DNA of 64,000 nucleotides. Origin: Arthrobacter stackebrandtii (GTDB lineage: Bacteria > Actinomycetota > Actinomycetes > Actinomycetales > Micrococcaceae). The notes under the pieces were generated by a model. That model worked only from the letters and a program-made list of their open reading frames with translations. It was not told the origin of the DNA and did not search any database. The stretch is from assembly GCF_017876675.1 (NCBI RefSeq), contig NZ_JAGIOI010000001.1, positions 3,906,001 to 3,970,000 on the forward strand, read 5' to 3'. Positions 1 to 64,000 of this stretch are shown in pieces (position 1 is the first letter of the stretch; every line of letters begins with the position of its first letter). Made by a program: the position numbers and the translations under genes.

Positions 1-617
1 TGGGCATGATCCACCTGCGCAACCAGGTGGAACACCTCGCCCCCGTGCATTTCGACGACGAGCTCTCCGTCCGCGCCTGGGCCCGGGACCTCACCGGGCA
101 CCGCAGCGGCACGCAGGTTCAGATCGTGGCGGAGGTGCTTAGCGGCGACGGCACCGCGCTGCTGTGGCGTGGGGTGTCCACCTACCTGGCGAAGGGCGTG
201 TTCCTGCCAGGCCTGGACAAGCCGTCAGAGCCTGCGGTGCGGGTGGACTTTGTGCCACCGGCGCCCACGGCGCAGTGGCGCCTGGGCGTCGATACCGGGC
301 GGGCCTATGCGGCGGTGTCCGGCGACTTCAACCCCATCCACCTCAGCGTCCTGAGCGCCAAGGTGCTGGGCATGCGCCGGTCCATCGCCCACGGCATGTA
401 CGCCGCCGCCCGGGTGCTGGCCACGGTTCCGCTGGCCAAGCCGCCGGCGTACAGCTGGGACATCGCCTTTGACTCGCCCATCTTCCTGCCGGCCACCGTA
501 TCGCTCGAGGTGGTTGACCGCAGGGCTGACGACGGCGCCTGGCTGGGCTCGGAGTTCACCGCCTGGAATGCGCACAGTTCCCGGAGGTTCTTCAGCGGAT
601 CCGTGACCGCCTCCTGA
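1..617 (+). CDS. MaoC-family hydratase, 5'-truncated by window edge
   Basis: The frame is open to the left edge, so the true start lies outside the window. The visible 205 or so residues end at a TGA. The second half carries the hydratase-2 signature of the MaoC hot-dog fold, SGDFNPIH, followed by a typical helix (SIAHGMYAAARVLA). The first half resembles the other half of a double hot-dog protein. Proteins of this family usually hydrate enoyl-CoA thioesters, but the substrate cannot be read from the sequence. The next gene is convergent, with only about 40 bases between the two stops. Confidence 0.8.
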   Translation, partial: GMIHLRNQVEHLAPVHFDDELSVRAWARDLTGHRSGTQVQIVAEVLSGDGTALLWRGVSTYLAKGVFLPGLDKPSEPAVRVDFVPPAPTAQWRLGVDTGRAYAAVSGDFNPIHLSVLSAKVLGMRRSIAHGMYAAARVLATVPLAKPPAYSWDIAFDSPIFLPATVSLEVVDRRADDGAWLGSEFTAWNAHSSRRFFSGSVTAS

Positions 618-657
618 GCATTTGGGCCTTCCCTCTGGCACGTGCCGGCGGGAAGGC

Positions 658-2337
658 TCAGTTGTCCATGGAGTCCTCGTAGGGGTAGGCGGAGATGATC
701 CCCTGGATGCGGTCGACGGCGGCCGGCTCCAGTCCGCTGGGTGCCACCCCGTTCCACGCGCCAACGGCCACATCGCCAAAGTTGTGGCCGTGGCTGGCGG
801 GGACAGCCTCGCCAACGAACATGTCCACGGCCACTTGCAGGTATGTGAACAGGGGAACCCGGCGCATGGAGTCGCTGACGTCGGGGGCGCGGCCGCCGTC
901 GGCAGCCGTCCCGTTCAGCCAGTCCGGCTTTTCCCAGATGAGCCGCGGGGACAGCCACGTCACGGCATCGGTGCCATGCTGCAGATACGCCACGCGGCCG
1001 GCGACCCACGGCCCGGCCAGTGCGTCGAAGTCCCCGTTGTTGGAGAGCCAGCGCACGTTGCGCCCCGCCTGGTAAACAGGCTGCCATTCGGGGGAGCCGG
1101 CGTCCCTCGTCTCCTGCAGCGTGCCCCATGGCTGGGAGTTGTTGGGTGCCCCGGAGAACACGGCTCCGTCGACGCTGTCGACAAGGTCCTGCGCGCCGGA
1201 AAAGGCAGACTGCATGCCGGAGGCACCCAGGCTCAGCCCGTAAACCACCAGGTCAGGGCGCTGCGCAGCCGGCATGGAATTGCGTTCCTCGGCGACGGCT
1301 GCGTACAGGGCCTGTGCTGATTCGCGGGGGAGGTCCTGGTGAAACAGGAACGACACCCAACTGGGCTGGTAGGAATACTGCATTGAGACAATGGCGGTGT
1401 CCCCGCCATGCAGGTACTCCAGCGAGTCGACTGCCTGGCGCTCCAGCCAGCCCGAACCCGTGGGTGTGGCCACCATCAGCACGGAGCGGTCAAAGCCGCC
1501 GGTGCGCTTGAGCTCGGCGACCGCCACGGCGGCACGTGCGGCCATGGAATCTTCCTGGCCGGCACCTACATAAACCCGCACGGGTTCCTTGGCCGCCTTG
1601 CCTGTGGCAGCCCCTATGGCGGCGGCAGTGGGCCCGCCCCCGACAAAGGCCCGTCCCTGCATGCCGAGCCTGTCCCAGCTGACGGCTGAATCCGCACCTG
1701 CGGAGCGGTGGGTGGAGGAGGGTTCGGAAATCCCGGCCGGGGTTGTGGCGTTGCGCGCCCCATACACGCGGTCGGTGCCCCACAAGGCTGCGGAAACCAG
1801 CACAGTGGCCGCCAGCGATGCAACCAGCACGCCGGCCAGCACCCCGGCCGGACCCGCGAACCCCGACGGCAGCCCGGCCCGGCCCGAGGCCCGCCGTGCG
1901 GCGGCCGCGGTGCGGTGCAGGCACCACCGCACCCCAAGGGTTGCGGCGGCCGTCAACAGCGCCGCGACAAAAAACCCGGCGAAGTCCGGACCGTCAACGG
2001 GCGGCATCTCCACGTGGGTCCGGACGTCGTTCTGCCACCGCACAGCGACGACGCCAACGAGCACTGCATACAGCAGCAGGGCGGCAGCAGCTGCGATACG
2101 CAGCCACACCGGAAGGCGCAGCGTCGCCGGCCAGGCGGGCAGCCGCCGTCGGACGAGAAATTTGTGGGCGGCCGTGCACAGCCATGCGGCGAAAACATAA
2201 GCAAGAATGCATGCCAGCCCGGCCAGGAACCCTTGGAACACGGCAGGCCGGGGGACCAGCGACGGGGTCAGCGCCAGCCCGGCCGCGGCGACGCCCGCAA
2301 TGGCGCCGAAAAGTGAGGCGGTTCGGATGCTGCCCAT
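658..2337 (-). CDS. Membrane-anchored alpha/beta hydrolase (Abhydrolase_9 family)
   Basis: A 559-residue protein. The first 200 or so residues hold about five hydrophobic helices, matching the membrane part of the Abhydrolase_9 (DUF2319) family. The C-terminal half is a soluble alpha/beta-hydrolase domain with the nucleophile motif GLSLGASG and a likely catalytic His in the ASHGHNFG stretch. The sequence indicates an integral membrane esterase- or lipase-like protein; the substrate is unknown. The start ATG at 2337 opens directly into the first membrane helix. It is convergent with the MaoC gene and has no obvious operon partner. Confidence 0.8.
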   Translation of the reverse strand: MGSIRTASLFGAIAGVAAAGLALTPSLVPRPAVFQGFLAGLACILAYVFAAWLCTAAHKFLVRRRLPAWPATLRLPVWLRIAAAAALLLYAVLVGVVAVRWQNDVRTHVEMPPVDGPDFAGFFVAALLTAAATLGVRWCLHRTAAAARRASGRAGLPSGFAGPAGVLAGVLVASLAATVLVSAALWGTDRVYGARNATTPAGISEPSSTHRSAGADSAVSWDRLGMQGRAFVGGGPTAAAIGAATGKAAKEPVRVYVGAGQEDSMAARAAVAVAELKRTGGFDRSVLMVATPTGSGWLERQAVDSLEYLHGGDTAIVSMQYSYQPSWVSFLFHQDLPRESAQALYAAVAEERNSMPAAQRPDLVVYGLSLGASGMQSAFSGAQDLVDSVDGAVFSGAPNNSQPWGTLQETRDAGSPEWQPVYQAGRNVRWLSNNGDFDALAGPWVAGRVAYLQHGTDAVTWLSPRLIWEKPDWLNGTAADGGRAPDVSDSMRRVPLFTYLQVAVDMFVGEAVPASHGHNFGDVAVGAWNGVAPSGLEPAAVDRIQGIISAYPYEDSMDN

Positions 2338-2399
2338 GGATGATGTCCTGCCTCGAAGTGGAATCCCAGCCTAGCCGGGCCGGAGGCGGCGGTGCGCCA

Positions 2400-3149
2400 T
2401 CATCGGATCTCGCTGTTGACGGATGCGCGGTTTCCGGCGGACTGGCCGGCCGCATGCGCATTGGCGGAACCGAAGGCGATGGCTGACCGCCGGGCGGCGC
2501 GGGCCTGGGGGTACAGCTGGTGCGCGTGGTCCTCGGCCCGTTCCTTGCGGCCGGCCAGCACCAGCGCATTGCCAGGCCCGCCGGTTGCCACCTCCTGCGC
2601 GTAGATGCTGCTCAGCCGCTGCGCCACCGTGGTCAGGAACGCCAGTTGGAACTGCCGCCGTTCCAGAGTCTTCTCATGCGCGCTCAGGTACGGCTTGTAC
2701 GGGTACTCCACCCACCAGGCGGCCATGGCGGCCTCCAGCTGCAGCAGCAGGGACGTGAAGAGCCGGAGGATCTGGGCGACGTCGGACTCGGCACCGATCA
2801 AGTAGATGACCTTTTGTTTCGACGTGGTGGCCAGCAGGACCCTGACCGTGTCGAAGGCGGTGGCAATGGCGATGAAGCCGTGCGCACGGCCCACACGGTA
2901 GGCGCCTCCGACCTCAAAGCGTTCCTCCACCATGGTCTCGCGCGGCCGGCCAGCCTTGCCTGCCTCGGCGTCGATGGCCGCCTGCTGGATCCCATAGCGC
3001 ACCATGAGGCGCTCGGCATGTTCCTGGAACGTCTGGGCCTCGGCGGGAAACGGGGTGCCCTCCGCCTTGGCCAGCAGCTTCATGATCAATGCCAGCGTCT
3101 TGTCCGCCTTGCGGGCGGCCTGTGACGCGAGGTCCGGATTGTTCTCCAT
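2400..3149 (-). CDS. DUF2786 domain-containing protein
   Basis: A 249-residue protein of unknown function. Residues 15-60 or so match the DUF2786 pattern, a helical segment with repeated KADKTLALIMKLLAKAEGT-like spacing and an ERLMVRYGI motif. The rest is mostly helical with no membrane segment. The start ATG at 3149 follows an AAGGGG ribosome site. The gene is transcribed away from the tRNA-Leu gene, with the tRNA terminator between them. No functional claim is possible beyond the family assignment. Confidence 0.75.
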   Translation of the reverse strand: MENNPDLASQAARKADKTLALIMKLLAKAEGTPFPAEAQTFQEHAERLMVRYGIQQAAIDAEAGKAGRPRETMVEERFEVGGAYRVGRAHGFIAIATAFDTVRVLLATTSKQKVIYLIGAESDVAQILRLFTSLLLQLEAAMAAWWVEYPYKPYLSAHEKTLERRQFQLAFLTTVAQRLSSIYAQEVATGGPGNALVLAGRKERAEDHAHQLYPQARAARRSAIAFGSANAHAAGQSAGNRASVNSEIR

Positions 3150-3336
3150 GGTGGTTCACCCCTTGTGTCGCTGCAGCCGCTGTCCGGCCGCACTGTTCTG
3201 CTTGTCCTGTGTTGTTCCCGTCCGGAAAAAGCTGCCGGATTGTGATCTTCCCGACGGTATCGGCAGGCACCGACATTCTTGGCCGCCATGCCCGTTTCAA
3301 GGGACATTCCCAGCCCACGTATGAGAGGAAACAAAA

Positions 3337-3370
3337 AACTCCCCAAGAAACTTTCGTTTCTTGGGGAGTT
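3337..3370 (-). terminator. Intrinsic terminator of tRNA-Leu
   Basis: Perfect 15-bp inverted repeat (arms 3337-3351 and 3356-3370, four-base loop). On the minus strand it is followed by a run of six T (3333-3338). It lies seven bases after the 3' end of tRNA-Leu, so it very probably ends that transcript. Confidence 0.9.
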
Positions 3371-3376
3371 CGTTTG

Positions 3377-3459
3377 TGCGCGGAGGGGGACTTGAACCCC
3401 CACCCCGTTTCCAGGACTAGCACCTCAAGCTAGCGCGTCTGCCATTCCGCCACCCGCGC
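3377..3459 (-). tRNA. tRNA-Leu, anticodon GAG
   Basis: On the minus strand the sequence folds as an 83-nt class II tRNA. The acceptor stem GCGCGGG pairs with TCCGCGC plus discriminator A. The D-arm, the T-arm (GGGGG-TTCAAGT-CCCCC) and a long variable arm are all present. The anticodon GAG lies at 3424-3426 within the loop TTGAGGT, and the long variable arm supports leucine. CCA is not encoded. A strong terminator follows at once. Confidence 0.95.
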
Positions 3460-3651
3460 AGGTGATGACAGGAAACCGTTTCAGGCTCTCGCTTGAACCG
3501 TTGCTCCCTGCAGCAGCGATGAAAACAATAGCACGACTTTTGCCTGAAACAACAATCGGGTGTTCCGGCCCCGGAATCCATGCCTGCAGGCCCCGCCAAA
3601 CGGCCCAAAAGGTAGGCTGGAGCAAACGCACCAGACATAAGGAGTTTCCCC

Positions 3652-4956
3652 TTGAACACCGTCAGGCCCGAGGACGAGGTTGCCGGCATCTGTGCCGACC
3701 TCATCCGCTTTGACACCAGCAACTTTGCCGACAACGAGGGCCCGGGGGAGCGGGCGATTGCCGAGCATGTGGCCGCACTCATCAACGACGCCGGGCTCGA
3801 GACGGAGCTGTACGAGTCCTCGCCGGGGCGGGCCAACGTGGTCACCCGCATCGAGGGCACCGACTCCTCCCTTCCCGCGCTCGTGGTCCACGGCCACCTT
3901 GACGTGGTCCCCGCCGAAGCGGCCGACTGGACCGTTGACCCGTTCGCCGGAGAGGAAAAGGACGGGCTGATCTGGGGCCGCGGCGCCGTGGACATGAAGG
4001 ACATGGACGCCATGATCCTCAGCGTCATGCGGTCCATGGGGCGCGAAGGCCGCAAGCCGAAGCGCGACATCGTCTTCGCCTTCTTCGCCGACGAAGAGGC
4101 CGGAGGCACCTATGGCGCCCGCTGGTCGGTGGACAACCGTCCCGACCTTTTCGAGGGTGCCACCGAGGCCATCTCCGAGGTGGGTGGCTTCTCCACGGAC
4201 ATCAACGGCAAGCGCGCCTACCTGCTCCAGACAGCTGAGAAGGGCCTGGCCTGGCTTCGGTTGACCGCCCACGGCCGGGCCGGCCACGGCTCGCACATCA
4301 ACACGGACAACGCGGTCACCCGCCTGGCCCGCGCCGTGACCCGGATCGGCGACCACAAGTGGCCCATCGAGTACACCGACACCACCCGCGCCTTCCTCGA
4401 GGGGGTCTCGGAGCTGACCGGGATCGAATTCGACGAGTCCAACCCGGACACCCTGCTGCGCCAGCTCGGCACGGTCTCCCGCTTCGTCGGAGCCACGCTG
4501 CAAAACACGTCAAACCCCACCTACCTGAAGGGCGGCTACAAGGCCAATGTGATTCCCGGCACGGCGGAGGCCATGATTGACGTCCGCACCCTGCCCGGCC
4601 AGCACGAGCAGGTCCTGGAAATCGTGCGCGAACTGGCGGGCGAGGGCATCGACATCTCCACCATCCACAACGACGTATCCCTGGAAACCCCCTTCGCCGG
4701 CAACCTCGTCGACGCCATGATCGACTCCCTCCACGCCGAGGACCCCGGCTCGACCGTCCTGCCCTACACCCTCTCCGGCGGCACCGACAACAAGTCGCTG
4801 AGCCGCCTGGGCATCACCGGATACGGCTTCGCCCCGCTGCAGCTGCCCCCGGAGCTGGACTTCACCGGCATGTTCCACGGCGTCGACGAACGCGTCCCCG
4901 TCGACTCCCTCAAGTTCGGCGCCCGGGTCCTGGACCGCCTGCTGAGCACTTACTGA
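3652..4956 (+). CDS. M20/M25/M40-family metallo-hydrolase (dipeptidase-like)
   Basis: A 434-residue cytosolic metallopeptidase of the M20 clan. Metal-binding landmarks are HGHLDVVP (His and first Asp), WGRGAVDMKD (bridging Asp) and FADEEAGG (catalytic Glu pair). A lid or dimerisation domain follows around residues 195-310, and the chain ends in the usual C-terminal metal-site segment. The start is a TTG at 3652 preceded by AAGGAG at 3639-3644; no better in-frame start exists nearby. Family members cleave dipeptides or N-acyl amino acids; the exact substrate is not visible. The next gene starts 48 bases downstream on the same strand, so co-transcription is possible. Confidence 0.88.
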   Translation: MNTVRPEDEVAGICADLIRFDTSNFADNEGPGERAIAEHVAALINDAGLETELYESSPGRANVVTRIEGTDSSLPALVVHGHLDVVPAEAADWTVDPFAGEEKDGLIWGRGAVDMKDMDAMILSVMRSMGREGRKPKRDIVFAFFADEEAGGTYGARWSVDNRPDLFEGATEAISEVGGFSTDINGKRAYLLQTAEKGLAWLRLTAHGRAGHGSHINTDNAVTRLARAVTRIGDHKWPIEYTDTTRAFLEGVSELTGIEFDESNPDTLLRQLGTVSRFVGATLQNTSNPTYLKGGYKANVIPGTAEAMIDVRTLPGQHEQVLEIVRELAGEGIDISTIHNDVSLETPFAGNLVDAMIDSLHAEDPGSTVLPYTLSGGTDNKSLSRLGITGYGFAPLQLPPELDFTGMFHGVDERVPVDSLKFGARVLDRLLSTY

Positions 4957-5004
4957 ACCATGCAACGGCCCGGCCGGCCGCCGCATATCGCGAAAGGCAC
5001 CACC

Positions 5005-6156
5005 ATGACACCTGAAGAAATCCTGCCCGGCGAACTGCTCGAACGGTTCCGGGAGCGGGCCCGCGGCTATGACGAACGCAACGAGTTCTGCCACGAGGAC
5101 CTCGCCGAGCTGAAGGAGCAGGGCTACCTCAGGCTTTTTGCCCCCAAGTCCGACGGCGGGCTGGGGCTTGGGCTGGAAGCGGCCGCCGCCGCGCAGCGCA
5201 GGTTGGCAACGGCCGCGCCGGCCACCGCACTGGCGGTCAACATGCACCTGGTGTGGACCGGCGTCGCACACCTGCTCATGGAGCGCGGCGACGATTCGCT
5301 GCACTGGGTGCTGCAGGAGGCGGTGGCAGGTGAGGTGTTTGCCTTCGGCATCTCCGAGGCCGGCAACGACTCCGTGCTGTTCGACTCCAACACGGTGGCG
5401 GCGCCGCAGGGCGACGGCAGCTACGCCTACACGGGGACCAAGATCTTCACCTCGCTGTCCCCGGCGTGGACGCGGCTGGGCATCTTCGGCAAGGACTCCA
5501 CGGGGCTGGATCCGGAGCTGGTGTTCGGCTTCATCACCCGCGAGACCCCCGGCTACACGATCAAGGACGACTGGAACACGCTGGGCATGCGCGCCAGCCA
5601 GTCCTGCACCACCGTGCTGGAGGGCGCGGTGTCCCCGGCGGACCGCGTGTTCCGCAAGCTCCCGGTAGGCCCCAACGCCGACCCGCTGATCTTCGCCATC
5701 TTTGCCTGCTTTGAAACACTCCTGGCCGCCGTGTACACCGGCGTGGGGGAGCGGGCGCTGGAGATCGCCGTGGCCCAGGTGCACAGGCGCACGTCCAAGA
5801 AGACGGGGAAGAGCTACGCGCAGGACCCGGACATCCGCTGGCGCGTTGCCGACGCCGCCCTGGCCATGGACGGGCTGTACCCGCAGCTGGCGGCCGTGGC
5901 CCGGGACGTGGACCAGCAGGTGGACCACGGCAGGCTGTGGTTCCCGAAGATGGTGGGGCTGAAGATCCGTGCCACGGAGACGGCGCGGGACGTGGTGGAC
6001 AAGGCGATCCGGGTCAGCGGCGGCGGGACATACTTTGCCGGCAACGAGCTGGGCCGGCTGTACCGGGACGTGCTGGCGGGAATTTTCCACCCCTCCGACG
6101 ACGAGTCGGCGCACAATACTGTGGCCAATGCGTGGCTGGGCCCGGTCGAACCCTAG
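5005..6156 (+). CDS. Acyl-CoA dehydrogenase family protein
   Basis: A 383-residue flavoprotein of the acyl-CoA dehydrogenase fold: an N-terminal helical domain, a central beta domain (FAFGISEAGND, then TGTKIFTSLSPAW) and a C-terminal helical domain ending in the FAD-binding GGTYFAGNELGRLYRD segment. Such enzymes oxidise acyl-CoA or related thioesters; chain preference cannot be told from sequence. I chose ATG 5005, after CGAAAGG, rather than the in-frame ATG at 4960, because the translation between them looks non-coding and lacks a ribosome site. Confidence 0.85.
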   Translation: MTPEEILPGELLERFRERARGYDERNEFCHEDLAELKEQGYLRLFAPKSDGGLGLGLEAAAAAQRRLATAAPATALAVNMHLVWTGVAHLLMERGDDSLHWVLQEAVAGEVFAFGISEAGNDSVLFDSNTVAAPQGDGSYAYTGTKIFTSLSPAWTRLGIFGKDSTGLDPELVFGFITRETPGYTIKDDWNTLGMRASQSCTTVLEGAVSPADRVFRKLPVGPNADPLIFAIFACFETLLAAVYTGVGERALEIAVAQVHRRTSKKTGKSYAQDPDIRWRVADAALAMDGLYPQLAAVARDVDQQVDHGRLWFPKMVGLKIRATETARDVVDKAIRVSGGGTYFAGNELGRLYRDVLAGIFHPSDDESAHNTVANAWLGPVEP

Positions 6157-6228
6157 GCGGGCCGGGCGCCGTCGTGCGTGGCATGGAACGCATGGCGGAC
6201 CGGGCGCCGGCCACGGTGTGGTGCGGGC

Positions 6229-6468
6229 CTAGTAGATGTCCAAGGTCCGCTCCACCCGGAGCACCTTGCGGCGCATCAGGTACCTGCGTTCCCCGCCCAT
6301 GTAGAGGGTGCTGCGTTCAAGTTCCCACTTGCCGTATTCGGCGTGCTCGCGCAGGCGCTGGTAGGCGGTGGGTACGGATTCGCCGGAGGAGACGGTGATG
6401 AGCAGGTACTCGTACTGGCGCAGGGGCGCACCCCTGCCCTTGGCGACGGGCTTGATGACTTCCCTCAT
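6229..6468 (-). CDS. DUF5703-type small protein
   Basis: A 79-residue basic protein with a compact sequence (QYEYLLITVSSGESVPTAYQRL, then GERRYLMRRKVLRVERTLDIY at the end). It resembles the small DUF5703 proteins found widely in actinobacteria, whose role is unknown. The start ATG at 6468 follows AAAGGA on the minus strand; the open frame continues upstream to 6588, but that extension is Arg-rich and lacks a ribosome site. It stands alone between two plus-strand genes. Confidence 0.7.
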   Translation of the reverse strand: MREVIKPVAKGRGAPLRQYEYLLITVSSGESVPTAYQRLREHAEYGKWELERSTLYMGGERRYLMRRKVLRVERTLDIY

Positions 6469-6632
6469 GCACACATCCTTTCTCCAGCGGGACCGGACCT
6501 TGCCTTCATGCCCCACGCTACCCCTTGCACGGCGCCTCCGGCGGGCGGAAACGGACATGTCGGGCAGCCGGGTCCGGCGGAGGGGCAAAAAATGACTTTC
6601 AAGTTCCCCCGCTCACTGGTAGCGTCAATCGC

Positions 6633-6899
6633 ATGAGCATTGATCCCCGCGCCGCCCTGAGTGCCCTGACCACAGCACTGGAAGAACACCTTGTGGCCGC
6701 CTCGGCCCGCCGCGGGGAGGAGGACCCCATTGTTGAGGCCACCTTCCTGGGCATCATCGACGCCTTTGAGGCCTATGAGGAAGCCCTCTTCGACGCCTTT
6801 GACGAGGTCACCCCGCTGGTGATCTACGGTGAGGACGAGGACTTCGGCGACGACACCGACGAGGACGGCGACGACGAGCTGGAGCCGATCAGCGAATAG
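6633..6899 (+). CDS. Small acidic protein of unknown function
   Basis: An 88-residue protein with a helical N-terminal part and a strongly acidic tail (GEDEDFGDDTDEDGDDELEP). I do not recognise a domain with a known job; similar short acidic Arthrobacter proteins are often labelled primosomal protein, a label the sequence does not support. The start ATG lies seven bases after a TAGCGT -10 element (6620-6625) with no ribosome site, suggesting a leaderless message. Confidence 0.65.
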   Translation: MSIDPRAALSALTTALEEHLVAASARRGEEDPIVEATFLGIIDAFEAYEEALFDAFDEVTPLVIYGEDEDFGDDTDEDGDDELEPISE

Positions 6900-6917
6900 C
6901 CGGCCCCGGGCAGCCGT

Positions 6918-7853
6918 TCAGCCCAGCCGGGAAATCTCCCGCAGGACCCCGGCGATCTGGTCGGGAAGCGGAGTCAATTCAGAATTCAGTGTGTCCTTGA
7001 GCTGGTCCTGCGTGCGCGGGCCCACCACGGCGGCCGAGACCGACTGGTGGTCCAGCAGCCAGCTCAGCGCAACATCCAGGGGTGCGCGGCCCAGTCCGCG
7101 GGCGGCGGTGACAAGCGCGTCGGTGATCCGGGCCGGACGCCCGTCCAGGTACTTCTCCACATAGGACGCCATGGTCTCGCTCGCGGCGCGGGAATCCCCC
7201 GGGACGCCGCCGCGGTACTTTCCCGTCAGCGCACCCCGGCCCAGGGGGGCCCAGCACAGCAGGCCGGCCCCCACATGCTCGGCCGCCGGGATGACCTCCC
7301 GTTCCACACCGCGCTGCAGCAGCGAATACTCCACCTGGTTGGCCACCAGCGGGGCTTCGCACAAGGTGGCGGCGCGGGCCAGCTGCCAGCCGTTGTAGTT
7401 GGACACGCCGGCGTAGCGGACTCGGCCGCTGGAGACAGCGAATTCCAGCGCACCCAGGGTCTCCTCGAGCGGGACGTTGCCGTCCCAGATATGGGCCAGC
7501 CACAGGTCCAGGTGGTCGGTGCCGAGCCGGGCCAGTGAGGCGTCAAGCCCGGCCAGCATGGCCCTGCGCGAGGTGTCGACCATCCGCAGGCCGTTGCGGT
7601 GGCTGATTCCGGCCTTGGAAATGAGAACAACATCACTGCGGGGAACCACATCCCCCAGCAGTTCGCCGATGATGGCTTCGCTGCGGCCCTCGCCGTAGCT
7701 GACCGCCGTGTCAAGGGTCGTTCCCCCGGCATCCAGGAAGTCGCGCAGCATCATTCCGGCCGTTTCGGCCTCAGTTTCCCTGCCCCAGGTCATCGTGCCC
7801 AGCGCCAGGGACGAGACACGCAGACCGCTGGTGCCCATGAATCTTTGTTCCAT
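6918..7853 (-). CDS. Aldo/keto reductase
   Basis: A 311-residue NADPH-dependent (beta/alpha)8 oxidoreductase. The catalytic tetrad is visible as Asp and Tyr in [12 protein letters not shown], Lys in VVLISKAG and His in [10 protein letters not shown]. The C-terminal [13 protein letters not shown] is the cofactor phosphate-binding segment. The physiological carbonyl substrate is not predictable. The start ATG at 7853 lies seven bases from a TAAGCT -10 element on the minus strand, suggesting leaderless expression. The divergent neighbour is uppP, which has its own -10 about 70 bases away. Confidence 0.88.
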
Positions 7854-7946
7854 AGCGCCAAGCTTACGGTGGTTTGCCCTCCTGCCGGGGCACCCGCCGT
7901 CGTCCGTGGCCGGGGGAGGCGCCTGGCATGCTCTAGGCTAAAACCC

Positions 7947-8783
7947 GTGAACTGGTTTGAAGCTGCCTTCCTGGGCCTTGTGCAGGGCCTGACAGAATTC
8001 CTCCCGATTTCCTCCAGCGCCCACCTGTTTGTGGTGGGCAAGTTCCTGCCGTCGGCGGCGGATCCGGGTGCGGCCTTCACGGCTGTGACACAGCTGGGCA
8101 CCGAGACGGCCGTGCTGATCTTCTTCTGGCGCGACATCGTGCGCATCATCAAGGCCTGGTGGGGTTCGCTGCGGGGCCGCGTGCCGCGCAACGAACCCGA
8201 CGTCCGCATGGGCTGGCTGGTCATCATCGGCTCGCTGCCGATCGCGGTGCTGGGCGTTGTGTTTCAGAAATACATTGAGGGCACGTTCCGCAACCTGTGG
8301 CTCGTGGCCACCACGCTTATCGTGTTTGGCCTGCTGCTGGCCGTCGCCGACCATGTCGCCACGCAGCGCAAGCACCTGGAGGACCTCTCCTACAAGGACG
8401 GCATCATCTACGGCTTTGCGCAGGCCCTGGCACTCATTCCCGGAGTCTCCCGCTCCGGCGGCACCATCACGGCCGGGCTGCTCATGGGATACACCCGCGA
8501 AGCTGCCGCCCGCTATGCATTCCTGCTGGCCATCCCGGCCGTGTTCGCCAGCGGCCTGTATGAGCTGTACAAGATCTTTGGCGAACACGAAGGCGCCCAG
8601 GGGCCGTTCAGCATCCCCCAGACGGCCCTCGCCACCGCGATCGCGTTTGTTGTGGGCTACCTGATCATCGGCTGGTTCCTGAAGTACATCTCCACCAAGA
8701 GCTTCCGCCCGTTTGTGTGGTACCGGATCGCCCTTGGCGTGGCCCTGTACTTGCTGCTGGGCACCGGGGTCATTACGGCGTAG
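7947..8783 (+). CDS. uppP: Undecaprenyl-diphosphatase UppP/BacA
   Basis: A 278-residue polytopic membrane protein with both UppP signatures: the N-terminal [14 protein letters not shown] motif and the central [13 protein letters not shown] motif. It removes a phosphate from undecaprenyl pyrophosphate at the outer face of the membrane and so recycles the lipid carrier for peptidoglycan. The start is GTG 7947, giving [10 protein letters not shown]. It lies seven bases after a TAGGCT -10 element (7934-7939), so the message is probably leaderless. Loss of this function usually raises bacitracin sensitivity in other bacteria. Confidence 0.95.
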
Positions 8784-8818
8784 CACGGGCCCGCGCCCGA
8801 CCCGCTAAGCTGAACGGT

Positions 8819-10129
8819 GTGAAAACTTGGAAGTCCCATGCCCTGCCCCAGCTCCCCGGCCGCATGCCGGCCATCGCGCTCCACGAAACAACACAGCAGC
8901 GCGTGGTCGCCCTGCCGGAGACGGATCCCGCCAGCATGTATGTCTGCGGGATCACCCCGTATGACGCCACGCACATGGGGCACGCCGCCACGTACGTTGC
9001 CTTTGACCTGCTGAACCGGGCCTGGCGCGACCAGGACCGCGCGGTCAGCTATGTGCAGAACGTCACCGACATCGACGACCCCCTGCTGGAGCGGGCCGCC
9101 CGCGATGGAGTTGACTGGCGTGAGCTGGCCGCCGACCAGACGGCCTTGTTCCACGAAGACATGGAAGCACTCAACGTCCTGGCACCCACCTGGTACGTCG
9201 GCGCCGTCGAGGCCATTGAGTGGATTGTGCCCAAGGTTGAGGAGCTCGTCGCGGCAGGGCTGGCCTACCCGGTGGCCGGCACCAACGGGGAGCCCGACGG
9301 CGACATTTACTTCTCCGTCGAGGCCGCCTCCGCTGCCACCCGGGAAGGGGGCCCGGACGCCGCGTGGTGGCTGGGCCAGGTCTCCGGCCTCACCCGGGAG
9401 CAGATGCGGCCCGTCTTCGCCGAACGCGGCGGCGACCCCGACCGCTCCGGCAAGCGGCACCCGCTGGATGCCCTGCTCTGGCGCGTCGCACGCGACGGCG
9501 AACCCCACTGGCCCGGTGCTTCACTCGGCGACGGCCGCCCCGGCTGGCACATTGAATGCACTGTCATCGCCCAGAAGTACCTGCCGCAGCCGTTCACCGT
9601 CCAGGGCGGCGGCAGCGACCTCATCTTCCCGCACCACGAAATGGGTGCCGGCCACGCGTTCGCACTCGCACACGAACCCATGGCGCGCCACTACACCCAC
9701 ACGGGCATGGTGGGCCTCGACGGGGAAAAGATGAGCAAGTCGCTGGGCAACCTGGTGCTGGTCTCCAAGCTCCGCGCGGACGGCATCGACCCCGCCGCCA
9801 TCCGCCTGGCCATCCTTGCCAACCACTACCGCAGCGACTGGTTCTGGACGCAGGAGCTTCTCGACGACGCCGAACTGCGCCTGGCCCGCTGGCGCGACGC
9901 CCTCCACGCAGCCCCCGAGGGCTCGGGCAAGCCGCTGCTGTCCGAACTGCGGGCGGCACTGAGCAGCGACCTTGACGCCCCGCGCGCCCTCGCCGCCGTC
10001 GACGCCTGGGCCGCCCAGGCGCTGCAGGCCGAGGCGGCCGTGGCGGGGGATGCCGGCAACGGCGCCTCCGAACAGGACGCCGACATGGTCTCCGACTCGG
10101 TTGAGGCGCTGCTGGGCATCGAGCTCTAA
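8819..10129 (+). CDS. mshC: L-cysteine:1D-myo-inosityl 2-amino-2-deoxy-alpha-D-glucopyranoside ligase MshC
   Basis: A 436-residue class I aminoacyl-tRNA-synthetase-like ligase. It joins ATP-activated cysteine to GlcN-Ins, the third enzymatic step of mycothiol synthesis. C43 and the HMGH motif (residues 52-55) lie in [14 protein letters not shown]. Further zinc ligands are probably the Cys in WHIECT and the His in FPHHEMG. KMSKS is at residues 304-308. The length and absence of a tRNA-anticodon domain favour MshC over CysS. The GTG start lies seven bases after TAAGCT (8806-8811), so the mRNA is probably leaderless. Confidence 0.95.
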
Positions 10130-10137
10130 ACGGGTCC

Positions 10138-10154
10138 GGCCCACCCGGTGGGCC
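10138..10154. terminator. GC-rich palindrome after mshC
   Basis: GGCCCACC and GGTGGGCC arms separated by one base, starting nine bases after the mshC stop. There is no T-run, so it is at most a weak or Rho-assisted end signal. Confidence 0.35.
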
Positions 10155-10176
10155 GCCCAAGACAGCCCCGCCCCGA

Positions 10177-10243
10177 CTGTGACGCAGTTGATGCACCAAA
10201 TGAGGCCAAAAATGCCCGAAACGGTGCAACAACCGCGTCACAG
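10177..10243. repeat. 67-nt palindromic intergenic repeat, copy 1
   Basis: Two 21-base arms (10177-10197 and 10223-10243; 19 of 21 positions complementary) enclose a 25-base centre. The arm begins CTGTGACGCAGTTG. A second element with the same 21+25+21 geometry lies at 38852-38918. This copy sits between convergent genes (mshC and the PAC2 gene). Confidence 0.75.
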
Positions 10244-10282
10244 TTCGAAGATGGGGGGCAGGGGAGGGGCTGGGCCAGGCAG

Positions 10283-11164
10283 CTACGGCTGGTCGCGGCC
10301 CCTGCGGCGCAGGTACCGCTCAAACTCCTTGGCGATCGACTCGCCCGTGGCCTCCGGCAGCTCGGCCGTGTCCTTGGCCTCCTCCAGCTGCTGGACGTAT
10401 GCGGCAATTTCCGGGTCGGCGGCCGCCAGCTCGTTGACACCGCGCTCCCACGCCTGGGCGTCCTCGCCGAGGTCGTGGGTGTCCAGCGGCACGTGCAGGA
10501 AGTCCTCAATCCGGTTGAGCAAGGCCAGCTGCGCCTTGGGGGAGGGCGCCTGGGCCACATAGTGCGGCACGGCAGCCCACAGCGAGATCGTTGGCATGCC
10601 CGCCAGCATCGCCACCTCGTTCAGCACCCCGACAATCCCCACGGGACCCTCATATTGCGACTGTTCGAGTCCGAGGTTCTCGGCGAGCTCCTCGTCGTCG
10701 CACGTGGCCGTGACTGGGATGGGGCGGGAGTGCGGGACATCGGCCAGCAGTGCACCCACCAGCAGCAGGTAGTTGACGTTGAGTTCGGCAGCCTTGGCCA
10801 GCAGCTCGGCCGTGTAGGCGCGCCACCGGTACGACGGCTCGATGCCGTGGACCAGGACCACGTCAATGTTGGAGTCGGGGATGGACGCCTTGGTGATCTT
10901 GGTCAGCGGCCACTTGATCTTTCGCCCGCCGCGGGAGGTCAGGCGCACCTCGGGGCGGGTGAACTGGAAATCGTAAAAGTCGTCGGGCTCAATGACGGCC
11001 ACGCGCTTGGCACCCCACAGGCGGTGCAGGTGGGCCAGCGCATCGCTGGCGGCCTCGCCGGCGTCGTTCCAGCCCTCGAAGGCGGCCAGCATGACCGTTA
11101 CGCGGTCCTCGCCGGGCAGCGGATCCAGCATCCGCCTCATTGCTCCATCATCATTTCTGCTCAC
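10283..11164 (-). CDS. PAC2-family protein
   Basis: A 293-residue protein matching the actinobacterial PAC2 (proteasome assembly chaperone 2-like) family: GEDRVTVMLAAFEGWNDAG at the N-terminus, then a central VHGIEPSYRWRAY and GALLADVPHSRP. The family was named for similarity to a eukaryotic proteasome assembly factor; a role with the bacterial proteasome is unproven. Its GTG start at 11164 follows a TAGGGT -10 element by exactly six bases on the minus strand (leaderless). It is divergent from the HAD gene. Confidence 0.85.
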   Translation of the reverse strand: MSRNDDGAMRRMLDPLPGEDRVTVMLAAFEGWNDAGEAASDALAHLHRLWGAKRVAVIEPDDFYDFQFTRPEVRLTSRGGRKIKWPLTKITKASIPDSNIDVVLVHGIEPSYRWRAYTAELLAKAAELNVNYLLLVGALLADVPHSRPIPVTATCDDEELAENLGLEQSQYEGPVGIVGVLNEVAMLAGMPTISLWAAVPHYVAQAPSPKAQLALLNRIEDFLHVPLDTHDLGEDAQAWERGVNELAAADPEIAAYVQQLEEAKDTAELPEATGESIAKEFERYLRRRGRDQP

Positions 11165-11280
11165 AACTCCACCCTACGGCCCCCTTGCCCTGTGTGCACC
11201 ACACCGGCCGCGCGGCGAGCCGGGCGTGCACGTGCCGGGGCGGAACCGGGGGGCCCGCGCAATCCACGTAGACTGGGGGC

Positions 11281-12015
11281 ATGCTTTCACACGCTGCCGA
11301 TGCCCTGTACCCCAGCACACCTGCCGAACCCGCACTCAAAGCCGTCCTGTGGGACATGGACGGAACCCTGGTGGACACCGAACCCTACTGGATTGCCGCC
11401 GAAATGGAGCTCGTGGCCGCCCACGGCGGGCACTGGACCGAGGCCGACGCCATGTCCCTGGTGGGCAATGCGCTGGAATCCACCGCCGCCGTGCTGCAAA
11501 ACGCCGGGGTGGCGCTGTCCACGCGTGAGATCATCGACAACCTCTCCAACTCCGTCATCGCCGGCATCCGCCGCCAGCTGCCGTGGCGCCCGGGTGCCCG
11601 GGAACTCCTCGCCGACCTGCACGCCAGCGGCGTCCGCTGCGCCCTGGTCACCATGAGCGAGCGCCCCATGGCCACGGAGGTCGTCAACGCCCTGGGCAAG
11701 GCCTACTTTGAGTTCCTCATCACGGGGGAGGAAGTGGAGAACGGCAAGCCGCACCCGGAACCGTACCTGCTGGCCGTCGAGCGGCTGCGCCGCAGCGACC
11801 CCTCGCTGACGCTGGCCCACTGCGCAGCGCTCGAGGATTCCGTGCCGGGCGTGGCCTCCGCGATCGCCTCCGGTGTGGCCACCATTGCCATCCCGCACGC
11901 CGTGCCGCTGCCGGAGGACCCGCGCCGCACCACCTGGGACACCCTTTCAGGGAAGACGGCCGACGACGTTGCTGCCGTTGTGCTGGCGCGCGCCGCCGCC
12001 GGGGCTGCTTTGTGA
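11281..12015 (+). CDS. HAD-superfamily hydrolase (phosphoglycolate phosphatase/beta-PGM-like)
   Basis: A 244-residue HAD phosphatase. Motif I is WDMDGTLVD (nucleophile and general acid Asp), motif II is in LVTMSE, motif III Lys is in NGKPHPEPY and motif IV is LEDSVPG. The helical cap between motifs I and II points to subclass IA, which includes phosphoglycolate phosphatases and beta-phosphoglucomutases. The ATG lies six bases after TAGACT (11269-11274), so the message is probably leaderless. The stop overlaps the start of the following protease gene by four bases, which suggests translational coupling. Confidence 0.87.
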   Translation: MLSHAADALYPSTPAEPALKAVLWDMDGTLVDTEPYWIAAEMELVAAHGGHWTEADAMSLVGNALESTAAVLQNAGVALSTREIIDNLSNSVIAGIRRQLPWRPGARELLADLHASGVRCALVTMSERPMATEVVNALGKAYFEFLITGEEVENGKPHPEPYLLAVERLRRSDPSLTLAHCAALEDSVPGVASAIASGVATIAIPHAVPLPEDPRRTTWDTLSGKTADDVAAVVLARAAAGAAL

Positions 12016-13160
12016 GCGGTCCTGCACCGGGCACGAAGCCGCGCCGCGAGGGACTGGTCCTGGGCTCGGTCCGCGGCACCCCCATCATCCTTGCCAACTC
12101 CTGGTTCCTCATTGCTGCCATCACCGTCCTGGTCTTTGGCCCGCAGCTCACCCGACCCTTCGGCAACTGGGCGTACCCGGTGGCGTTCGGCTACGCACTG
12201 CTGCTGTTGTTTTCGGTGCTCATCCATGAACTGGCCCACGCCGTTGCGGCCAAGATGTACGGCTGGCCCACACACAAGATCGTGCTGAACCTGTGGGGCG
12301 GGCACACCGAGTTCGACTTCAGCACCGCCACCCCCGGCAAGGCCCTGGTGGTGGCGTTTGCCGGGCCCGTGGCCAACTTTGTGCTGGCCGGGCTCGGCTG
12401 GCTCGTCAAGCTGGCGCTGCCGGAACCGGCGTCGCTGGGTGTCCTCATTGCCTTCCTGCTGACCAACATCTTCATCTGGGCAAACCTGCTGATCGGCGCC
12501 TTCAACATCCTCCCGGGGCTGCCGCTCGACGGCGGCCGGCTGGTGGAATCGATCGTGTGGAAGAGCACCGGAAGCCAGGAGCGGGGCACCATTGCTGCCG
12601 GCTGGGCCGGCCGGATCATCGTGGTGCTGTTTGCCGTGGGGGTCCTGGCGGTGCCATACCTGACGGGCGGCGAACCGGACCTGACCACCACCTTCATCAT
12701 GATCCTGCTGGCAGGCTTCCTCTGGATGGGCGCCTCGGCCTCCATCAAGGGTGCCGGCATCAGGCTGCGCCTGCCCGGCATCACGGCTGCCGGCCTCGCC
12801 CTCCCGGCGGCCGGCGCCTCCGTCCAGTGCAGCGTGGCCCAGCTGTGGACGCTGCGCGGGGAACACCCGGACGCCCCAATCGTGCTGTTTGGCGCGGACG
12901 GGCGGCCGAACGCCGTCGTTGATGAACACGCCCTGGCGCATGTTCCCCCACAGGCCGCCCCCGGCACACCGGCCACGGCCGTGGCGCGGGCCCTCTCGCC
13001 GGGCGCCTATGTCCCGGAAACCGCGTCAGGCGCCGAGCTGGTGACGTACCTGTCGCAGCTTCCCGACGTCGAATACGCGGTGGTCGACCCCCTGGGCAGG
13101 GTCACCGGCCTGCTCACCCAGGCCAGGGTGGTCGCAGCCATCACGGGCAAGGCCGCCTGA
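12012..13160 (+). CDS. Site-2 protease-family (M50) intramembrane metalloprotease with C-terminal CBS-like region
   Basis: A 382-residue polytopic membrane protein. The zinc-binding HEXXH motif appears as LIHELAHAVAA in one membrane helix, and the partner Asp is in GLPLDGGRLVES in another. Residues from about 265 onward form a soluble part resembling paired CBS domains (PIVLFGADGRPNAVVD, DPLGRVTGLLTQARV). This architecture is typical of actinobacterial Rip-like proteases with a nucleotide-sensing tail; substrates are unknown. The GTG start overlaps the preceding stop (GTGA). It lies just upstream of trmI and arc. Confidence 0.85.
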   Translation: MSGPAPGTKPRREGLVLGSVRGTPIILANSWFLIAAITVLVFGPQLTRPFGNWAYPVAFGYALLLLFSVLIHELAHAVAAKMYGWPTHKIVLNLWGGHTEFDFSTATPGKALVVAFAGPVANFVLAGLGWLVKLALPEPASLGVLIAFLLTNIFIWANLLIGAFNILPGLPLDGGRLVESIVWKSTGSQERGTIAAGWAGRIIVVLFAVGVLAVPYLTGGEPDLTTTFIMILLAGFLWMGASASIKGAGIRLRLPGITAAGLALPAAGASVQCSVAQLWTLRGEHPDAPIVLFGADGRPNAVVDEHALAHVPPQAAPGTPATAVARALSPGAYVPETASGAELVTYLSQLPDVEYAVVDPLGRVTGLLTQARVVAAITGKAA

Positions 13161-13236
13161 GGCCCGCCCCGCCAGCCCCGTCCGCCCCCGGCGGCACCCT
13201 TCATTTTGCGAGCAACAATCACGAACAGGAACTTCC

Positions 13237-14286
13237 ATGAAGCAGCAAGACCCCACAGCAGCCGCACCGCACGGCGCCGACCAGCGCCGCGGCCCCTTCC
13301 GGGCCGGCGAACGCGTCCAACTGACCGACGAGCGCGGCCGCATGAACACAATCACCCTGACACCCGGCACGGCTTACCACACGCACAAGGGCTTCCTCAA
13401 CCATGACCTGCTGATCGGTTCCCCCGAGGGCTGCATCGTGGAGAGCAACGTGGGCCAGCAGTACCAGGCGTTGCGCCCTCTGCTCTCCGACTTTGTGTTG
13501 TCCATGCCGCGCGGTGCAGCCGTCGTGTACCCCAAGGATGCCGGCCAGATCATCACCATGGGCGACATCTACCCCGGCGCGCGCGTCGTTGAGGCCGGCG
13601 TGGGCTCCGGTGCACTGTCCATCTCGCTGCTGCGTGCCGTGGGCGACGACGGCTACCTGCACTCCTTCGAGCGCCGCCAGGAATTCGCCGACATTGCCCG
13701 CGGCAACGTGGAAACCATCTTTGGCGGCCCGCACCCGGCCTGGAAGATCTCACTCGGCGACTTCCAGGACGAGGTCGTGGCCCAGGAAGCCCCCGGCAGC
13801 ATCGACCGCGTGGTCCTTGACATGCTGGCACCCTGGGAATGCCTCGACGCGGTGGCCACCGTGCTGGCTCCCGGCGGCGTGTGGATCAACTACGTCGCCA
13901 CCGTCACCCAGCTCTCCCGCACCGCCGAGGCCATCCGCGCCGACGGCCGCTTCACCGAACCCGACGCCTGGGAATCCATGGTCCGCGGCTGGCACCTGGA
14001 AGGCCTCGCCGTGCGCCCCGACCACCGCATGGTGGCCCACACCGGCTTCCTGATGGTCACCCGCCGGCTTGCCGACGGCGTGACGGGCCTGAACCTGAAG
14101 AAGAAGTCCAAGGGCGAGTTCAGCGCCGAGGACCTCAACGCCTGGACGCCCGAGGCCGTGGGCGAGCCCGCCGTCTCAGACAGGAAACTGCGCCGCGCCG
14201 CCCGCGACGCCTCCTCCACCGTGCAGACCAAGGGCACCAAGTCCAAGGGCGGCGAGGTTCCGGCGGCTCCGGAGCAAGGGCACTAA
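13237..14286 (+). CDS. trmI: tRNA (adenine-58-N1)-methyltransferase TrmI
   Basis: A 349-residue class I SAM methyltransferase that makes m1A58 in the T-loop of tRNA. The N-terminal beta domain is followed by the SAM-binding motif [18 protein letters not shown] and the catalytic segment LDMLAPWE. It corresponds to Rv2118c of Mycobacterium tuberculosis, which likewise precedes the proteasomal ATPase gene. ATG 13237 follows a GGAAC ribosome site. arc starts 38 bases after the stop, so co-transcription into the proteasome cluster is plausible. Confidence 0.92.
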
Positions 14287-14324
14287 ACTCGAAGTACCAG
14301 CCGACTGCGAAAGGTATCCCGGCC

Positions 14325-16115
14325 ATGAGCGACCCCACCCACACCAACCCTGCAACCCCGGAACCGTCGAACCCTGCAGCCACCCCTGCGCCGGGCTCAC
14401 TCGGTGCCAGCTATTCAGCGGGCCCCGGGCAGCAGGCCGTGCTGGAGCGCCAGCTCAATGTGCTGCGGGACAAGGCACGCAACCTTGACCGCCAGCTCGC
14501 CTCGGCAACCACCAACAACTCCAGGCTCGTGGCCATGCTGGAGACTGCCAAGACGGAGATCCTGAAGCTGCGCAGCGCCCTGGAGAACGACGGCGAACCC
14601 CCCTACGGCTTCGGCACCATCCTGGCCATCAATGCGCCCAGGCACGGCACGGGCGGCAACGTCGCGGCAACACGCGAGAGCCTGGACATCTACGCGTCAG
14701 GGCGCAAAATGAGGGTTGGCCTGAGCCCGCTGCTGCGGCTCTCCGAGCTGAGCGTGGGCCAGGAGGTCCTGCTCAACGAGGCGTTCACGGTGATTGCCGG
14801 CCTGGGCTATGAGCAGGTGGGCGAGCTGGTCACCGTCAAGGAACTGCTGGGAACCACCCGCGCCCTGGTCATTGGCCGCGCCGACGAAGAACGCGTGGTT
14901 CGGCTGGCCGGCGCCCTGCAGGGCGCCGTCAAGGTCGGCGATGCCCTGACCGTGGAGGGCCGCACCGGCTATGCGCTCGAAAAGGTGCCGCGTTCAGAGG
15001 TGGAGAACCTGATCCTGGAGGAAGTCCCGGACATCTCCTACTCCGACATTGGCGGGCTCACCTCCCAGATCGAGCAGATCCGCGACGCCGTGGAACTGCC
15101 CTTCCTGCACCCGGACCTCTACCGTGAGCACGGGCTCAAGGCTCCGAAGGGGATCCTGCTGTACGGCCCTCCCGGCTGCGGCAAAACCCTGATCGCCAAG
15201 GCCGTCGCAAACTCCCTTGCCCAGCGCGCAGCAGAGCGTTCCGGGGTCAAGGACCAAAAGAGCTACTTCCTGAACATCAAGGGCCCGGAACTGCTGGACA
15301 AGTATGTGGGGGAGACGGAGCGCCAGATCCGGCTCATCTTCAGCCGTGCCCGTGAGAAGGCCTCTGACGGCAGCGCCGTGGTGGTGTTCTTTGACGAGAT
15401 GGACTCCCTGTTCCGCACACGCGGAACGGGCGTCTCCTCGGATGTTGAAACCACCATCGTGCCCCAGCTCCTGAGCGAGATCGACGGCGTCGAGCGCCTC
15501 GACAACGTCATCGTCATCGGTGCCTCCAACCGCGAGGACATGATCGACCCGGCCATCCTGCGGCCCGGCCGCCTGGATGTGAAGGTCAAGATCCAGCGCC
15601 CCGACGCCGAGGCCGCCGCCGACATTTTCACCAAGTACGTCACCACCTCCCTGCCGTTCCACCCCGACGACGTCGCCGCCAACCACGGGGACCTGCAGGA
15701 AACTGTGGACGCCATGATCCAGCGCACCGTGGAGGCCATGTATGCCACCGACAAGTCCAATGAGTACCTGGAAGTCACCTACGCCAACGGCGACACCGAA
15801 ATGCTCTACTTCAAGGACTTCAACTCCGGTGCGGTGATCCAGAACGTGGTGGACCGGGCCAAGAAGTACGCCATCAAGGACCTGCTGACCAGCGGTGAGA
15901 AGGGCATCCGGATCGAGCACATGCTGCGCGCCGTGGTGGACGAGTTCCGTGAACATGAGGACATGCCGAACACCACCAACCCGGATGACTGGGCCCGCAT
16001 CTCCGGCAAGAAGGGCGAGCGGATCACCTACATCCGCACCATCATCCAGAGCAAGGAGGGCCAGGTCCCGGGCAAGACCCTGGAAACCCTCCCCAACACA
16101 GGGCAGTACCTGTGA
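14325..16115 (+). CDS. arc: Proteasome-associated AAA ATPase ARC/Mpa
   Basis: A 596-residue AAA ATPase that unfolds Pup-tagged proteins and threads them into the 20S core. The order of parts is a proline-rich leader, a coiled coil (about residues 38-90) that binds Pup, OB domains, and the AAA module. Walker A is GPPGCGKT (281-288) and Walker B is FFDEMD (355-360). The chain ends in GQYL, the C-terminal tail that docks into PrcA. ATG 14325 follows an AAAGG site. An upstream in-frame extension would run into trmI and was rejected. The stop overlaps dop by four bases. Confidence 0.96.
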
Positions 16116-17701
16116 GCGTTGTGCGGGTCATGGGGGCGGAGACCGAATACGGCATCCACGCCCCCGGTGCGGGCCAGTTCAACGCCACCTGGCTGTCCAC
16201 CCAGGTGGTCAACGCCTATTCAAAGTCGACGGCGCACCGCGCCTCGGCCGGCGGGGAGACCCGGTGGGACTACACGGACGAGGATCCGCTGGCCGACGCC
16301 CGCGGCTGGTCCATGGCCCGGGCCGCGGCGCACCCCAGCCAGCTCACCGACACCGAGCTCACCGCAGCCCAGATCGCGCTGGAGGGCGGGGAAACCGGGG
16401 ATCCGTCCCTGCCGCCCATGATGAACATGGTGCTGGGCAACGGGGCGCGGCTCTACGTGGACCACGCCCACCCCGAATACTCCTCGCCCGAGGTCACCAA
16501 CCCACTCGACGCCGTCCGCTGGGACGCGGCCGGGGACCTGGTGGCCCTGGCCGCCGTCAGGCGCATCGCCGCCACGCCCGGGATGCCCGGGGTGAACCTG
16601 TACAAGAACAACACGGACAACAAGGCGGTCTCCTACGGCAGCCACGAGAACTACCTGATGCCGCGCGGCGTGCCGTTCCAGAACATTGTTTCCGGGCTAA
16701 CCCCGTTCTTCGCCACCCGCGCCGTCATGTGCGGGGCCGGCAGGGTGGGGCTGGGCCAGGACGGCTCCGGGGCGGGCTTCCAGATCAGCCAGCGGGCCGA
16801 CTTCTTCGAGGCGGAGGTGGGACTGGAAACCACCATCCGCCGCCCCATCATCAACACCCGCGACGAGCCGCACGCCGTGGCCGACAAGTACCGGCGCCTG
16901 CACGTGATCATCGGCGACGCCAACCTCAGCCAGGTCTCCAACTACCTCAAGTTCGGCACCACGGCGCTGGTCCTGGACATGATTGAGCACGGCACCGCAC
17001 CCGTGCTCCGGTTCGCCGACCCCGTGGCGACGCTGCGCGCCGTCAGCCACGACTGGGAACTGCGCGGCAAGCACCTCCTGGCCGACGGCAGCGCCGTCAC
17101 CGCCCTCGAAGTGCAGTGGCGCTACCTCAATGCCGCCAAGGAACACTGCGCCGCCAACGGCTCCAGCCACCCTGAGACGGGCGACGGCCACACGGCCGCC
17201 GTGCTGGCCAAGTGGGAGGAAGTCCTGGACGGACTGGGGCGCGACCCCATGTCGCTGGCCGGCCAGCTGGAATGGGTGGCCAAGCTCAACCTGCTGCAGC
17301 AGTACCGGACCCGTGACGGCATGGCCTGGGACGACCCCCGGCTGGGATTGATCGACCTGCAGTGGTCCGACATCAGGCCGGAAAAGGGGCTGTACTACAA
17401 GCTGCTGGAACGAGGGCGCATGGAGCGGATGGTCAGCGACGAATCCATCGCGGCGGCCGTCGAATCACCGCCGTCGGACACCCGCGCCTACTTCCGGGGC
17501 CGCTGCATCCAGCAGTTCGGCGCCAATGTTGTGGGGGCCAGCTGGGATTCGGTCATTTTCGAGCTGCCGTCCCTGCGCCGCCTGCAGCGTGTGTCCACCA
17601 AGGAGCCGCTGCGCGGCAACAAGGAGCTGACCCAGCCCCTTTTTGACCGCCACCAGCATTTGGAAGACTTCCTCGCCGAGTTGGTGTCAGGTTCCGTCTA
17701 A
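16112..17701 (+). CDS. dop: Deamidase/depupylase Dop
   Basis: A 529-residue carboxylate-amine-ligase-like enzyme. It converts the C-terminal Gln of Pup to Glu and also removes Pup from substrates. The N-terminal MGAETEYGI contains the metal-binding Glu (residue 10). The phosphate and Pup-binding segments include [19 protein letters not shown] and HVIIGDAN, all shared with PafA. The extra insert after residue 40 relative to PafA is the Dop-specific loop. The GTG start at 16112 overlaps the arc stop as GTGA. Dop is required here because the encoded Pup ends in Gln. Confidence 0.95.
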
Positions 17702-17754
17702 AGATAAGTTGGACGAACATCCATTCGTTTGACTATCCATTTCCCGGGGGAAAC

Positions 17755-18477
17755 ATGCCTTCAGCACGTTCGTCTTTCATCGCTGCCACCGCCACTGCCG
17801 CCGTCCTGGCCCTTTCCGCCTGTGGCAGCCCTGCAGCGACGGACAACGGCAGCAGCCAGGAAGCCAAAAAGGAGCAGGTCAAGGCCAAGGTCCTCACTGC
17901 CGCCGAGCTTGAGCAGATTGTCGGCTCGCTGACCAACGCCGCGGGGGAGTCCGCCGAGGTCATGCCCGCCTCTGCCCTGGAGGGCAGCGACGAGCTCTCC
18001 AAGAAGCTTTTTGAAAACGCGAAAGTTACCCCGGCCTCCTGCAAGGACGCCAACCAGACCAGCCTGGACCTGCCCGAGGGCACGGTCTCGGCCGCCGGCA
18101 GCTGGGTGGACCTGGAAACCTCCGGGGCAACCGTGGTCACACTTGTTTCCGGAGATCCCGCCGCCCTGGGCGAACTGGCCTCCTCCACCAACGACAGGCG
18201 CGCCGAATGCGGCGAGTTCACCCTGGAGGTCTCGGGCATGACCATCAAGACCACCATCACCGAGGCGGAAGCGGACACCTCAGCCGAGGAGGACGCCGCC
18301 TTCATGATCAGCCAGGAGCTCTCCGTCGGCACCGTGACGAAGACCGCCGTCGTGGAAGCCACCCAGGGCGCCGTCACCGTCAACGCCACCCAGGTCTCCG
18401 GCGGCTCCGAAACCCCCAGCATCAGCGAACTCTCGGAACTGGTCAACAAGACCTTGGCGGCGGTTGCCGCCAAGTAG
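17755..18477 (+). CDS. Putative secreted lipoprotein inside the Pup cluster
   Basis: A 240-residue protein with a type II signal peptide. A positively charged start and hydrophobic stretch end in the lipobox LSAC (Cys about residue 22). A Lys/Gln/Glu-rich linker follows, then a globular domain containing two conserved-looking Cys (in TPASCKDAN and RAECGEF). It may resemble the sensor domain seen outside the membrane in some actinobacterial kinases and lipoproteins, but I cannot name a family with confidence. It sits between dop and pup on the same strand, 53 bases after dop. Function and link to the proteasome are unknown. Confidence 0.75.
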   Translation: MPSARSSFIAATATAAVLALSACGSPAATDNGSSQEAKKEQVKAKVLTAAELEQIVGSLTNAAGESAEVMPASALEGSDELSKKLFENAKVTPASCKDANQTSLDLPEGTVSAAGSWVDLETSGATVVTLVSGDPAALGELASSTNDRRAECGEFTLEVSGMTIKTTITEAEADTSAEEDAAFMISQELSVGTVTKTAVVEATQGAVTVNATQVSGGSETPSISELSELVNKTLAAVAAK

Positions 18478-18593
18478 CCGCGGCCCGCGTCCAAGCCGAA
18501 CCCCTGAACGCAGGCAAACCGGGGGTGTCCGTGGCAGGATGGATTGTAGGCACCGGAGCCGGTGCCCACGAACCACGCATATAAGGACGCATC

Positions 18594-18800
18594 ATGGCTT
18601 CACAGGAACAGAAAAACGTCTCCTCGCGTACCGAAGAGGAACATGTTGAGGATGTGCCGCTGCCCGCGCCGTCCCCCGACTCGGCCGCTGCGCAGGCTGC
18701 AACGTCCGGCGTGGACGACCTCCTCGACGAGATCGACGGCGTGCTGGAGAGCAACGCCGAGGAGTTTGTGCGCGGATTCGTCCAAAAGGGCGGACAGTAG
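18594..18800 (+). CDS. pup: Prokaryotic ubiquitin-like protein Pup
   Basis: A 68-residue, mostly disordered and acidic protein. The C-terminal half ([19 protein letters not shown]) is the helix that binds the ARC coiled coil. It ends RGFVQKGGQ, so the terminal Gln must be deamidated by Dop before PafA can ligate Pup to a lysine on a target. ATG 18594 follows AAGGA. prcB begins five bases after its stop, forming the usual pup-prcB-prcA operon. Confidence 0.97.
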
Positions 18801-18805
18801 CCGCC

Positions 18806-19627
18806 ATGGGCGGCCAGGTGGGGCGGGGGTTCCCGGCGCTGGAAGCCGGGGGCACCTCGTCGTCGTTCTTTGACCATGTGAGCCGCAGCAATCCAGAACT
18901 GCTGCCGTTCCGCACAAGCATGGGCCCCGGCCAACTGCCTGCAACCCCGCACGGGACCACCATCGTGGCGCTCTCGTTTGCCGGCGGCGTGCTGATGGCG
19001 GGAGACCGGCGCGCCACCATGGGTTCCATGATCGCCAACCGGCACATTGAAAAGGTGTTCCCGGCGGACCGGCATTCTGTGCTCGGCATTGCCGGGACGG
19101 CCGGGATCGCCATCGACATTGTGCGCCTGTTCCAGGTGGAGCTGGAGCACTACGAGAAGATCGAGGGCACACAGCTGAGCTTGGAGGGCAAGGCCAACCG
19201 GCTTGGCGCCATGATCCGGGCCAACCTGCCCATGGCGCTGCAGGGCCTCTCAGTGGTTCCGCTGTTTGCCGGCGTCGAGGCGGGCGAGCCTGCCGGCCGG
19301 CTGTTTTCCTACGACGTCACCGGCGGGCGCTACGAGGAGCTGGAGCACCACAGCGTGGGCTCCGGTTCCGTGTTTGCCCGCGGTGCGCTCAAGAAGCTGT
19401 GGCGTCCCGGGCTGAGCGCGGACGAGGCCGTTGCGGTGGCCGTCGAGTCGCTCATTGACGCCTCCGACGACGACTCCGCCACGGGCGGGCCGGACCTGGT
19501 CCGGCAGTTGTGGCCCGTGGTGTACCTGGTGACGGCCGACGGCGCCGCCCGGGTTGGGCAGGACGCCCTGGCCGCCGTGGTGGAAGCCATTGTGGCCCGT
19601 CGCACGGCCGAACGCAGGGAGGCCTAG
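18806..19627 (+). CDS. prcB: 20S proteasome beta subunit PrcB
   Basis: A 273-residue Ntn hydrolase precursor. Cleavage between Gly50 and Thr51 in PHGTTIVAL would expose the catalytic N-terminal threonine, leaving a 50-residue propeptide. The GDRRATMGS and [12 protein letters not shown] segments and Lys/Asp residues of the active site fit the family. Fourteen copies form the two inner rings of the chamber that degrades pupylated proteins in the cytosol. It begins five bases after pup and ends one base before prcA, so the genes are likely translated from one message. Confidence 0.96.
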
Positions 19628-19628
19628 C

Positions 19629-20384
19629 ATGGCACAGCAATTTTACGTTTCTCCTGAACAGGTCATGAAGGACCGGGCCGACTTTGCCCGCAAGGGCATT
19701 GCCCGCGGCAAGTCGGTGGTGGTGCTCAGCTGCCGGGACGGGATCGCCCTCGTGGCGGAAAACCCTTCGCCCACACTGCACAAGATTGGTGAGATCTACG
19801 ACCGGATCGCCTTCGCCGCCGTCGGCAAGTACAACGAATTTGAGAGCCTGCGCCAGGCCGGAGTTCGCTATGCCGACGTCCGCGGCTACTCCTACGACCG
19901 GGTGGACGTCACGGCCCGCGGCCTCGCGAGCGTCTATGCGCAGAGCCTGGGCACGGTGTTCACGGCCGAGCAGAAGCCCTTCGAGGTGGAGCTGGCGGTT
20001 GCCGAGGTGGGGGAGTCCGAGTCCGGTGACCACATTTTCCGGCTGAACTTTGATGGTTCCATCGCGGACGAAAGCGGCTTCCTGGCCATGGGCGGGCAGG
20101 CGGAGACTGTCCAAGCCGCCCTGGCTGCGCAGTGGCAGCGCGGGGCCGGCATGGCCCAGGCGCTGCGCTGGGCCGTGGCGGCGCTCGAGTCCCCGCACGC
20201 ACAGGCAGCTGCGGCCGCGTCCGGTGCACCGTCACCTGGCGGATCCGGCGGGGCGCACCTGCCGGCCGCCTCACTTGAGGTGGCGGTGCTGGAGCGCAAG
20301 GCGGCGGCGGAGCGGGGCACGCACCGCACCTTCCGGCGCCTCAGCGACGACGAAGTGGCCCTGGCGCTGGCCGCCGGAAGCTAG
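19629..20384 (+). CDS. prcA: 20S proteasome alpha subunit PrcA
   Basis: A 251-residue outer-ring subunit of the 20S proteasome. The N-terminal [20 protein letters not shown] forms the gate and H0 helix, and [20 protein letters not shown] starts the Ntn fold. The Ala/Gly-rich C-terminal tail from about residue 190 is typical of actinobacterial alpha subunits. It lacks the catalytic Thr of PrcB. The ATG at 19629 is one base after the prcB stop; the frame extends upstream into prcB but that extension is non-coding. The ARC GQYL tail is expected to dock between alpha subunits. Confidence 0.95.
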
Positions 20385-20429
20385 AGACGCAACACTTTTT
20401 CAACCCTTCCCTTTAAGGAGACACACCCG

Positions 20430-21803
20430 GTGGACCGGCGGATATTCGGCATTGAAACAGAATTTGGCGTCACCTACTCCTCGCCCGGCCAGCGCCCGCT
20501 GTCCCCGGAGGAGGTGGCGCGCTACCTGTTCCGGAAGGTCGTGAGCTGGGGCCGGTCATCCAATGTGTTCCTGCCCAACGGCTCGCGGCTGTACCTGGAC
20601 GTTGGCTCCCACCCGGAGTACGCCACGGCCGAATGCGACGGCATCGCCCAGCTGGTCGCCCATGACCGGGCGGGGGAGCGGATCCTGCACGACCTCGTAC
20701 AGGAGGCGCAGTCGCGGCTGGAGCATGAGGGCTACACCGGCAAGGTGCTCCTGTTCAAGAACAACGTTGACTCCGCCGGGAACTCCTACGGCAGCCATGA
20801 AAACTACCTCATCACCCGCAAGGGCGAGTTCAACCGGCTGGCCGACATCCTCATCCCGTTCCTGGTCACCCGACAGCTGCTGTGCGGCGCAGGCAAGGTG
20901 CTGCCGGCCCAGCAGGGCGGCAAGTACGCGTTCTCGCAGCGGGCGGACCACATCTGGGAAGGGGTCTCCTCCGCCACCACCCGCTCGCGCCCCATCATCA
21001 ACACCCGCGACGAACCGCACGCCGACGCCGAACTGTACCGGCGCCTGCACGTCATCGTGGGCGACTCCAACATGTCCGAGACCACCACCATGCTCAAGGT
21101 CGGCACCGTGGACCTGATCCTGCGCATGGTCGAGGCCGGGACCATCATGGAGGACATGCGCCTGGAAAACCCGATCCGCAGCATCCGCGAAATTTCCCAC
21201 GACATCACGGGAAGCCACCCGCTGAAGATGGCGGACGGGCGCACGCTCACCGCCGTCGAGATCCAGCGCCACTACTTGGCCAAGGTTGCTGCGTTTGTGC
21301 AGGCCAACGGCGCCCACAACGACCTTGTCCCGCGCATCATGAACCTGTGGGAGCGCACCCTGGACGCCGTGGAGTCCGGAAACCACTCCACCATCGACAC
21401 CGAGATCGACTGGGCCATCAAGGCGAAGCTGATCGGTGCCTACGCCAACCGGCACGGCCTGGAATGGGGCTCCCCGCAGGTGGCCCAGCTGGACCTGCGC
21501 TACCACGACATCTCCCCGGAACGCGGCCTGTTCAACATGCTCGAACGCCGGGGCTCCGCCGCCCGGGTGGTCGCAGACGCCGACATTGCGGAGGCCGTCG
21601 ATGCCGCCCCGGCCACCACGCGGGCCCGGCTGCGCGGCCGCTTCGTCACGGCCGCGCGCGATTCCGGCCGCGACTACACGGTCGACTGGGTGCATCTGAA
21701 ACTCAACGACCGCTCGCACCAGACCATCCTGTGCAAGGACCCCTTCAAGAACGACGACGAACGGGTCGACCAACTGATCGCCTCCCTCCGCGCGGACTAC
21801 TGA
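20430..21803 (+). CDS. pafA: Pup-protein ligase PafA
   Basis: A 457-residue ligase that attaches the C-terminal Glu of deamidated Pup to lysine side chains using ATP. It is homologous to Dop and glutamine synthetase. Glu9 in FGIETEFG coordinates metal and Asp57 in [14 protein letters not shown] matches the conserved acidic catalytic residue. GSHENYL and [13 protein letters not shown] line the nucleotide site. The start is a GTG at 20430 with an AAGGAG site about a dozen bases upstream. It follows prcA by 45 bases and completes the pupylation set. Confidence 0.96.
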
Positions 21804-21995
21804 GGGGACGCGGCCACCTGGGACGCCCTGGCGGGAAAGGGTGCCCGGGCGGAGGGGTTCGGAAACTCACAGGCGGTGCCCAGCTTCACATTCCCGGCCA
21901 ATGGGGAACATCCAGCTTCGGCGGATAAGCTGAACTCTGGCTTTCTCCAGAGCCGGCATCCGTTCCATACCTGTCCCGCCATCGAAAGTGTTTCC

Positions 21996-22940
21996 GTGCG
22001 CCGAATTCTTGCACTCATCCTGCCTCTCATGCTGCTGTTGACCGCCTGCGGCCAGTCGGCATCCACCGATCCCACCCCCAGCGCATCGGCGAGCGTCCCG
22101 CCGTCGAACGCGGAAGTGTTCGCCTCCGTCAAGGTGGAGGACCAGGGCAAGGGCAAGGCGCCCAAGGTCACCTTCAAGACCCCCCTCGCCATCACCGCCG
22201 AGTCGATGGCCGTGGTCTCCGAAGGCAAGGGCGAGCCCGTCAAGGCCGGCCAGGCCATCGTCCTCCAGGCCATCGGCTTCAACGCCGAGGACGGCAAGAC
22301 CAGCGGCGACAGCTTCTCCGACCCCGCCGGCCAGCGCATCCTCCTGGACGACGCCTTCAAGTCCAGCAACCCGCTGGTCTACAACACGTTCGTGGGCGCC
22401 AAGGTCGGCTCCTGGGTTGCCTACGCCTACCCGGCCCAGGCAACCGGTGCCACGGCCAGCACCGAGCCCGCAGCCATGACGGTGTTCCTCGTTGAATCCG
22501 CCGCCGACGTGGCCAAGCCCCTCAGCAAGCCTGAAGGCGAGACAGTTGCACCGGTGGCGGGCCTGCCCACCGTGAAGGACGACGACAAGGGCGTCCCGGT
22601 CATCACGATCGGCGATGCCAAGGCCCCCACGGCACTTGTGGCCCAGGACCTCATCACGGGCAAGGGCGCCGTGGTCAAGGAAACCGACACCATCGTGGCC
22701 AACTACGTCGGCGTGAACTTTGTGGGCGGGGAAATCTTCGACTCCAGCTTCCAGTCGGGCAAGCCTGCGACCTTCCCGCTGAACCAGGTCATCAAGGGCT
22801 GGACCCAGGGCCTGGCCGGCAAGACAGTGGGCTCCCGCGTGCTGCTCGTCATCCCCGCAGACCTGGCCTATGGCGAACAGGGTTCGGGCAAGGCCAAGGG
22901 CGACCTCGTGTTCGTTGTTGATATCCTTGGTGTCCAGTAA
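21996..22940 (+). CDS. FKBP-type peptidyl-prolyl isomerase lipoprotein
   Basis: A 314-residue exported protein. The start GTG at 21996 gives a short signal peptide (RRILALILPLMLLLTAC) with lipobox LTAC. Residues from about 210 to the end form an FKBP domain (VANYVGVNFVGGEIFDSSF, then VIKGWTQGLAGKTVGSRVLLVIP). The middle looks like a second, degenerate FKBP domain. It should act as a proline isomerase or chaperone outside the membrane. Longer in-frame starts upstream would hide the signal peptide. A cytosolic FKBP follows 34 bases later. Confidence 0.85.
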   Translation: MRRILALILPLMLLLTACGQSASTDPTPSASASVPPSNAEVFASVKVEDQGKGKAPKVTFKTPLAITAESMAVVSEGKGEPVKAGQAIVLQAIGFNAEDGKTSGDSFSDPAGQRILLDDAFKSSNPLVYNTFVGAKVGSWVAYAYPAQATGATASTEPAAMTVFLVESAADVAKPLSKPEGETVAPVAGLPTVKDDDKGVPVITIGDAKAPTALVAQDLITGKGAVVKETDTIVANYVGVNFVGGEIFDSSFQSGKPATFPLNQVIKGWTQGLAGKTVGSRVLLVIPADLAYGEQGSGKAKGDLVFVVDILGVQ

Positions 22941-22974
22941 CCCCTTTTCCACCCCTCTCAACCCAAGGAGCAAC

Positions 22975-23370
22975 ATGTCTTTTGGAGCCCGCAACTTTGA
23001 CCGCACCAAGCCGGAAATCGACTTCCCGGACCATGGCGTCCCCACCGAACTGGTGATTGAGGACATCATCGAAGGCGACGGCACCGAAGTGGTCCGCGGC
23101 AGCACCGTCTCCACCCACTACGTCGGCGTTGCCTTCTCCACTGGTGAAGAGTTCGACTCCTCCTGGAACCGCGGCACCCCGCTGGACTTCAAGGCCGGCA
23201 TCGGCCAGGTCATCCAGGGCTGGGACCAGGGCCTGCTGGGCATGAAGGTCGGCGGACGCCGCCGCCTGGAAATCCCCTCGGAGCTGGCCTACGGCTCGCG
23301 CGGCGCCGGCGGAGCCATCGGCCCCAACGAAGCCCTGATCTTCGTGGTCGATCTCGTGGCAGTGCGCTAA
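22975..23370 (+). CDS. Cytosolic FKBP-type peptidyl-prolyl cis-trans isomerase
   Basis: A 131-residue single-domain FKBP without a signal peptide. Active-site residues are present in THYVGVAFSTGEEFDSSW, VIQGWDQGLLGMKVGG and PSELAYGSRGAGG. It catalyses cis-trans isomerisation of prolyl bonds. The ATG at 22975 follows a perfect AAGGAG at 22965-22970. It lies 34 bases after the FKBP lipoprotein gene, so the two probably share a message; both lie between pafA and pafBC in this cluster. Confidence 0.93.
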   Translation: MSFGARNFDRTKPEIDFPDHGVPTELVIEDIIEGDGTEVVRGSTVSTHYVGVAFSTGEEFDSSWNRGTPLDFKAGIGQVIQGWDQGLLGMKVGGRRRLEIPSELAYGSRGAGGAIGPNEALIFVVDLVAVR

Positions 23371-23382
23371 CACGCCCCAACC

Positions 23383-23451
23383 AACCGGCCCGCACCGGGC
23401 AGGCATGAAACACGGAAACCCCGTGCTTTTGCCTCCTGGTGCGGGCCGGTT
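23383..23451 (+). terminator. Long stem-loop after the FKBP gene
   Basis: Perfect 14-bp outer arms (23383-23396 and 23438-23451) enclose an inner CACGG/CCGTG hairpin with flanking complementarity. There is only a short T-rich tail. It separates the pup-fkbp genes from pafBC and probably ends the upstream transcript. Confidence 0.65.
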
Positions 23452-23511
23452 GTTTAACGGGCACGGCGGCGTCGGCGGCGCAACAACGGCCCCGCCTAGT
23501 ACTGTGGCCAT

Positions 23512-25578
23512 GTGCCCACAAAAATTGATGCCACCGAACGCCTGCTCAACCTGGTGATCGCCCTGTTGGGCACCCGCCGCGGCTACAGCAAGAAGCAGCT
23601 GCGCGAAAAGGTCAACGGCTACGCCCCCGAAGCCGCCACCGCCGCTGCCGAGGCCACGCTGCTGCAGTCCTTCGAGCGCATGTTTGAACGTGACAAGAAC
23701 ACCCTCATGGAGCTCGGCATCCCCATCTCCCAGACCGAGCCGGACGAGGGCGACATCCACGAGCAGGTCCTCTATCGGATCAAGCCGGAGGACTACCAGG
23801 TGCCGCAGATCCGGCTCGACGAGGACGCCATGTCCCTGCTCGCCATTGCCGCCAACTTGTGGGCCGAGGCAACCCTGGGCGGCGCCGCACAGTCCGCACT
23901 GCGCAAGATCGCCACCCGGGCCGGCACCGGCTGGTACGACGACGACACCACCTCCCGCTCCCGCATCCGCACCGCGGAGCCCGGCTTCGAGCCGCTGTGG
24001 TCGGCCCTGCGCGGCCACCACCCCGTCACATTCGGCTATCGCCGGGCGGGCGAAACCGCCAGCATCCAACGCACCGTCCAGCCGTGGGGGCTGGGCAGCA
24101 AGTACGGCCAGTGGTACCTCGTGGCATTTGACCTGGACCGGGGCGCCGAACGCCACTTCCGGCTCTCCCGCATCACCTCCGACGTCCACGTCCTGCCGGA
24201 AAACTACACCCGTCCCGAGGGCTTCACCATCGCCCCCGTGCTGGCCACGCTCGGCACCGGCAACGAACTCACCGCCCGCATCGCCGTCCCGTCCGGCACC
24301 GCACACTGGCTGCGCAGCCGTCCAGGAGCCGCACCCGTAGCGGACCCGGACTGGCACCGGGACGGCTGGGACATCATCGAAACCGGCTACCGCGAGCAGG
24401 AGCTGATGGCCGACGACGTTGCCGCCATGGGTGCCGCGGCGCAGGTTTTGTCCCCTCCCGCCCTCCGCGACGCCGTGGCGGACAGGCTGCAGCAGGCAGC
24501 GAAGGCCGCCGCCGCACCCCTGCCCGGGACCCTGTGGCGCCGGCGAATGGCCGACCCGCACGCCCGGAAAAAAGACACGCGCGACCGCCTCATCCGCCTG
24601 CTGTCCATGGTGCCGTACCTCGCGGCCAACCCCGGCGTGGCCGAGTCCGAGGTCCTGGCAGAGTTCGGCATCACCGAGGCCGAGTGGTCGAAGGACATGG
24701 ACACGCTCAACGTCACGGGCCTGCCCGGCTACTTCCACGGCGACCTCATGGACGTGACGTCGGAGGCCGGGCAGGTGTTCATCCGCGACGCGGAAACCCT
24801 CGCCAGCCCGCTCCGCCTGACGCAGGAGGAAGCCTGCTCGGTGCTGATCGGGCTGCGGGCCCTCTCCGCCGTGCCCGGCACCGCAGCCGCCGCCGCCCTC
24901 GACTCCGCCACAGAGTCGGTTGCGGCCGTGGCGGGGCAGGACGCCTGGCTGGCGGACGCCGTCGGGCTTGAGATCATGAACGGCACCGACACCGCCACCG
25001 TCACCGCGCTGCACGCCGCCATTACCGGCGCCCGCGCCCTGGACATCACCTACCTGGTGCGCAGCCGCGACGAGCTCAGCCGCCGCACCATCGAGCCGTA
25101 CCGGCTGTTCTCCGTGGATGCGGCCTGGTATGTGCGCGCCTGGTGCCGCGAATCATCGGCGCTGCGCAGCTTCCGGGTGGACCACATCAAGTCCATGCAC
25201 GACGCAGGGGAGCGGCTGAGCCCTCCGACCAGCCTTCCGGCGGGGGAGCCGGGCGGCGGCCTGTACCACCCAAACCCGGATGACGTGGCGGTGGAGCTGG
25301 TGGCCGACACCTTGACCGCACGCCGCCTGGGCCCCGCCTACGGCGCCGGGCTGTTCGACCTGGGGGAAGGGCGCGTGGGGCTGCGCCTGCTGGTGGGCAG
25401 CACCGCCATCCTGCCGTCGCTCATGGCCAGGCTCGGCGGGCATGCCGCTGTCGTGTCGCCGGAGTCCGCACGCCGGGAGACTGCCGCATGGCTGGCCGAC
25501 GCTGCGCAGGGCCCCGCCCATGGGCAGAGTCACGCTTATGGCTTAACTCCCGGGGATCTTCCCAGCGTGGACGGATAG
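23512..25578 (+). CDS. pafBC: Fused PafB-PafC transcriptional regulator (WYL domain)
   Basis: A 688-residue protein that joins two homologous halves in one frame. Each half has an N-terminal winged-helix DNA-binding domain, a WYL domain and a C-terminal WCX-like domain. The first WYL lies near residue 200 (GQWYLVAFD), the second half begins near residue 353, and its WYL-like segment is near 538 (AAWYVRAW). PafBC activates LexA-independent DNA-damage genes in mycobacteria. A natural fusion has been described in Arthrobacter. GTG 23512 lies six bases after TACTGT (23500-23505), so the message is probably leaderless. Confidence 0.93.
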   Translation: MPTKIDATERLLNLVIALLGTRRGYSKKQLREKVNGYAPEAATAAAEATLLQSFERMFERDKNTLMELGIPISQTEPDEGDIHEQVLYRIKPEDYQVPQIRLDEDAMSLLAIAANLWAEATLGGAAQSALRKIATRAGTGWYDDDTTSRSRIRTAEPGFEPLWSALRGHHPVTFGYRRAGETASIQRTVQPWGLGSKYGQWYLVAFDLDRGAERHFRLSRITSDVHVLPENYTRPEGFTIAPVLATLGTGNELTARIAVPSGTAHWLRSRPGAAPVADPDWHRDGWDIIETGYREQELMADDVAAMGAAAQVLSPPALRDAVADRLQQAAKAAAAPLPGTLWRRRMADPHARKKDTRDRLIRLLSMVPYLAANPGVAESEVLAEFGITEAEWSKDMDTLNVTGLPGYFHGDLMDVTSEAGQVFIRDAETLASPLRLTQEEACSVLIGLRALSAVPGTAAAAALDSATESVAAVAGQDAWLADAVGLEIMNGTDTATVTALHAAITGARALDITYLVRSRDELSRRTIEPYRLFSVDAAWYVRAWCRESSALRSFRVDHIKSMHDAGERLSPPTSLPAGEPGGGLYHPNPDDVAVELVADTLTARRLGPAYGAGLFDLGEGRVGLRLLVGSTAILPSLMARLGGHAAVVSPESARRETAAWLADAAQGPAHGQSHAYGLTPGDLPSVDG

Positions 25579-25587
25579 ACTCAATAA

Positions 25588-25959
25588 ATGCCTTGGTGGT
25601 CATGGATTCTCATATGGGTCGCGCTCTCAGCGCTCGCCCTGCTGTTCCTGGTTTTCTGCGGCTTCAAGCTGTGGCGGCAGGTGGTGGCGCTCGTGCGCAC
25701 CTTCAACCAGGTCACGGCCGAACGCGGCGCATTCTGGGACAAGAGCCTGGAAAAAGCTGCTGTGGAGCACGTCACAGAACCGCGGACAGCAATTCCGGGC
25801 AGTGCGGTTTTTGCAACACCCGAAAAAATGAAGGATGATTACCTAGCTGCCAAGGAAGAACGGCGATTCGTCCGTCTTCAGCGGCGCGTCGCCCGCAGGA
25901 AAGAACGCGGACAGCTCCAATCCTTGCGCGACATCGAAGCAATACAGGACGTAGGATGA
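25588..25959 (+). CDS. Small single-pass membrane protein, unknown function
   Basis: A 123-residue protein with one N-terminal membrane helix (about residues 4-26, IWVALSALALLFLVF) and a basic, probably coiled cytosolic tail (ERRFVRLQRRVARRKERGQLQ). I do not recognise a characterised family. It occupies the spot between pafBC and tatA. The ATG at 25588 lies six bases after TAGACT (25576-25581) with no ribosome site, so its mRNA is probably leaderless. It may form an operon with tatA, which starts 21 bases after its stop. Confidence 0.75.
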   Translation: MPWWSWILIWVALSALALLFLVFCGFKLWRQVVALVRTFNQVTAERGAFWDKSLEKAAVEHVTEPRTAIPGSAVFATPEKMKDDYLAAKEERRFVRLQRRVARRKERGQLQSLRDIEAIQDVG

Positions 25960-25980
25960 ACCTAAAGGAAAGGCTATACT

Positions 25981-26289
25981 GTGGCAATTTTTAGGGAACC
26001 GTGGGTTCTTGGCATCATTATTATTGTGGCAATCTTGCTCTTCGCTGCACCAAAGCTCCCGGGCATGGCCCGCAGCCTTGGCCAGTCAATGCGGATCATC
26101 AAGTCCGAGGTCAAGGAAATGAAAAACGACGGCAAGGCCGAGCAGGCCTCCGCTGCGCCGACTCCCACACCGGCCCCCGCTGCATCCCCAGCACCCGAAG
26201 CACCCGTTGAGGGCAAGATCGTCAACGATCCCACACAGGGCAATGCCTCGGGCGAAGGTACCGGAACCGGTACCGGCGCTCAGTCATAG
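25981..26289 (+). CDS. tatA: Twin-arginine translocase subunit TatA
   Basis: A 102-residue protein with the TatA layout: a short N-terminus, one membrane helix (residues 8-23), the hinge around PKLPG and an amphipathic helix ([19 protein letters not shown]). An unstructured Pro/Ala- and Gly/Thr-rich tail follows. Many copies form the protein-conducting pore for folded proteins with twin-Arg signals. The GTG start at 25981 follows an AAGGAAAGG ribosome site. tatC follows 17 bases later, so the pair forms the Tat operon; no tatB is visible here. Confidence 0.92.
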
Positions 26290-26306
26290 AAACCCTCGCA
26301 GCACCG

Positions 26307-27149
26307 GTGGGCGCAACAAAGGGCCGAAAGGCCAACCCTGAAGGGCGGATGCCGCTCAAGGCGCACCTGATTGAGGCACGCAACCGCCTCTTTAAGAGTG
26401 CCTTGGCAATGATTCCGGGCGTTGTCCTTGGCTGGATCATCTACGACCCGCTTTTGTTTGCGGTCACGCAGCCTCTGCGTGACATCAGTGAATCACGTGG
26501 CATTGTTGCGGCGCTGAACTTTCCGGGCGTAGCGTCGTCCTTCGACCTAAAGCTCCAGGTCTCACTGATCTTGGGACTGGTCATCGCGTCGCCGGTCTGG
26601 ATCTACCAGCTGTGGGCGTTCATCACGCCCGGGCTGACCAAGAAGGAACGGCACTACACGCTCTCCTACATGTTTGCGTCGGTGCCGCTGTTCCTGGCCG
26701 GCATTTATGCCGGCTGGCTCATCTGGCCCAACATCGTGAAGGCGTTGACTTCCTTTACGCCGGCGGAGACTGACAGCGCCAACCTGATGCAGGCCATGGA
26801 CTACCTTCAGTTTGCCTTGCAGTTGATGCTGTTCATGGGCGTGGCCTTCCTGGTGCCGGTGCTGCTGTTCGCCTTGAACGCCATCGGCCTGGTGCGGGGC
26901 AAGACCTACCTCAAGGCCTGGCGTTTCACCATCCTGGGTGTCACCATCGTCTCCGCGATGGCGGCCCCGGGGTCGGATGTCATGAGCATGTTCTTCCTTG
27001 CGGCACCGCTGCTGGTCCTGTACTTCGGCGCCATTGGACTGTGCATCCTCAATGACAAGCGCAAGGACCGCCGGGACGCGAAGAAGGTCAAGGAATCCGA
27101 GGCCAACGCGGATGTGGCGACACCCTCAACCGACCTCGAGAAGCTTTAG
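26307..27149 (+). CDS. tatC: Twin-arginine translocase subunit TatC
   Basis: A 280-residue polytopic membrane protein with six predicted helices and the TatC landmarks: an N-terminal HLIEARNRLFKSALAMI motif and a conserved PVWIYQLWAFITPGLTKKER loop. TatC recognises the twin-Arg signal and recruits TatA. The start is GTG 26307; ATG 26349, just before the conserved PLKAHL, is an alternative with a weak AAGGG site. The C-terminal tail is charged and cytosolic. It is transcribed with tatA. Confidence 0.92.
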   Translation: MGATKGRKANPEGRMPLKAHLIEARNRLFKSALAMIPGVVLGWIIYDPLLFAVTQPLRDISESRGIVAALNFPGVASSFDLKLQVSLILGLVIASPVWIYQLWAFITPGLTKKERHYTLSYMFASVPLFLAGIYAGWLIWPNIVKALTSFTPAETDSANLMQAMDYLQFALQLMLFMGVAFLVPVLLFALNAIGLVRGKTYLKAWRFTILGVTIVSAMAAPGSDVMSMFFLAAPLLVLYFGAIGLCILNDKRKDRRDAKKVKESEANADVATPSTDLEKL

Positions 27150-27186
27150 GACCGAAAGCGTGCCAGCGCTGACGTAGGCTGGAAGC

Positions 27187-30153
27187 ATGCCGAACTCTGA
27201 AATGCGCAGTCCTTCCGAACGCTACCTGGAAGCCAAGCAGCGCCTCCAGGACCAGGGCAGTGAACTTGCCGCTTTCGCCACAACCCTGGCTTTCGAGCTG
27301 GATGCTTTTCAAGACACCGCGTGCCGGGCCGTTGAGGCCGGCCGCGGTGTTTTGCTTGCCGCGCCCACCGGGGCGGGAAAGACCATTGTCGGCGAATTCG
27401 CCGTCTACCTTGCACTGCAGAACGGCCACAAGGCCTTCTACACCACCCCCATCAAGGCGCTGAGCAACCAAAAATTCCAGGAACTCAGCGACAAGTACGG
27501 CGCCCACAACGTGGGCCTGCTGACCGGCGACACCAGCATCAACTCCGAGGCGCCCGTGGTGGTCATGACCACCGAGGTGCTGCGCAACATGCTCTACGCG
27601 GATTCGGACACCCTCACCGGCCTGGCCTACGTGGTCATGGACGAAGTCCACTACCTGGCCGATCGCACTCGCGGCGCCGTGTGGGAGGAAGTCATCATCC
27701 ACCTGCCCAGCGAAGTTGCCGTGATTTCGCTCAGCGCGACCGTTTCAAACGCCGAGGAATTCGGCGCCTGGCTGGGGACCGTGCGCGGCGACACTGCCGT
27801 GGTGGTGTCCGAACACCGGCCCGTGCCGTTGTGGCAGCATGTCATGGTCCGCCGCGACCTTGTGGACTTGTTCGCCGAGAATGTGGCCTTTGACGAGGCC
27901 GCCCCCGATCCCGGATCGTCCGGTTCACCCACAACCCGCAGCAACAAGACGCCGAAAATCAACGGCGAACTGCTCAAGCTGGCGCGCAGTGAGTCTGTCT
28001 CCACCGGCAGGGGATCCGGCTACGGGCGCCGGGGCGGACGCGGCAGCCGCGACGACCGCGGCCGGGACGACGGCCGCAACAGCCGCGGGGGAGACCGCGG
28101 GGGATCCCAGGGCTGGGCCCGCCCGGCCTCACGCCCCCAGGTCATCCGCGCCCTGGAAAGCCAGAACCTGCTCCCGGCCATCACCTTCATCTTTTCCCGC
28201 GCCGCCTGCGACGCCGCCGTGCAACAGTGCGCCGCGGCGGGCCTGTGGCTGACCACGCGCGCCGAGCAGGACGAAATCGCCCGCCGCGTGGACGCCGCCT
28301 GCGCCGAGCTGCCTGATTCCGACCGGGAAGTGCTGGGCTTCTGGGGCTGGCGCGACGGACTGCTGCGCGGGCTCGCCGCCCACCATGCAGGTTTGCTGCC
28401 CGGATTCAAGGAGGTCGTGGAGGACCTCTTCGCCGACGGACTGGTCCGCGCCGTGTTCGCCACGGAGACCCTGGCCCTGGGCATCAACATGCCCGCGCGC
28501 ACTGTGGTGCTGGAGAAATTGGAAAAGTTCAACGGCGAAGCCCATGTGGGCATCACCGCGGGGGAGTACACGCAGCTGACCGGCCGGGCCGGGCGGCGCG
28601 GCATCGACGTCGAGGGCCACGCGGTGGTGCTGTGGCAGCCCGGAACCGACCCCGCCGCGGTCGGCGGGCTGGCCTCCCGGCGTACGTACCCGCTCAACTC
28701 CAGCTTCCGCCCCACCTACAACATGAGCATCAACCTTGTGGCCCAGTTCGGCCGTGACCGCACCAGGGCCATCCTGGAATCCTCCTTCGCCCAGTTCCAG
28801 GCCGACCGGTCAGTGGTGGACCTGGCGAAACAGGTCCGCTCCCGCGAGGAGTCCCTGGCCGGCTACGAAAAGGCCATGACGTGCCACCTGGGCGATTTCA
28901 ACGAGTACGCCAAGCTGCGCCGCGAACTTTCCGACCACGAATCCGGGGCGTCCAAGTCCAAGGCGAAGCAGCGCCGGGAGGCGATCGCGCACTCGGTGGC
29001 CGCGCTCCGTGCCGGGGACGTGATCGAGGTGGGCGGCGGGCGCAAGGCGGGGTACGCCGTCGTGCTTGACGACGACCAGCATTCACGCGCGCCCCGCCCC
29101 GGCATCCTCGGCCTGGACAAGGAATACCGGCGGCTGGGCCTGCACGACCTCACCGGCCCCGTCGAACCGCTGGCGCAGGTGCGGGTGCCGAAGGGATTCA
29201 ACCCCAAGGTGCCCAAGGACAAGAGGAACCTGCTGGCTGCCGTCCAGGCGAAGCTGGATGCCGGCGTGGCGCGTCCGGGCCGTTCCTCAGGGTTCAGCTT
29301 CACCGATTCCGGCGAGGAGGAGGGCATCGCCCGGCTCCGGCGGCAGCTTCGCGCCCACCCCTGCCACGGCTGCAGCGAACGTGAAGACCACGCCCGCTGG
29401 TCGGAGCGCTGGTGGACGCTGCGCAAGGAGACGGACGGGATTGTCCGGGCCATCCAGTCACGCACCAACACCATTGCACGCACCTTTGACCGGGTGATCG
29501 ACCTGCTCGCGGGCTACGGCTTCGTTGTCGCGGACGACGCCGGTGTGCTGCGTCCCAGCGCCGACGGGCAACGGCTGCGGCGCGTGTACGGCGACAAGGA
29601 CCTGCTGATTGCCCTTGCCCTGCGCCAGGGCTCCTTCACGGACTTGTCGCCGGAGGAGCTGGCGGCCTTTACCACCACGCTGGTGTACCAGTCCAAGCGC
29701 GACGCCGAGGGGGCGCGCCCGCGCATGCCAAGTGTCAGCCTGGAACAGTCGGTGGAGGATGTCATTGTGCTGTGGTCCCGGTTGCAGGATGCGGAGGAGT
29801 CGCACCGGCTGCCGCTGACGGGGGAGCCCGAACTGGGCCTGGTGTGGCCCATGTTCAAGTGGGCGCAGGGCCGCAGCCTGCACGACGCGCTCAACGGCAC
29901 CGACCTGGCCGCCGGGGACTTTGTGCGCTGGACCAAACAGGTGATAGACCTGCTGGGGCAGCTCTCGCAGGTGCCGTCGCTGCCTGCCGGCTTTGCCGGC
30001 GCCTGCCACAAGGCCATGGACCTGGTGCGGCGCGGGGTGGTCTCCTACTCCACCGTGATCGACGAGGAGCCGGACCCGGACGAACTGCCCGCCGACGAAG
30101 CCCCGCCGCAGCTTGCCGGGTTGGAGATCGCCGTAAATCCCGTGGCGGATTAG
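27187..30153 (+). CDS. helY: HelY-type superfamily 2 RNA/DNA helicase
   Basis: A 988-residue Ski2/Mtr4-like helicase. Motif I is APTGAGKT, the DEVH box is in VVMDEVHYLAD, motif III is SLSATVSN and motif VI is QLTGRAGRRGID. Beyond the core lie the ratchet domain and a long C-terminal helical region. Between the two RecA domains (about residues 273-308) there is an Arg/Gly-rich insertion of roughly 36 residues, probably RNA-binding. A role in RNA handling is inferred from eukaryotic relatives. The ATG lies six bases after TAGGCT (27175-27180), predicting a leaderless message. Confidence 0.92.
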   Translation: MPNSEMRSPSERYLEAKQRLQDQGSELAAFATTLAFELDAFQDTACRAVEAGRGVLLAAPTGAGKTIVGEFAVYLALQNGHKAFYTTPIKALSNQKFQELSDKYGAHNVGLLTGDTSINSEAPVVVMTTEVLRNMLYADSDTLTGLAYVVMDEVHYLADRTRGAVWEEVIIHLPSEVAVISLSATVSNAEEFGAWLGTVRGDTAVVVSEHRPVPLWQHVMVRRDLVDLFAENVAFDEAAPDPGSSGSPTTRSNKTPKINGELLKLARSESVSTGRGSGYGRRGGRGSRDDRGRDDGRNSRGGDRGGSQGWARPASRPQVIRALESQNLLPAITFIFSRAACDAAVQQCAAAGLWLTTRAEQDEIARRVDAACAELPDSDREVLGFWGWRDGLLRGLAAHHAGLLPGFKEVVEDLFADGLVRAVFATETLALGINMPARTVVLEKLEKFNGEAHVGITAGEYTQLTGRAGRRGIDVEGHAVVLWQPGTDPAAVGGLASRRTYPLNSSFRPTYNMSINLVAQFGRDRTRAILESSFAQFQADRSVVDLAKQVRSREESLAGYEKAMTCHLGDFNEYAKLRRELSDHESGASKSKAKQRREAIAHSVAALRAGDVIEVGGGRKAGYAVVLDDDQHSRAPRPGILGLDKEYRRLGLHDLTGPVEPLAQVRVPKGFNPKVPKDKRNLLAAVQAKLDAGVARPGRSSGFSFTDSGEEEGIARLRRQLRAHPCHGCSEREDHARWSERWWTLRKETDGIVRAIQSRTNTIARTFDRVIDLLAGYGFVVADDAGVLRPSADGQRLRRVYGDKDLLIALALRQGSFTDLSPEELAAFTTTLVYQSKRDAEGARPRMPSVSLEQSVEDVIVLWSRLQDAEESHRLPLTGEPELGLVWPMFKWAQGRSLHDALNGTDLAAGDFVRWTKQVIDLLGQLSQVPSLPAGFAGACHKAMDLVRRGVVSYSTVIDEEPDPDELPADEAPPQLAGLEIAVNPVAD

Positions 30154-30258
30154 GGACTTTTCCCGGCCCTGCCGCGGTTGTACCTGCTGCCTGGCCCCGC
30201 CGCATGCGCGGAGCCGTGTCATTCTTGTTGCTTTTTTTCGAAAGGACCTGTCTTTCCC

Positions 30259-31902
30259 ATGTCACTGACCCTGTACCGCAACGGTTCCGTTTACAGCGCA
30301 GCAGACCCTTTTGCCACGGCCATGCTGGTGGACGGCGACGTCGTGGCGTGGGTGGGGTCCGAGCACGCCGCCACTTCGCTGCTGGATTCACGCATGACGG
30401 AGATCGACCTCCAGGGCGCGCTCGTTGCGCCCGGCTTTGTCGATTCACACGTCCACGTCACCGAAACCGGGCTGGCGTTGGAGTCCGTTGACCTTTCAGG
30501 GGCACGCAGCGCGCGGGACGTGTTGGACCTGGTGGCGGGTGCCGCGCCGCTGGCCGATGGCGCGGACGGCATGGTGCTGGGCCATGGCTGGGACAACTCC
30601 GGCTGGGCCGACACCACGCTGCCCACCGCCGTTGAGCTGGACAACGCCTCCGGGGGCCGCGGCGTGTACCTGGCCCGGGTGGATGTCCATTCGGCGCTGG
30701 TATCGGGCGCTTTGGCGCAAAGTTCCGGGCTGGCCGCACTCTCCGGCTGGGACGGAAGCGGGCTGGTGTCCGGTGCGGCGCACACCACTGCGCGCGGGGC
30801 TGCACGGAATGTGACGCCCGCGCGTCGTCGTGCCCTGCAGGAGCGGGCCCTGCGGCACGCGGCTGCCAACGGCTACGTGGCCCTGGCGGAGATGAGCGCA
30901 CCCCACGTGGGGAGCGTGGAGGACCTGCAGGCGCTCATGGAGCTCACCGCGGCGGATGCGCCCGAGGCGCTGCCGCAGGTGCTGCCGTACTGGGGGCAGC
31001 TGGTCTCAAACGCGGCGGAGGCCCGGGAAGTGCTGGCCGGGCTGGGCGTGGACGTGCTGGGGCTGGCCGGCGACTTGAACATTGACGGTTCGCTGGGGTC
31101 GCGCTCTGCACTGCTGCGCGGGCCGTACGCGGACGATTCCGCAACCTCCGGCGCGGCCCAGCTCACGGTGGAGCAGGTGGCCGCGCACTTTGCCGCAACC
31201 TCCGAACTGGGGCTTACCGGCGGCTTTCACGTCATTGGCGAAGGCGCCATGGACATTGCCGTCGCAGGGCTCGAGCAGGCCGAGAAGATGGTGGGAATTG
31301 ACGCCATCAGGGCTGCCGGACACCGCCTGGAACATGCGGAAATGGTGGACGCGGCGGCCATGGCAGCGCTGGCCAAGTACTCCGTGGGTGTCTCCGTGCA
31401 GCCCATGTTTGATGCCCTGTGGGGCGGGGCCGACGGCATGTACGCCCAGCGCCTCGGCGCGGAGAGGGCGCTGGGGCTGAACCCGCTCGCCCGGTTCTAT
31501 GAGGCCGGCGTGCCGCTGTTCTTCGGCTCTGATTCCCCTGTCACCCCGTTGAACCCCTGGGCGAGCGTCCGGGCGGCGCTGAACCACCACGAGCCGTCGT
31601 CGCGCATTTCCGCGCGGGCCTCTTTCATCGGCCACACGCGGGCCGGCTGGCGCGCCGCCAAGTCGGAAAATCCGTTCCACGGCCAGCTCGGCGCAGGCGC
31701 CCCGGCAAGCTTCGCCATATGGGACGTCGAGCAGCTCATGGTTCAGGTGGCGGACGAGCGTGTGCAGTCCTGGTCCACGGATCCCCGGGCCCGGACACCC
31801 CTGCTGCCCGCCCTGGACACGGGAAGCGATCCGGTCTGCCTGCAGACCGTCCACCTTGGCCGGCAGCTGTACACCAGCGGGGACATCAGGATCGGCGCAT
31901 AA
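30259..31902 (+). CDS. Amidohydrolase (YtcJ-like, amidohydrolase 3 family)
   Basis: A 547-residue metal-dependent hydrolase. Metal ligands are seen as HxH in DSHVHVTETG, further His residues in GGFHVIGEGAMD and HRLEHAEMV, and the Asp in FFGSDSPVTPLNPW. These match the amidohydrolase 3 family, which hydrolyses exocyclic amide or imine bonds; the substrate is unknown. ATG 30259 follows AAAGGA. An upstream in-frame start would add a segment with no family match. It is followed by a 416-base non-coding gap. Confidence 0.85.
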   Translation: MSLTLYRNGSVYSAADPFATAMLVDGDVVAWVGSEHAATSLLDSRMTEIDLQGALVAPGFVDSHVHVTETGLALESVDLSGARSARDVLDLVAGAAPLADGADGMVLGHGWDNSGWADTTLPTAVELDNASGGRGVYLARVDVHSALVSGALAQSSGLAALSGWDGSGLVSGAAHTTARGAARNVTPARRRALQERALRHAAANGYVALAEMSAPHVGSVEDLQALMELTAADAPEALPQVLPYWGQLVSNAAEAREVLAGLGVDVLGLAGDLNIDGSLGSRSALLRGPYADDSATSGAAQLTVEQVAAHFAATSELGLTGGFHVIGEGAMDIAVAGLEQAEKMVGIDAIRAAGHRLEHAEMVDAAAMAALAKYSVGVSVQPMFDALWGGADGMYAQRLGAERALGLNPLARFYEAGVPLFFGSDSPVTPLNPWASVRAALNHHEPSSRISARASFIGHTRAGWRAAKSENPFHGQLGAGAPASFAIWDVEQLMVQVADERVQSWSTDPRARTPLLPALDTGSDPVCLQTVHLGRQLYTSGDIRIGA

Positions 31903-31988
31903 TTCGCCCAAATAGGGTGAACGGGAATATGACCTGGGACACGCTGGCTGACCTGCGGTGATGGCCATCGGTGCAGGTCAGGGCCGTG

Positions 31989-32017
31989 TTGACAGCGGAA
32001 CTGCGGGCAATTAGTTT
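31989..32017 (+). promoter_or_regulatory. Sigma-A-like promoter before the structured leader
   Basis: TTGACA (31989-31994), a 17-base spacer and TAGTTT (32012-32017). Predicted transcription start is near 32024. No start codon with a ribosome site follows closely. Confidence 0.5.
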
Positions 32018-32023
32018 TAGGTG

Positions 32024-32188
32024 AGCGGAGAACCTCCTTGGGGAGGGACCCGGTCGGTGCGGGCAACCGTCTTACCGACACACGGAGATAAGTTCACGCG
32101 CCAGTAGAAAACAGATCGGCACCGTGTGCACAACTGTGCACGCCCGCGGCTGCCATTTGGTCCGAAGGCGCGTGGACTTATCTTTTCC
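32024..32188 (+). ncRNA. Candidate structured RNA: leader with terminator or free small RNA
   Basis: The predicted transcript starts near 32024. It contains two short hairpins and then a long inverted repeat. The arms 32087-32102 and 32167-32182 pair at 15 of 16 positions, the last being a possible G-U. The 64-base loop includes a GTGCAC-AACT-GTGCAC hairpin, and the 3' arm is followed by TCTTTTCC. I could not match it to a known riboswitch. It may be an attenuator for the downstream glycosyltransferase or an independent RNA of about 160 nt. Confidence 0.35.
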
Positions 32189-32318
32189 CCAGACTCCTCA
32201 CTTATACTGGGTCTTTGACTTGGTCTGCCCGACCACTGTGAGCAGGCGCCTGTTGCCGGCACTGGTGGAGGTAGTGCTTGGCCTCCCCTCCGCTTTCAGA
32301 ACCGAAAGGCAGCAATTG

Positions 32319-33050
32319 TTGCGTGTCCTGACCATCATTCCCACCTATAACGAGATTGAGTCACTGCCCAAGACGCTGGCCCGCCTGCGCGCCGCAGTCC
32401 CCGACTCGGACGTGTTGATAGCAGACGACAACAGCCCCGACGGCACGGGTGCGCTGGCCGATGAATTCGCCGCCAATGACCCGCAGGTCCATGTCCTGCA
32501 CCGCGCGGGCAAGGAAGGCCTGGGCGCCGCATACCTGGCGGGCTTCACCTGGGGTCTCGAAGCAGGCTACGACGTGCTGGTGGAAATGGACGCCGACGGC
32601 TCCCACCAGCCCGAGCAGCTGCCGCTGCTCCTGGACGGCATTGAGCAGGGCGCAGACCTCGTGCTGGGTTCTCGCTGGGTTCCGGGCGGCAAGGTGGTCA
32701 ACTGGCCACTGCACCGCAAGCTGATCTCCACCTGCGGCAGCATCTACTCCCGTGTACTGCTGGGCATTCCCATCCGCGACGTCACCGGCGGCTACCGCGC
32801 CTTCCGGCGCAGCACCCTGGAGGCACTGGACTTCGATTCCGTTGAGTCCGTGGGCTACGGCTTCCAGGTGGACATGCTTTGGCGTGTCTGCCAGAAGGGC
32901 CTGAAGGTGGTGGAGGTGCCCATCACGTTCGTGGAGCGCGAATTTGGTGCCTCCAAGATGAGCGGAAACATTGTCCAGGAGGCCATGGTCAACGTCACCA
33001 AGTGGGGACTTTCCGCCCGCTGGAGGAAGCTCACAGGCCGCAAGGGCTAG
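32319..33050 (+). CDS. Polyprenol monophosphomannose synthase (Dpm1/Ppm1-like GT2)
   Basis: A 243-residue GT2 glycosyltransferase. IPTYNE starts the nucleotide-sugar fold, followed by DDNSPDGTG, the DAD metal motif in EMDADGSHQP, and VTGGYRAFRR. It closely fits bacterial Dpm1/Ppm1 domains, which transfer mannose from GDP-mannose to polyprenyl phosphate for lipoglycan and glycoprotein mannosylation. It lacks the fused acyltransferase domain of mycobacterial Ppm1. The start is TTG 32319 after AAAGG; a second TTG three bases upstream is an alternative. A strong terminator follows the stop. Confidence 0.88.
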   Translation: MRVLTIIPTYNEIESLPKTLARLRAAVPDSDVLIADDNSPDGTGALADEFAANDPQVHVLHRAGKEGLGAAYLAGFTWGLEAGYDVLVEMDADGSHQPEQLPLLLDGIEQGADLVLGSRWVPGGKVVNWPLHRKLISTCGSIYSRVLLGIPIRDVTGGYRAFRRSTLEALDFDSVESVGYGFQVDMLWRVCQKGLKVVEVPITFVEREFGASKMSGNIVQEAMVNVTKWGLSARWRKLTGRKG

Positions 33051-33070
33051 CCCCCGCCTTCCACCTTAAA

Positions 33071-33110
33071 CAAGGAACGCCCCCGAGAAGGTTCTCGGGG
33101 GCGTTCCTTG
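33071..33110. terminator. Bidirectional terminator between ppm1-like gene and rbpA
   Basis: Perfect 19-bp inverted repeat (33071-33089 and 33092-33110) placed between convergent genes, 21 bases after both stops. TTG-rich sequence follows on the plus strand and TTTAAGG on the minus strand. Confidence 0.8.
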
Positions 33111-33131
33111 TTGGTGCGGCACTGTCCAGAT

Positions 33132-33473
33132 TTAGACCTTCTCGCCGCGCTTTTCGCGCAGGATGGTCAGGCGGTCCGCCAGGATGGTTTCCAGCTCGGG
33201 GATGCTGCGGCGTTCCAGCAGCATGTCCCAGTGGGTGCGCACCGGCTTGTCATTGGAAGTGTCGGGAGCCTCGCCGTTGACCAGGAGGGCTTCCTTGCCG
33301 GTCTTGGACGTCCAGGTTGCCGGAATCTCAGCCTCGGCTGAGAACATGACAAACACCTGCTCGCCGTCCGCGCAACGGTATTCCACGCGCTGGCGGGGTG
33401 CCGGCTCCACGCCGGACTCGGTTTCCATGCTCTGTGCGCCCAGGCGCATGCCACGCAGGCTGCGATCGCTCAT
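33132..33473 (-). CDS. rbpA: RNA polymerase-binding protein RbpA
   Basis: A 113-residue actinobacterial transcription activator. It binds RNA polymerase and the principal sigma factor and stabilises the open complex. The N-terminal tail (DRSLRGMRLGAQSMETE) is followed by the RbpA core (YRCADGEQVFVMFSAEAEIP), a basic linker and the sigma-interaction domain (HWDMLLERRSIPELETILAD). The ATG at 33473 follows GGGAG. Upstream lies a SigR/SigH-type promoter, which agrees with known thiol-stress control of rbpA in Streptomyces. Confidence 0.95.
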   Translation of the reverse strand: MSDRSLRGMRLGAQSMETESGVEPAPRQRVEYRCADGEQVFVMFSAEAEIPATWTSKTGKEALLVNGEAPDTSNDKPVRTHWDMLLERRSIPELETILADRLTILREKRGEKV

Positions 33474-33506
33474 GATTTCTCCCTCAAAATAGTTCCCAAC
33501 AGGTTC

Positions 33507-33532
33507 AACGCTGCACACCCGCCAGTTGTTCC
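33507..33532 (-). promoter_or_regulatory. SigR/SigH-type promoter of rbpA
   Basis: On the minus strand GGAACA (33527-33532) and CGTT (33507-33510) are separated by 16 bases. This fits the GGAAY-N18-GTT pattern of Streptomyces SigR and mycobacterial SigH promoters. The predicted start lies about 25 bases before the rbpA ATG. Confidence 0.6.
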
Positions 33533-33572
33533 GTGCACTGTGCGGTCTGCGCAAAAAATAACGGCCGGGCAA

Positions 33573-33621
33573 AATGCCGCGCGGCCAAACACCTATTATA
33601 CGTGCTTGGCCGCGCGGCATT
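33573..33621. terminator. Large hairpin between the SPFH gene and rbpA
   Basis: Perfect 16-bp arms (33573-33588 and 33606-33621) with a 17-base loop. It lies 18 bases downstream of the SPFH gene stop on the minus strand, followed by short T runs, so it most likely ends that operon. The loop contains a TATAAT on the minus strand without a good -35. Confidence 0.65.
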
Positions 33622-33638
33622 CTCCGCCTGCTGGTGAA

Positions 33639-34586
33639 TCAGATCAGGGGCTTGGCCCCGGCCTCGTCGGCGGACTCGCCGTCGTCGTGGCCGTCGTGGA
33701 CGGCGTTGCCCAGGACGTTGCCGATGCCCTTCAAGGCATCTCCGACTTCACTGGGGATGATCCACAGCTTGTTGGAGGTGCCCTCGGCGATCTTCGGCAG
33801 CGTCTGCAGGTACTGGTAGGCCAGCAGCTTCTGCGTGGGATTGCCCTTGTGGATGGCGTCGAAGACCTTCTGGATGGCCTGCGACTCGCCGTCGGCGCGG
33901 AGGATGGCCGCCTTCGCGTCACCCTCGGCCTTCAGGATCGAGGACTGGCGTTCGCCTTCGGCCGTCAGGATGGCCGACTGCTTGGTGCCCTCGGCGGTCA
34001 GGATCGCGGCACGGCGGTCACGCTCGGCGCGCATCTGCTTCTCCATGGAATCCTGGATGGACAGTGGCGGATCGATCGCCTTGAGCTCAACGCGGCTGAC
34101 GCGGATGCCCCAGCGGCCGGTGGCCTCATCGAGCACGCCGCGGAGTTGGCCGTTGATCTGGTCACGAGAGGTCAGCGCCTCTTCAAGGTTCAGGCCACCG
34201 ACGACGTTGCGCAACGTCGTGGTCGTCAGCTGCTCCACGGCCTGGATGTAGTTCGCGATCTCGTACGTGGCTGCACGCGGGTCAGTCACCTGGAAGTAGA
34301 CAACCGTGTCGATGGAGACCACCAGGTTGTCTTCCGTGATCACCGGCTGCGGCGGGAACGACACCACCTGTTCGCGCAGGTCCAGCAGCGGAAGCAGCCG
34401 GTCTACGAACGGAATCAACACCGTCAGGCCTGGGTTGAGCGTGCGCTGGTACTTGCCCAGCCGCTCAACAACGCCTGCCCTGGCCTGCGGAATGATCCGC
34501 ACAGACCTGACCAGGACGATGACAACAAATATCAGCAGGACCAGAACAACAAACAGCCAGACGACTGCGCCGACTCCGTCTCCCAT
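33639..34586 (-). CDS. SPFH/band-7 membrane protein (QmcA/stomatin-like)
   Basis: A 315-residue protein with one N-terminal membrane helix (VVWLFVVLVLLIFVVIVLV). The SPFH domain includes the PQARAGVVERLGKYQRTLNPGL start and ITEDNLVVSIDTVVYFQV core. A long Ala/Glu-rich coiled coil (AERDRRAAILTAEGTKQSAI) follows and drives oligomers. Such proteins scaffold membrane domains and often partner with NfeD, encoded just upstream in the same direction. ATG 34586 follows AGAGGGG; longer frames have no ribosome site. Confidence 0.88.
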   Translation of the reverse strand: MGDGVGAVVWLFVVLVLLIFVVIVLVRSVRIIPQARAGVVERLGKYQRTLNPGLTVLIPFVDRLLPLLDLREQVVSFPPQPVITEDNLVVSIDTVVYFQVTDPRAATYEIANYIQAVEQLTTTTLRNVVGGLNLEEALTSRDQINGQLRGVLDEATGRWGIRVSRVELKAIDPPLSIQDSMEKQMRAERDRRAAILTAEGTKQSAILTAEGERQSSILKAEGDAKAAILRADGESQAIQKVFDAIHKGNPTQKLLAYQYLQTLPKIAEGTSNKLWIIPSEVGDALKGIGNVLGNAVHDGHDDGESADEAGAKPLI

Positions 34587-34669
34587 GAAATCCCCTCTTT
34601 TCTCTAATAATGAATCAATCTGCAGCCCCTTTGCGGCGCGCCAGCCGGAGCCGGCGGCCAAGGCGGCAG

Positions 34670-35155
34670 TCAAGCTGTGGTTGCGGCCGTTCCGCTGGAC
34701 TTGTGGGTGGTGGGCCCGCTGACAATGGCAGTAGCACCGTCAATGGCGGAGACCTCCACGGAAGCGCCAACCGGCAGCTCCGCGCCGCCGGTGATCCGGG
34801 CCGTCCAAATGTCGCCGCCGATCTTGACGAGCCCGCCGCCGGTGCCCACGGTCTCCAGGACCACGGCCCTGTGACCGATCAGCCGGTCAACGTTGGACAG
34901 CTGGTCGGCCGGGCCGCGCTTGAGGTGCGCCAAGGCTAGCGGCCGGATCAGCACCGTGGTGGCGAGTGCCACCACGCAGAAGATCACGATCTGCAGCCAC
35001 AGGTCGGCGCCGAACAGGAACGCGACAAGGGCTGCCAGTGCGCCGACAGACATCAAGATGAAGTACAGGTTCAGCGTGAGCATCTCGGCCACGGCCAGCA
35101 GCAGGAACACCGTCAGCCAGAAGATCCAACCGAACTCATTAATCCAGTCAAGCAT
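34670..35155 (-). CDS. NfeD-family membrane protein
   Basis: A 161-residue protein with about three or four membrane helices in the first 75 residues and a C-terminal OB-fold domain (LIGHRAVVLETVGTGGGLVKIGG). This is the short NfeD form without a protease domain. It works with SPFH proteins in membrane organisation; its SPFH partner follows 83 bases downstream. ATG 35155 opens into the first membrane helix (WINEFGWIFWLTVFLLLAV). Confidence 0.88.
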   Translation of the reverse strand: MLDWINEFGWIFWLTVFLLLAVAEMLTLNLYFILMSVGALAALVAFLFGADLWLQIVIFCVVALATTVLIRPLALAHLKRGPADQLSNVDRLIGHRAVVLETVGTGGGLVKIGGDIWTARITGGAELPVGASVEVSAIDGATAIVSGPTTHKSSGTAATTA

Positions 35156-35221
35156 TGAGTCCCCCTTAGAGACTTGTATTGCGTAGTTACGAGCCTACTA
35201 CGAGAGGCTGGGAAAAACCGT

Positions 35222-36631
35222 CTAAATGACGGCCTGCAGCGGCATGCGCAGCGGGTCCGAACCCACCTCCCCGGCCAGTTCGGCCAGAATGTCCACGGCG
35301 TCGCGCAATTCCTCGCCGGCGTAACAAAACGGCAGCCGCAGGTAGCGTTCAAATGCCCCGTCGATGCCGAAGCGCGGCCCCGGGACCAGCCCCAGCCCAT
35401 GCGTGCGTGCAGCCAGTGCGAGGGCCGAGCTTGAGACCGTCTCGGTGTTGATCCACAAATTGAGTCCGCCGTCGGGCACCTGGAGCTGCCACTGGGGCAG
35501 CCGCTCCCGCAGCAGTTCGACGGCGGTGTCGCGTCCGCGCCGCAGCTCGGCACTGCGGCTGGCCGCCATGGTGGGCCAGTCCCGAAAGAGGTGCACTGCC
35601 ACCAACTGTTCCAGCAGGGGCGTGCCAAGGTCGACGGCGGGACGGTTGCGCAGGAGCTGGGCCACCACCTCACGGGGTCCGCGCACCCAGCCGATCCGCA
35701 GCCCGCCCCAGGCCACCTTCCCGAGCGAGCCGAGGGTGAGGATGTTGGGGTTGAATGCAGCCATGGGCGGCATTGCGCCCCGGTCAATGTCCAGGTGGGC
35801 CGTGGTTTCATCGACCACCAGAACCGTCCCCTCACGCGCGGCGGCTGCCGCGAGGTACTCGCGCTCGTGGATTGGCATGCTCATGCCGGTGGGGTTGTGG
35901 AAGTCGGGCATCAGGAACGCCAGGCTGGGGGCGGCCCGGCGGATTTGCAGCAGCGCCTCCGGCAGGTCCCATCCGGTGTCCTGCCTGACAGGGAACGCCA
36001 GCACCCGTGCACCCACGGAGGAAAAGGTGTCAAGGGCGTGGGGGTAGCTGGGCTGCTCCACCAGCACCCGCTCACCGGGGGAGTATAGGGTGCGCGTGAC
36101 CAGGTTCAATGCGTGCTGGGCCCCGACCGTCACCATGACCTGGTCTGCCGATGTGGGCAGCCCCCTGTCGCGGTAGTGCTGGGCGATCGCCTCGCGCAGA
36201 TCGGGCAACCCAACCAGGTCGAAGCCGTCATGGGAGAGGTAGGCCGGCAGTTCCTCCACGGCGGCGGCGTACGCCGCATGAAGTCCGGGATAGGCCGGTG
36301 CGGTGGCCTTGGTGAAGTCCAGGGGCAGGCCCGGATGCAGGGCATGCTCCCCTCGTTCCCGTCCGGGAAGGCGCAGTGTGCTTCCGGAGCCGCGCACACT
36401 GTCCAGGAAGCCGTCGTCGCGCAGCTTGGAGTATGCGGCAGCAACGGTGGTCCGGCTCAGTTCCAGGGCCTGGCTGAGCTCGCGTTCCGCCGGCAGTCTT
36501 GCGCCGCTGGCCAGGCGCCCGTCCAGCAGCAGCACACGGATGCGTTCCGCCAGGGCCTTGTAGGCGGGACCGTTGCTGCGCCATTCGCCGAGCTCCCGCG
36601 CCAGCCGCCTGCCGGTGACAAAAGTGTTCAT
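35222..36631 (-). CDS. MocR-family regulator: winged-helix plus aminotransferase domain (YczR-like)
   Basis: A 469-residue fusion of a GntR-type winged helix (about residues 15-80, ERIRVLLLDGRLASGARLPAERELSQALELSRTT) and a fold-type I aminotransferase domain. The pyridoxal lysine is probably in LGSLGKVAWGG. It is divergent from a YczE membrane protein gene, the hallmark of the YczR subgroup. The ATG at 36631 lies six bases after a TATTGT -10 element, so the mRNA is probably leaderless. Two direct repeats overlap its promoter, suggesting autoregulation. Confidence 0.87.
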   Translation of the reverse strand: MNTFVTGRRLARELGEWRSNGPAYKALAERIRVLLLDGRLASGARLPAERELSQALELSRTTVAAAYSKLRDDGFLDSVRGSGSTLRLPGRERGEHALHPGLPLDFTKATAPAYPGLHAAYAAAVEELPAYLSHDGFDLVGLPDLREAIAQHYRDRGLPTSADQVMVTVGAQHALNLVTRTLYSPGERVLVEQPSYPHALDTFSSVGARVLAFPVRQDTGWDLPEALLQIRRAAPSLAFLMPDFHNPTGMSMPIHEREYLAAAAAREGTVLVVDETTAHLDIDRGAMPPMAAFNPNILTLGSLGKVAWGGLRIGWVRGPREVVAQLLRNRPAVDLGTPLLEQLVAVHLFRDWPTMAASRSAELRRGRDTAVELLRERLPQWQLQVPDGGLNLWINTETVSSSALALAARTHGLGLVPGPRFGIDGAFERYLRLPFCYAGEELRDAVDILAELAGEVGSDPLRMPLQAVI

Positions 36632-36671
36632 AAGGCCACAATACGTGAATTGGCACTGTTTCATAAGGCCA
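36628..36671. promoter_or_regulatory. Direct-repeat operator between the MocR gene and yczE
   Basis: TCATAAGGCCA occurs twice in the same orientation, at 36628-36638 and 36661-36671, spaced 33 bases (about three helical turns). One copy covers the -35 and the other lies against the -10 and start codon of the MocR gene. The promoter is TTATGA-N17-TATTGT on the minus strand. Direct repeats at this spacing are typical of MocR regulators such as GabR and PdxR. Confidence 0.7.
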
Positions 36672-36690
36672 GTTTGGCTAAGCTTGACCC

Positions 36691-37407
36691 ATGCACTCGT
36701 TCTTCACCACCCAAAAGCTGTCCGTCCGGCTCGTCCGGCTCTTTGCCGGACTGGCCCTCTACGGCGTCGCCATCGCATTGATGATCCGCGGCAACATTGG
36801 TGCCTCACCGTGGGATGTCTTTGCCCAGGGCCTCTCGCGCAGCACCGGCATCTCCTTTGGGCTGTGCACCATCATCATCAGCGGCGTCGTGCTGCTGTTG
36901 TGGATTCCGCTGAGGCAGCGCCCCGGGTTTGGCACGATCGCCAACGCCCTCATGGTGGGCGCCTTTGCCGACATCGGATTGGCCTTCATCCCACAGGCCA
37001 CCGGCCTGGGCCTGCAGGCACTGTCCTTTGCAGCCGGACTGTTCCTTCTGGCCTTCGCCACGGCGCTCTATATTGGAGCGGGACTTGGCCCCGGCCCGCG
37101 CGACGGACTGATGACCGGCCTGGTCCGGGTCACCGGCCGTCCCGTCTGGCTCATTCGCACGGCCATTGAACTGTCGGTCGTGGTGGTGGGATTTTTCCTC
37201 GGCGGCGTGGTGGGGGTCGGAACAGCTGTGTTTGCCCTGGGTGTCGGCCCGCTGACCCAGCTCACGCTGCGGTGGCTGAAGGTGGACCTGCATGCCAAGG
37301 GCCGGCGCACCACCATGGTTGACCTTGCTGCCGGGCGCGGGCCGGACCTGGACGGTGCGGCCGTGGCCGGTGCCGAGCCTCAGTCAAAGGCTGCGCCCAC
37401 CGCCTGA
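36691..37407 (+). CDS. yczE: YczE/YyaS/YitT-family membrane protein
   Basis: A 238-residue protein with about five membrane helices. Segments such as RGNIGASPWDVFAQGLS and YIGAGLGPGPRDGLMTGL are characteristic of YczE proteins, which have no proven transport substrate. The ATG lies six bases after TAAGCT (36679-36684) and has no ribosome site (leaderless). It is divergent from the MocR gene and shares its operator region, so it is probably controlled by that regulator. Confidence 0.85.
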   Translation: MHSFFTTQKLSVRLVRLFAGLALYGVAIALMIRGNIGASPWDVFAQGLSRSTGISFGLCTIIISGVVLLLWIPLRQRPGFGTIANALMVGAFADIGLAFIPQATGLGLQALSFAAGLFLLAFATALYIGAGLGPGPRDGLMTGLVRVTGRPVWLIRTAIELSVVVVGFFLGGVVGVGTAVFALGVGPLTQLTLRWLKVDLHAKGRRTTMVDLAAGRGPDLDGAAVAGAEPQSKAAPTA

Positions 37408-37844
37408 CAGCCGTGTTGCTGGCGTCCCCGCCGGCCCCGGCCCCGACCCCGCCCCGTCCGGCGCGGGGCGGGCAGCTCCGACGCTGGAGTGCTCGGCTAC
37501 CGGATGTCGTCGCGTCCCACCCGGTTTGAGAGATTCCGCCCGCCAAACAAGAGCTCCATGGAAAACGTCAGGATGGCTGCTGCCTGCGCCAACCACTTCC
37601 TCGGCCCGGGCGGGGCATCCTCCAGGGCGGGAGCCTGATCTGTTGTGCCGCCTGTGGCATCCCGGCTGGCGATTCAAGTTCGCTGCTGTCCACGATGTGC
37701 CCCTGTCCCTGGGTTCGGCTTCCCGGCACCTTAACCATGGCGCCTGGACCGCTCCGCGTAAAGGGTGCCTGCCGGCTGCCGCCAGACAGGCTTCAGCCGG
37801 CAGCTTGCTGTAGCATCTGTGTGCGCCGGAGGGGCCGCGGGTGC
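37408..37844. other. 437-bp gap without a supported gene
   Basis: Short open frames in both directions lack ribosome sites and family features. A 9-bp GC hairpin, arms CCCGCCCCG and CGGGGCGGG, lies around 37447-37471 and may end the yczE transcript. I see nothing else. Confidence 0.5.
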
Positions 37845-38756
37845 CTAGGCTCGGGCGGCAGCCACCTCGAAGACAGAGATGCGGAAGGCCGCCGTCGCCT
37901 CCGTCAAGGCGGGCAGTCCGGCGAGCCGGTCGCCAAGCGCCACGGCGTCCAAGTGGTGGCCGGCCGGACCCATGAGGGACACATTGCCGACGTCGGCCGG
38001 GGCCAGTTGCAGCGGCACGGCCAGTTCACGGCTGTTGACCAGGTCAAACTCGGCCCCGAAGGATTCTCCCAGCGCCGCCTCCTTGTCCTCCTGGATGCCG
38101 AGCAGCCCGGCGGCATCGGCAATCTCCGCGAGGTGCCCGGGCATGGGCGTGACCACCACGAGATGTCCGCCGGGCTTGAGTATGCGGGCAAACTCTGCGC
38201 TGTTGCGGGGTGCGAAGATGACCAGCACGACGTCGGCCGTCCCTGCACCCAGCGGCAGCTCCCGCCACAGGTCCCAGACCACGTTCACGGCGCCGGGGTT
38301 GCGGCGGGCGGCACGGCGCAGCGCGAACTTGGAGATGTCCAGCCCCACGGCTGCGGGTGCGGGCCGCCCGTCCCGGTCCAGTCCGGCCAGCAGCTGATGC
38401 AGGTACCAGCCGGTTCCGGTGCCGGCGTCAACCACGACGGGCAGGGCAGGTTCCGGGGTGCCGGATCCGGTATTGGACGAGGCGGCGGAGTCGGAGAGCA
38501 ACGGGCCCACGGTGTCGACGAGACCGTCTGCCAGCGGACGGTAGTGCCCGGCGTCGAGGAAGGCGTCGCGGGCGGCCACCATGGCGGCGGTGTCCGGAAC
38601 GAACTTGGTGCCGTGGCCCGTCAGCAGGTTCAGGTACCCCTGCCGGGCAATGTCAAAGCTGTGGCTGTTGGCGCAGGACACCGAGTGGCCGCCACGGGTG
38701 GAAAAGTCGAGGCCGCAGATCGGGCAGAGCAGGGTGTTCAATGCGGCAGTGTCCAT
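37845..38756 (-). CDS. RlmA/RrmA-like 23S rRNA (guanine-N1)-methyltransferase
   Basis: A 303-residue SAM methyltransferase with an N-terminal zinc-finger (LLCPICGLDF, then SCANSHSFD) as in RlmA. The SAM motif is VVDAGTGTGWYLHQLL, and the post-motif MVLVIFAPRNSAEFARIL-like segment fits the family. Relatives methylate G745 or G748 of 23S rRNA; some give macrolide or tylosin resistance, but this cannot be inferred here. The ATG at 38756 follows TAGGCT by six bases on the minus strand (leaderless). Confidence 0.85.
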   Translation of the reverse strand: MDTAALNTLLCPICGLDFSTRGGHSVSCANSHSFDIARQGYLNLLTGHGTKFVPDTAAMVAARDAFLDAGHYRPLADGLVDTVGPLLSDSAASSNTGSGTPEPALPVVVDAGTGTGWYLHQLLAGLDRDGRPAPAAVGLDISKFALRRAARRNPGAVNVVWDLWRELPLGAGTADVVLVIFAPRNSAEFARILKPGGHLVVVTPMPGHLAEIADAAGLLGIQEDKEAALGESFGAEFDLVNSRELAVPLQLAPADVGNVSLMGPAGHHLDAVALGDRLAGLPALTEATAAFRISVFEVAAARA

Positions 38757-38851
38757 CCCACAAGCCTAGTGGCTGCCGGAATGGGCCGCGGCGTCCCGCC
38801 CGGCAGCCGTCCTTTAGGAGTTCTGTGACGCAGTTGTTGAACCACCGGGAT

Positions 38852-38918
38852 CTGTGACGCAGTTGGTCCACCAAATTTCGGCAGAAAACGCTTTCCTGGT
38901 GCAACAACTGCGTCATGG
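38852..38918. repeat. 67-nt palindromic intergenic repeat, copy 2
   Basis: Arms at 38852-38872 and 38898-38918 (17 of 21 positions complementary) flank a 25-base centre, the same geometry as the element at 10177-10243. A solitary third left arm lies just before it at 38823-38843. It lies between the RlmA-like and deformylase genes. Confidence 0.75.
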
Positions 38919-38949
38919 ATCATGAAACAGGGGAGGGGAACCGCAGCAG

Positions 38950-39618
38950 CTAGAAGTTGAGCCCGGCCTTGGCCGCCGCGATGTCGGGATTGGCCCAGTA
39001 CCGGGCGTACTCGGCGTTGGCGCAGAGCGAGCGCGTGTGCGCCTTGTCAATGTACAGCGTGCCGAAGAGGTGGTCGGTTTCGTGCTGGACGATTCTTGCC
39101 TGCCACCCCGAGAAGGTGGCGGTCTGCGCGGTGCCGTGCTCGTCGTCGTACTTCAACTCGACGGAGGAGGCGCGGTCCACGACGGCCTGCCAGCCCGACA
39201 TGGACAGGCAGCCCTCGTAGTGGGAGGCCGGTTCGGTGCCGAGCGGGGTGTAGCTAGGGTTGATGATGGTGAACAGTTCGAGGGGTTCGCGTGCGCGGGC
39301 GGCGGCGTTCTCGGCGGAGACCTCGAACGTGTCCTCGAGCACGGCGAGCTGGAGCGGGATGCCGATCTGCGGGGCGGCCAGGCCCACGCCGGGGGCCGCG
39401 CGCATGGTGTCCGTCATGATCTCGATGAGCCGGGCAAGTTCGTCCGGGGTGAGCTGGCCGGTGAACGGCAGGGCGCGGGCGCGCAGCACGGGGTGGCCGG
39501 CCTGCACAATGGCCGGCAGCCGCCCGGAACCCGGCTCACAGGGGGACAGCACGGCGTCGACGGCGGCGCGCAGGTACGCGGCGTCGATGGCGTGCCCAAA
39601 TGATGAGGGCTCAGTCAT
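38950..39618 (-). CDS. def: Peptide deformylase
   Basis: A 222-residue metalloenzyme that removes the formyl group from nascent proteins. All three motifs are present: GVGLAAPQIG, EGCLSMSG (metal Cys) and QHETDHL (the HEXXH motif with catalytic Glu). The N-terminal extension of about 50 residues is longer than in E. coli but common in actinobacteria. ATG 39618 is chosen because the upstream in-frame extension overlaps the next gene. It overlaps the stop of the 62-residue gene by eight bases. Confidence 0.93.
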   Translation of the reverse strand: MTEPSSFGHAIDAAYLRAAVDAVLSPCEPGSGRLPAIVQAGHPVLRARALPFTGQLTPDELARLIEIMTDTMRAAPGVGLAAPQIGIPLQLAVLEDTFEVSAENAAARAREPLELFTIINPSYTPLGTEPASHYEGCLSMSGWQAVVDRASSVELKYDDEHGTAQTATFSGWQARIVQHETDHLFGTLYIDKAHTRSLCANAEYARYWANPDIAAAKAGLNF

Positions 39619-39799
39619 TGCCGCCCTCAATGCGCCACGAGCCCACGGGCGTGTAGGCACTGTCGGAGACGGTCTCAGAGGTGCCCGGGACCAGTTCGTA
39701 GTGTTTGAGATTGCCCGCCCAGTAGCGCAGGATCCTCCCGAGCTCCTCTTCCGGCTCACCTGCCAGTGCGTCCAGGTCTATGTCCATCGTGAATTTCAT
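39611..39799 (-). CDS. Small protein translationally coupled to def
   Basis: A 62-residue acidic protein (KFTMDIDLDALAGEPEEELGRIL start, GSWRIEGGND end). I do not recognise the family. Its stop overlaps the def start by eight bases, so the two are probably co-translated. The ATG at 39799 follows GGGGAGG on the minus strand, a strong ribosome site. Function unknown. Confidence 0.65.
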   Translation of the reverse strand: MKFTMDIDLDALAGEPEEELGRILRYWAGNLKHYELVPGTSETVSDSAYTPVGSWRIEGGND

Positions 39800-39906
39800 G
39801 CAGGCCTCCCCATGTGCCGCCGGGCGGGATGCCGCGGCGTGGTTCCATTGTGCCAAGTGGAGGCCAGCCCTTGCCATATTGACCGATCGGGGACATGGTG
39901 GGCTAA

Positions 39907-42774
<2,868 letters not shown>

Positions 42775-42781
42775 CCCACGG

Positions 42782-42816
42782 CGGCCGCGACGCCCATGGG
42801 GCCTGCGTCGCGGCCG
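42782..42816 (+). terminator. Stem-loop after acnA
   Basis: Perfect 12-bp arms (42782-42793 and 42805-42816) with an 11-base loop, starting eight bases after the stop. There is no T-run, so termination efficiency is uncertain. Confidence 0.55.
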
Positions 42817-42946
42817 TGCGCAGAGGCAGAGTGAGGGTGCCGCCGGGGTGTGGGTGCCCGGGGCATAAAGTCAATGTTACGGCCCAGTACGCCCGGGATT
42901 CCGGGGTTTCCAAGAGGCTCCATGGCGAATCGTGCATACTGATTCA

Positions 42947-43495
42947 ATGACTGACGCAATTAACACAGAACGCCTTGCCCTGCGCCCGTGGAACGACTCA
43001 GACGTCGACTTTGTCTATGACTTGTACTCCCGGTGGGTGGTGCAACGCTTCATCGGCAACGAGCCGGCAGTTATGGAAAGCCGCTCCGAAGCCGTGGACC
43101 GGCTGGAGCGATTCAAGGCCCTTGACCACCCCGTCCACGGCATCTGGGCCGTGACCCGCAAGGAAGACGGACTGCCTGTGGGCACACTCCTGCTCAAGCC
43201 CATCCCCGCCTCCGGCGAGGAACCGCTGGAACCCTCGTCCGACGTCGAAATTGGCTGGCATTTCCACCCCGACCACTGGGGGAACGGCTTTGCCTCGGAG
43301 GCGGCGACTGCCGTGCTCGAGCATGCCTTTGCCGGCGGCCTGCCGCAGGTGGTGGCCGTGACCAACCCGGCGAACGAGGCCTCGCAGAGCGTGTGCCGGC
43401 GCCTTGGCATGGAGCACCGGGGGTTGTCCAAGAAGTACTACAACGCCCAGTGCGAGCTGTTTGTGATCGGCAATCCGGCGCTGGCAGCCGACTAG
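42947..43495 (+). CDS. GNAT-family N-acetyltransferase (RimJ/RimL type)
   Basis: A 182-residue acetyltransferase. It starts TERLALRPWNDSDVDFVYDLY, carries the acetyl-CoA-binding WHFHPDHWGNGFASEA and ends with SVCRRLGMEHRG, the layout of RimJ/RimL-like GNATs that acetylate protein N-termini or small amines. Acceptor unknown. The ATG at 42947 has no ribosome site and lies six bases after CATACT, so it may be leaderless; an in-frame GTG at 42932 is less likely. A strong terminator follows. Confidence 0.85.
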   Translation: MTDAINTERLALRPWNDSDVDFVYDLYSRWVVQRFIGNEPAVMESRSEAVDRLERFKALDHPVHGIWAVTRKEDGLPVGTLLLKPIPASGEEPLEPSSDVEIGWHFHPDHWGNGFASEAATAVLEHAFAGGLPQVVAVTNPANEASQSVCRRLGMEHRGLSKKYYNAQCELFVIGNPALAAD

Positions 43496-43506
43496 TTTGA
43501 AGGATC

Positions 43507-43538
43507 TCCCGGGCCCGGCGTTGGGCCCGGGATTTTCT
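43507..43538 (+). terminator. Intrinsic terminator after the GNAT gene
   Basis: A 10-bp stem (43507-43516 and 43523-43532) with a six-base loop is followed by TTTTCTG. It begins 11 bases after the stop codon. Confidence 0.85.
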
Positions 43539-43554
43539 GTCCCCAGGAGGAAAT

Positions 43555-44289
43555 GTGGCTGAGTTGCTGTCGGGTGGAAACATGAATTCAGTGCAGCGTG
43601 ATGGCGAATCCGTCCTGCGCAACGCGGGACCGTGGACGCCGACCGTGCACCGTTACCTGCAGTACCTGCGGCGGGCCGGCATCGACTGGATTCCGCAGGC
43701 GCTGGGTGAGGACGCCGGGAGGGAGCGGCTCAGCTTCGTGCCGGGCGAGGTGCCGATGTACCCGCTGCCGGACTGGGTGTGGCATGACAGCGTCCTAGCC
43801 GAAGGCGCCCGCAAGCTGCGCCGGCTCCACGATGCAAGCATCGGCTTCGGCACGGACGGTGCGGTTTGGCAGTCCCCGGCGAAGGTCCCTGCCGAGGTCA
43901 TCTGCCACAACGATTTTGCACCCCACAACCTCGCCTTCCACGACGGGCGCATGACAGGCGCCATCGACTTTGACATGTGTTCGCCAGGCCCGCGGCTGTG
44001 GGACCTGGCGTACTTCGCCACGCGCGCCGTGCCGCTGACCCGGGACACGCCGTCGAACGCGCCGGCAATGGACCGGGCCCGGGAACGTGTGCAGCTGATC
44101 CTCGATGCCTACGGGTCCGACGCCGGCTGGGACGACGTGCTGCGCGTTGCCATCATCCGGCTGTGGGACCTGGCCGAATTTTCGCGGGCGAAGGCCGTTG
44201 AACTCGGCAAGCCTGAGCTGGACGCCGACGCTGACATGTACGAAAGGGACGCCGAATTTCTGGCTTCCGAGCGGGATCTCTCACCCTAA
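43555..44289 (+). CDS. Aminoglycoside phosphotransferase-like kinase
   Basis: A 244-residue protein-kinase-like phosphotransferase. The catalytic loop is ICHNDFAPHNLAF (Asp and Asn) and the metal Asp is in GAIDFDMCSPGPRLWD. The N-terminal nucleotide-binding lobe is short. The APH fold includes antibiotic kinases but also many metabolic small-molecule kinases; no resistance claim is justified. GTG 43555 follows a strong AGGAGG site at spacing six. Confidence 0.82.
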   Translation: MAELLSGGNMNSVQRDGESVLRNAGPWTPTVHRYLQYLRRAGIDWIPQALGEDAGRERLSFVPGEVPMYPLPDWVWHDSVLAEGARKLRRLHDASIGFGTDGAVWQSPAKVPAEVICHNDFAPHNLAFHDGRMTGAIDFDMCSPGPRLWDLAYFATRAVPLTRDTPSNAPAMDRARERVQLILDAYGSDAGWDDVLRVAIIRLWDLAEFSRAKAVELGKPELDADADMYERDAEFLASERDLSP

Positions 44290-44352
44290 ACCGCACTGCG
44301 CCCGGCCCCCGGTGTTCCAGCCAGCGGTCCGGGCAGCCGAGGGCGGCCACGC

Positions 44353-44381
44353 TTGATTCATGATGAATCACTGGGTAGGGT
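44353..44381 (+). promoter_or_regulatory. Promoter and palindromic operator of the HTH-zeta module
   Basis: TTGATT (44353-44358), a 17-base spacer and TAGGGT (44376-44381). A perfect palindrome of two 7-base arms, TGATTCA and TGAATCA (44354-44370), overlaps the -35 and fills much of the spacer. This is an ideal place for the HTH protein to repress its own operon. Confidence 0.65.
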
Positions 44382-44411
44382 TGAATGGAACAGCAAGGAC
44401 TGGAGCGCATC

Positions 44412-44849
44412 ATGATCACAGCAGATAGCAGCCTCGACAGCATTCGCAAGGAAGCGCTGCAGCGCCAGGCGCGGCAGCGGGTCGATGTGCTCGATGAGAT
44501 GAGGGCCGTCAAGAACGCGGTGGACCGCGGGCTGTCACAGCGTCCGATCGCGGACCTCCTCATGACCAGCCAGGCGAGGGTTTCCCGGCTGCTCAAGGCC
44601 ATCGAGCGCAGGGGCGGGGATCTTGGCCAGGAACCGGAGGAGATCATTCTCCGTGCGACAGCCTACGACACCGACAGAAAGCAGCTCGTGCACGCCCTGC
44701 AGGTGTTTCCATACACTTTCGGCGAAGACGCGCCGTACGCCCATGAGGGGCGGATCCCCGGTACGTGGGACCAGGTTGTTGCTTGCCGGGCGCAGAAGAT
44801 GCTCAGCGTCGAAGAGTTTGACCAAGTCCGCCGGGCCATTGGCCGGTGA
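44412..44849 (+). CDS. HTH antitoxin-like protein of a zeta-toxin module
   Basis: A 145-residue protein with a helix-turn-helix around LSQRPIADLLMTSQARVSRL (about residues 40-65). The C-terminal half (LVHALQVFPYTFGEDAPY) may contact the toxin. The gene directly precedes a zeta-type kinase gene, an arrangement known for toxin-antitoxin pairs. ATG 44412 follows GGAG; an earlier ATG at 44385 would lie before the predicted transcription start and was rejected. It is probably an autorepressor acting at the palindrome upstream. Confidence 0.7.
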   Translation: MITADSSLDSIRKEALQRQARQRVDVLDEMRAVKNAVDRGLSQRPIADLLMTSQARVSRLLKAIERRGGDLGQEPEEIILRATAYDTDRKQLVHALQVFPYTFGEDAPYAHEGRIPGTWDQVVACRAQKMLSVEEFDQVRRAIGR

Positions 44850-44850
44850 A

Positions 44851-45654
44851 GTGCAGGAGGCCCACCGGGCGCTGACCGAGTTGCTGGCTCCCGGAGGTGC
44901 GCTCCATCAGGCCCCCGCCATTCTGGGCACCTATTTTGATGACGCCGCAATCATCCGAACGGCGCACCAGTATATGGAGACGACACAGCGTGGAGTCATT
45001 CAAGACGGCAGGGCTGTGGTGGTGAGTGCGGGGCCTCCCGCAGCAGGCAAGAGCTCTGTCTTAAATGGATTGCATCTTGCTGGATACCGCCTCATTGACC
45101 CGGATGCAGCAAAGGACCTCCTGCTTCACGACGCGGATGCCCATGGCCTGCTCGACTACCGTTCCGGCGTGCTTTTGCCCGACGGCGAGCCCGTCAAGGT
45201 GCGGGAACTGGCCTCCCATGTACATCATGCGTCCACCAGGGTTGCGGACATTGTCAGGAGCCTGGCCATGGCTGCGGGGGAAAACATCATTATTGACGGG
45301 ACCCTGCGATGGGAGCCGCTGGGGCAATTGTATGTAGACGAATTGTTCGCCCACGGTTACGCCGGTATCGACGTCGTTGATGTGGAAGTGCCCCTGAAGA
45401 CTGCATTGAAACGCGCACGCCAGCGGTGGTGGGACGGCAGAAGGCACTCGCCTGCCGGCGGGAGATTCGTCCCCGAGGACGCGATCCGTGCATGCTATGG
45501 CGCAAATCCCAATGAAAGCCTCAGTGCCGCCAATGCCATGCAGCTCGCCCAGGACGCTGCCGAGGGATTGGGCCATGGATCCCTTCGGCGCTTCGATGTG
45601 GACCCGCAGTCGCAAGTGCCGGTGCAAACCCGGTACACAATTTTCGGCACTTAG
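44851..45654 (+). CDS. Zeta-toxin-family kinase
   Basis: A 267-residue P-loop kinase. Walker A is GPPAAGKS (residues 61-68), followed by LIDPDAAKDLLLHD (the substrate-binding Asp region) and NIIIDGTLRW. Family members phosphorylate UDP-N-acetylglucosamine and block wall synthesis. The start is uncertain: GTG 44851 lies one base after the antitoxin stop, while TTG 44839 would overlap it. Either way the pair is translationally linked. Activity has not been shown for this copy. Confidence 0.78.
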   Translation: MQEAHRALTELLAPGGALHQAPAILGTYFDDAAIIRTAHQYMETTQRGVIQDGRAVVVSAGPPAAGKSSVLNGLHLAGYRLIDPDAAKDLLLHDADAHGLLDYRSGVLLPDGEPVKVRELASHVHHASTRVADIVRSLAMAAGENIIIDGTLRWEPLGQLYVDELFAHGYAGIDVVDVEVPLKTALKRARQRWWDGRRHSPAGGRFVPEDAIRACYGANPNESLSAANAMQLAQDAAEGLGHGSLRRFDVDPQSQVPVQTRYTIFGT

Positions 45655-45768
45655 CAGCCCTTCACCCCTGCATTCGACATTGAGCAGGACTGGAGAACCA
45701 TTCCTGCCCCCGAGGCGGGCGACTGGCGCTAAAGTGGACTGCGACGAAGACCCGGGGAAAGAGGCGCC

Positions 45769-48159
45769 ATGAGTACAGGTACAGACGTGACAACAACTGC
45801 AGGGCAGCGGCATGCGGCCGACAGCCATGAATGGATCCGGGTGCAGGGTGCCCGCGTGAACAACCTCAAGGACATCAGCGTCGAGATCCCCAAGCGGCGG
45901 CTGACCGTGTTCACCGGCGTTTCCGGTTCAGGCAAGAGCTCGCTCGTATTCGGCACCATCGCTGCGGAGTCCCAGCGCATGATCAACGAGACATACAGTG
46001 CTTTTGTGCAGGGGTTCATGCCCACGCTGGCGCGCCCCGACGTTGACGTCCTCGAGGGGTTGACCACGGCGATCCTGGTTGACCAGGAACGGATGGGCGC
46101 CAACCCGCGTTCCACGGTCGGCACCGTGACCGATGCCAACGCCATGCTGCGGATCGTATTCAGCCGCCTGGCCCAGCCCCACATCGGCTCACCCCAGGCC
46201 TACTCCTTCAACGTCGCCTCCATCTCCGGTGCCGGCGCCGTCACCATCGAGAAGGCGGGGGAGAAGGTCAAGGAGCGCCGCAGTTTCTCCATCACCGGCG
46301 GCATGTGCCCGCGCTGCGAAGGCATGGGCAAGGTCAACGACTTCAACCTGGAAGCGATCTTCGACGCCGGAAAGTCCCTGTCCGAGGGTGCCGTCCTGGT
46401 GCCCAACTACAGCATGGATGGTTGGTATGGGCGCATCTTCTCCGGATCCGGATTCTTTGACATGGACAAGAAGCTGGGCAAGTACACCAAGACGGAACTG
46501 CACGACCTTCTCTACAAGGAGCCCGTGAAGATCAAGGTCGAGGGCATCAACCTGACATATGAGGGCATCATTCCCAAGATGCAGAAGTCAATGCTCGCCA
46601 AGGACGTGGACGCCATGCAGCCCCACATCCGCGCCTTCGTGGAGCGCGCCGTCGTGTTCACCACCTGCCCCGAGTGCGCCGGCACCCGCCTGGCCGAGCA
46701 CGCCCGCAATTCCAGGATCGACGGCGTCAGCATCGCCGACGCCTGTGCCATGCAGATCAGCGACCTGGCCGCCTGGGTACGCACTTTGAACGAGCCATCT
46801 GTTGCGCCGCTGCTTGAGTCGCTGGGGGACACCCTCGATTCCTTCGTGGACATTGGGCTCGGCTACCTGTCCCTGGACCGCCCTTCCGGCACGCTTTCCG
46901 GCGGCGAGTCGCAGCGGACCAAGATGATCCGGCATCTGGGGTCCTCCCTGACTGACATCACTTATGTCTTCGATGAGCCCACCATCGGCCTGCACCCGCA
47001 TGACATCGCACGCATGAACCAGCTCCTGCTGCAGCTCAGGGACAAGGGCAACACCGTGCTCGTTGTGGAACACAAGCCCGAGGCCATCGCCATTGCCGAC
47101 CACGTAGTGGATTTGGGTCCGTTGGCCGGTTCCGCCGGGGGAGAGGTGGTCTACGAGGGTTCGATTGAGGGCCTGCGTGCCAGCGGCACCCTCACCGGCA
47201 AGCACCTGGACGACCGCATGTCGCTCAAGGAGGCGTTCCGCAAGCCGACCGGCAAGCTGGAGGTCCGCGGGGCCACGGAGAACAATCTCAAGAACGTCGA
47301 CGTCGACATTCCCCTGGGCATGCTCACCGTAGTCACGGGCGTGGCCGGCTCGGGCAAGAGCTCGCTCATCCACGGCTCCGTGTCCGGCCGCGAAGGCGTG
47401 GTCACGGTGGACCAGGGCGCCATCCGCGGCTCCCGGCGCAGCAACCCCGCCACCTACACAGGCCTGCTGGACCCCATCCGCAAGGCCTTCGCGAAGGCCA
47501 ACGGCGTCAAGCCCGCCCTGTTCAGCGCCAACTCCGAGGGCGCCTGCCCCACCTGCAACGGCGCCGGCGTCATCTACACCGACCTGGGCATGATGGCCGG
47601 CCTCTCCACGGTCTGCGAGGAGTGCGAGGGCCGCCGCTTCCAGGCCGCCGTCCTCGAATATCACCTGGGCGGGAAGAACATCAGCGAGGTACTGTCCATG
47701 TCGGTCGACCAGTCGGTGGAATACTTTGCTGAGGGCGAGTCCAAGCTGCCGGCCGCACACAAGATCGTGAGCCGCCTGTCCGACGTCGGGCTTGGCTACC
47801 TCAAGCTCGGCCAGCCGCTGACCACCCTCTCCGGCGGTGAGCGCCAGCGCATCAAGCTGGCCACGCACCTGGGGGAGAAGGGCGGCATCTACGTCCTCGA
47901 CGAGCCCACCACCGGCCTGCACCTGGCCGACGTCGAGAAGCTCCTGGGCCTGCTGGACCGGCTGGTTGAGTCCGGGAAATCGGTCATTGTGATCGAGCAC
48001 CACCAGGCGGTCATGGCGCATGCAGACTGGATCATTGACATTGGGCCCGGTGCCGGGCACGACGGCGGAACCGTTGTTTTCGAGGGAACGCCGGCTCAGC
48101 TCGTGGCTGGCCAGGAGACGCTGACGGGCCAGCACCTGGCCGCGTACATCGGGGCCTGA
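45769..48159 (+). CDS. UvrA-like ABC ATPase, short form (UvrA2/DrrC-like)
   Basis: A 796-residue protein with two ABC modules. Walker A motifs are [10 protein letters not shown] and [10 protein letters not shown], the signatures are LSGGESQR and LSGGERQR, and zinc-finger cysteines occur as CPRCEGMGK and CPTCNGAG. It is about 150 residues shorter than canonical UvrA, mainly missing the UvrB-binding region. That fits the UvrA2 class linked to drug or DNA-adduct tolerance rather than general repair. ATG 45769 follows GGGGAAAGAGG. The following hydrolase gene overlaps its stop by one base. Confidence 0.88.
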
Positions 48160-48968
48160 TGTTCAGACGGTGTTCGATGGTGCGCGGGCCGGTTGAGCTG
48201 TCCTATGTGGTGGGCGGTTCGGGGCCGGTGGTGGTGTTTTTGCACGGGCTTGCGGGGGAGTCGGGGGAGTTTGCCCCCACCATGGCCGCGCTGGTTGGCG
48301 GGTTCCGCGTCATTGCACTCGACCAGCGTGGGCACGGCCGCAGCACCAGGCGGCCTTCCGACCTGTCCCGTGAGGCGTATGTGCAGGATGTCGTGGCGCT
48401 GATTGACCATGTGAGCCCTGGGCAGCCCGTCCATTTGGTGGGCCAGTCGATGGGTGCCCACACGGCCATGCTCGTGGCTGCGGCCCGGCCGGACCTGGTG
48501 GCGTCGCTCGCCATGCTGGAAGTTGACGCCGGCTCGGGCTCCTCCGATGATGCCGCTGCATTGGGGCGCTACTTTGCCGGCTGGCCGGTGCCGTTTGCCT
48601 CCCGCAGTGCGGCCCAGGCATTTCTGGGGGAGTCGCCGGTTGCGGGTGCATGGGTTTCAGCGTTGGAGCGCAGGGACGGCGGACTGTGGCCCCGTTTTGA
48701 CGCTGACATCATGGAATCGTGCATCCGGGCAGTGGGCGTGCCGCGATGGGATGAATGGGCAGCTGTGAAGGCCCGGACGCTGGTGATTTACGCTGAAAAC
48801 GGCATGTTCACCGAGGCCCAGAAGACCGGGTTCGTTGGGCACCGGCGGGGCACGCTGCGTATCGATCTGCCCAACGCCGGCCATGATGCCCACCTGGACC
48901 AATGTGAGCCGTGGACGGAGGCACTACAGGCCTATCTGTCAGAATCACTGGTGGTTTGTGACAGATAA
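48159..48968 (+). CDS. Alpha/beta-fold hydrolase
   Basis: A 269-residue soluble hydrolase. The oxyanion HG pair is in VVFLHGLAGESG, DQRGHGRST is typical, the nucleophile Ser is in LVGQSMGAHTA, and the catalytic His is probably in NAGHDAHLD. Substrate unknown; it could be an esterase or lactonase. The ATG at 48159 overlaps the stop of the UvrA-like gene (TGATG), so translation is coupled; ATG 48177 is an alternative start. Confidence 0.82.
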   Translation: MFRRCSMVRGPVELSYVVGGSGPVVVFLHGLAGESGEFAPTMAALVGGFRVIALDQRGHGRSTRRPSDLSREAYVQDVVALIDHVSPGQPVHLVGQSMGAHTAMLVAAARPDLVASLAMLEVDAGSGSSDDAAALGRYFAGWPVPFASRSAAQAFLGESPVAGAWVSALERRDGGLWPRFDADIMESCIRAVGVPRWDEWAAVKARTLVIYAENGMFTEAQKTGFVGHRRGTLRIDLPNAGHDAHLDQCEPWTEALQAYLSESLVVCDR

Positions 48969-49160
48969 CTGCATAACTGTCAGTAGGCGTGTTCGCTTGA
49001 GACAGGCAGGGCTGAAATGGATTCCCAAACCAATGCCAAGCAGCAGGGACCAGATGGAGCCGGCCGTCCGGAAGAACGTCCTACGCCACGGTCCACAACA
49101 TGGCCGGAGGGCGGATTCGACACGTTGACGTGGGGCGATCCGGATATAATCGTTGATCAT
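48945..49160 (-). CDS. Possible 71-residue membrane peptide
   Basis: A short frame preceded by a near-perfect ribosome site (AAAGGAGG, ten bases before the ATG at 49160). It has one hydrophobic stretch (SIWSLLLGIGLGIHF) and a basic N-terminus. It overlaps the end of the hydrolase gene on the opposite strand and I recognise no family. It may be a small membrane protein or a chance frame. Confidence 0.3.
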   Translation of the reverse strand: MINDYIRIAPRQRVESALRPCCGPWRRTFFRTAGSIWSLLLGIGLGIHFSPACLKRTRLLTVMQLSVTNHQ

Positions 49161-49504
49161 TGTGCGGAAGCCTCCTTTTTGCCATTGGCCACGGCACGGC
49201 ACTGGCAGTCGACGTCGCCACCAGCACAGAGTCTTGGAATTCACGGGTGGGTGCCAGGAAGGATGCTGCCGTGAGGAAAGCCCTCAATCTTTGGGCTCGG
49301 CAGCCGGTGGTGAATGCCTTGTCCCGGCAAGAGAAGCTGGGCCTGGACTACCGGCGGACGAAACGCGCCATGGACGAGCTGGAATCCGCGGGACTCGTCA
49401 TCAGAGTCAACAAGTTCAAGCAGGGGCATTTCTGGAGAGCCCCGGACATGCATAAGGCGCTGAATGCCTTCGTGGACAGGGCTGGCCGTCGAGCCGCACC
49501 CTGA
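49160..49504 (+). pseudogene. Truncated Fic protein gene, C-terminal third only
   Basis: The 114-residue frame aligns well with residues 291-398 of the intact Fic protein encoded at 51661-52857. Matching blocks are ARKDAAVRKALNLWARQPVV against ARRDSSAHRLLGVLLRQPVI, and AMDELESAGLVIRV against AINRLVDAGILVQI. The HPFxxGNGR catalytic motif and the whole N-terminal part are missing upstream. This is a remnant with only the C-terminal winged-helix region. A start at TTG 49160 is formal; there is no sign it is expressed. Confidence 0.7.
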
Positions 49505-49576
49505 ACGCAAATCCGGCAGAGCAAGAGCAACCTGCTGGCCGGTCATTGCGTGAAGCCCTGGCGGGCAACCTGAGGA

Positions 49577-49798
49577 TCAGTCGGTGTCCGTTGATGCGGC
49601 GGCCTGGCTGTCCGCGTAGTTAAGAACCTTCTCCAGCGACTCCAGCAGGTCAAAATCCTCCGGCCCAACGATATACGCGGCGGGTTTTCCGTTCTTCGTG
49701 ATCTGCACACGTTCCCGGCCGTAACTGGCGCGTGCAACCACGTCTGCCAGTTCGCTGCGCAACTCACGGACAGATACTGATGTTGTAACAGTTGTCAT
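49577..49798 (-). CDS. Orphan Phd/YefM-family antitoxin
   Basis: A 73-residue protein with the Phd/YefM N-terminal fold: VSVRELRSELADVVARASYGRERVQITKNGK, then PAAYIVGPEDFDLLESLE. Such proteins neutralise Doc, YoeB or similar toxins and repress their own operon. No toxin gene follows: the next 70 bases on the minus strand hold no credible frame. The ATG at 49798 follows the -10 TATAGA (49808-49813) closely and lacks a ribosome site, so the message is nearly leaderless. Five TGTACA-core sites lie upstream. Confidence 0.82.
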   Translation of the reverse strand: MTTVTTSVSVRELRSELADVVARASYGRERVQITKNGKPAAYIVGPEDFDLLESLEKVLNYADSQAAASTDTD

Positions 49799-49815
49799 GA
49801 ACTGCACTCTATATT

Positions 49816-49937
49816 GTGTACACATCCGCGTACGAATCGCGTCATATTCCGTGTACACAGTGGACATGGGCTGGACTGGTCGGGCGTGTACACATTTAGG
49901 CTCAAGAGAGGGGTTAGGGCGTGTACATTGTGTACAC
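49816..49937. promoter_or_regulatory. Array of five GTGTACAC operator-like sites
   Basis: The palindrome GTGTACAC occurs at 49816-49823, 49851-49858, 49886-49893 and 49930-49937, and GTGTACAT at 49921-49928. The first four steps are exactly 35 bases apart and the last is nine. The TGTACA core is that of known YefM/Phd operators. The first site lies between the probable -35 and -10 of the antitoxin gene. Confidence 0.75.
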
Positions 49938-50279
49938 GCATGTCCGGATGGCAGTTTACGCCTCCGGCAGCTCCTGGCACTTGAGTGCATTCAGGGGATT
50001 CCCGTGGTGCGGGCCGGAGGGATCGCCGCAGTGGCAAAAAGGCGGCCGCGCGTCAGTCTCGTGCTGAAGAAACGTGAACCAGGGAAGCCTTGGAAAAGTG
50101 CATAACTAACCACTTCTGACGCACCTGGCTAATGCGCCGATAATCTACATTATGTAAAGTAAAGTGAAATCGGGGCTCCCCGATCCGCCAGAATTGTCCC
50201 CTGCTCATCCAAACTGGTCCGCAATGGACCGGGCTCACTGCACATGGACCACCGGCAGGTGAATAGCTAAAGTTGAGGC
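49938..50279. other. Non-coding stretch in the accessory region
   Basis: No supported gene. It contains an AT-rich patch (TACATTATGTAAAG near 50149) and a small hairpin (50169-50184), and ends with the TAAAGT -10 of the TnsA-like gene. Confidence 0.5.
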
Positions 50280-50840
50280 ATGACGCGGTCGACGTCGGCA
50301 GCCGTACTTGATTCAGCACCCGGACAAAACGTGTGCCAGCTGACGTCGCGCCAGCGCGGCTCCGACGGGCTTGCGGTTCAGCCGCTGACGGCGTGGGCGT
50401 TGCCTGTCGGCGACGCCGCCCCAGTTCGCACGCTGCCCTCACCTATGGGCCGGGAAACTTTCATTGCCCTTGTGTGGTGCGCGTCCACTTCCCGGCATGT
50501 CGGCTATGGGTCTTGGCTCGAGCGCGACCGGCTGATCTTCCTGGGCCGGGACCCGACGATCGTTGGTATGGCTTCGCAACCGTTCAGGCTCGATTTTGAA
50601 CTCGACGCTGCAGGCTGGGGGGACCAAAGAGTCGGGGCACTCCCCCGCATAACTGGTGCCAATTTGCACTGGCTTGCCGGCTATAAGCGCCCACGATGCC
50701 TCGACACGGTTGACGCCCACACAATCACCGGGTTATTGCACGAAGGTCCGCTTGGTCTGCGAAACGTTGTCCGTGCAGCTGGAAATCCGGTCATGGTCCT
50801 CCCCCATGGGTGGAGCGAGGGAAAGGGAATAGCACCATGA
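50280..50840 (+). pseudogene. TnsA-like transposase endonuclease remnant
   Basis: A 186-residue frame. Its N-terminal part (RHVGYGSWLERDRLIFLGRDPTIVG, then SQPF) resembles actinobacterial TnsA-like heteromeric transposase endonucleases, judged from memory. The region after QPF jumps to WLAGYKRPRC and NPVMVLPH, which look like the C-terminal part. The catalytic nuclease core that should lie between is absent, and the end runs out of the family frame. So it is an internally deleted, probably inactive copy. No TnsB, TnsC or TniQ gene is in the window. The ATG lies six bases after TAAAGT. Confidence 0.6.
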
Positions 50841-51433
50841 AACTCACCATCAGCCTGCAGGTCACTCTCGACGGCGTCGCACAGGCGAACGGCGGCAACA
50901 ATGAGGAAATGGACCCCGGCTTCACGCGCGGCGGCTGGGCGCTTCCGCTCAACGACAACGAGGCCGCGCGGTACATCCTCGATACTTGGCGCCGCCCGGA
51001 TGCCTTCCTGCTCGGGCGAAAGACGTTTGGCCTGTTCGAGACTTACTGGGGTGCCCGGGGCGAGGACGGTGGGTTTGGCGAGGCGATGAGCTCGAAGCCG
51101 AAGTACCTGGTTTCTACGACCGTGACCGACCCAACGTGGGAGCAGACCACGGTCATCTCCGGCGATGTCGCCGCTCAGGTGCGAGAGCTCAAGGCGCAAC
51201 CCGGCGGCGAGTTGCTTGTGGTGGGCAGCGCGGCGCTTGCGCAGTGGCTGCTCGAGAACGAGCTGGTGGATGAGCTGAACCTCGTCCAGTTTCCGGTGAT
51301 CGTCGGGGAGGGCAGGCGGCTCTTCCCGCAAAGCGGTCTGGACTTCGGGCTTGAGCTGCTGGATTCGGCGGTATTTGGCACCGGCATTGTGGCGCTCACC
51401 TACCGTGTTGGCGGCCGCCCCGCGTACGCCTGA
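50837..51433 (+). CDS. Dihydrofolate reductase-like protein (RibD C-terminal family)
   Basis: A 198-residue protein of the DHFR/RibD_C superfamily. It starts with MKLTISLQVTLDGVAQ, has LGRKTFGLFETYW for cofactor binding and GELLVVGSAALAQWLLENELVDEL near the C-terminus. These proteins bind NADPH; most are of unknown substrate and differ from the folate enzyme FolA. ATG 50837 follows GAGGGAAAGGG. It overlaps the end of the TnsA-like remnant by four bases. Confidence 0.83.
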   Translation: MKLTISLQVTLDGVAQANGGNNEEMDPGFTRGGWALPLNDNEAARYILDTWRRPDAFLLGRKTFGLFETYWGARGEDGGFGEAMSSKPKYLVSTTVTDPTWEQTTVISGDVAAQVRELKAQPGGELLVVGSAALAQWLLENELVDELNLVQFPVIVGEGRRLFPQSGLDFGLELLDSAVFGTGIVALTYRVGGRPAYA

Positions 51434-51660
51434 GCCTCCGGATCGAAAATTTGGAGCGCCTGGTCAACGTCATCGACGATCGGTGCGAGTCCGGTACCTT
51501 CGAGGCGCAGATCGCCAACGAAGCGTCCAGTGTCGATGCCACTAGGATTTGCCGGCACCTTCACGGCATGCGTTTGGCCGGACCCATCGACAACTCCAAA
51601 GCCGTTCTTGTCGGACCCGCCGCCCCCACTCCCCCGCGACTGCCTTTTTGTGGGGAGGAG
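51434..51660. other. Gap with possible decayed coding sequence
   Basis: The plus-strand frame over about 51451-51600 has protein-like composition (LVNVIDDRCESGTFEAQIANE) but no start signal, no family match I can name, and then runs antisense through the Fic gene. It may be a gene fragment. Confidence 0.3.
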
Positions 51661-52857
51661 CTATGTGCGCCTCCTGGCCCGAGCGCCGAAATCATCGAGT
51701 ACACGGACCACGTCTTTGGCCAACCAGATTCGATTTCGTTTCCCTGTCGAAATTTGGACCAGGATCCCCGCGTCAACGAGGCGGTTGATTGCTACCTGGG
51801 CATTGACGCTGGACACGCCCAGTTCGGTGGCTGCCATGGAGCCGTCGATGACAGGCTGGCGGAGCAGGACGCCCAGGAGTCGGTGTGCTGAAGAGTCCCG
51901 TCTGGCCTTGACGCTCTCCCGCCACTTGCCGTTGACGGATTCCAGGTCACCGACGAGCGTGCGGCCGTTGTGGACGGCGGCAAACGACGCCTCCGCGATG
52001 GAATGAACTATGGGTGCGATGTCGCCTGCCCGGTAGGCGCCGAGTGCCTCAAAGTAGCTGCCCGTGTCATGCAGTAGTCCGGCGGACACGGGAACGGCGA
52101 CATTGCGGGTCAACCTTCCACCCCGCAGCATTGCCTGTATCAGGGCACGGCCAACCCTCCCATTTCCGTCCGGGAACGGGTGGATCGTCTCAAACTGGGC
52201 ATGTGCAATGGCGATTTGAATGAGAACAGGAAGGTCGAGGCGGTTGGCGAATGTGGTGAGATCCTCCATCAGGGCAGGAACGCGGTCGTGGTGCGGAGGC
52301 ACGAACTGCGCGGTGTGGGGCCCCAGATTCCCCCCGCCAATCCATACCTGCTGGTCACGCCAGTGGCCAACGATGCCCGGGTTGCTTTCCTCCAGCAACG
52401 CCCGGTGCATTTCCAGTATCGCCCTGCCGTCGATGGTTTCGGAGAGCGACAAGGCGGCCTGCATGGCCCGGACGTTGCCGACAATCAGCTGCGCATTCTT
52501 GGAAGCATGGGCACCGAGCTCAGCCAAGGCAATCTGACGGGCGCCACTCGAGAGGTTCTCAATCTCCGAACTTGAGGCGCTTTCAGTGCGCAAAAGAATT
52601 GATGCGAACGGTGCGGCAATTTGACCAACCTCCGCATCGAAGCGTGCAAGCTCACTGGAGGCTTCCTCGGTCAAAGCCTGCAGTTCGCCGTCGACGGAAA
52701 TTTTCTGCGCGGAAATGAATGGCGGAACGGCCGCCCGATACGGGCCAGACGCCCTGCGTCGTTGCGTGCGTGAGGCATGCCCCTCCCCGACGCTGTGCCA
52801 TGGAAGCTCTTCATAATCGAGTGCCGGCCAGCCTGTTGTCCTGTTATCCGTTGGCAT
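51661..52857 (-). CDS. Fic-family protein (AMP transferase fold, class II)
   Basis: A 398-residue protein with the Fic motif HPFPDGNGR (residues 226-234) needed to transfer AMP from ATP to a target hydroxyl. An N-terminal inhibitory motif S96-x3-E100-N101 (SSEIEN) places it in the class with an intramolecular inhibitory helix. The C-terminal region (about 318-380) is a winged helix. The target is unknown. The ATG at 52857 lies six bases after TATGAT (leaderless), and an 11-bp palindrome overlaps that -10, suggesting repression. Confidence 0.9.
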   Translation of the reverse strand: MPTDNRTTGWPALDYEELPWHSVGEGHASRTQRRRASGPYRAAVPPFISAQKISVDGELQALTEEASSELARFDAEVGQIAAPFASILLRTESASSSEIENLSSGARQIALAELGAHASKNAQLIVGNVRAMQAALSLSETIDGRAILEMHRALLEESNPGIVGHWRDQQVWIGGGNLGPHTAQFVPPHHDRVPALMEDLTTFANRLDLPVLIQIAIAHAQFETIHPFPDGNGRVGRALIQAMLRGGRLTRNVAVPVSAGLLHDTGSYFEALGAYRAGDIAPIVHSIAEASFAAVHNGRTLVGDLESVNGKWRESVKARRDSSAHRLLGVLLRQPVIDGSMAATELGVSSVNAQVAINRLVDAGILVQISTGKRNRIWLAKDVVRVLDDFGARARRRT

Positions 52858-53189
52858 GGCTCAATCATACCAATGGGAACTTAGTTATCCATTGGTATGG
52901 CCAGAAATTCTAATGGGTTGATGCTGGCGCGGGGCCTAACCCTGTTGGCTCCCGGTGGCTGAAGCGGTACCAATTTCCCTAGTCTCCACGACGGAAGATC
53001 CGTCTGCCGCGCAAGTCCACAGCGCTCGTCCAGCAATGGCTTCCACCGTGAGCGGGTGGCTTCGTGGGTGGAAAGGATACGGGTTCAGTTGCTGCTTCCG
53101 GGCAGTGGGCGGGGAAAGGCTGCGGATGGCGTGCATCCATGCTTCGCCCCGATTCCAGCAGGAGAACCTGGACGGTTGATCCGCGCGTA
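52858..53189. other. Non-coding stretch with the Fic operator
   Basis: Apart from the palindrome at 52866-52899 I see no gene, terminator or repeat here. A lone half-site-like TACCAAT lies near 52966. Confidence 0.5.
52864..52899 (-). promoter_or_regulatory. Palindromic operator and -10 of the Fic gene
   Basis: Perfect 11-base arms CATACCAATGG (52866-52876) and CCATTGGTATG (52889-52899) flank a 12-base AT-rich spacer. The -10 TATGAT (52864-52869, minus strand) overlaps one arm, and the weak -35 region overlaps the other. A bound dimer would block transcription. Confidence 0.65.
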
Positions 53190-53699
53190 TTACAACTGTT
53201 TGAGCATTTCCAGTTCACGCTTTGCCGGGTTCACGTTGTAGGCCACGCTGTGACCAGTCGCGGCGTATCCGTGGCGCTCGTAAAAGCTGATGGCACGCGC
53301 ATTGTCCTCGTGCACGTGGAGCGTCAGCCGGCCGTCTTTGGCACGCGCCCATTCCTCCACCGATTCCAGCAGGGCGTCCGCCAATCCAGCCCCCGTTCCG
53401 CGCCACTCGGGCACCACGAACACCCCCACGAGCAGCGGTCCGGTGGCGGAATCCGGGACATAGCCGCCCATGGTTCCCACCCATCCGCCCGCACCGGTCA
53501 CCGCAGCAAGCTGGATCCCGTGGACACCGGAGCCCCGCCCGCCCCGCAGCCGCCACTCAGCCTCATCGTGTGCCAGCGCCTCGGCAAGGGTCTCCGCACA
53601 GGCATCGGGCGTGTCTCGAATCATCTGCAGCCGCAGTTCGCGCACTTCACGCCAGTCGGCCTCAGTGGTGCGTCGGATTGAGTAGTGTTCTGAGGTCAT
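53190..53699 (-). CDS. GNAT-family N-acetyltransferase
   Basis: A 169-residue acetyltransferase. The acetyl-CoA-binding site is VFVVPEWRGTGAGLADALL (R/Q-x-x-G-x-G/A form), and the C-terminal signature is LHVHEDNARAISFYERHGY. The acceptor is not predictable. ATG 53699 is chosen because the family match begins there; the open frame upstream shows no such match. It is divergent from the RraA-like gene. Confidence 0.85.
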   Translation of the reverse strand: MTSEHYSIRRTTEADWREVRELRLQMIRDTPDACAETLAEALAHDEAEWRLRGGRGSGVHGIQLAAVTGAGGWVGTMGGYVPDSATGPLLVGVFVVPEWRGTGAGLADALLESVEEWARAKDGRLTLHVHEDNARAISFYERHGYAATGHSVAYNVNPAKRELEMLKQL

Positions 53700-53783
53700 C
53701 TTCAAAAGCCTATTCCATCGTGCACGACTGCATGGACCGTATGATCGAGAAGGCAAGCCGCCGCAAACGATCAAAGGAGATCC

Positions 53784-54398
53784 ATGAACCCGCTGCCGGA
53801 ATTCGCCTCCCCCACCGATGTTGCCGACCAGGTGGCCCGGTCCCAAGTCCTGTCCCCCGCCCTGCACCCGCTCTGGTCCGGGGCCAGGCTCAGCGGCCCC
53901 GCCTACACCGTCCGCTGCGCGCCGGGTGACAACCTGATGCTGCACGCGGCCATCCACCGGGCGCCTGCCGGTTCAGTGCTGGTGGTCGACGGCGGTGACG
54001 CCTCCCATGCGGTGGCCGGCGGGAATGTTTGTGCCGTGGCCCATCGGCGCGGCATTGCCGGGATGGTCATCGACGGTGCCATTCGGGACGTTTCAGAGAT
54101 CCGCGGGCTGGGTTTTCCGGTCTTCGCCCGTGCCGTGGTGCCCAAGCCCGGAGTGAAGGCGGTGCCGCTCCCCCTGCAGGAGCCTGTCACGTGCGGCGGC
54201 GTCCTGGTGTACCCCGGCGATTTCATCGTGGCCGATGAGGAAGGGATCGTGGCCGTTCCCGCGGCGGACGTGGGGGCGGTGATGGATGCCGTTGCCAGCA
54301 AGGTGGCGGCCGAGCGCGCCCAGGGGCTGGACGCCTGGGCATCTGCCCACGATGAGAAGATCAACTCCATCCTGCGGGCAGCGGGCCTGGATTGGTAG
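53784..54398 (+). CDS. RraA-like aldolase/decarboxylase family protein
   Basis: A 204-residue protein of the RraA/HMG-CHA aldolase family. The conserved GSVLVVDGGDASHAVAGGN, GIAGMVIDGAIRDVSEIR and PGDFIVADEEGIVAVP segments supply the metal- and pyruvate-binding residues. Members with the D-x20-RD pattern are usually class II pyruvate aldolases or oxaloacetate decarboxylases rather than RNase E inhibitors. The exact substrate is unknown. ATG 53784 follows AAAGGAG. Confidence 0.82.
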   Translation: MNPLPEFASPTDVADQVARSQVLSPALHPLWSGARLSGPAYTVRCAPGDNLMLHAAIHRAPAGSVLVVDGGDASHAVAGGNVCAVAHRRGIAGMVIDGAIRDVSEIRGLGFPVFARAVVPKPGVKAVPLPLQEPVTCGGVLVYPGDFIVADEEGIVAVPAADVGAVMDAVASKVAAERAQGLDAWASAHDEKINSILRAAGLDW

Positions 54399-54559
54399 CC
54401 GGCCGCGGCCGGGGCCGCACCGGAACAGCGCCGGCGTGCATTGCCGTGCTCGGCGGCGTGCCTGCGGACCATGCTGCGTCGTTCGTTCGCGGGCAGTACA
54501 ACCCGCACGCGGTGGAGACGCCCTGGCAACGACGGCATGTCGAACATTTCGCCATTGAT

Positions 54560-54587
54560 TGAACCAAAGCCACCCGGCCCACGTGTC
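54560..54587 (+). promoter_or_regulatory. ECF (SigL-type) promoter of the membrane protein gene
   Basis: TGAACC (54560-54565), a 16-base spacer and CGTGTC (54582-54587). The same TGAACC-N16-CGT pattern precedes the nearby sigma factor and lipoprotein genes, and it matches the published mycobacterial SigL consensus. Confidence 0.65.
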
Positions 54588-54648
54588 ACAGGCAGAACAG
54601 CCACCACAAGTGCACCGTCCACATGGCCGGTGGGTCAGGCAGGCAGCC

Positions 54649-55089
54649 ATGGTTCTTCCCAGGGACTTCGTCGACGCGGCGTTGCGGGTACTGATAGCCG
54701 TCGCTCTGGCCATTGACGCCGTCGTCCATCTGAAACTGGCCTACTACTACCAAATTGCAGCTCCGGGAGGAATCGGGCAGGGAAACCTGTTCTGGATCGA
54801 AGCCGGCGCGGCGATCCTCGCAGGGCTGTACGTTTTCTTCCGCGGCAGCCGGCCGGCTTACGCCGCGGCGCTCATCGTCACCTTTGGCGGGGTTGCAGCG
54901 GTACTGCTGTACCGCTACGTTGACGTCCCAGCGTTCGGCCCGTTCCCGGCCATGTACGAGCCGGTCTGGTTCTTTGAGAAATCCCTCAGCGCAGTGGCGG
55001 AAGCAGCGGGAGCCGTGCTGGCCGCCGTCGGACTGTTCAGGAAAAGGCCGGCGCACCTGCACACGGGAGCCCAGACCCTAGCCAGGTGA
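54649..55089 (+). CDS. Four-helix membrane protein, predicted ECF-sigma target
   Basis: A protein of about 146 residues with four predicted membrane helices (AALRVLIAVALAIDAVVHL, AGAAILAGLYVFF and so on). No characterised family is recognised. It lies immediately upstream of the ECF sigma gene and has its own TGAACC-N16-CGTGTC promoter. ATG 54649 is a conservative start; GTG 54610 would add a conserved-looking RWVRQA stretch. TTG 54559 lies inside the promoter and is rejected. A role in the envelope response is inferred only from this shared promoter. Confidence 0.7.
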   Translation: MVLPRDFVDAALRVLIAVALAIDAVVHLKLAYYYQIAAPGGIGQGNLFWIEAGAAILAGLYVFFRGSRPAYAAALIVTFGGVAAVLLYRYVDVPAFGPFPAMYEPVWFFEKSLSAVAEAAGAVLAAVGLFRKRPAHLHTGAQTLAR

Positions 55090-55112
55090 ACCATCCGGGC
55101 CCATACTGCGTA
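55087..55112 (+). promoter_or_regulatory. Autoregulatory ECF promoter of the sigma operon
   Basis: TGAACC (55087-55092), a 16-base spacer and CGTA (55109-55112). The TGA of TGAACC is also the stop codon of the membrane protein gene. The predicted start falls near 55120, just before the AGGAGG ribosome site. Confidence 0.65.
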
Positions 55113-55131
55113 TACACGTCAGGAGGTGGGC

Positions 55132-55641
55132 ATGCGCCAGGACGAGCAGGCGGCACTGCGGGAGCTGCACGGCGACTACGCCCAGCTGCTCTGGCGGTTT
55201 GCCATGCGGCTGGTCCACGACAGGGCGCAGGCGCAGGACGTGGTGCAGGAAACCCTGTTGCGGGCGTGGCAGCACCCGGAGGTTCTCACGCGGGAACCGG
55301 CGGCGCTGCGGGCGTGGCTGTTCACGGTTGCCCGGAACCTGGTCATTGATGAATGGCGCAGCGCCCGGCACCGGCACGAGTTCGGCACGGACCAGCTCCC
55401 CGAGACGCCTGCCGACGATGCCACGGAGCGTGTCCTGGACGCCTGGCTCGTGGGCGACGCCATGGAAAGCCTCAGCGCCGACCACCGCGAGGTCATCCGG
55501 CTGGCCTATTACGGCGGCCGGGACACTGCGTCGATCGCGGCGGAGCTGGACATCCCGGAGGGCACAGTAAAGTCGAGGCTGCACTACGGCTTGCGGGCCC
55601 TGCGGCTGGCCTTGGAGGAGAGAGGGGTGAGCGGGCGATGA
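55132..55641 (+). CDS. ECF sigma factor (SigL-like)
   Basis: A 169-residue group 4 sigma factor with region 2 (LLWRFAMRLVHDRAQAQDVVQETLLRAW, -10 recognition) and region 4 (MESLSADHREVIRLAYYGGRDTASIAAELDIPEGTVKSRL, -35 recognition). It has no extra domain. ATG 55132 follows AGGAGG (55121-55126); GTG 55126 overlaps that site and is less likely. The stop overlaps the anti-sigma start as ATGA. It probably controls itself, the upstream membrane protein and the lipoprotein gene. Confidence 0.92.
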   Translation: MRQDEQAALRELHGDYAQLLWRFAMRLVHDRAQAQDVVQETLLRAWQHPEVLTREPAALRAWLFTVARNLVIDEWRSARHRHEFGTDQLPETPADDATERVLDAWLVGDAMESLSADHREVIRLAYYGGRDTASIAAELDIPEGTVKSRLHYGLRALRLALEERGVSGR

Positions 55642-56333
55642 GCGCGGACCTGTACGCCTTGTGGGATGCCGCCTACGTCCTTGGCTCCCTTTCTGCCGTC
55701 CAGCGCCGAGAATTCGAGGCCCACCTGTCGGACTGCACCGCCTGCCGACAGCGGGTGTCCGAGCTCTCCGGCCTGCCCGGGCTGCTGGCCCTGGCCCGGG
55801 ATGACAGCGGGGTTCCCGCCCTAGCGCCGGCAGGCCCCCAGGCAGCCCCGCTGTACGGCGGGCTGGCCGCCAAGGTCGCCGCCCGCCGTCGCCGGTGGGC
55901 CTTGGCAGCCGCGGCCGCTGCCGTTGTTTTGGCAGGCACGACGGCGGGACTCACCTCCGTGCTCGGCCCCGGCACCGCTCCTCCGCCCCTGGCTGCCACC
56001 AGTGCCGCCGCCGCCGGCGTGCCGCTCACCTTCTCCGGCGCCTACGCGCACGGCATGACGGCGACGGGAAGCCTGGCGAGCCAGGCCTGGGGAACCCGGA
56101 TCGACTGGCACTGCAGCTACCCCGCCGGAACGTACTCGGGCGGGCCTGCGGGCAGTGACTTTGTGCTGGTCATGGTCTCCAAGTCCGGGGCGGAGACCAC
56201 CCTCGCCAGCTGGACCGCCGGACCGGGCAGTGAGGTCTCGCCCACGGCAACCACGGCAGCCCCGGTATCTGCCATCGCCCGGCTCGACATTAGGGACGGC
56301 AACGGGGCCGTGCTTCTCAGCGCGGCCCCGTGA
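55638..56333 (+). CDS. Membrane-anchored zinc-finger anti-sigma factor
   Basis: A 231-residue protein. The N-terminal zinc-binding anti-sigma domain has H29, C33 and C36 in FEAHLSDCTACRQR. One membrane helix lies around residues 95-115 (AAAAAAVVLAGTTAGLTSVL). The outside part resembles the RskA C-terminal domain. It should hold the upstream sigma factor at the membrane and release it on an external signal, probably by proteolysis. The start overlaps the sigma stop by four bases, so production is balanced by coupling. Confidence 0.9.
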   Translation: MSADLYALWDAAYVLGSLSAVQRREFEAHLSDCTACRQRVSELSGLPGLLALARDDSGVPALAPAGPQAAPLYGGLAAKVAARRRRWALAAAAAAVVLAGTTAGLTSVLGPGTAPPPLAATSAAAAGVPLTFSGAYAHGMTATGSLASQAWGTRIDWHCSYPAGTYSGGPAGSDFVLVMVSKSGAETTLASWTAGPGSEVSPTATTAAPVSAIARLDIRDGNGAVLLSAAP

Positions 56334-56358
56334 TGCCGCCCCGGCGGCGCCGGACGGC

Positions 56359-56889
56359 TCAGTAGGCGCTGCCGCCGTAGGAGGAGGACGACGGCATGGG
56401 CGAGGTTGAGGTGACCTTGGCACCGTCCGGGCCGACCACCCACCAGATGCCTCCATACCCCTGGCCGGTGGTGTCGCCCGGCTTCTTGTCGCCGGCAAAG
56501 GTGTACAGCGGCAGCCCGTTGAGCGTCACCTGCTTTGCGCCGCCCGTTCCGGTGATGGTGCCAACCGTCCCCGTGACGCCCTCGATGGTGGGTGTGGCCG
56601 CCGTCGTGGTCACGGCCGGCCAGAGGCTGATGCACGGCCCCGTGCAGGCGCTGGCGGATTCGCCCTTCGTGTCATGGTCGTAGTAGTAGAGCGTCATCCC
56701 GGCGCCGTTGACCAGGATGGTGCCCGGCGAGGTGCCCGCGGTGTGGAGCGTGCCGGCCGCGGCCTGGGACTGCGACGATCCGCCGGGGGCGCCGTACAGG
56801 CCGCCGCTCCCGGGCGTGCCGCCGCACGCGGTGAGCGCTGCCAGCGCCAGTGCGCTGCCGGCAAGCCAAAGTCGGGTGCTGTTCTTCAT
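56359..56889 (-). CDS. Secreted-repeat lipoprotein (COG4315-like), predicted sigma target
   Basis: A 176-residue lipoprotein with lipobox LTAC at about residue 22. Two repeats of the secreted lipoprotein-15 type follow (MTLYYYDHDTKGESAC-like, and LPLYTFAGDKKPGDTTGQ), in the family whose function is unknown. The ATG at 56889 follows AGGGGAGA. Its own TGAACC-N16-CGTG promoter lies upstream, the same as that of the convergent sigma/anti-sigma operon. It is therefore probably the main output of this envelope-stress circuit. Confidence 0.85.
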   Translation of the reverse strand: MKNSTRLWLAGSALALAALTACGGTPGSGGLYGAPGGSSQSQAAAGTLHTAGTSPGTILVNGAGMTLYYYDHDTKGESASACTGPCISLWPAVTTTAATPTIEGVTGTVGTITGTGGAKQVTLNGLPLYTFAGDKKPGDTTGQGYGGIWWVVGPDGAKVTSTSPMPSSSSYGGSAY

Positions 56890-56939
56890 GGCGATTCTCC
56901 CCTTGACTGGGTGGAGCCCGTGCGGCCCCATGCCCAGCA

Positions 56940-56965
56940 CACGAAATGGAGGCCGGTCCGGTTCA
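56940..56965 (-). promoter_or_regulatory. ECF (SigL-type) promoter of the lipoprotein gene
   Basis: On the minus strand TGAACC (56960-56965), a 16-base spacer and CGTG (56940-56943). It has the same motif and spacing as the sites at 54560-54587 and 55087-55112. Confidence 0.65.
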
Positions 56966-56984
56966 TCCGTGGCAGGATCGAGCC

Positions 56985-57275
56985 ATGGAAAACACTGTAC
57001 TGACGGGGCTGCTGATCTGCGACGGCGGGGAGCAGCTGGCCGCCGTCGTGGCACACCTCCCCCTGCACCTGGAACTGACACGCGCCGAGCCGGGCTGCCT
57101 TTCCTTCGACGTGGTCCAGACGGCGGACCCGCTGGTGTGGGAGGTGTCCGAGCGGTTTGTGGACGCGGCGGCCTTTGGGCTGCACCAGCAGCGCGTCAGG
57201 GCCAGCGAGTGGGGCCGTGAAACGCAGGGCATCCGGCGCGACTATTCATTGTCCGTGGACCGGCCCGGCGCTTGA
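56985..57275 (+). CDS. Antibiotic biosynthesis monooxygenase (ABM/YgiN-like) domain protein
   Basis: A 96-residue protein of the dimeric ferredoxin-like ABM fold, with LHLELTRAEPGCLSFDVVQTAD and VSERFVDAAAFGLHQQR. Relatives act as quinol monooxygenases or degrade heme; the role here is unknown. ATG 56985 has a weak GGAT site. It is divergent from the lipoprotein gene. Confidence 0.78.
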   Translation: MENTVLTGLLICDGGEQLAAVVAHLPLHLELTRAEPGCLSFDVVQTADPLVWEVSERFVDAAAFGLHQQRVRASEWGRETQGIRRDYSLSVDRPGA

Positions 57276-57409
57276 TGGCCCCTGGCCAAAACGCCGCGAC
57301 CCCTTGACCTTCCGCGGTTTTCGGCATGGAATGGAAATAGGTTCCAGCACGGGGCCTGCACACTGCGTCCGGCCCGCACCGGCCGGGCACCGACCCGGGA
57401 GGTGCCGCC

Positions 57410-57964
57410 ATGACTTTCCTGATTCTGGCCGCCCTGGCCACTGGCACGGCAGCCGCCACCGTCTGGCTCGCCGAAACGCGCCCGGCCCGGGAAAACGACC
57501 CCGACTCCGCCTTTTGGTACGCCTTCGCCGGCTTGTGCGTGCTGGCCCCGATCATCCTGGCGCCCGCCTTTACGAGCAACGCCGCGTCGCTGACGCTGCT
57601 GTTCCTCTCGGGGGTGGCCGCCATTGCCACCCACCTTGCGCTGCGCCGCCGCCGCGGGATGGCCGCTGAGGCCGCCCGGCAGGGTTTGCTGCAGGCCGCC
57701 CTCACGGCCGCCGCAACACAGCACCAGGCGACGCTCGACCATTGGGCCTGCTACGTGCTGGACCCGGAAACAGCGAGCAGGCTCCCTGCCATGACCAACA
57801 TCAACCGGCCCGAAACCGCTTCACTGGTCCGCCTGCTGACCGCCACCGAGGAGCTTTCGCCGGCCCCTCCCCTGACGCACGACGGCGTTGCCGCCTACCA
57901 GCATTCCGTCACCGAGCTGGGGCGCGCCCTGGCAACGGCGGAAGATGCGGCGGCCAGACACTGA
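57410..57964 (+). CDS. Two-helix membrane protein, unknown function
   Basis: A 184-residue protein with two or three membrane helices in the first 80 residues (LILAALATGTAAATVWLA, LCVLAPIILAPAF, LTLLFLSGVAAIATHLAL) and a soluble helical tail. No known family recognised. ATG 57410 follows GGGAGG. It is convergent with the universal stress protein gene, 39 bases apart. Confidence 0.65.
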   Translation: MTFLILAALATGTAAATVWLAETRPARENDPDSAFWYAFAGLCVLAPIILAPAFTSNAASLTLLFLSGVAAIATHLALRRRRGMAAEAARQGLLQAALTAAATQHQATLDHWACYVLDPETASRLPAMTNINRPETASLVRLLTATEELSPAPPLTHDGVAAYQHSVTELGRALATAEDAAARH

Positions 57965-58003
57965 CGGTGGGCCGGCGACCTACGGGGACCGGGCCAGTCC
58001 GCA

Positions 58004-58432
58004 CTACTGGACGACGAGTACGGGGACCGGCGACTGGTTGACCACCGCGGCGCTGACGGAGCCAAGCAGCAGGCCCATGATGCCGCCGTGTCCGCGGCGT
58101 CCCACGACCAGCATGCGGGCTCCTTCGGCCGCCGACGACAGGGCCGAGGCGGGAAGGCCCTGGATGAGCCGGGCCGACACGGAGGCGGGGACGTCCTCGC
58201 CAAATGCCTGGAACAGCGCGTCCTGCAGCACCTTGCCGGCGGCCTCTTCGAAGCTGCCGATGCCGACCGCTGCATAGCTGGCGATCTTGGTGGGCTTCTC
58301 CCAGACCGCCACGGCATCGACGGTGCCGCCCATCTCGGAGGCCAGGCGCGCGCCTTCCTTCAGCGCGTTGACCGACGCGGCGGAACCGTCCACGCCAACG
58401 ACAATGCGAACACCTGATGCAGCTTCAGACAC
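58004..58432 (-). CDS. Universal stress protein (UspA family)
   Basis: A 142-residue single USP domain. IVVGVDGS starts the first strand and the ATP-binding loop appears as VVGRRGHGGIMGLLLGSVS (the G-x2-G-x9-GS pattern), so it probably binds ATP. It accumulates under stress in many bacteria; its direct role is unclear. I chose GTG 58432 because AAGGAG lies seven bases upstream; a longer frame to 58453 exists. Confidence 0.88.
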   Translation of the reverse strand: MSEAASGVRIVVGVDGSAASVNALKEGARLASEMGGTVDAVAVWEKPTKIASYAAVGIGSFEEAAGKVLQDALFQAFGEDVPASVSARLIQGLPASALSSAAEGARMLVVGRRGHGGIMGLLLGSVSAAVVNQSPVPVLVVQ

Positions 58433-58525
58433 GAGACACTCCTTCGTCACCACGGGCCTTTCCCGTTGCCCTCCATTCTCCCGTACAAAACCGAAAGAAC
58501 GAACTTGGCCGGGGCCGCTGCCATG

Positions 58526-60919
58526 TCAGTTGCCGGGCTGCACCGGCTGCTCCGTTGGTGCGGGCTGGTCCTTCTTGACCTGGCCCGGCGGTTCCGCGGC
58601 AGGGGTGGGTTCGGGCTGGACCGGCGCGGCGGGCTCCTGTGTTGCTTCAGGTTCCTGCGTGGCCTGTGGCTCCGGCTGTGCCGGGGCCTGCGTCTGCTGC
58701 GGCTGGACCGGCTCGACCGGGGGCACATAGTCGCCGGGCTTGGGGTCGTTGACACCCACCACCAACGGGGCTGTCGGGGCCAGCATGGATGCCGGCGGCT
58801 GCGCAAACGGCACCGCCGCGTAGGCGGGGTTGTTGCCGGCCTCATTGTTGACGGCGGCCCACATCGAGCCGGCGAGGTCGGCGCCGTCAACGCCGTAGTA
58901 ATACTTCCCGTTGATGATGATGTCCTGGTTTGCCCACTTGTCGCCGGTGCCCTGGTAGCTGCCGAACCAGGCAGCCGTGGCGATGCCGCTCGTGCCACCC
59001 ACCGTCCAGGTGTCGGTATTGCCGTCGGTGGTGCCGGTCTTGGCGAAGGCATTGGACTTGTCGTTGAGCGGGATGTACCAGCCGGAGCCCTTGGTCAGCA
59101 CGTTCTGGAGGGTGTACGTTACGCCGGCGGCCACTTCCTCGGTCATGGTCCGCTGGCAGTCGGCCCCGGGCACCTGGTATGACTTGCCAGAGGAATCAAC
59201 AATGGATTCCAGCGCGATCGGGTTGCAGCGGACACCCCCGCTGGCAAAGGTGGCCATGGCTGTTGCCATGTCGATGGGCGCCACGTTCTGCGTGCCGATC
59301 AGGTTCGCGATGCTGGAAAGGTCGTACGGCTGGTTGCTCTTGCCGTCCTTCACGCCGGCCGCTGTCGCCATCTTCTGGATGTTGCAGAGGTCCAGGTCCG
59401 CCGCGGTCTGGAATGTGACGGTGTTGATGGAGCGGTAGAGGCCTTCTTCAGCCGTCATCGGGTAGTAGTGGTTGGGGTCGTCGTTGGGCAGCAGGAAGCT
59501 GCCGGACACGGCGGGGTCGTAGACGCCCGTGGTGGTCCCGCAGCTGTTCTTCCAGTTTAAACCTGCGGGATAAAGCCGTACCGCACCATTGATCGAGGTC
59601 ATCATGGAGTGGCCGCTGTTGAGCCATTCGGCATACACAAACGGCTTGAACGTGGACCCGATTGGGAAGCCGCCTGCGCCGTGCAGGGCCTCCCCGTTGG
59701 TGTCATTGACGGGCAGGGCAAAGTTTCCCATGTAGTTGCCCGGTGCCTCGGCAGGATCGTAGACGGTGTTCTGCGCCATGGCCAGCACCTTGCCGGTGTT
59801 GGGCTGGACGCTGACGACGGCGGCGCCGCGCTGGAGCGGGTCGGTGGGGGCCATGGTGGCGGTCGCCTGCTCCTGGGCCACCTTCTGCAGGGCGGGGTCC
59901 AGTGTGGTCTTGATGGTCAGGCCGCCCTGGAACAGGAGCTTGGCGCGTTCCTCAGCGGTCGCCCCGAAGGCGGGATCGTTGAGGATCAGCTGCTGGACGT
60001 AATCGCAGAAATACGGTGCCGAGGCGGCGGCCGCGCACCCCTGGGGGGTCTGCGTCAGGTGCAGTTCCAGGGGAGCTGCCACTGCAGCGTCGTGGTCGGC
60101 CTTGCTGATCAACTTTTGCACCAGCATCCGATCCAGCACGTCGTTGCGCCGTTCCACTACCTTGTCCGGGGCGGTGATGGGATCGTAGTAGCCCGGGCGG
60201 TTGACCACGCCCGCCAGGGCTGCGGCCTGGGGCAGTGTCAGGTCCTTGGCAGTGGTGCCAAAGTACAGTTTCGCAGCAGATTCAATGCCGTAGGCACCGT
60301 TGCCGAAGTAAATGATGTTGAGGTAGCCGGCCAGAATGTCGTCCTTGGACATCTTCTTCTCCAGGCCGATCGACATCTGGATTTCCTTGACCTTGTCGGC
60401 CATGGTCTTTTCCAGCCCCAGCTTGGCCTCGTCGGCCTTGCCGTTGGCCACGAGCTGCTCGATGAGCATGTTGTTCACATACTGCTGGGTGATGGTGGAG
60501 GCGCCCTGGCGGCTGCCTTTCAGGGTGGCCAGGGCCGCGCGGATGATGCCCTTGGCATCCACTCCGCCGTGTTCGTAAAAGCGTGCATCCTCAACCGCCA
60601 CAACGCCGTCGCGGATGAACTTGGACATGTCCTCCAGCTTCACGACCTGGCGGTCCTGGGCATACAGGGTGGCAATGGTGGAGCCGTCCGCCGCGAGGAC
60701 GGTGCTGGTTTGCGCGGGGGCGCTGAAGTCCAGTCCCTCGGGGACCACGGAGAGGAACTTGTCGGCGCCGCTGACGGCCGCCGTCGCTGCGATGCCCAGC
60801 GGTGCCATGAGGGCCGCAATGAGCACCCCGGCGATGCCGCACACCATGAGCAGGCGCAGCCAACTGCTTGACGTGGCGCCAAGACCCAGTTCACCTTTTC
60901 GCGTTCTTGCCTTGGCCAT
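58526..60919 (-). CDS. Class A penicillin-binding protein (transglycosylase-transpeptidase)
   Basis: A 797-residue bifunctional peptidoglycan synthase. A membrane anchor lies at about residues 20-43. The GT51 domain has catalytic Glu110 in EDARFYEHGG and ASTITQQYVNN. The transpeptidase domain has S422TFK (acylated Ser), SIN in YRSINTVTF and K627TGT. The C-terminal tail is Pro/Glu/Gln-rich and low complexity. It resembles PonA proteins of actinobacteria. The promoter should lie in the 320-base gap upstream. Confidence 0.94.
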   Translation of the reverse strand: MAKARTRKGELGLGATSSSWLRLLMVCGIAGVLIAALMAPLGIAATAAVSGADKFLSVVPEGLDFSAPAQTSTVLAADGSTIATLYAQDRQVVKLEDMSKFIRDGVVAVEDARFYEHGGVDAKGIIRAALATLKGSRQGASTITQQYVNNMLIEQLVANGKADEAKLGLEKTMADKVKEIQMSIGLEKKMSKDDILAGYLNIIYFGNGAYGIESAAKLYFGTTAKDLTLPQAAALAGVVNRPGYYDPITAPDKVVERRNDVLDRMLVQKLISKADHDAAVAAPLELHLTQTPQGCAAAASAPYFCDYVQQLILNDPAFGATAEERAKLLFQGGLTIKTTLDPALQKVAQEQATATMAPTDPLQRGAAVVSVQPNTGKVLAMAQNTVYDPAEAPGNYMGNFALPVNDTNGEALHGAGGFPIGSTFKPFVYAEWLNSGHSMMTSINGAVRLYPAGLNWKNSCGTTTGVYDPAVSGSFLLPNDDPNHYYPMTAEEGLYRSINTVTFQTAADLDLCNIQKMATAAGVKDGKSNQPYDLSSIANLIGTQNVAPIDMATAMATFASGGVRCNPIALESIVDSSGKSYQVPGADCQRTMTEEVAAGVTYTLQNVLTKGSGWYIPLNDKSNAFAKTGTTDGNTDTWTVGGTSGIATAAWFGSYQGTGDKWANQDIIINGKYYYGVDGADLAGSMWAAVNNEAGNNPAYAAVPFAQPPASMLAPTAPLVVGVNDPKPGDYVPPVEPVQPQQTQAPAQPEPQATQEPEATQEPAAPVQPEPTPAAEPPGQVKKDQPAPTEQPVQPGN

Positions 60920-61239
60920 CGCCCAACTTCCCCTCGGTGTTCGTCCTGTCCAACGCGGTCTTGTCCAACGCCGTCATGCCACGTGCCGCCGCCATGCAGG
61001 CATGGCAGGGCACTTCGCCAGTCTCCTCCCGTTAGATGGGTATTTGCTGAAAACCAGCTGAACAATTTGTGGCCGGGGCGCTGTGGCACCGGCTCCACGG
61101 GGCGTGTGGGAACCGCGTGCTAGCTTGGAAATGGGCCGGCCTGCACCTTGTGTGCCGGGTTCTCCGTGGCCTGCCCGAGGAACGCGCCGGCCCGTGCCGG
61201 AGCGGAACAGTCCGTCCATTGAGTGAAAGCCGCAGGTCC
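60920..61239. other. 320-bp gap between the divergent PBP and YggS-like genes
   Basis: No supported gene. It must carry the promoters of both neighbours, but I see no clear -35/-10 pair, terminator or repeat in it. Confidence 0.4.
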
Positions 61240-62004
61240 ATGACAGCCCAGCCCCAGTACCGGACAGCCTCCACCGTGGAGGACTTTCGGGTGCACCTCG
61301 CGGAGGTGCACGGCAGGATAGCCGCAGCCGCCTCACGGGCCGGGCGCGACCCCGGAACCGTCACGCTGCTGCCTGTCAGCAAGACGGTGGATTCCGACCG
61401 GCTGCGGCTGGCCGTCGCCGCCGGCTGCACCGACCTGGGCGAGAACAAGGTGCAGGAGGCCCTGCGAAAAAGCGGGGAGCTGGCAGACCTTCCGGAGCTG
61501 CACTGGCATGTGATCGGCCACCTGCAGAGCAACAAGGCCAAGTTTGTGGCGCGCTTCGCCCACGGGTTCCAGGCCCTGGACCGGCTGTCCCTGGCGAAGA
61601 CCCTCAACAACCGGCTCGAGGCGGAAGGCCGCACCCTCGATGTCATGGTGCAAGTGAACACATCCGGCGAGGACAGCAAGTTCGGCCTGCCGCCGGCGGA
61701 GGTGGCGGCCTTCATGCAGGAACTGCCCGCCTTCGATCGGCTGCGCGTCGTGGGGCTCATGACCCTGGCCGTCAACAGCCCTGATGAACAGCGGGTGCGC
61801 GCTTGTTTCAAGACCCTCCACGCACTCAGGGGGCAATTGCAGCAGGAGGCGCCGTCCGGCGTCGAACTCGGGGAATTGTCCATGGGCATGTCCGGCGACT
61901 TTGAGCTGGCCGTGGAGGAGGGTGCCACGGTGGTGCGCGTGGGGCAGGCCATTTTTGGGGCGCGGGCACTGCCGGACAGCTACTACTGGCCCACAGGCGG
62001 CTGA
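61240..62004 (+). CDS. YggS/PROSC-family pyridoxal-phosphate homeostasis protein
   Basis: A 254-residue PLP-binding (alpha/beta)8-barrel protein. The PLP Lys is in LLPVSKTVDSDRL, followed by LGENKVQEA, HWHVIGHLQSNKAK and LSMGMSGDFELAVEEGATVVRVG. It has no known catalytic reaction and helps balance free PLP and amino-acid pools. The ATG at 61240 has only a weak AGG site; the longer upstream frame shows no family match. Confidence 0.88.
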   Translation: MTAQPQYRTASTVEDFRVHLAEVHGRIAAAASRAGRDPGTVTLLPVSKTVDSDRLRLAVAAGCTDLGENKVQEALRKSGELADLPELHWHVIGHLQSNKAKFVARFAHGFQALDRLSLAKTLNNRLEAEGRTLDVMVQVNTSGEDSKFGLPPAEVAAFMQELPAFDRLRVVGLMTLAVNSPDEQRVRACFKTLHALRGQLQQEAPSGVELGELSMGMSGDFELAVEEGATVVRVGQAIFGARALPDSYYWPTGG

Positions 62005-62070
62005 GGAAACATGGCCGCCGTTTCGCCGGCAATGGCGGCGCGGCGGGCGCAGGAGTCGTATGCTCGTGGC

Positions 62071-62691
62071 ATGGCTAAATTCTTCGACGTCCATCCACAC
62101 GATCCGCAGCCACGTTCAGTGGGCCAGATCGTGGACATCCTCAAGTCCGGCGGGCTGATCGCCTACCCCACGGACTCCTGCTACGCGCTTGGTGCGCAGC
62201 TGGGAAACCGGGAGGCGCTGGACCGGATCCGCCAGATCCGCCGGCTGGACAGCAAGCACCACTTCACGCTGGTGTGCAAGGACTTTGCACAGCTGGGGCA
62301 GTTCGTCATGGTGGACAATGACATCTTCCGGGCCATCAAGGCCGTCACGCCCGGGCCGTACACCTTCATCCTTCCCGCCACCAAGGAGGTGCCCAAGCGG
62401 CTGGCACACCCGAAGAAGAAGACCGTGGGCGTGCGCATCCCGGACAGCCGGCTGATCCACGACATCCTCGAGGAGCTGGGCGAGCCCATGCTCTCCAGCA
62501 CCCTGCTGCTGCCGGACGAGGAGGAGCCGCTGACCCAGGGCTGGGAGATCAAGGAGACGCTGGACCACGTGGTTGATGCTGTGATCGAATCCGGCGACGT
62601 CGGCTCCGAACCCACCACCGTGGTGGATTATTCCAGCGGTTATGCCGAAGTGGTCCGCCGCGGCATGGGAGACCCCAGCCGCTTCGAATAG
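62071..62691 (+). CDS. YciO/YrdC/Sua5-family protein (threonylcarbamoyl-AMP synthase fold)
   Basis: A 206-residue protein with the YrdC fold: GGLIAYPTDSCYALG, TLVCKDFAQL and VGVRIPDSRLIHDIL. The short length and lack of a Sua5 C-terminal domain fit the YciO subgroup, whose role in t6A tRNA modification is less certain than that of YrdC. The ATG at 62071 lies six bases after TATGCT (62059-62064) with no ribosome site, so it is probably leaderless. Confidence 0.85.
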   Translation: MAKFFDVHPHDPQPRSVGQIVDILKSGGLIAYPTDSCYALGAQLGNREALDRIRQIRRLDSKHHFTLVCKDFAQLGQFVMVDNDIFRAIKAVTPGPYTFILPATKEVPKRLAHPKKKTVGVRIPDSRLIHDILEELGEPMLSSTLLLPDEEEPLTQGWEIKETLDHVVDAVIESGDVGSEPTTVVDYSSGYAEVVRRGMGDPSRFE

Positions 62692-62760
62692 GCACGTCAT
62701 GGCTTTTCACCGCGGCCTGGCACAAGCGGGCCGCACCAACTGGAGACAAGGGAGTTTCAC

Positions 62761-63321
62761 ATGGCAACGAAGAGAACCGCCCACACCGGATACACGGTCC
62801 CAGGCCTGTCGCTGCAGGACGGGCACAAGGTTGCGGAGCTGCTGCAGTCGCGGCTTCACGCACTCAACGACCTGGCGCTCACGCTCAAGCACGCGCACTG
62901 GAACGTGGTGGGCCGCGACTTCATCAGCGTCCACGAGATGCTGGATCCGCAGATCGAGCTGGTCCGGGCCATGGTGGATGAAACGGCCGAACGCATCGCC
63001 ACCCTGGGTGTCTCCCCCAACGGCCTGCCCGGCGCGCTGGTCGCGGCGCGGACCTGGGACGACTACTCCATCGGCCGCGCCCACACCTCGGCGCACCTGG
63101 CCGCACTCGATGTGGTCTACACCGGTTTCCTCTCCAGCCACCGCAAGACACTGGCCTCGGTGGGCGAGCTCGATCCGATCACCGAGGACATGGTCATCAA
63201 CCAGTGCGCGCAGCTGGAATTGTTCCAGTGGTTCATGCGCGCCCACCTGGAGGACGACGCCGGCGACCTCGCCAATGCGGGCGCAAAGACCGAGCGTTCG
63301 GCCGCCAACAAGGCCAAATGA
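62761..63321 (+). CDS. dps: Dps-type DNA-binding ferritin
   Basis: A 186-residue Dps/ferritin-like protein. The intersubunit ferroxidase ligands are His in KHAHWNVVG and Asp/Glu in MVDETAERI. The Lys-rich N-terminus (ATKRTAH) and the Lys-rich C-terminal tail (KTERSAANKAK) could bind DNA. Dodecamers store iron and shield DNA from peroxide. ATG 62761 follows AAGGGAG. The stop overlaps the following SDR gene start by four bases. Confidence 0.92.
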   Translation: MATKRTAHTGYTVPGLSLQDGHKVAELLQSRLHALNDLALTLKHAHWNVVGRDFISVHEMLDPQIELVRAMVDETAERIATLGVSPNGLPGALVAARTWDDYSIGRAHTSAHLAALDVVYTGFLSSHRKTLASVGELDPITEDMVINQCAQLELFQWFMRAHLEDDAGDLANAGAKTERSAANKAK

Positions 63322-64000
63322 GCACCGCGCCGGGCTGTCCGTCGGCGCGCGTGGGCGCATACCCCCGGACGGCGATCGTGACCGGTGCCGACCGCGGGAT
63401 CGGCCAGGCATCCGCCCTGGCACTGGCCCGCGACGGCTTCGACGTTGGCTTCACCTGGCATGACACGGAGGCCGGCGCGCTGGAGACCGCCGCCGCCATC
63501 GAAGCACTGGGCCGCCGGGCGTTCTTCATGTGGCTCGACACCTCGGAACTGCCCACGTGCGGCCCTGCCGTGGAATCGCTGGCGGGCCAGCTGGGTTCGC
63601 TGGGCGTGTTTGTCAACAACGTGGGGGTCGGCCTCACCAAAGCCGTCATCGACACGCAGTACGCCGAATGGCAGCGCATCCTGGACACCAACCTCAACGG
63701 CGCATTCCTGTGCCTGCAGGCTGCGGCCAGATCTATGGTGGCCGGCGGTGTGGGCGGGCGGATTGTGGTGGTCACCAGCATCCACGCCAAGCAGCCGCGC
63801 TTCGGCTATGGCGCGTACTGTGCCTCCAAGTTCGGGTTGGACGGACTGGTCAAGACCCTGGCCGTGGAGCTGTCCGGGCACGGCATCACCGTCAACGCGG
63901 TTGCGCCCGGCGAGATCGCCACGCACCTGCCGGCAGCGGAGACCCGCCACCCGCACGACATCCCCCGCCCCGGCATTCCGCTGGGACACGCAGGCACGGC
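63318..64000 (+). CDS. Short-chain dehydrogenase/reductase, 3'-truncated by window edge
   Basis: At least 227 residues, running off the right edge. The Rossmann cofactor motif is TGADRGIGQAS, followed by NNVGVG, the catalytic Ser in VTSIHAKQP, the YxxxK pair in YGAYCASKFG and TVNAVAPGEI. This is a classical SDR; the Arg/Asp pattern does not settle NADP versus NAD. The ATG overlaps the dps stop as ATGA, so it is probably co-translated with dps. Substrate unknown. Confidence 0.88.
   Translation, partial: MSTAPGCPSARVGAYPRTAIVTGADRGIGQASALALARDGFDVGFTWHDTEAGALETAAAIEALGRRAFFMWLDTSELPTCGPAVESLAGQLGSLGVFVNNVGVGLTKAVIDTQYAEWQRILDTNLNGAFLCLQAAARSMVAGGVGGRIVVVTSIHAKQPRFGYGAYCASKFGLDGLVKTLAVELSGHGITVNAVAPGEIATHLPAAETRHPHDIPRPGIPLGHAGT

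Follow-up and report, generated by a model that had tools for sequence, protein, structure and literature searches.

In the yefM-yoeB toxin-antitoxin system the antitoxin is the repressor and the toxin the co-repressor, and the toxin is bound by the C-terminal tail of YefM, as described in the available part of PMC4803016. The operators of Escherichia coli yefM-yoeB and of axe-txe are presented as a long plus a short site in the accessible portion of PMC7730913. Orphan antitoxins are numerous, and roles as remnants, regulators or anti-addiction factors have been proposed for them (PMC7354431, in excerpt). Repressor-bound accessory DNA is also known from Xer recombination at the plasmid site cer, where around 180 bp of accessory sequence lie beside the core and the Arg box is found 98 bp from the XerC site (PMC2409434, in the part available), and IS1202-family elements have been located 5 bp from the XerC site of dif in Acinetobacter (PMC10132070, in the part available). 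Among the titles and abstract openings listed in searches of the open literature we found no report of a multi-site operator of an orphan antitoxin, nor of such an array beside dif.

The locus described here lies in a window of 64,000 nucleotides (the whole stretch of DNA that was analysed; GC content 66.5%) from Arthrobacter stackebrandtii, whose genome (G000; 4.43 Mb, one contig) is called the source genome below. A second genome of the genus, G012, serves for comparison throughout.

An array of five TGTACA sites upstream of an antitoxin gene

The features of the antitoxin gene and of the DNA upstream of it are as follows:

49577..49798, minus strand: orphan Phd/YefM-type antitoxin gene, 73 aa (PF02604, 51 bits; TIGR01552, 47.3 bits)
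49808..49836, minus strand: candidate promoter, with -35-like TTCGTA (49836-49831), a 17-bp spacer that includes site 1, and -10-like TATAGA (49813-49808); chosen by eye
49816..49823, no strand: site 1, GTGTACAC; its core, at -24 relative to the start codon, is where relatives have their single operator
49851..49858, no strand: site 2, GTGTACAC; -59 from the ATG, equal in G012
49886..49893, no strand: site 3, GTGTACAC; -94 from the ATG, equal in G012
49921..49928, no strand: site 4, GTGTACAT; -129 from the ATG, equal in G012
49930..49937, no strand: site 5, GTGTACAC; 9 bp from site 4 and -138 from the ATG, equal in G012

Palindromes of the GTGTACAC type had been placed by the original prediction at starts 49816, 49851, 49886, 49921 and 49930, and a motif scan of the window returned the same positions, with TGTACA cores at 49817, 49852, 49887, 49922 and 49931. 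Core spacings were 35/35/35/9 bp, and all five cores lay inside 121 bp directly 5' of the gene of the 73-residue Phd/YefM protein. Sites 1, 2, 3 and 5 were perfect GTGTACAC and the fourth was GTGTACAT. TGTACA occurred 12 times in the window compared with 3.28 expected (100 dinucleotide shuffles, largest value 8), and the Poisson chance of five copies in 121 bp was around 5e-9 over the window (0.006 expected); the array is not a product of chance. A TGTACA pair with a gap of 29 bases was unique to the array in the source genome, and the further close pairs that had been envisaged elsewhere in this genome came down to only two with gaps of 2-30 bases.

The DNA helix makes one turn in 10.5 bp, so that 35 bp correspond to 3.33 turns and successive sites are not on the same side of the DNA; each 35-bp step leads around 120 degrees round the helix and the same face is regained after 105 bp. 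The exact 35-base steps originally described were borne out, with the qualification that they do not bring successive sites to one side of the DNA. The first TGTACA, at -24, fell within the candidate promoter, which has a weak -35 element and would be nearly leaderless; this candidate was chosen by eye, its letters and spacing were verified, and it was absent from the output of the consensus scan. A protein repeat as the origin of the array was ruled out because 35 is not a multiple of 3, and an open frame of 137 aa across the array was set aside, as it begins upstream of the start common to the homologues.

Operator position and toxin neighbour in homologues

The antitoxin protein was searched in 58 genomes, 23 genomes of the genus, 395 of the family and 396 of the order, these sets overlapping. 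Forty-four loci were tallied, 21 from the 58-genome and family searches and 23 new ones from the order search, with the weaker matches L017-L035 of the 58-genome search excluded; leaving out the window and G012 gave 42 homologues. Exactly one TGTACA was present within 200 bp upstream in 34 of the 42, two in three and none in five, and 30 of the 34 single sites were located at -22 to -35. Among nine aligned relatives of 87 aa, eight carried one TGTACA at -25 and one (L012) carried two. These positions suggest that TGTACA is likely the ancestral operator of the subfamily, in agreement with the operator role first proposed for it. The long plus short site that had been taken as the norm holds for E. 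coli yefM-yoeB and axe-txe, whereas among the relatives of the present protein a lone TGTACA is the rule (34/42). That some other protein uses the palindromes, with the antitoxin gene as a mere neighbour, is highly improbable, since the same core stands upstream of homologues across the order, with one copy in 34/42 and 30 of these at -22 to -35, and an array of the GTGTACAC type was found among the 395 family genomes solely in the two carrying the gene in this form.

A match to a ParE-like toxin was obtained just downstream of the antitoxin gene in 37/42 homologues (query, the toxin of L009; some matches partial); L221, L224, L225, L229 and L239 were without a downstream match to this single query. 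Most homologues (37/42) were 85-91 aa long, the others having 26 (L168), 99 (L222 and L239), 113 (L223) and 111 aa (L240). Among all 44 proteins, only the two array-bearing ones and L168, which contains an internal stop, were shorter than 85 aa.

Conservation of the array

In G012 the gene and all five sites were kept in the same surroundings, with spacings of 36/35/35/9; core distances from the ATG were -138, -129, -94, -59 and -24 in the window vs. -138, -129, -94, -59 and -23 in G012. G012, the one relative with both gene and array, thus retained the spacing that relatives with the gene had been expected to keep, with a deviation of a single base; as the array occurs in only two genomes, this constancy is that of one comparison. 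Between the window and G012, 38/40 site bases were identical vs. 33/81 intersite bases (Fisher p 3e-9), and all core bases were kept (30/30) vs. 41% identity between the sites; of the 27 positions in each of the three long spacers, 12, 9 and 12 were identical, the first value being that of the best alignment with one gap. Synonymous divergence of the gene was above 1 per site, a distance at which unconstrained DNA is expected to be scrambled, as the spacers are. The 21-bp double site at 49920-49940 of the window is the exact reverse complement of its G012 counterpart L154 (G012:C2:57713-57733), the spacer reading TTG vs. CAA.

The array was absent from the other 21 of the 23 genus genomes. Three TGTACA at 33-37 bp were found in 3/395 family genomes, namely the source genome, G012 and G101, the match in G101 having unlike flanks and lying around 9.5 kb from the antitoxin gene of that genome. 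Three TGTACA at 34-36 bp were present in at least 118 stretches of named genomes, and among those listed only L145 (contig NZ_JADHDY010000010.1) encodes a relative of the antitoxin; the sequence of L145 is contained in the G012 contig without a single difference. This contig is titled Sporosarcina beigongshangi, a Bacillota name; its stretches have 60-63% GC and are placed in the genus of the window, and the title is probably wrong. Other periodic TGTACA arrays were seen in L172 (G101:C1:786161-786234) and L060, one with TGTACAAGGTTATCTC-like units and the other with seven copies spaced by 34-35 bp; no relative of the antitoxin is encoded by L060, which lies at the start of a scaffold of Paenibacillus ginsengihumi.

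The antitoxin protein, its tail and its toxin partner

The assignment of the protein as a Phd/YefM antitoxin agreed with the profile searches, the PF02604 score of 51 bits being above the cut-off of 29.8 and TIGR01552 giving 47.3 bits. Thus, the protein has the Phd/YefM DNA-binding domain of the type II toxin-antitoxin class, and 38 to 41 of its residues 1-57 were identical to those of the nine aligned 87-aa homologues. Most homologues finish in an acidic DDGxRVSLxELR-like tail, whereas the window and G012 proteins stop before it: the C-terminal tail of the nine relatives was absent from both array-bearing proteins (73 and 75 aa), and the 73-aa protein accordingly lacks the presumed C-terminal toxin-binding segment of its class. 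The missing tail, like the neighbouring dif site, had no place in the original prediction. An AlphaFold model made from two sequences was poor (mean pLDDT 58.5, pTM 0.36) and gave only an order of helix-strand-strand-helix, consistent with Phd; the top matches of a PDB sequence search were RelB (9g12) and Rv2865 (3g5o). Compared with G012, dN/dS of the antitoxin gene was around 0.10 (0.127/1.30 over 60 codons), a value at which the coding sequence is to be regarded as under purifying selection.

No toxin frame was found directly behind the antitoxin gene, as had been noted originally, and the ParE-like toxin of L009 had no match within 420 bp downstream; the G012 locus was likewise without a toxin match. 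The adjacent toxin gene of a type II locus is therefore absent, the neighbouring Fic gene being broken, convergent to the antitoxin gene and not in an operon with it. The suggestion that the array serves a toxin pair elsewhere on the chromosome found no support: genome profile searches gave no match to PF05016 (ParE/RelE) in G000 or G012 and none to PF06769 (YoeB) in either (0/2), whereas PF05016 matched in all four tested genomes of the same genus that carry the pair (G019, G004, G020 and G014). A ParE/RelE or YoeB partner encoded elsewhere in these two genomes is thus unlikely, and on these two profiles a toxin at another locus was dropped as an explanation. Neutralization of toxins of incoming elements, an anti-addiction use proposed for orphan antitoxins generally (PMC7354431, in excerpt), is most improbable here, because the C-terminal tail that binds the toxin in this class (YefM; PMC4803016, in the part available) is missing in both proteins.

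Neighbouring Fic genes and other GTGTACAC sites

The gene convergent to the antitoxin gene is the following:

49002..49504, plus strand: Fic gene remnant, convergent to the antitoxin gene (tblastn with the Fic protein of G012, where the frame is whole)

The remnant keeps both ends of the gene, and 777 bp including the catalytic motif are absent relative to G012. A second, intact Fic gene is located at 51661-52857 on the other side of the antitoxin gene, and only part of it was matched in G012. The motif [ST]xxxE[GN], a mark of self-inhibited Fic proteins, was present in the Fic protein of G012 and in that of 51661-52857 in the window.

In both genomes GTGTACAC exceeded its reversed control, with 40 vs. 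23 copies in G000 and 35 vs. 24 in G012 (array included). Outside the array there were 36 copies in G000 and 31 in G012, and the open frames around them all had 179 codons or more. The 36 copies of G000 lying in long open frames make the action of the protein look local; this open-frame test is weak, as 400 random points of the window gave a median of 294 codons and a 5th percentile of 173, the array itself having 137. The surplus over the reversed control may leave room for further targets. When segments were compared, and not site positions, 16 of 34 site-bearing segments of G000 aligned to a site-bearing segment of G012.

Regulation by the orphan of the neighbouring Fic genes or of some other target, with the array as one of several places of action, is suggested by the Fic genes on both sides (the convergent one and 51661-52857), by the excess of GTGTACAC over the reversed control in G000 and G012, and by the 16/34 aligning segments. 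This possibility is nevertheless unlikely. The source genome has a broken convergent Fic gene and nevertheless keeps the antitoxin gene and the array, which can therefore hardly serve that Fic gene alone; the other GTGTACAC lie in long open frames, where retention in conserved genes is unremarkable; and pair-gap scans of the source genome found no further TGTACA cluster.

The broken state of this Fic gene in one of the two genomes, together with the loss of toxin and tail and the absence of the array from 21/23 genus genomes, could also point to a functionless relic of a decaying toxin-antitoxin locus. We consider this very improbable, as dN/dS was around 0.1 at a dS above 1, the retention of 30/30 core bases vs. 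41% intersite identity speaks against long neutral decay, and a five-site array is a gain and not a loss.

The dif site and its distance to the array

Beyond the array, two further features were located:

50133..50160, plus strand: dif, chromosome dimer resolution site; 23 of 28 positions equal to the dif of Frankia alni; reads TGCGCCGATAATCTACATTATGTAAAGT
50280..50840, plus strand: frame for a TnsA-like transposase subunit, next to dif on its XerD side (NF033179, 103.8 bits, just below the cut-off of 110); a neighbour only

From the order of its arms, we take the XerC half of dif to face the array. The Frankia alni sequence used for comparison is the one printed in PMC3025954 (in the part available). 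A 28-base pattern spanning most of dif occurred in one copy each in 13/23 genus genomes (up to three mismatches), and the distance from dif to dnaA was 0.49, 0.49, 0.48 and 0.46 of the contig in G000, G016, G011 and G014, respectively. Judged by its 28-bp two-armed Xer motif, its single copy in G000 and its position opposite dnaA, 50133-50160 is taken as dif. The GC skew of the window rose near 28-30 kb, and not at dif, from negative values to values around or slightly above zero; the terminus position is thus supported by the dnaA distance and not by the skew. A block of 52 bp (50134-50185) was 92% identical in G012. A terminator-like hairpin was observed at 50167-50186 on the minus strand, directly beside dif (0.6 expected in shuffles).

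In 9 of the 11 dif-bearing genus genomes other than G000 and G012 the UvrA-like or hydrolase gene of the window was matched within 1.5 kb on the same side, the exceptions being L206, with a match to neither, and L211, which is cut off on that side; the surroundings of dif are thus the same chromosomal place in most of these genomes, with dif in a variable stretch downstream of the UvrA-like gene. In G014 homology to the hydrolase extends to around 55 bp from dif, so that insertion on the XerC side is the simplest account of the block of Fic gene, antitoxin gene and array. On the XerD side, TnsA-like (NF033179) frames or fragments were found in 4 of the 13 genomes with dif (window, L202, L204 and L210), starting around 140-270 bp from it; the frame of L204 alone was of full length and scored above the cut-off. 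It is possible that dif serves Tn7-like elements of these bacteria as a target. The array as a transposon end, considered on account of the nearby TnsA-like frame, was rejected, the sites being symmetric, their flanks unrepeated and site 1 at the operator position of the homologues. A search of the 64-kb window for a second dif-like site gave one XerD half-site only (up to two mismatches), and not the flanking site of a dif module.

The distance of the last TGTACA to the XerC half was 197 bp in the window (offset -211) and 205 bp in G012 (offset -219). The DNA between array and dif was barely alignable, with 87/193 identities (mean 67 and maximum 85 in 50 shuffles). An architectural or accessory element of dif, formed by the protein wrapping the array and influencing Xer recombination or terminus organisation as ArgR and PepA do at cer, may be considered on the basis of the dif identified at 50133-50160 and of the similar distances of 197 vs. 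205 bp across such poorly alignable DNA, with the accessory sequence beside the Xer core of cer (PMC2409434, in the part available) as a possible precedent by analogy. This role is quite unlikely: the array was absent from the other 11 of the 13 genus genomes with dif and is consequently not needed for dimer resolution, it lies farther out than in cer, and its proximity can stem from dif being insertion-prone. Dimer resolution is normally controlled by FtsK (PMC5357621, in part). The stronger proposal, that the former antitoxin was recruited as a terminus protein on a fixed array around 200 bp from the XerC arm, where it would shape or time Xer recombination or terminus placement, appears decidedly improbable. 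A functional link of the array with dif is therefore possible and not likely, an insertion-prone position being the simpler explanation.

Proposed role of the protein and comparison with known systems

We favour, with moderate confidence, the explanation that the protein is a solitary autorepressor which descends from an antitoxin and whose operator was multiplied upstream. In an ancestor of the two genus species, a Phd/YefM antitoxin of the kind paired with ParE/RelE would have lost both the toxin gene and the C-terminal tail, and the tailless protein would have been retained as a solitary DNA-binding protein, whose dimer is expected to bind the TGTACA palindromes. Site 1 would be the inherited operator within the gene's own promoter, and sites 2-5 would have been gained upstream, their positions being fixed by selection. 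With four sites at 35-bp steps and one tight pair, the array of five may provide avidity in place of the toxin co-repressor, and the outcome would be toxin-independent autorepression together with a local nucleoprotein complex, perhaps with some benefit to the cell; steps of a third of a turn would favour a DNA wrapped around a complex over proteins bound next to each other along one face. One point against the autorepressor is the location of sites 2-5, which are upstream of the presumed promoter and not needed there for simple occlusion.

If the solitary autorepressor is correct, the locus would offer a natural case of the fate of an antitoxin after toxin loss, in which the DNA-binding half is selected, the toxin-binding half discarded and the operator multiplied, and with a single small protein and 150 bp of DNA it would allow a test of whether antitoxins turn into ordinary regulators. 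Should the array also touch dif, a protein-controlled accessory site would have been added to chromosomal dimer resolution, and a terminus protein, if real, would be a chromosomal counterpart of plasmid Xer accessory sequences.

dif modules often carry toxin-antitoxin genes. The locus resembles dif modules and IS1202-family elements in that added genes gather beside dif, the IS on the XerC side (PMC10132070, in the part available), and differs from dif modules in having one dif copy and no second flanking site. With cer and its proteins ArgR and PepA it shares repressor sites within a few hundred bases of an Xer core (PMC2409434 and PMC5357621, both in part); unlike cer, the site here is a chromosomal dif, the protein is unrelated, and there is no sign that recombination depends on the array, the comparison being one of distance (197 and 205 bp).

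The likeness to yefM-yoeB and axe-txe consists in the Phd/YefM domain and in palindromes with a TGTACA core in and near the promoter (PMC7730913 and PMC4803016, both in part), which at the present locus is a candidate chosen by eye. Those systems combine a long site with a short one at a distance of 12 bp, whereas here five sites follow at 35 and 9 bp and both the toxin gene and the tail are absent; the long and short repeats of a YefM operator, 12 bp apart from centre to centre, thus have no equivalent in steps of 35, 35, 35 and 9. The nearest relatives are the Phd/YefM-ParE/RelE pairs of the genus and family, with an antitoxin of 87 aa and a PF05016 toxin, to which 38 to 41 of residues 1-57 are identical; compared with these pairs, the toxin and the end of the protein have been lost here and the operator has become fivefold.
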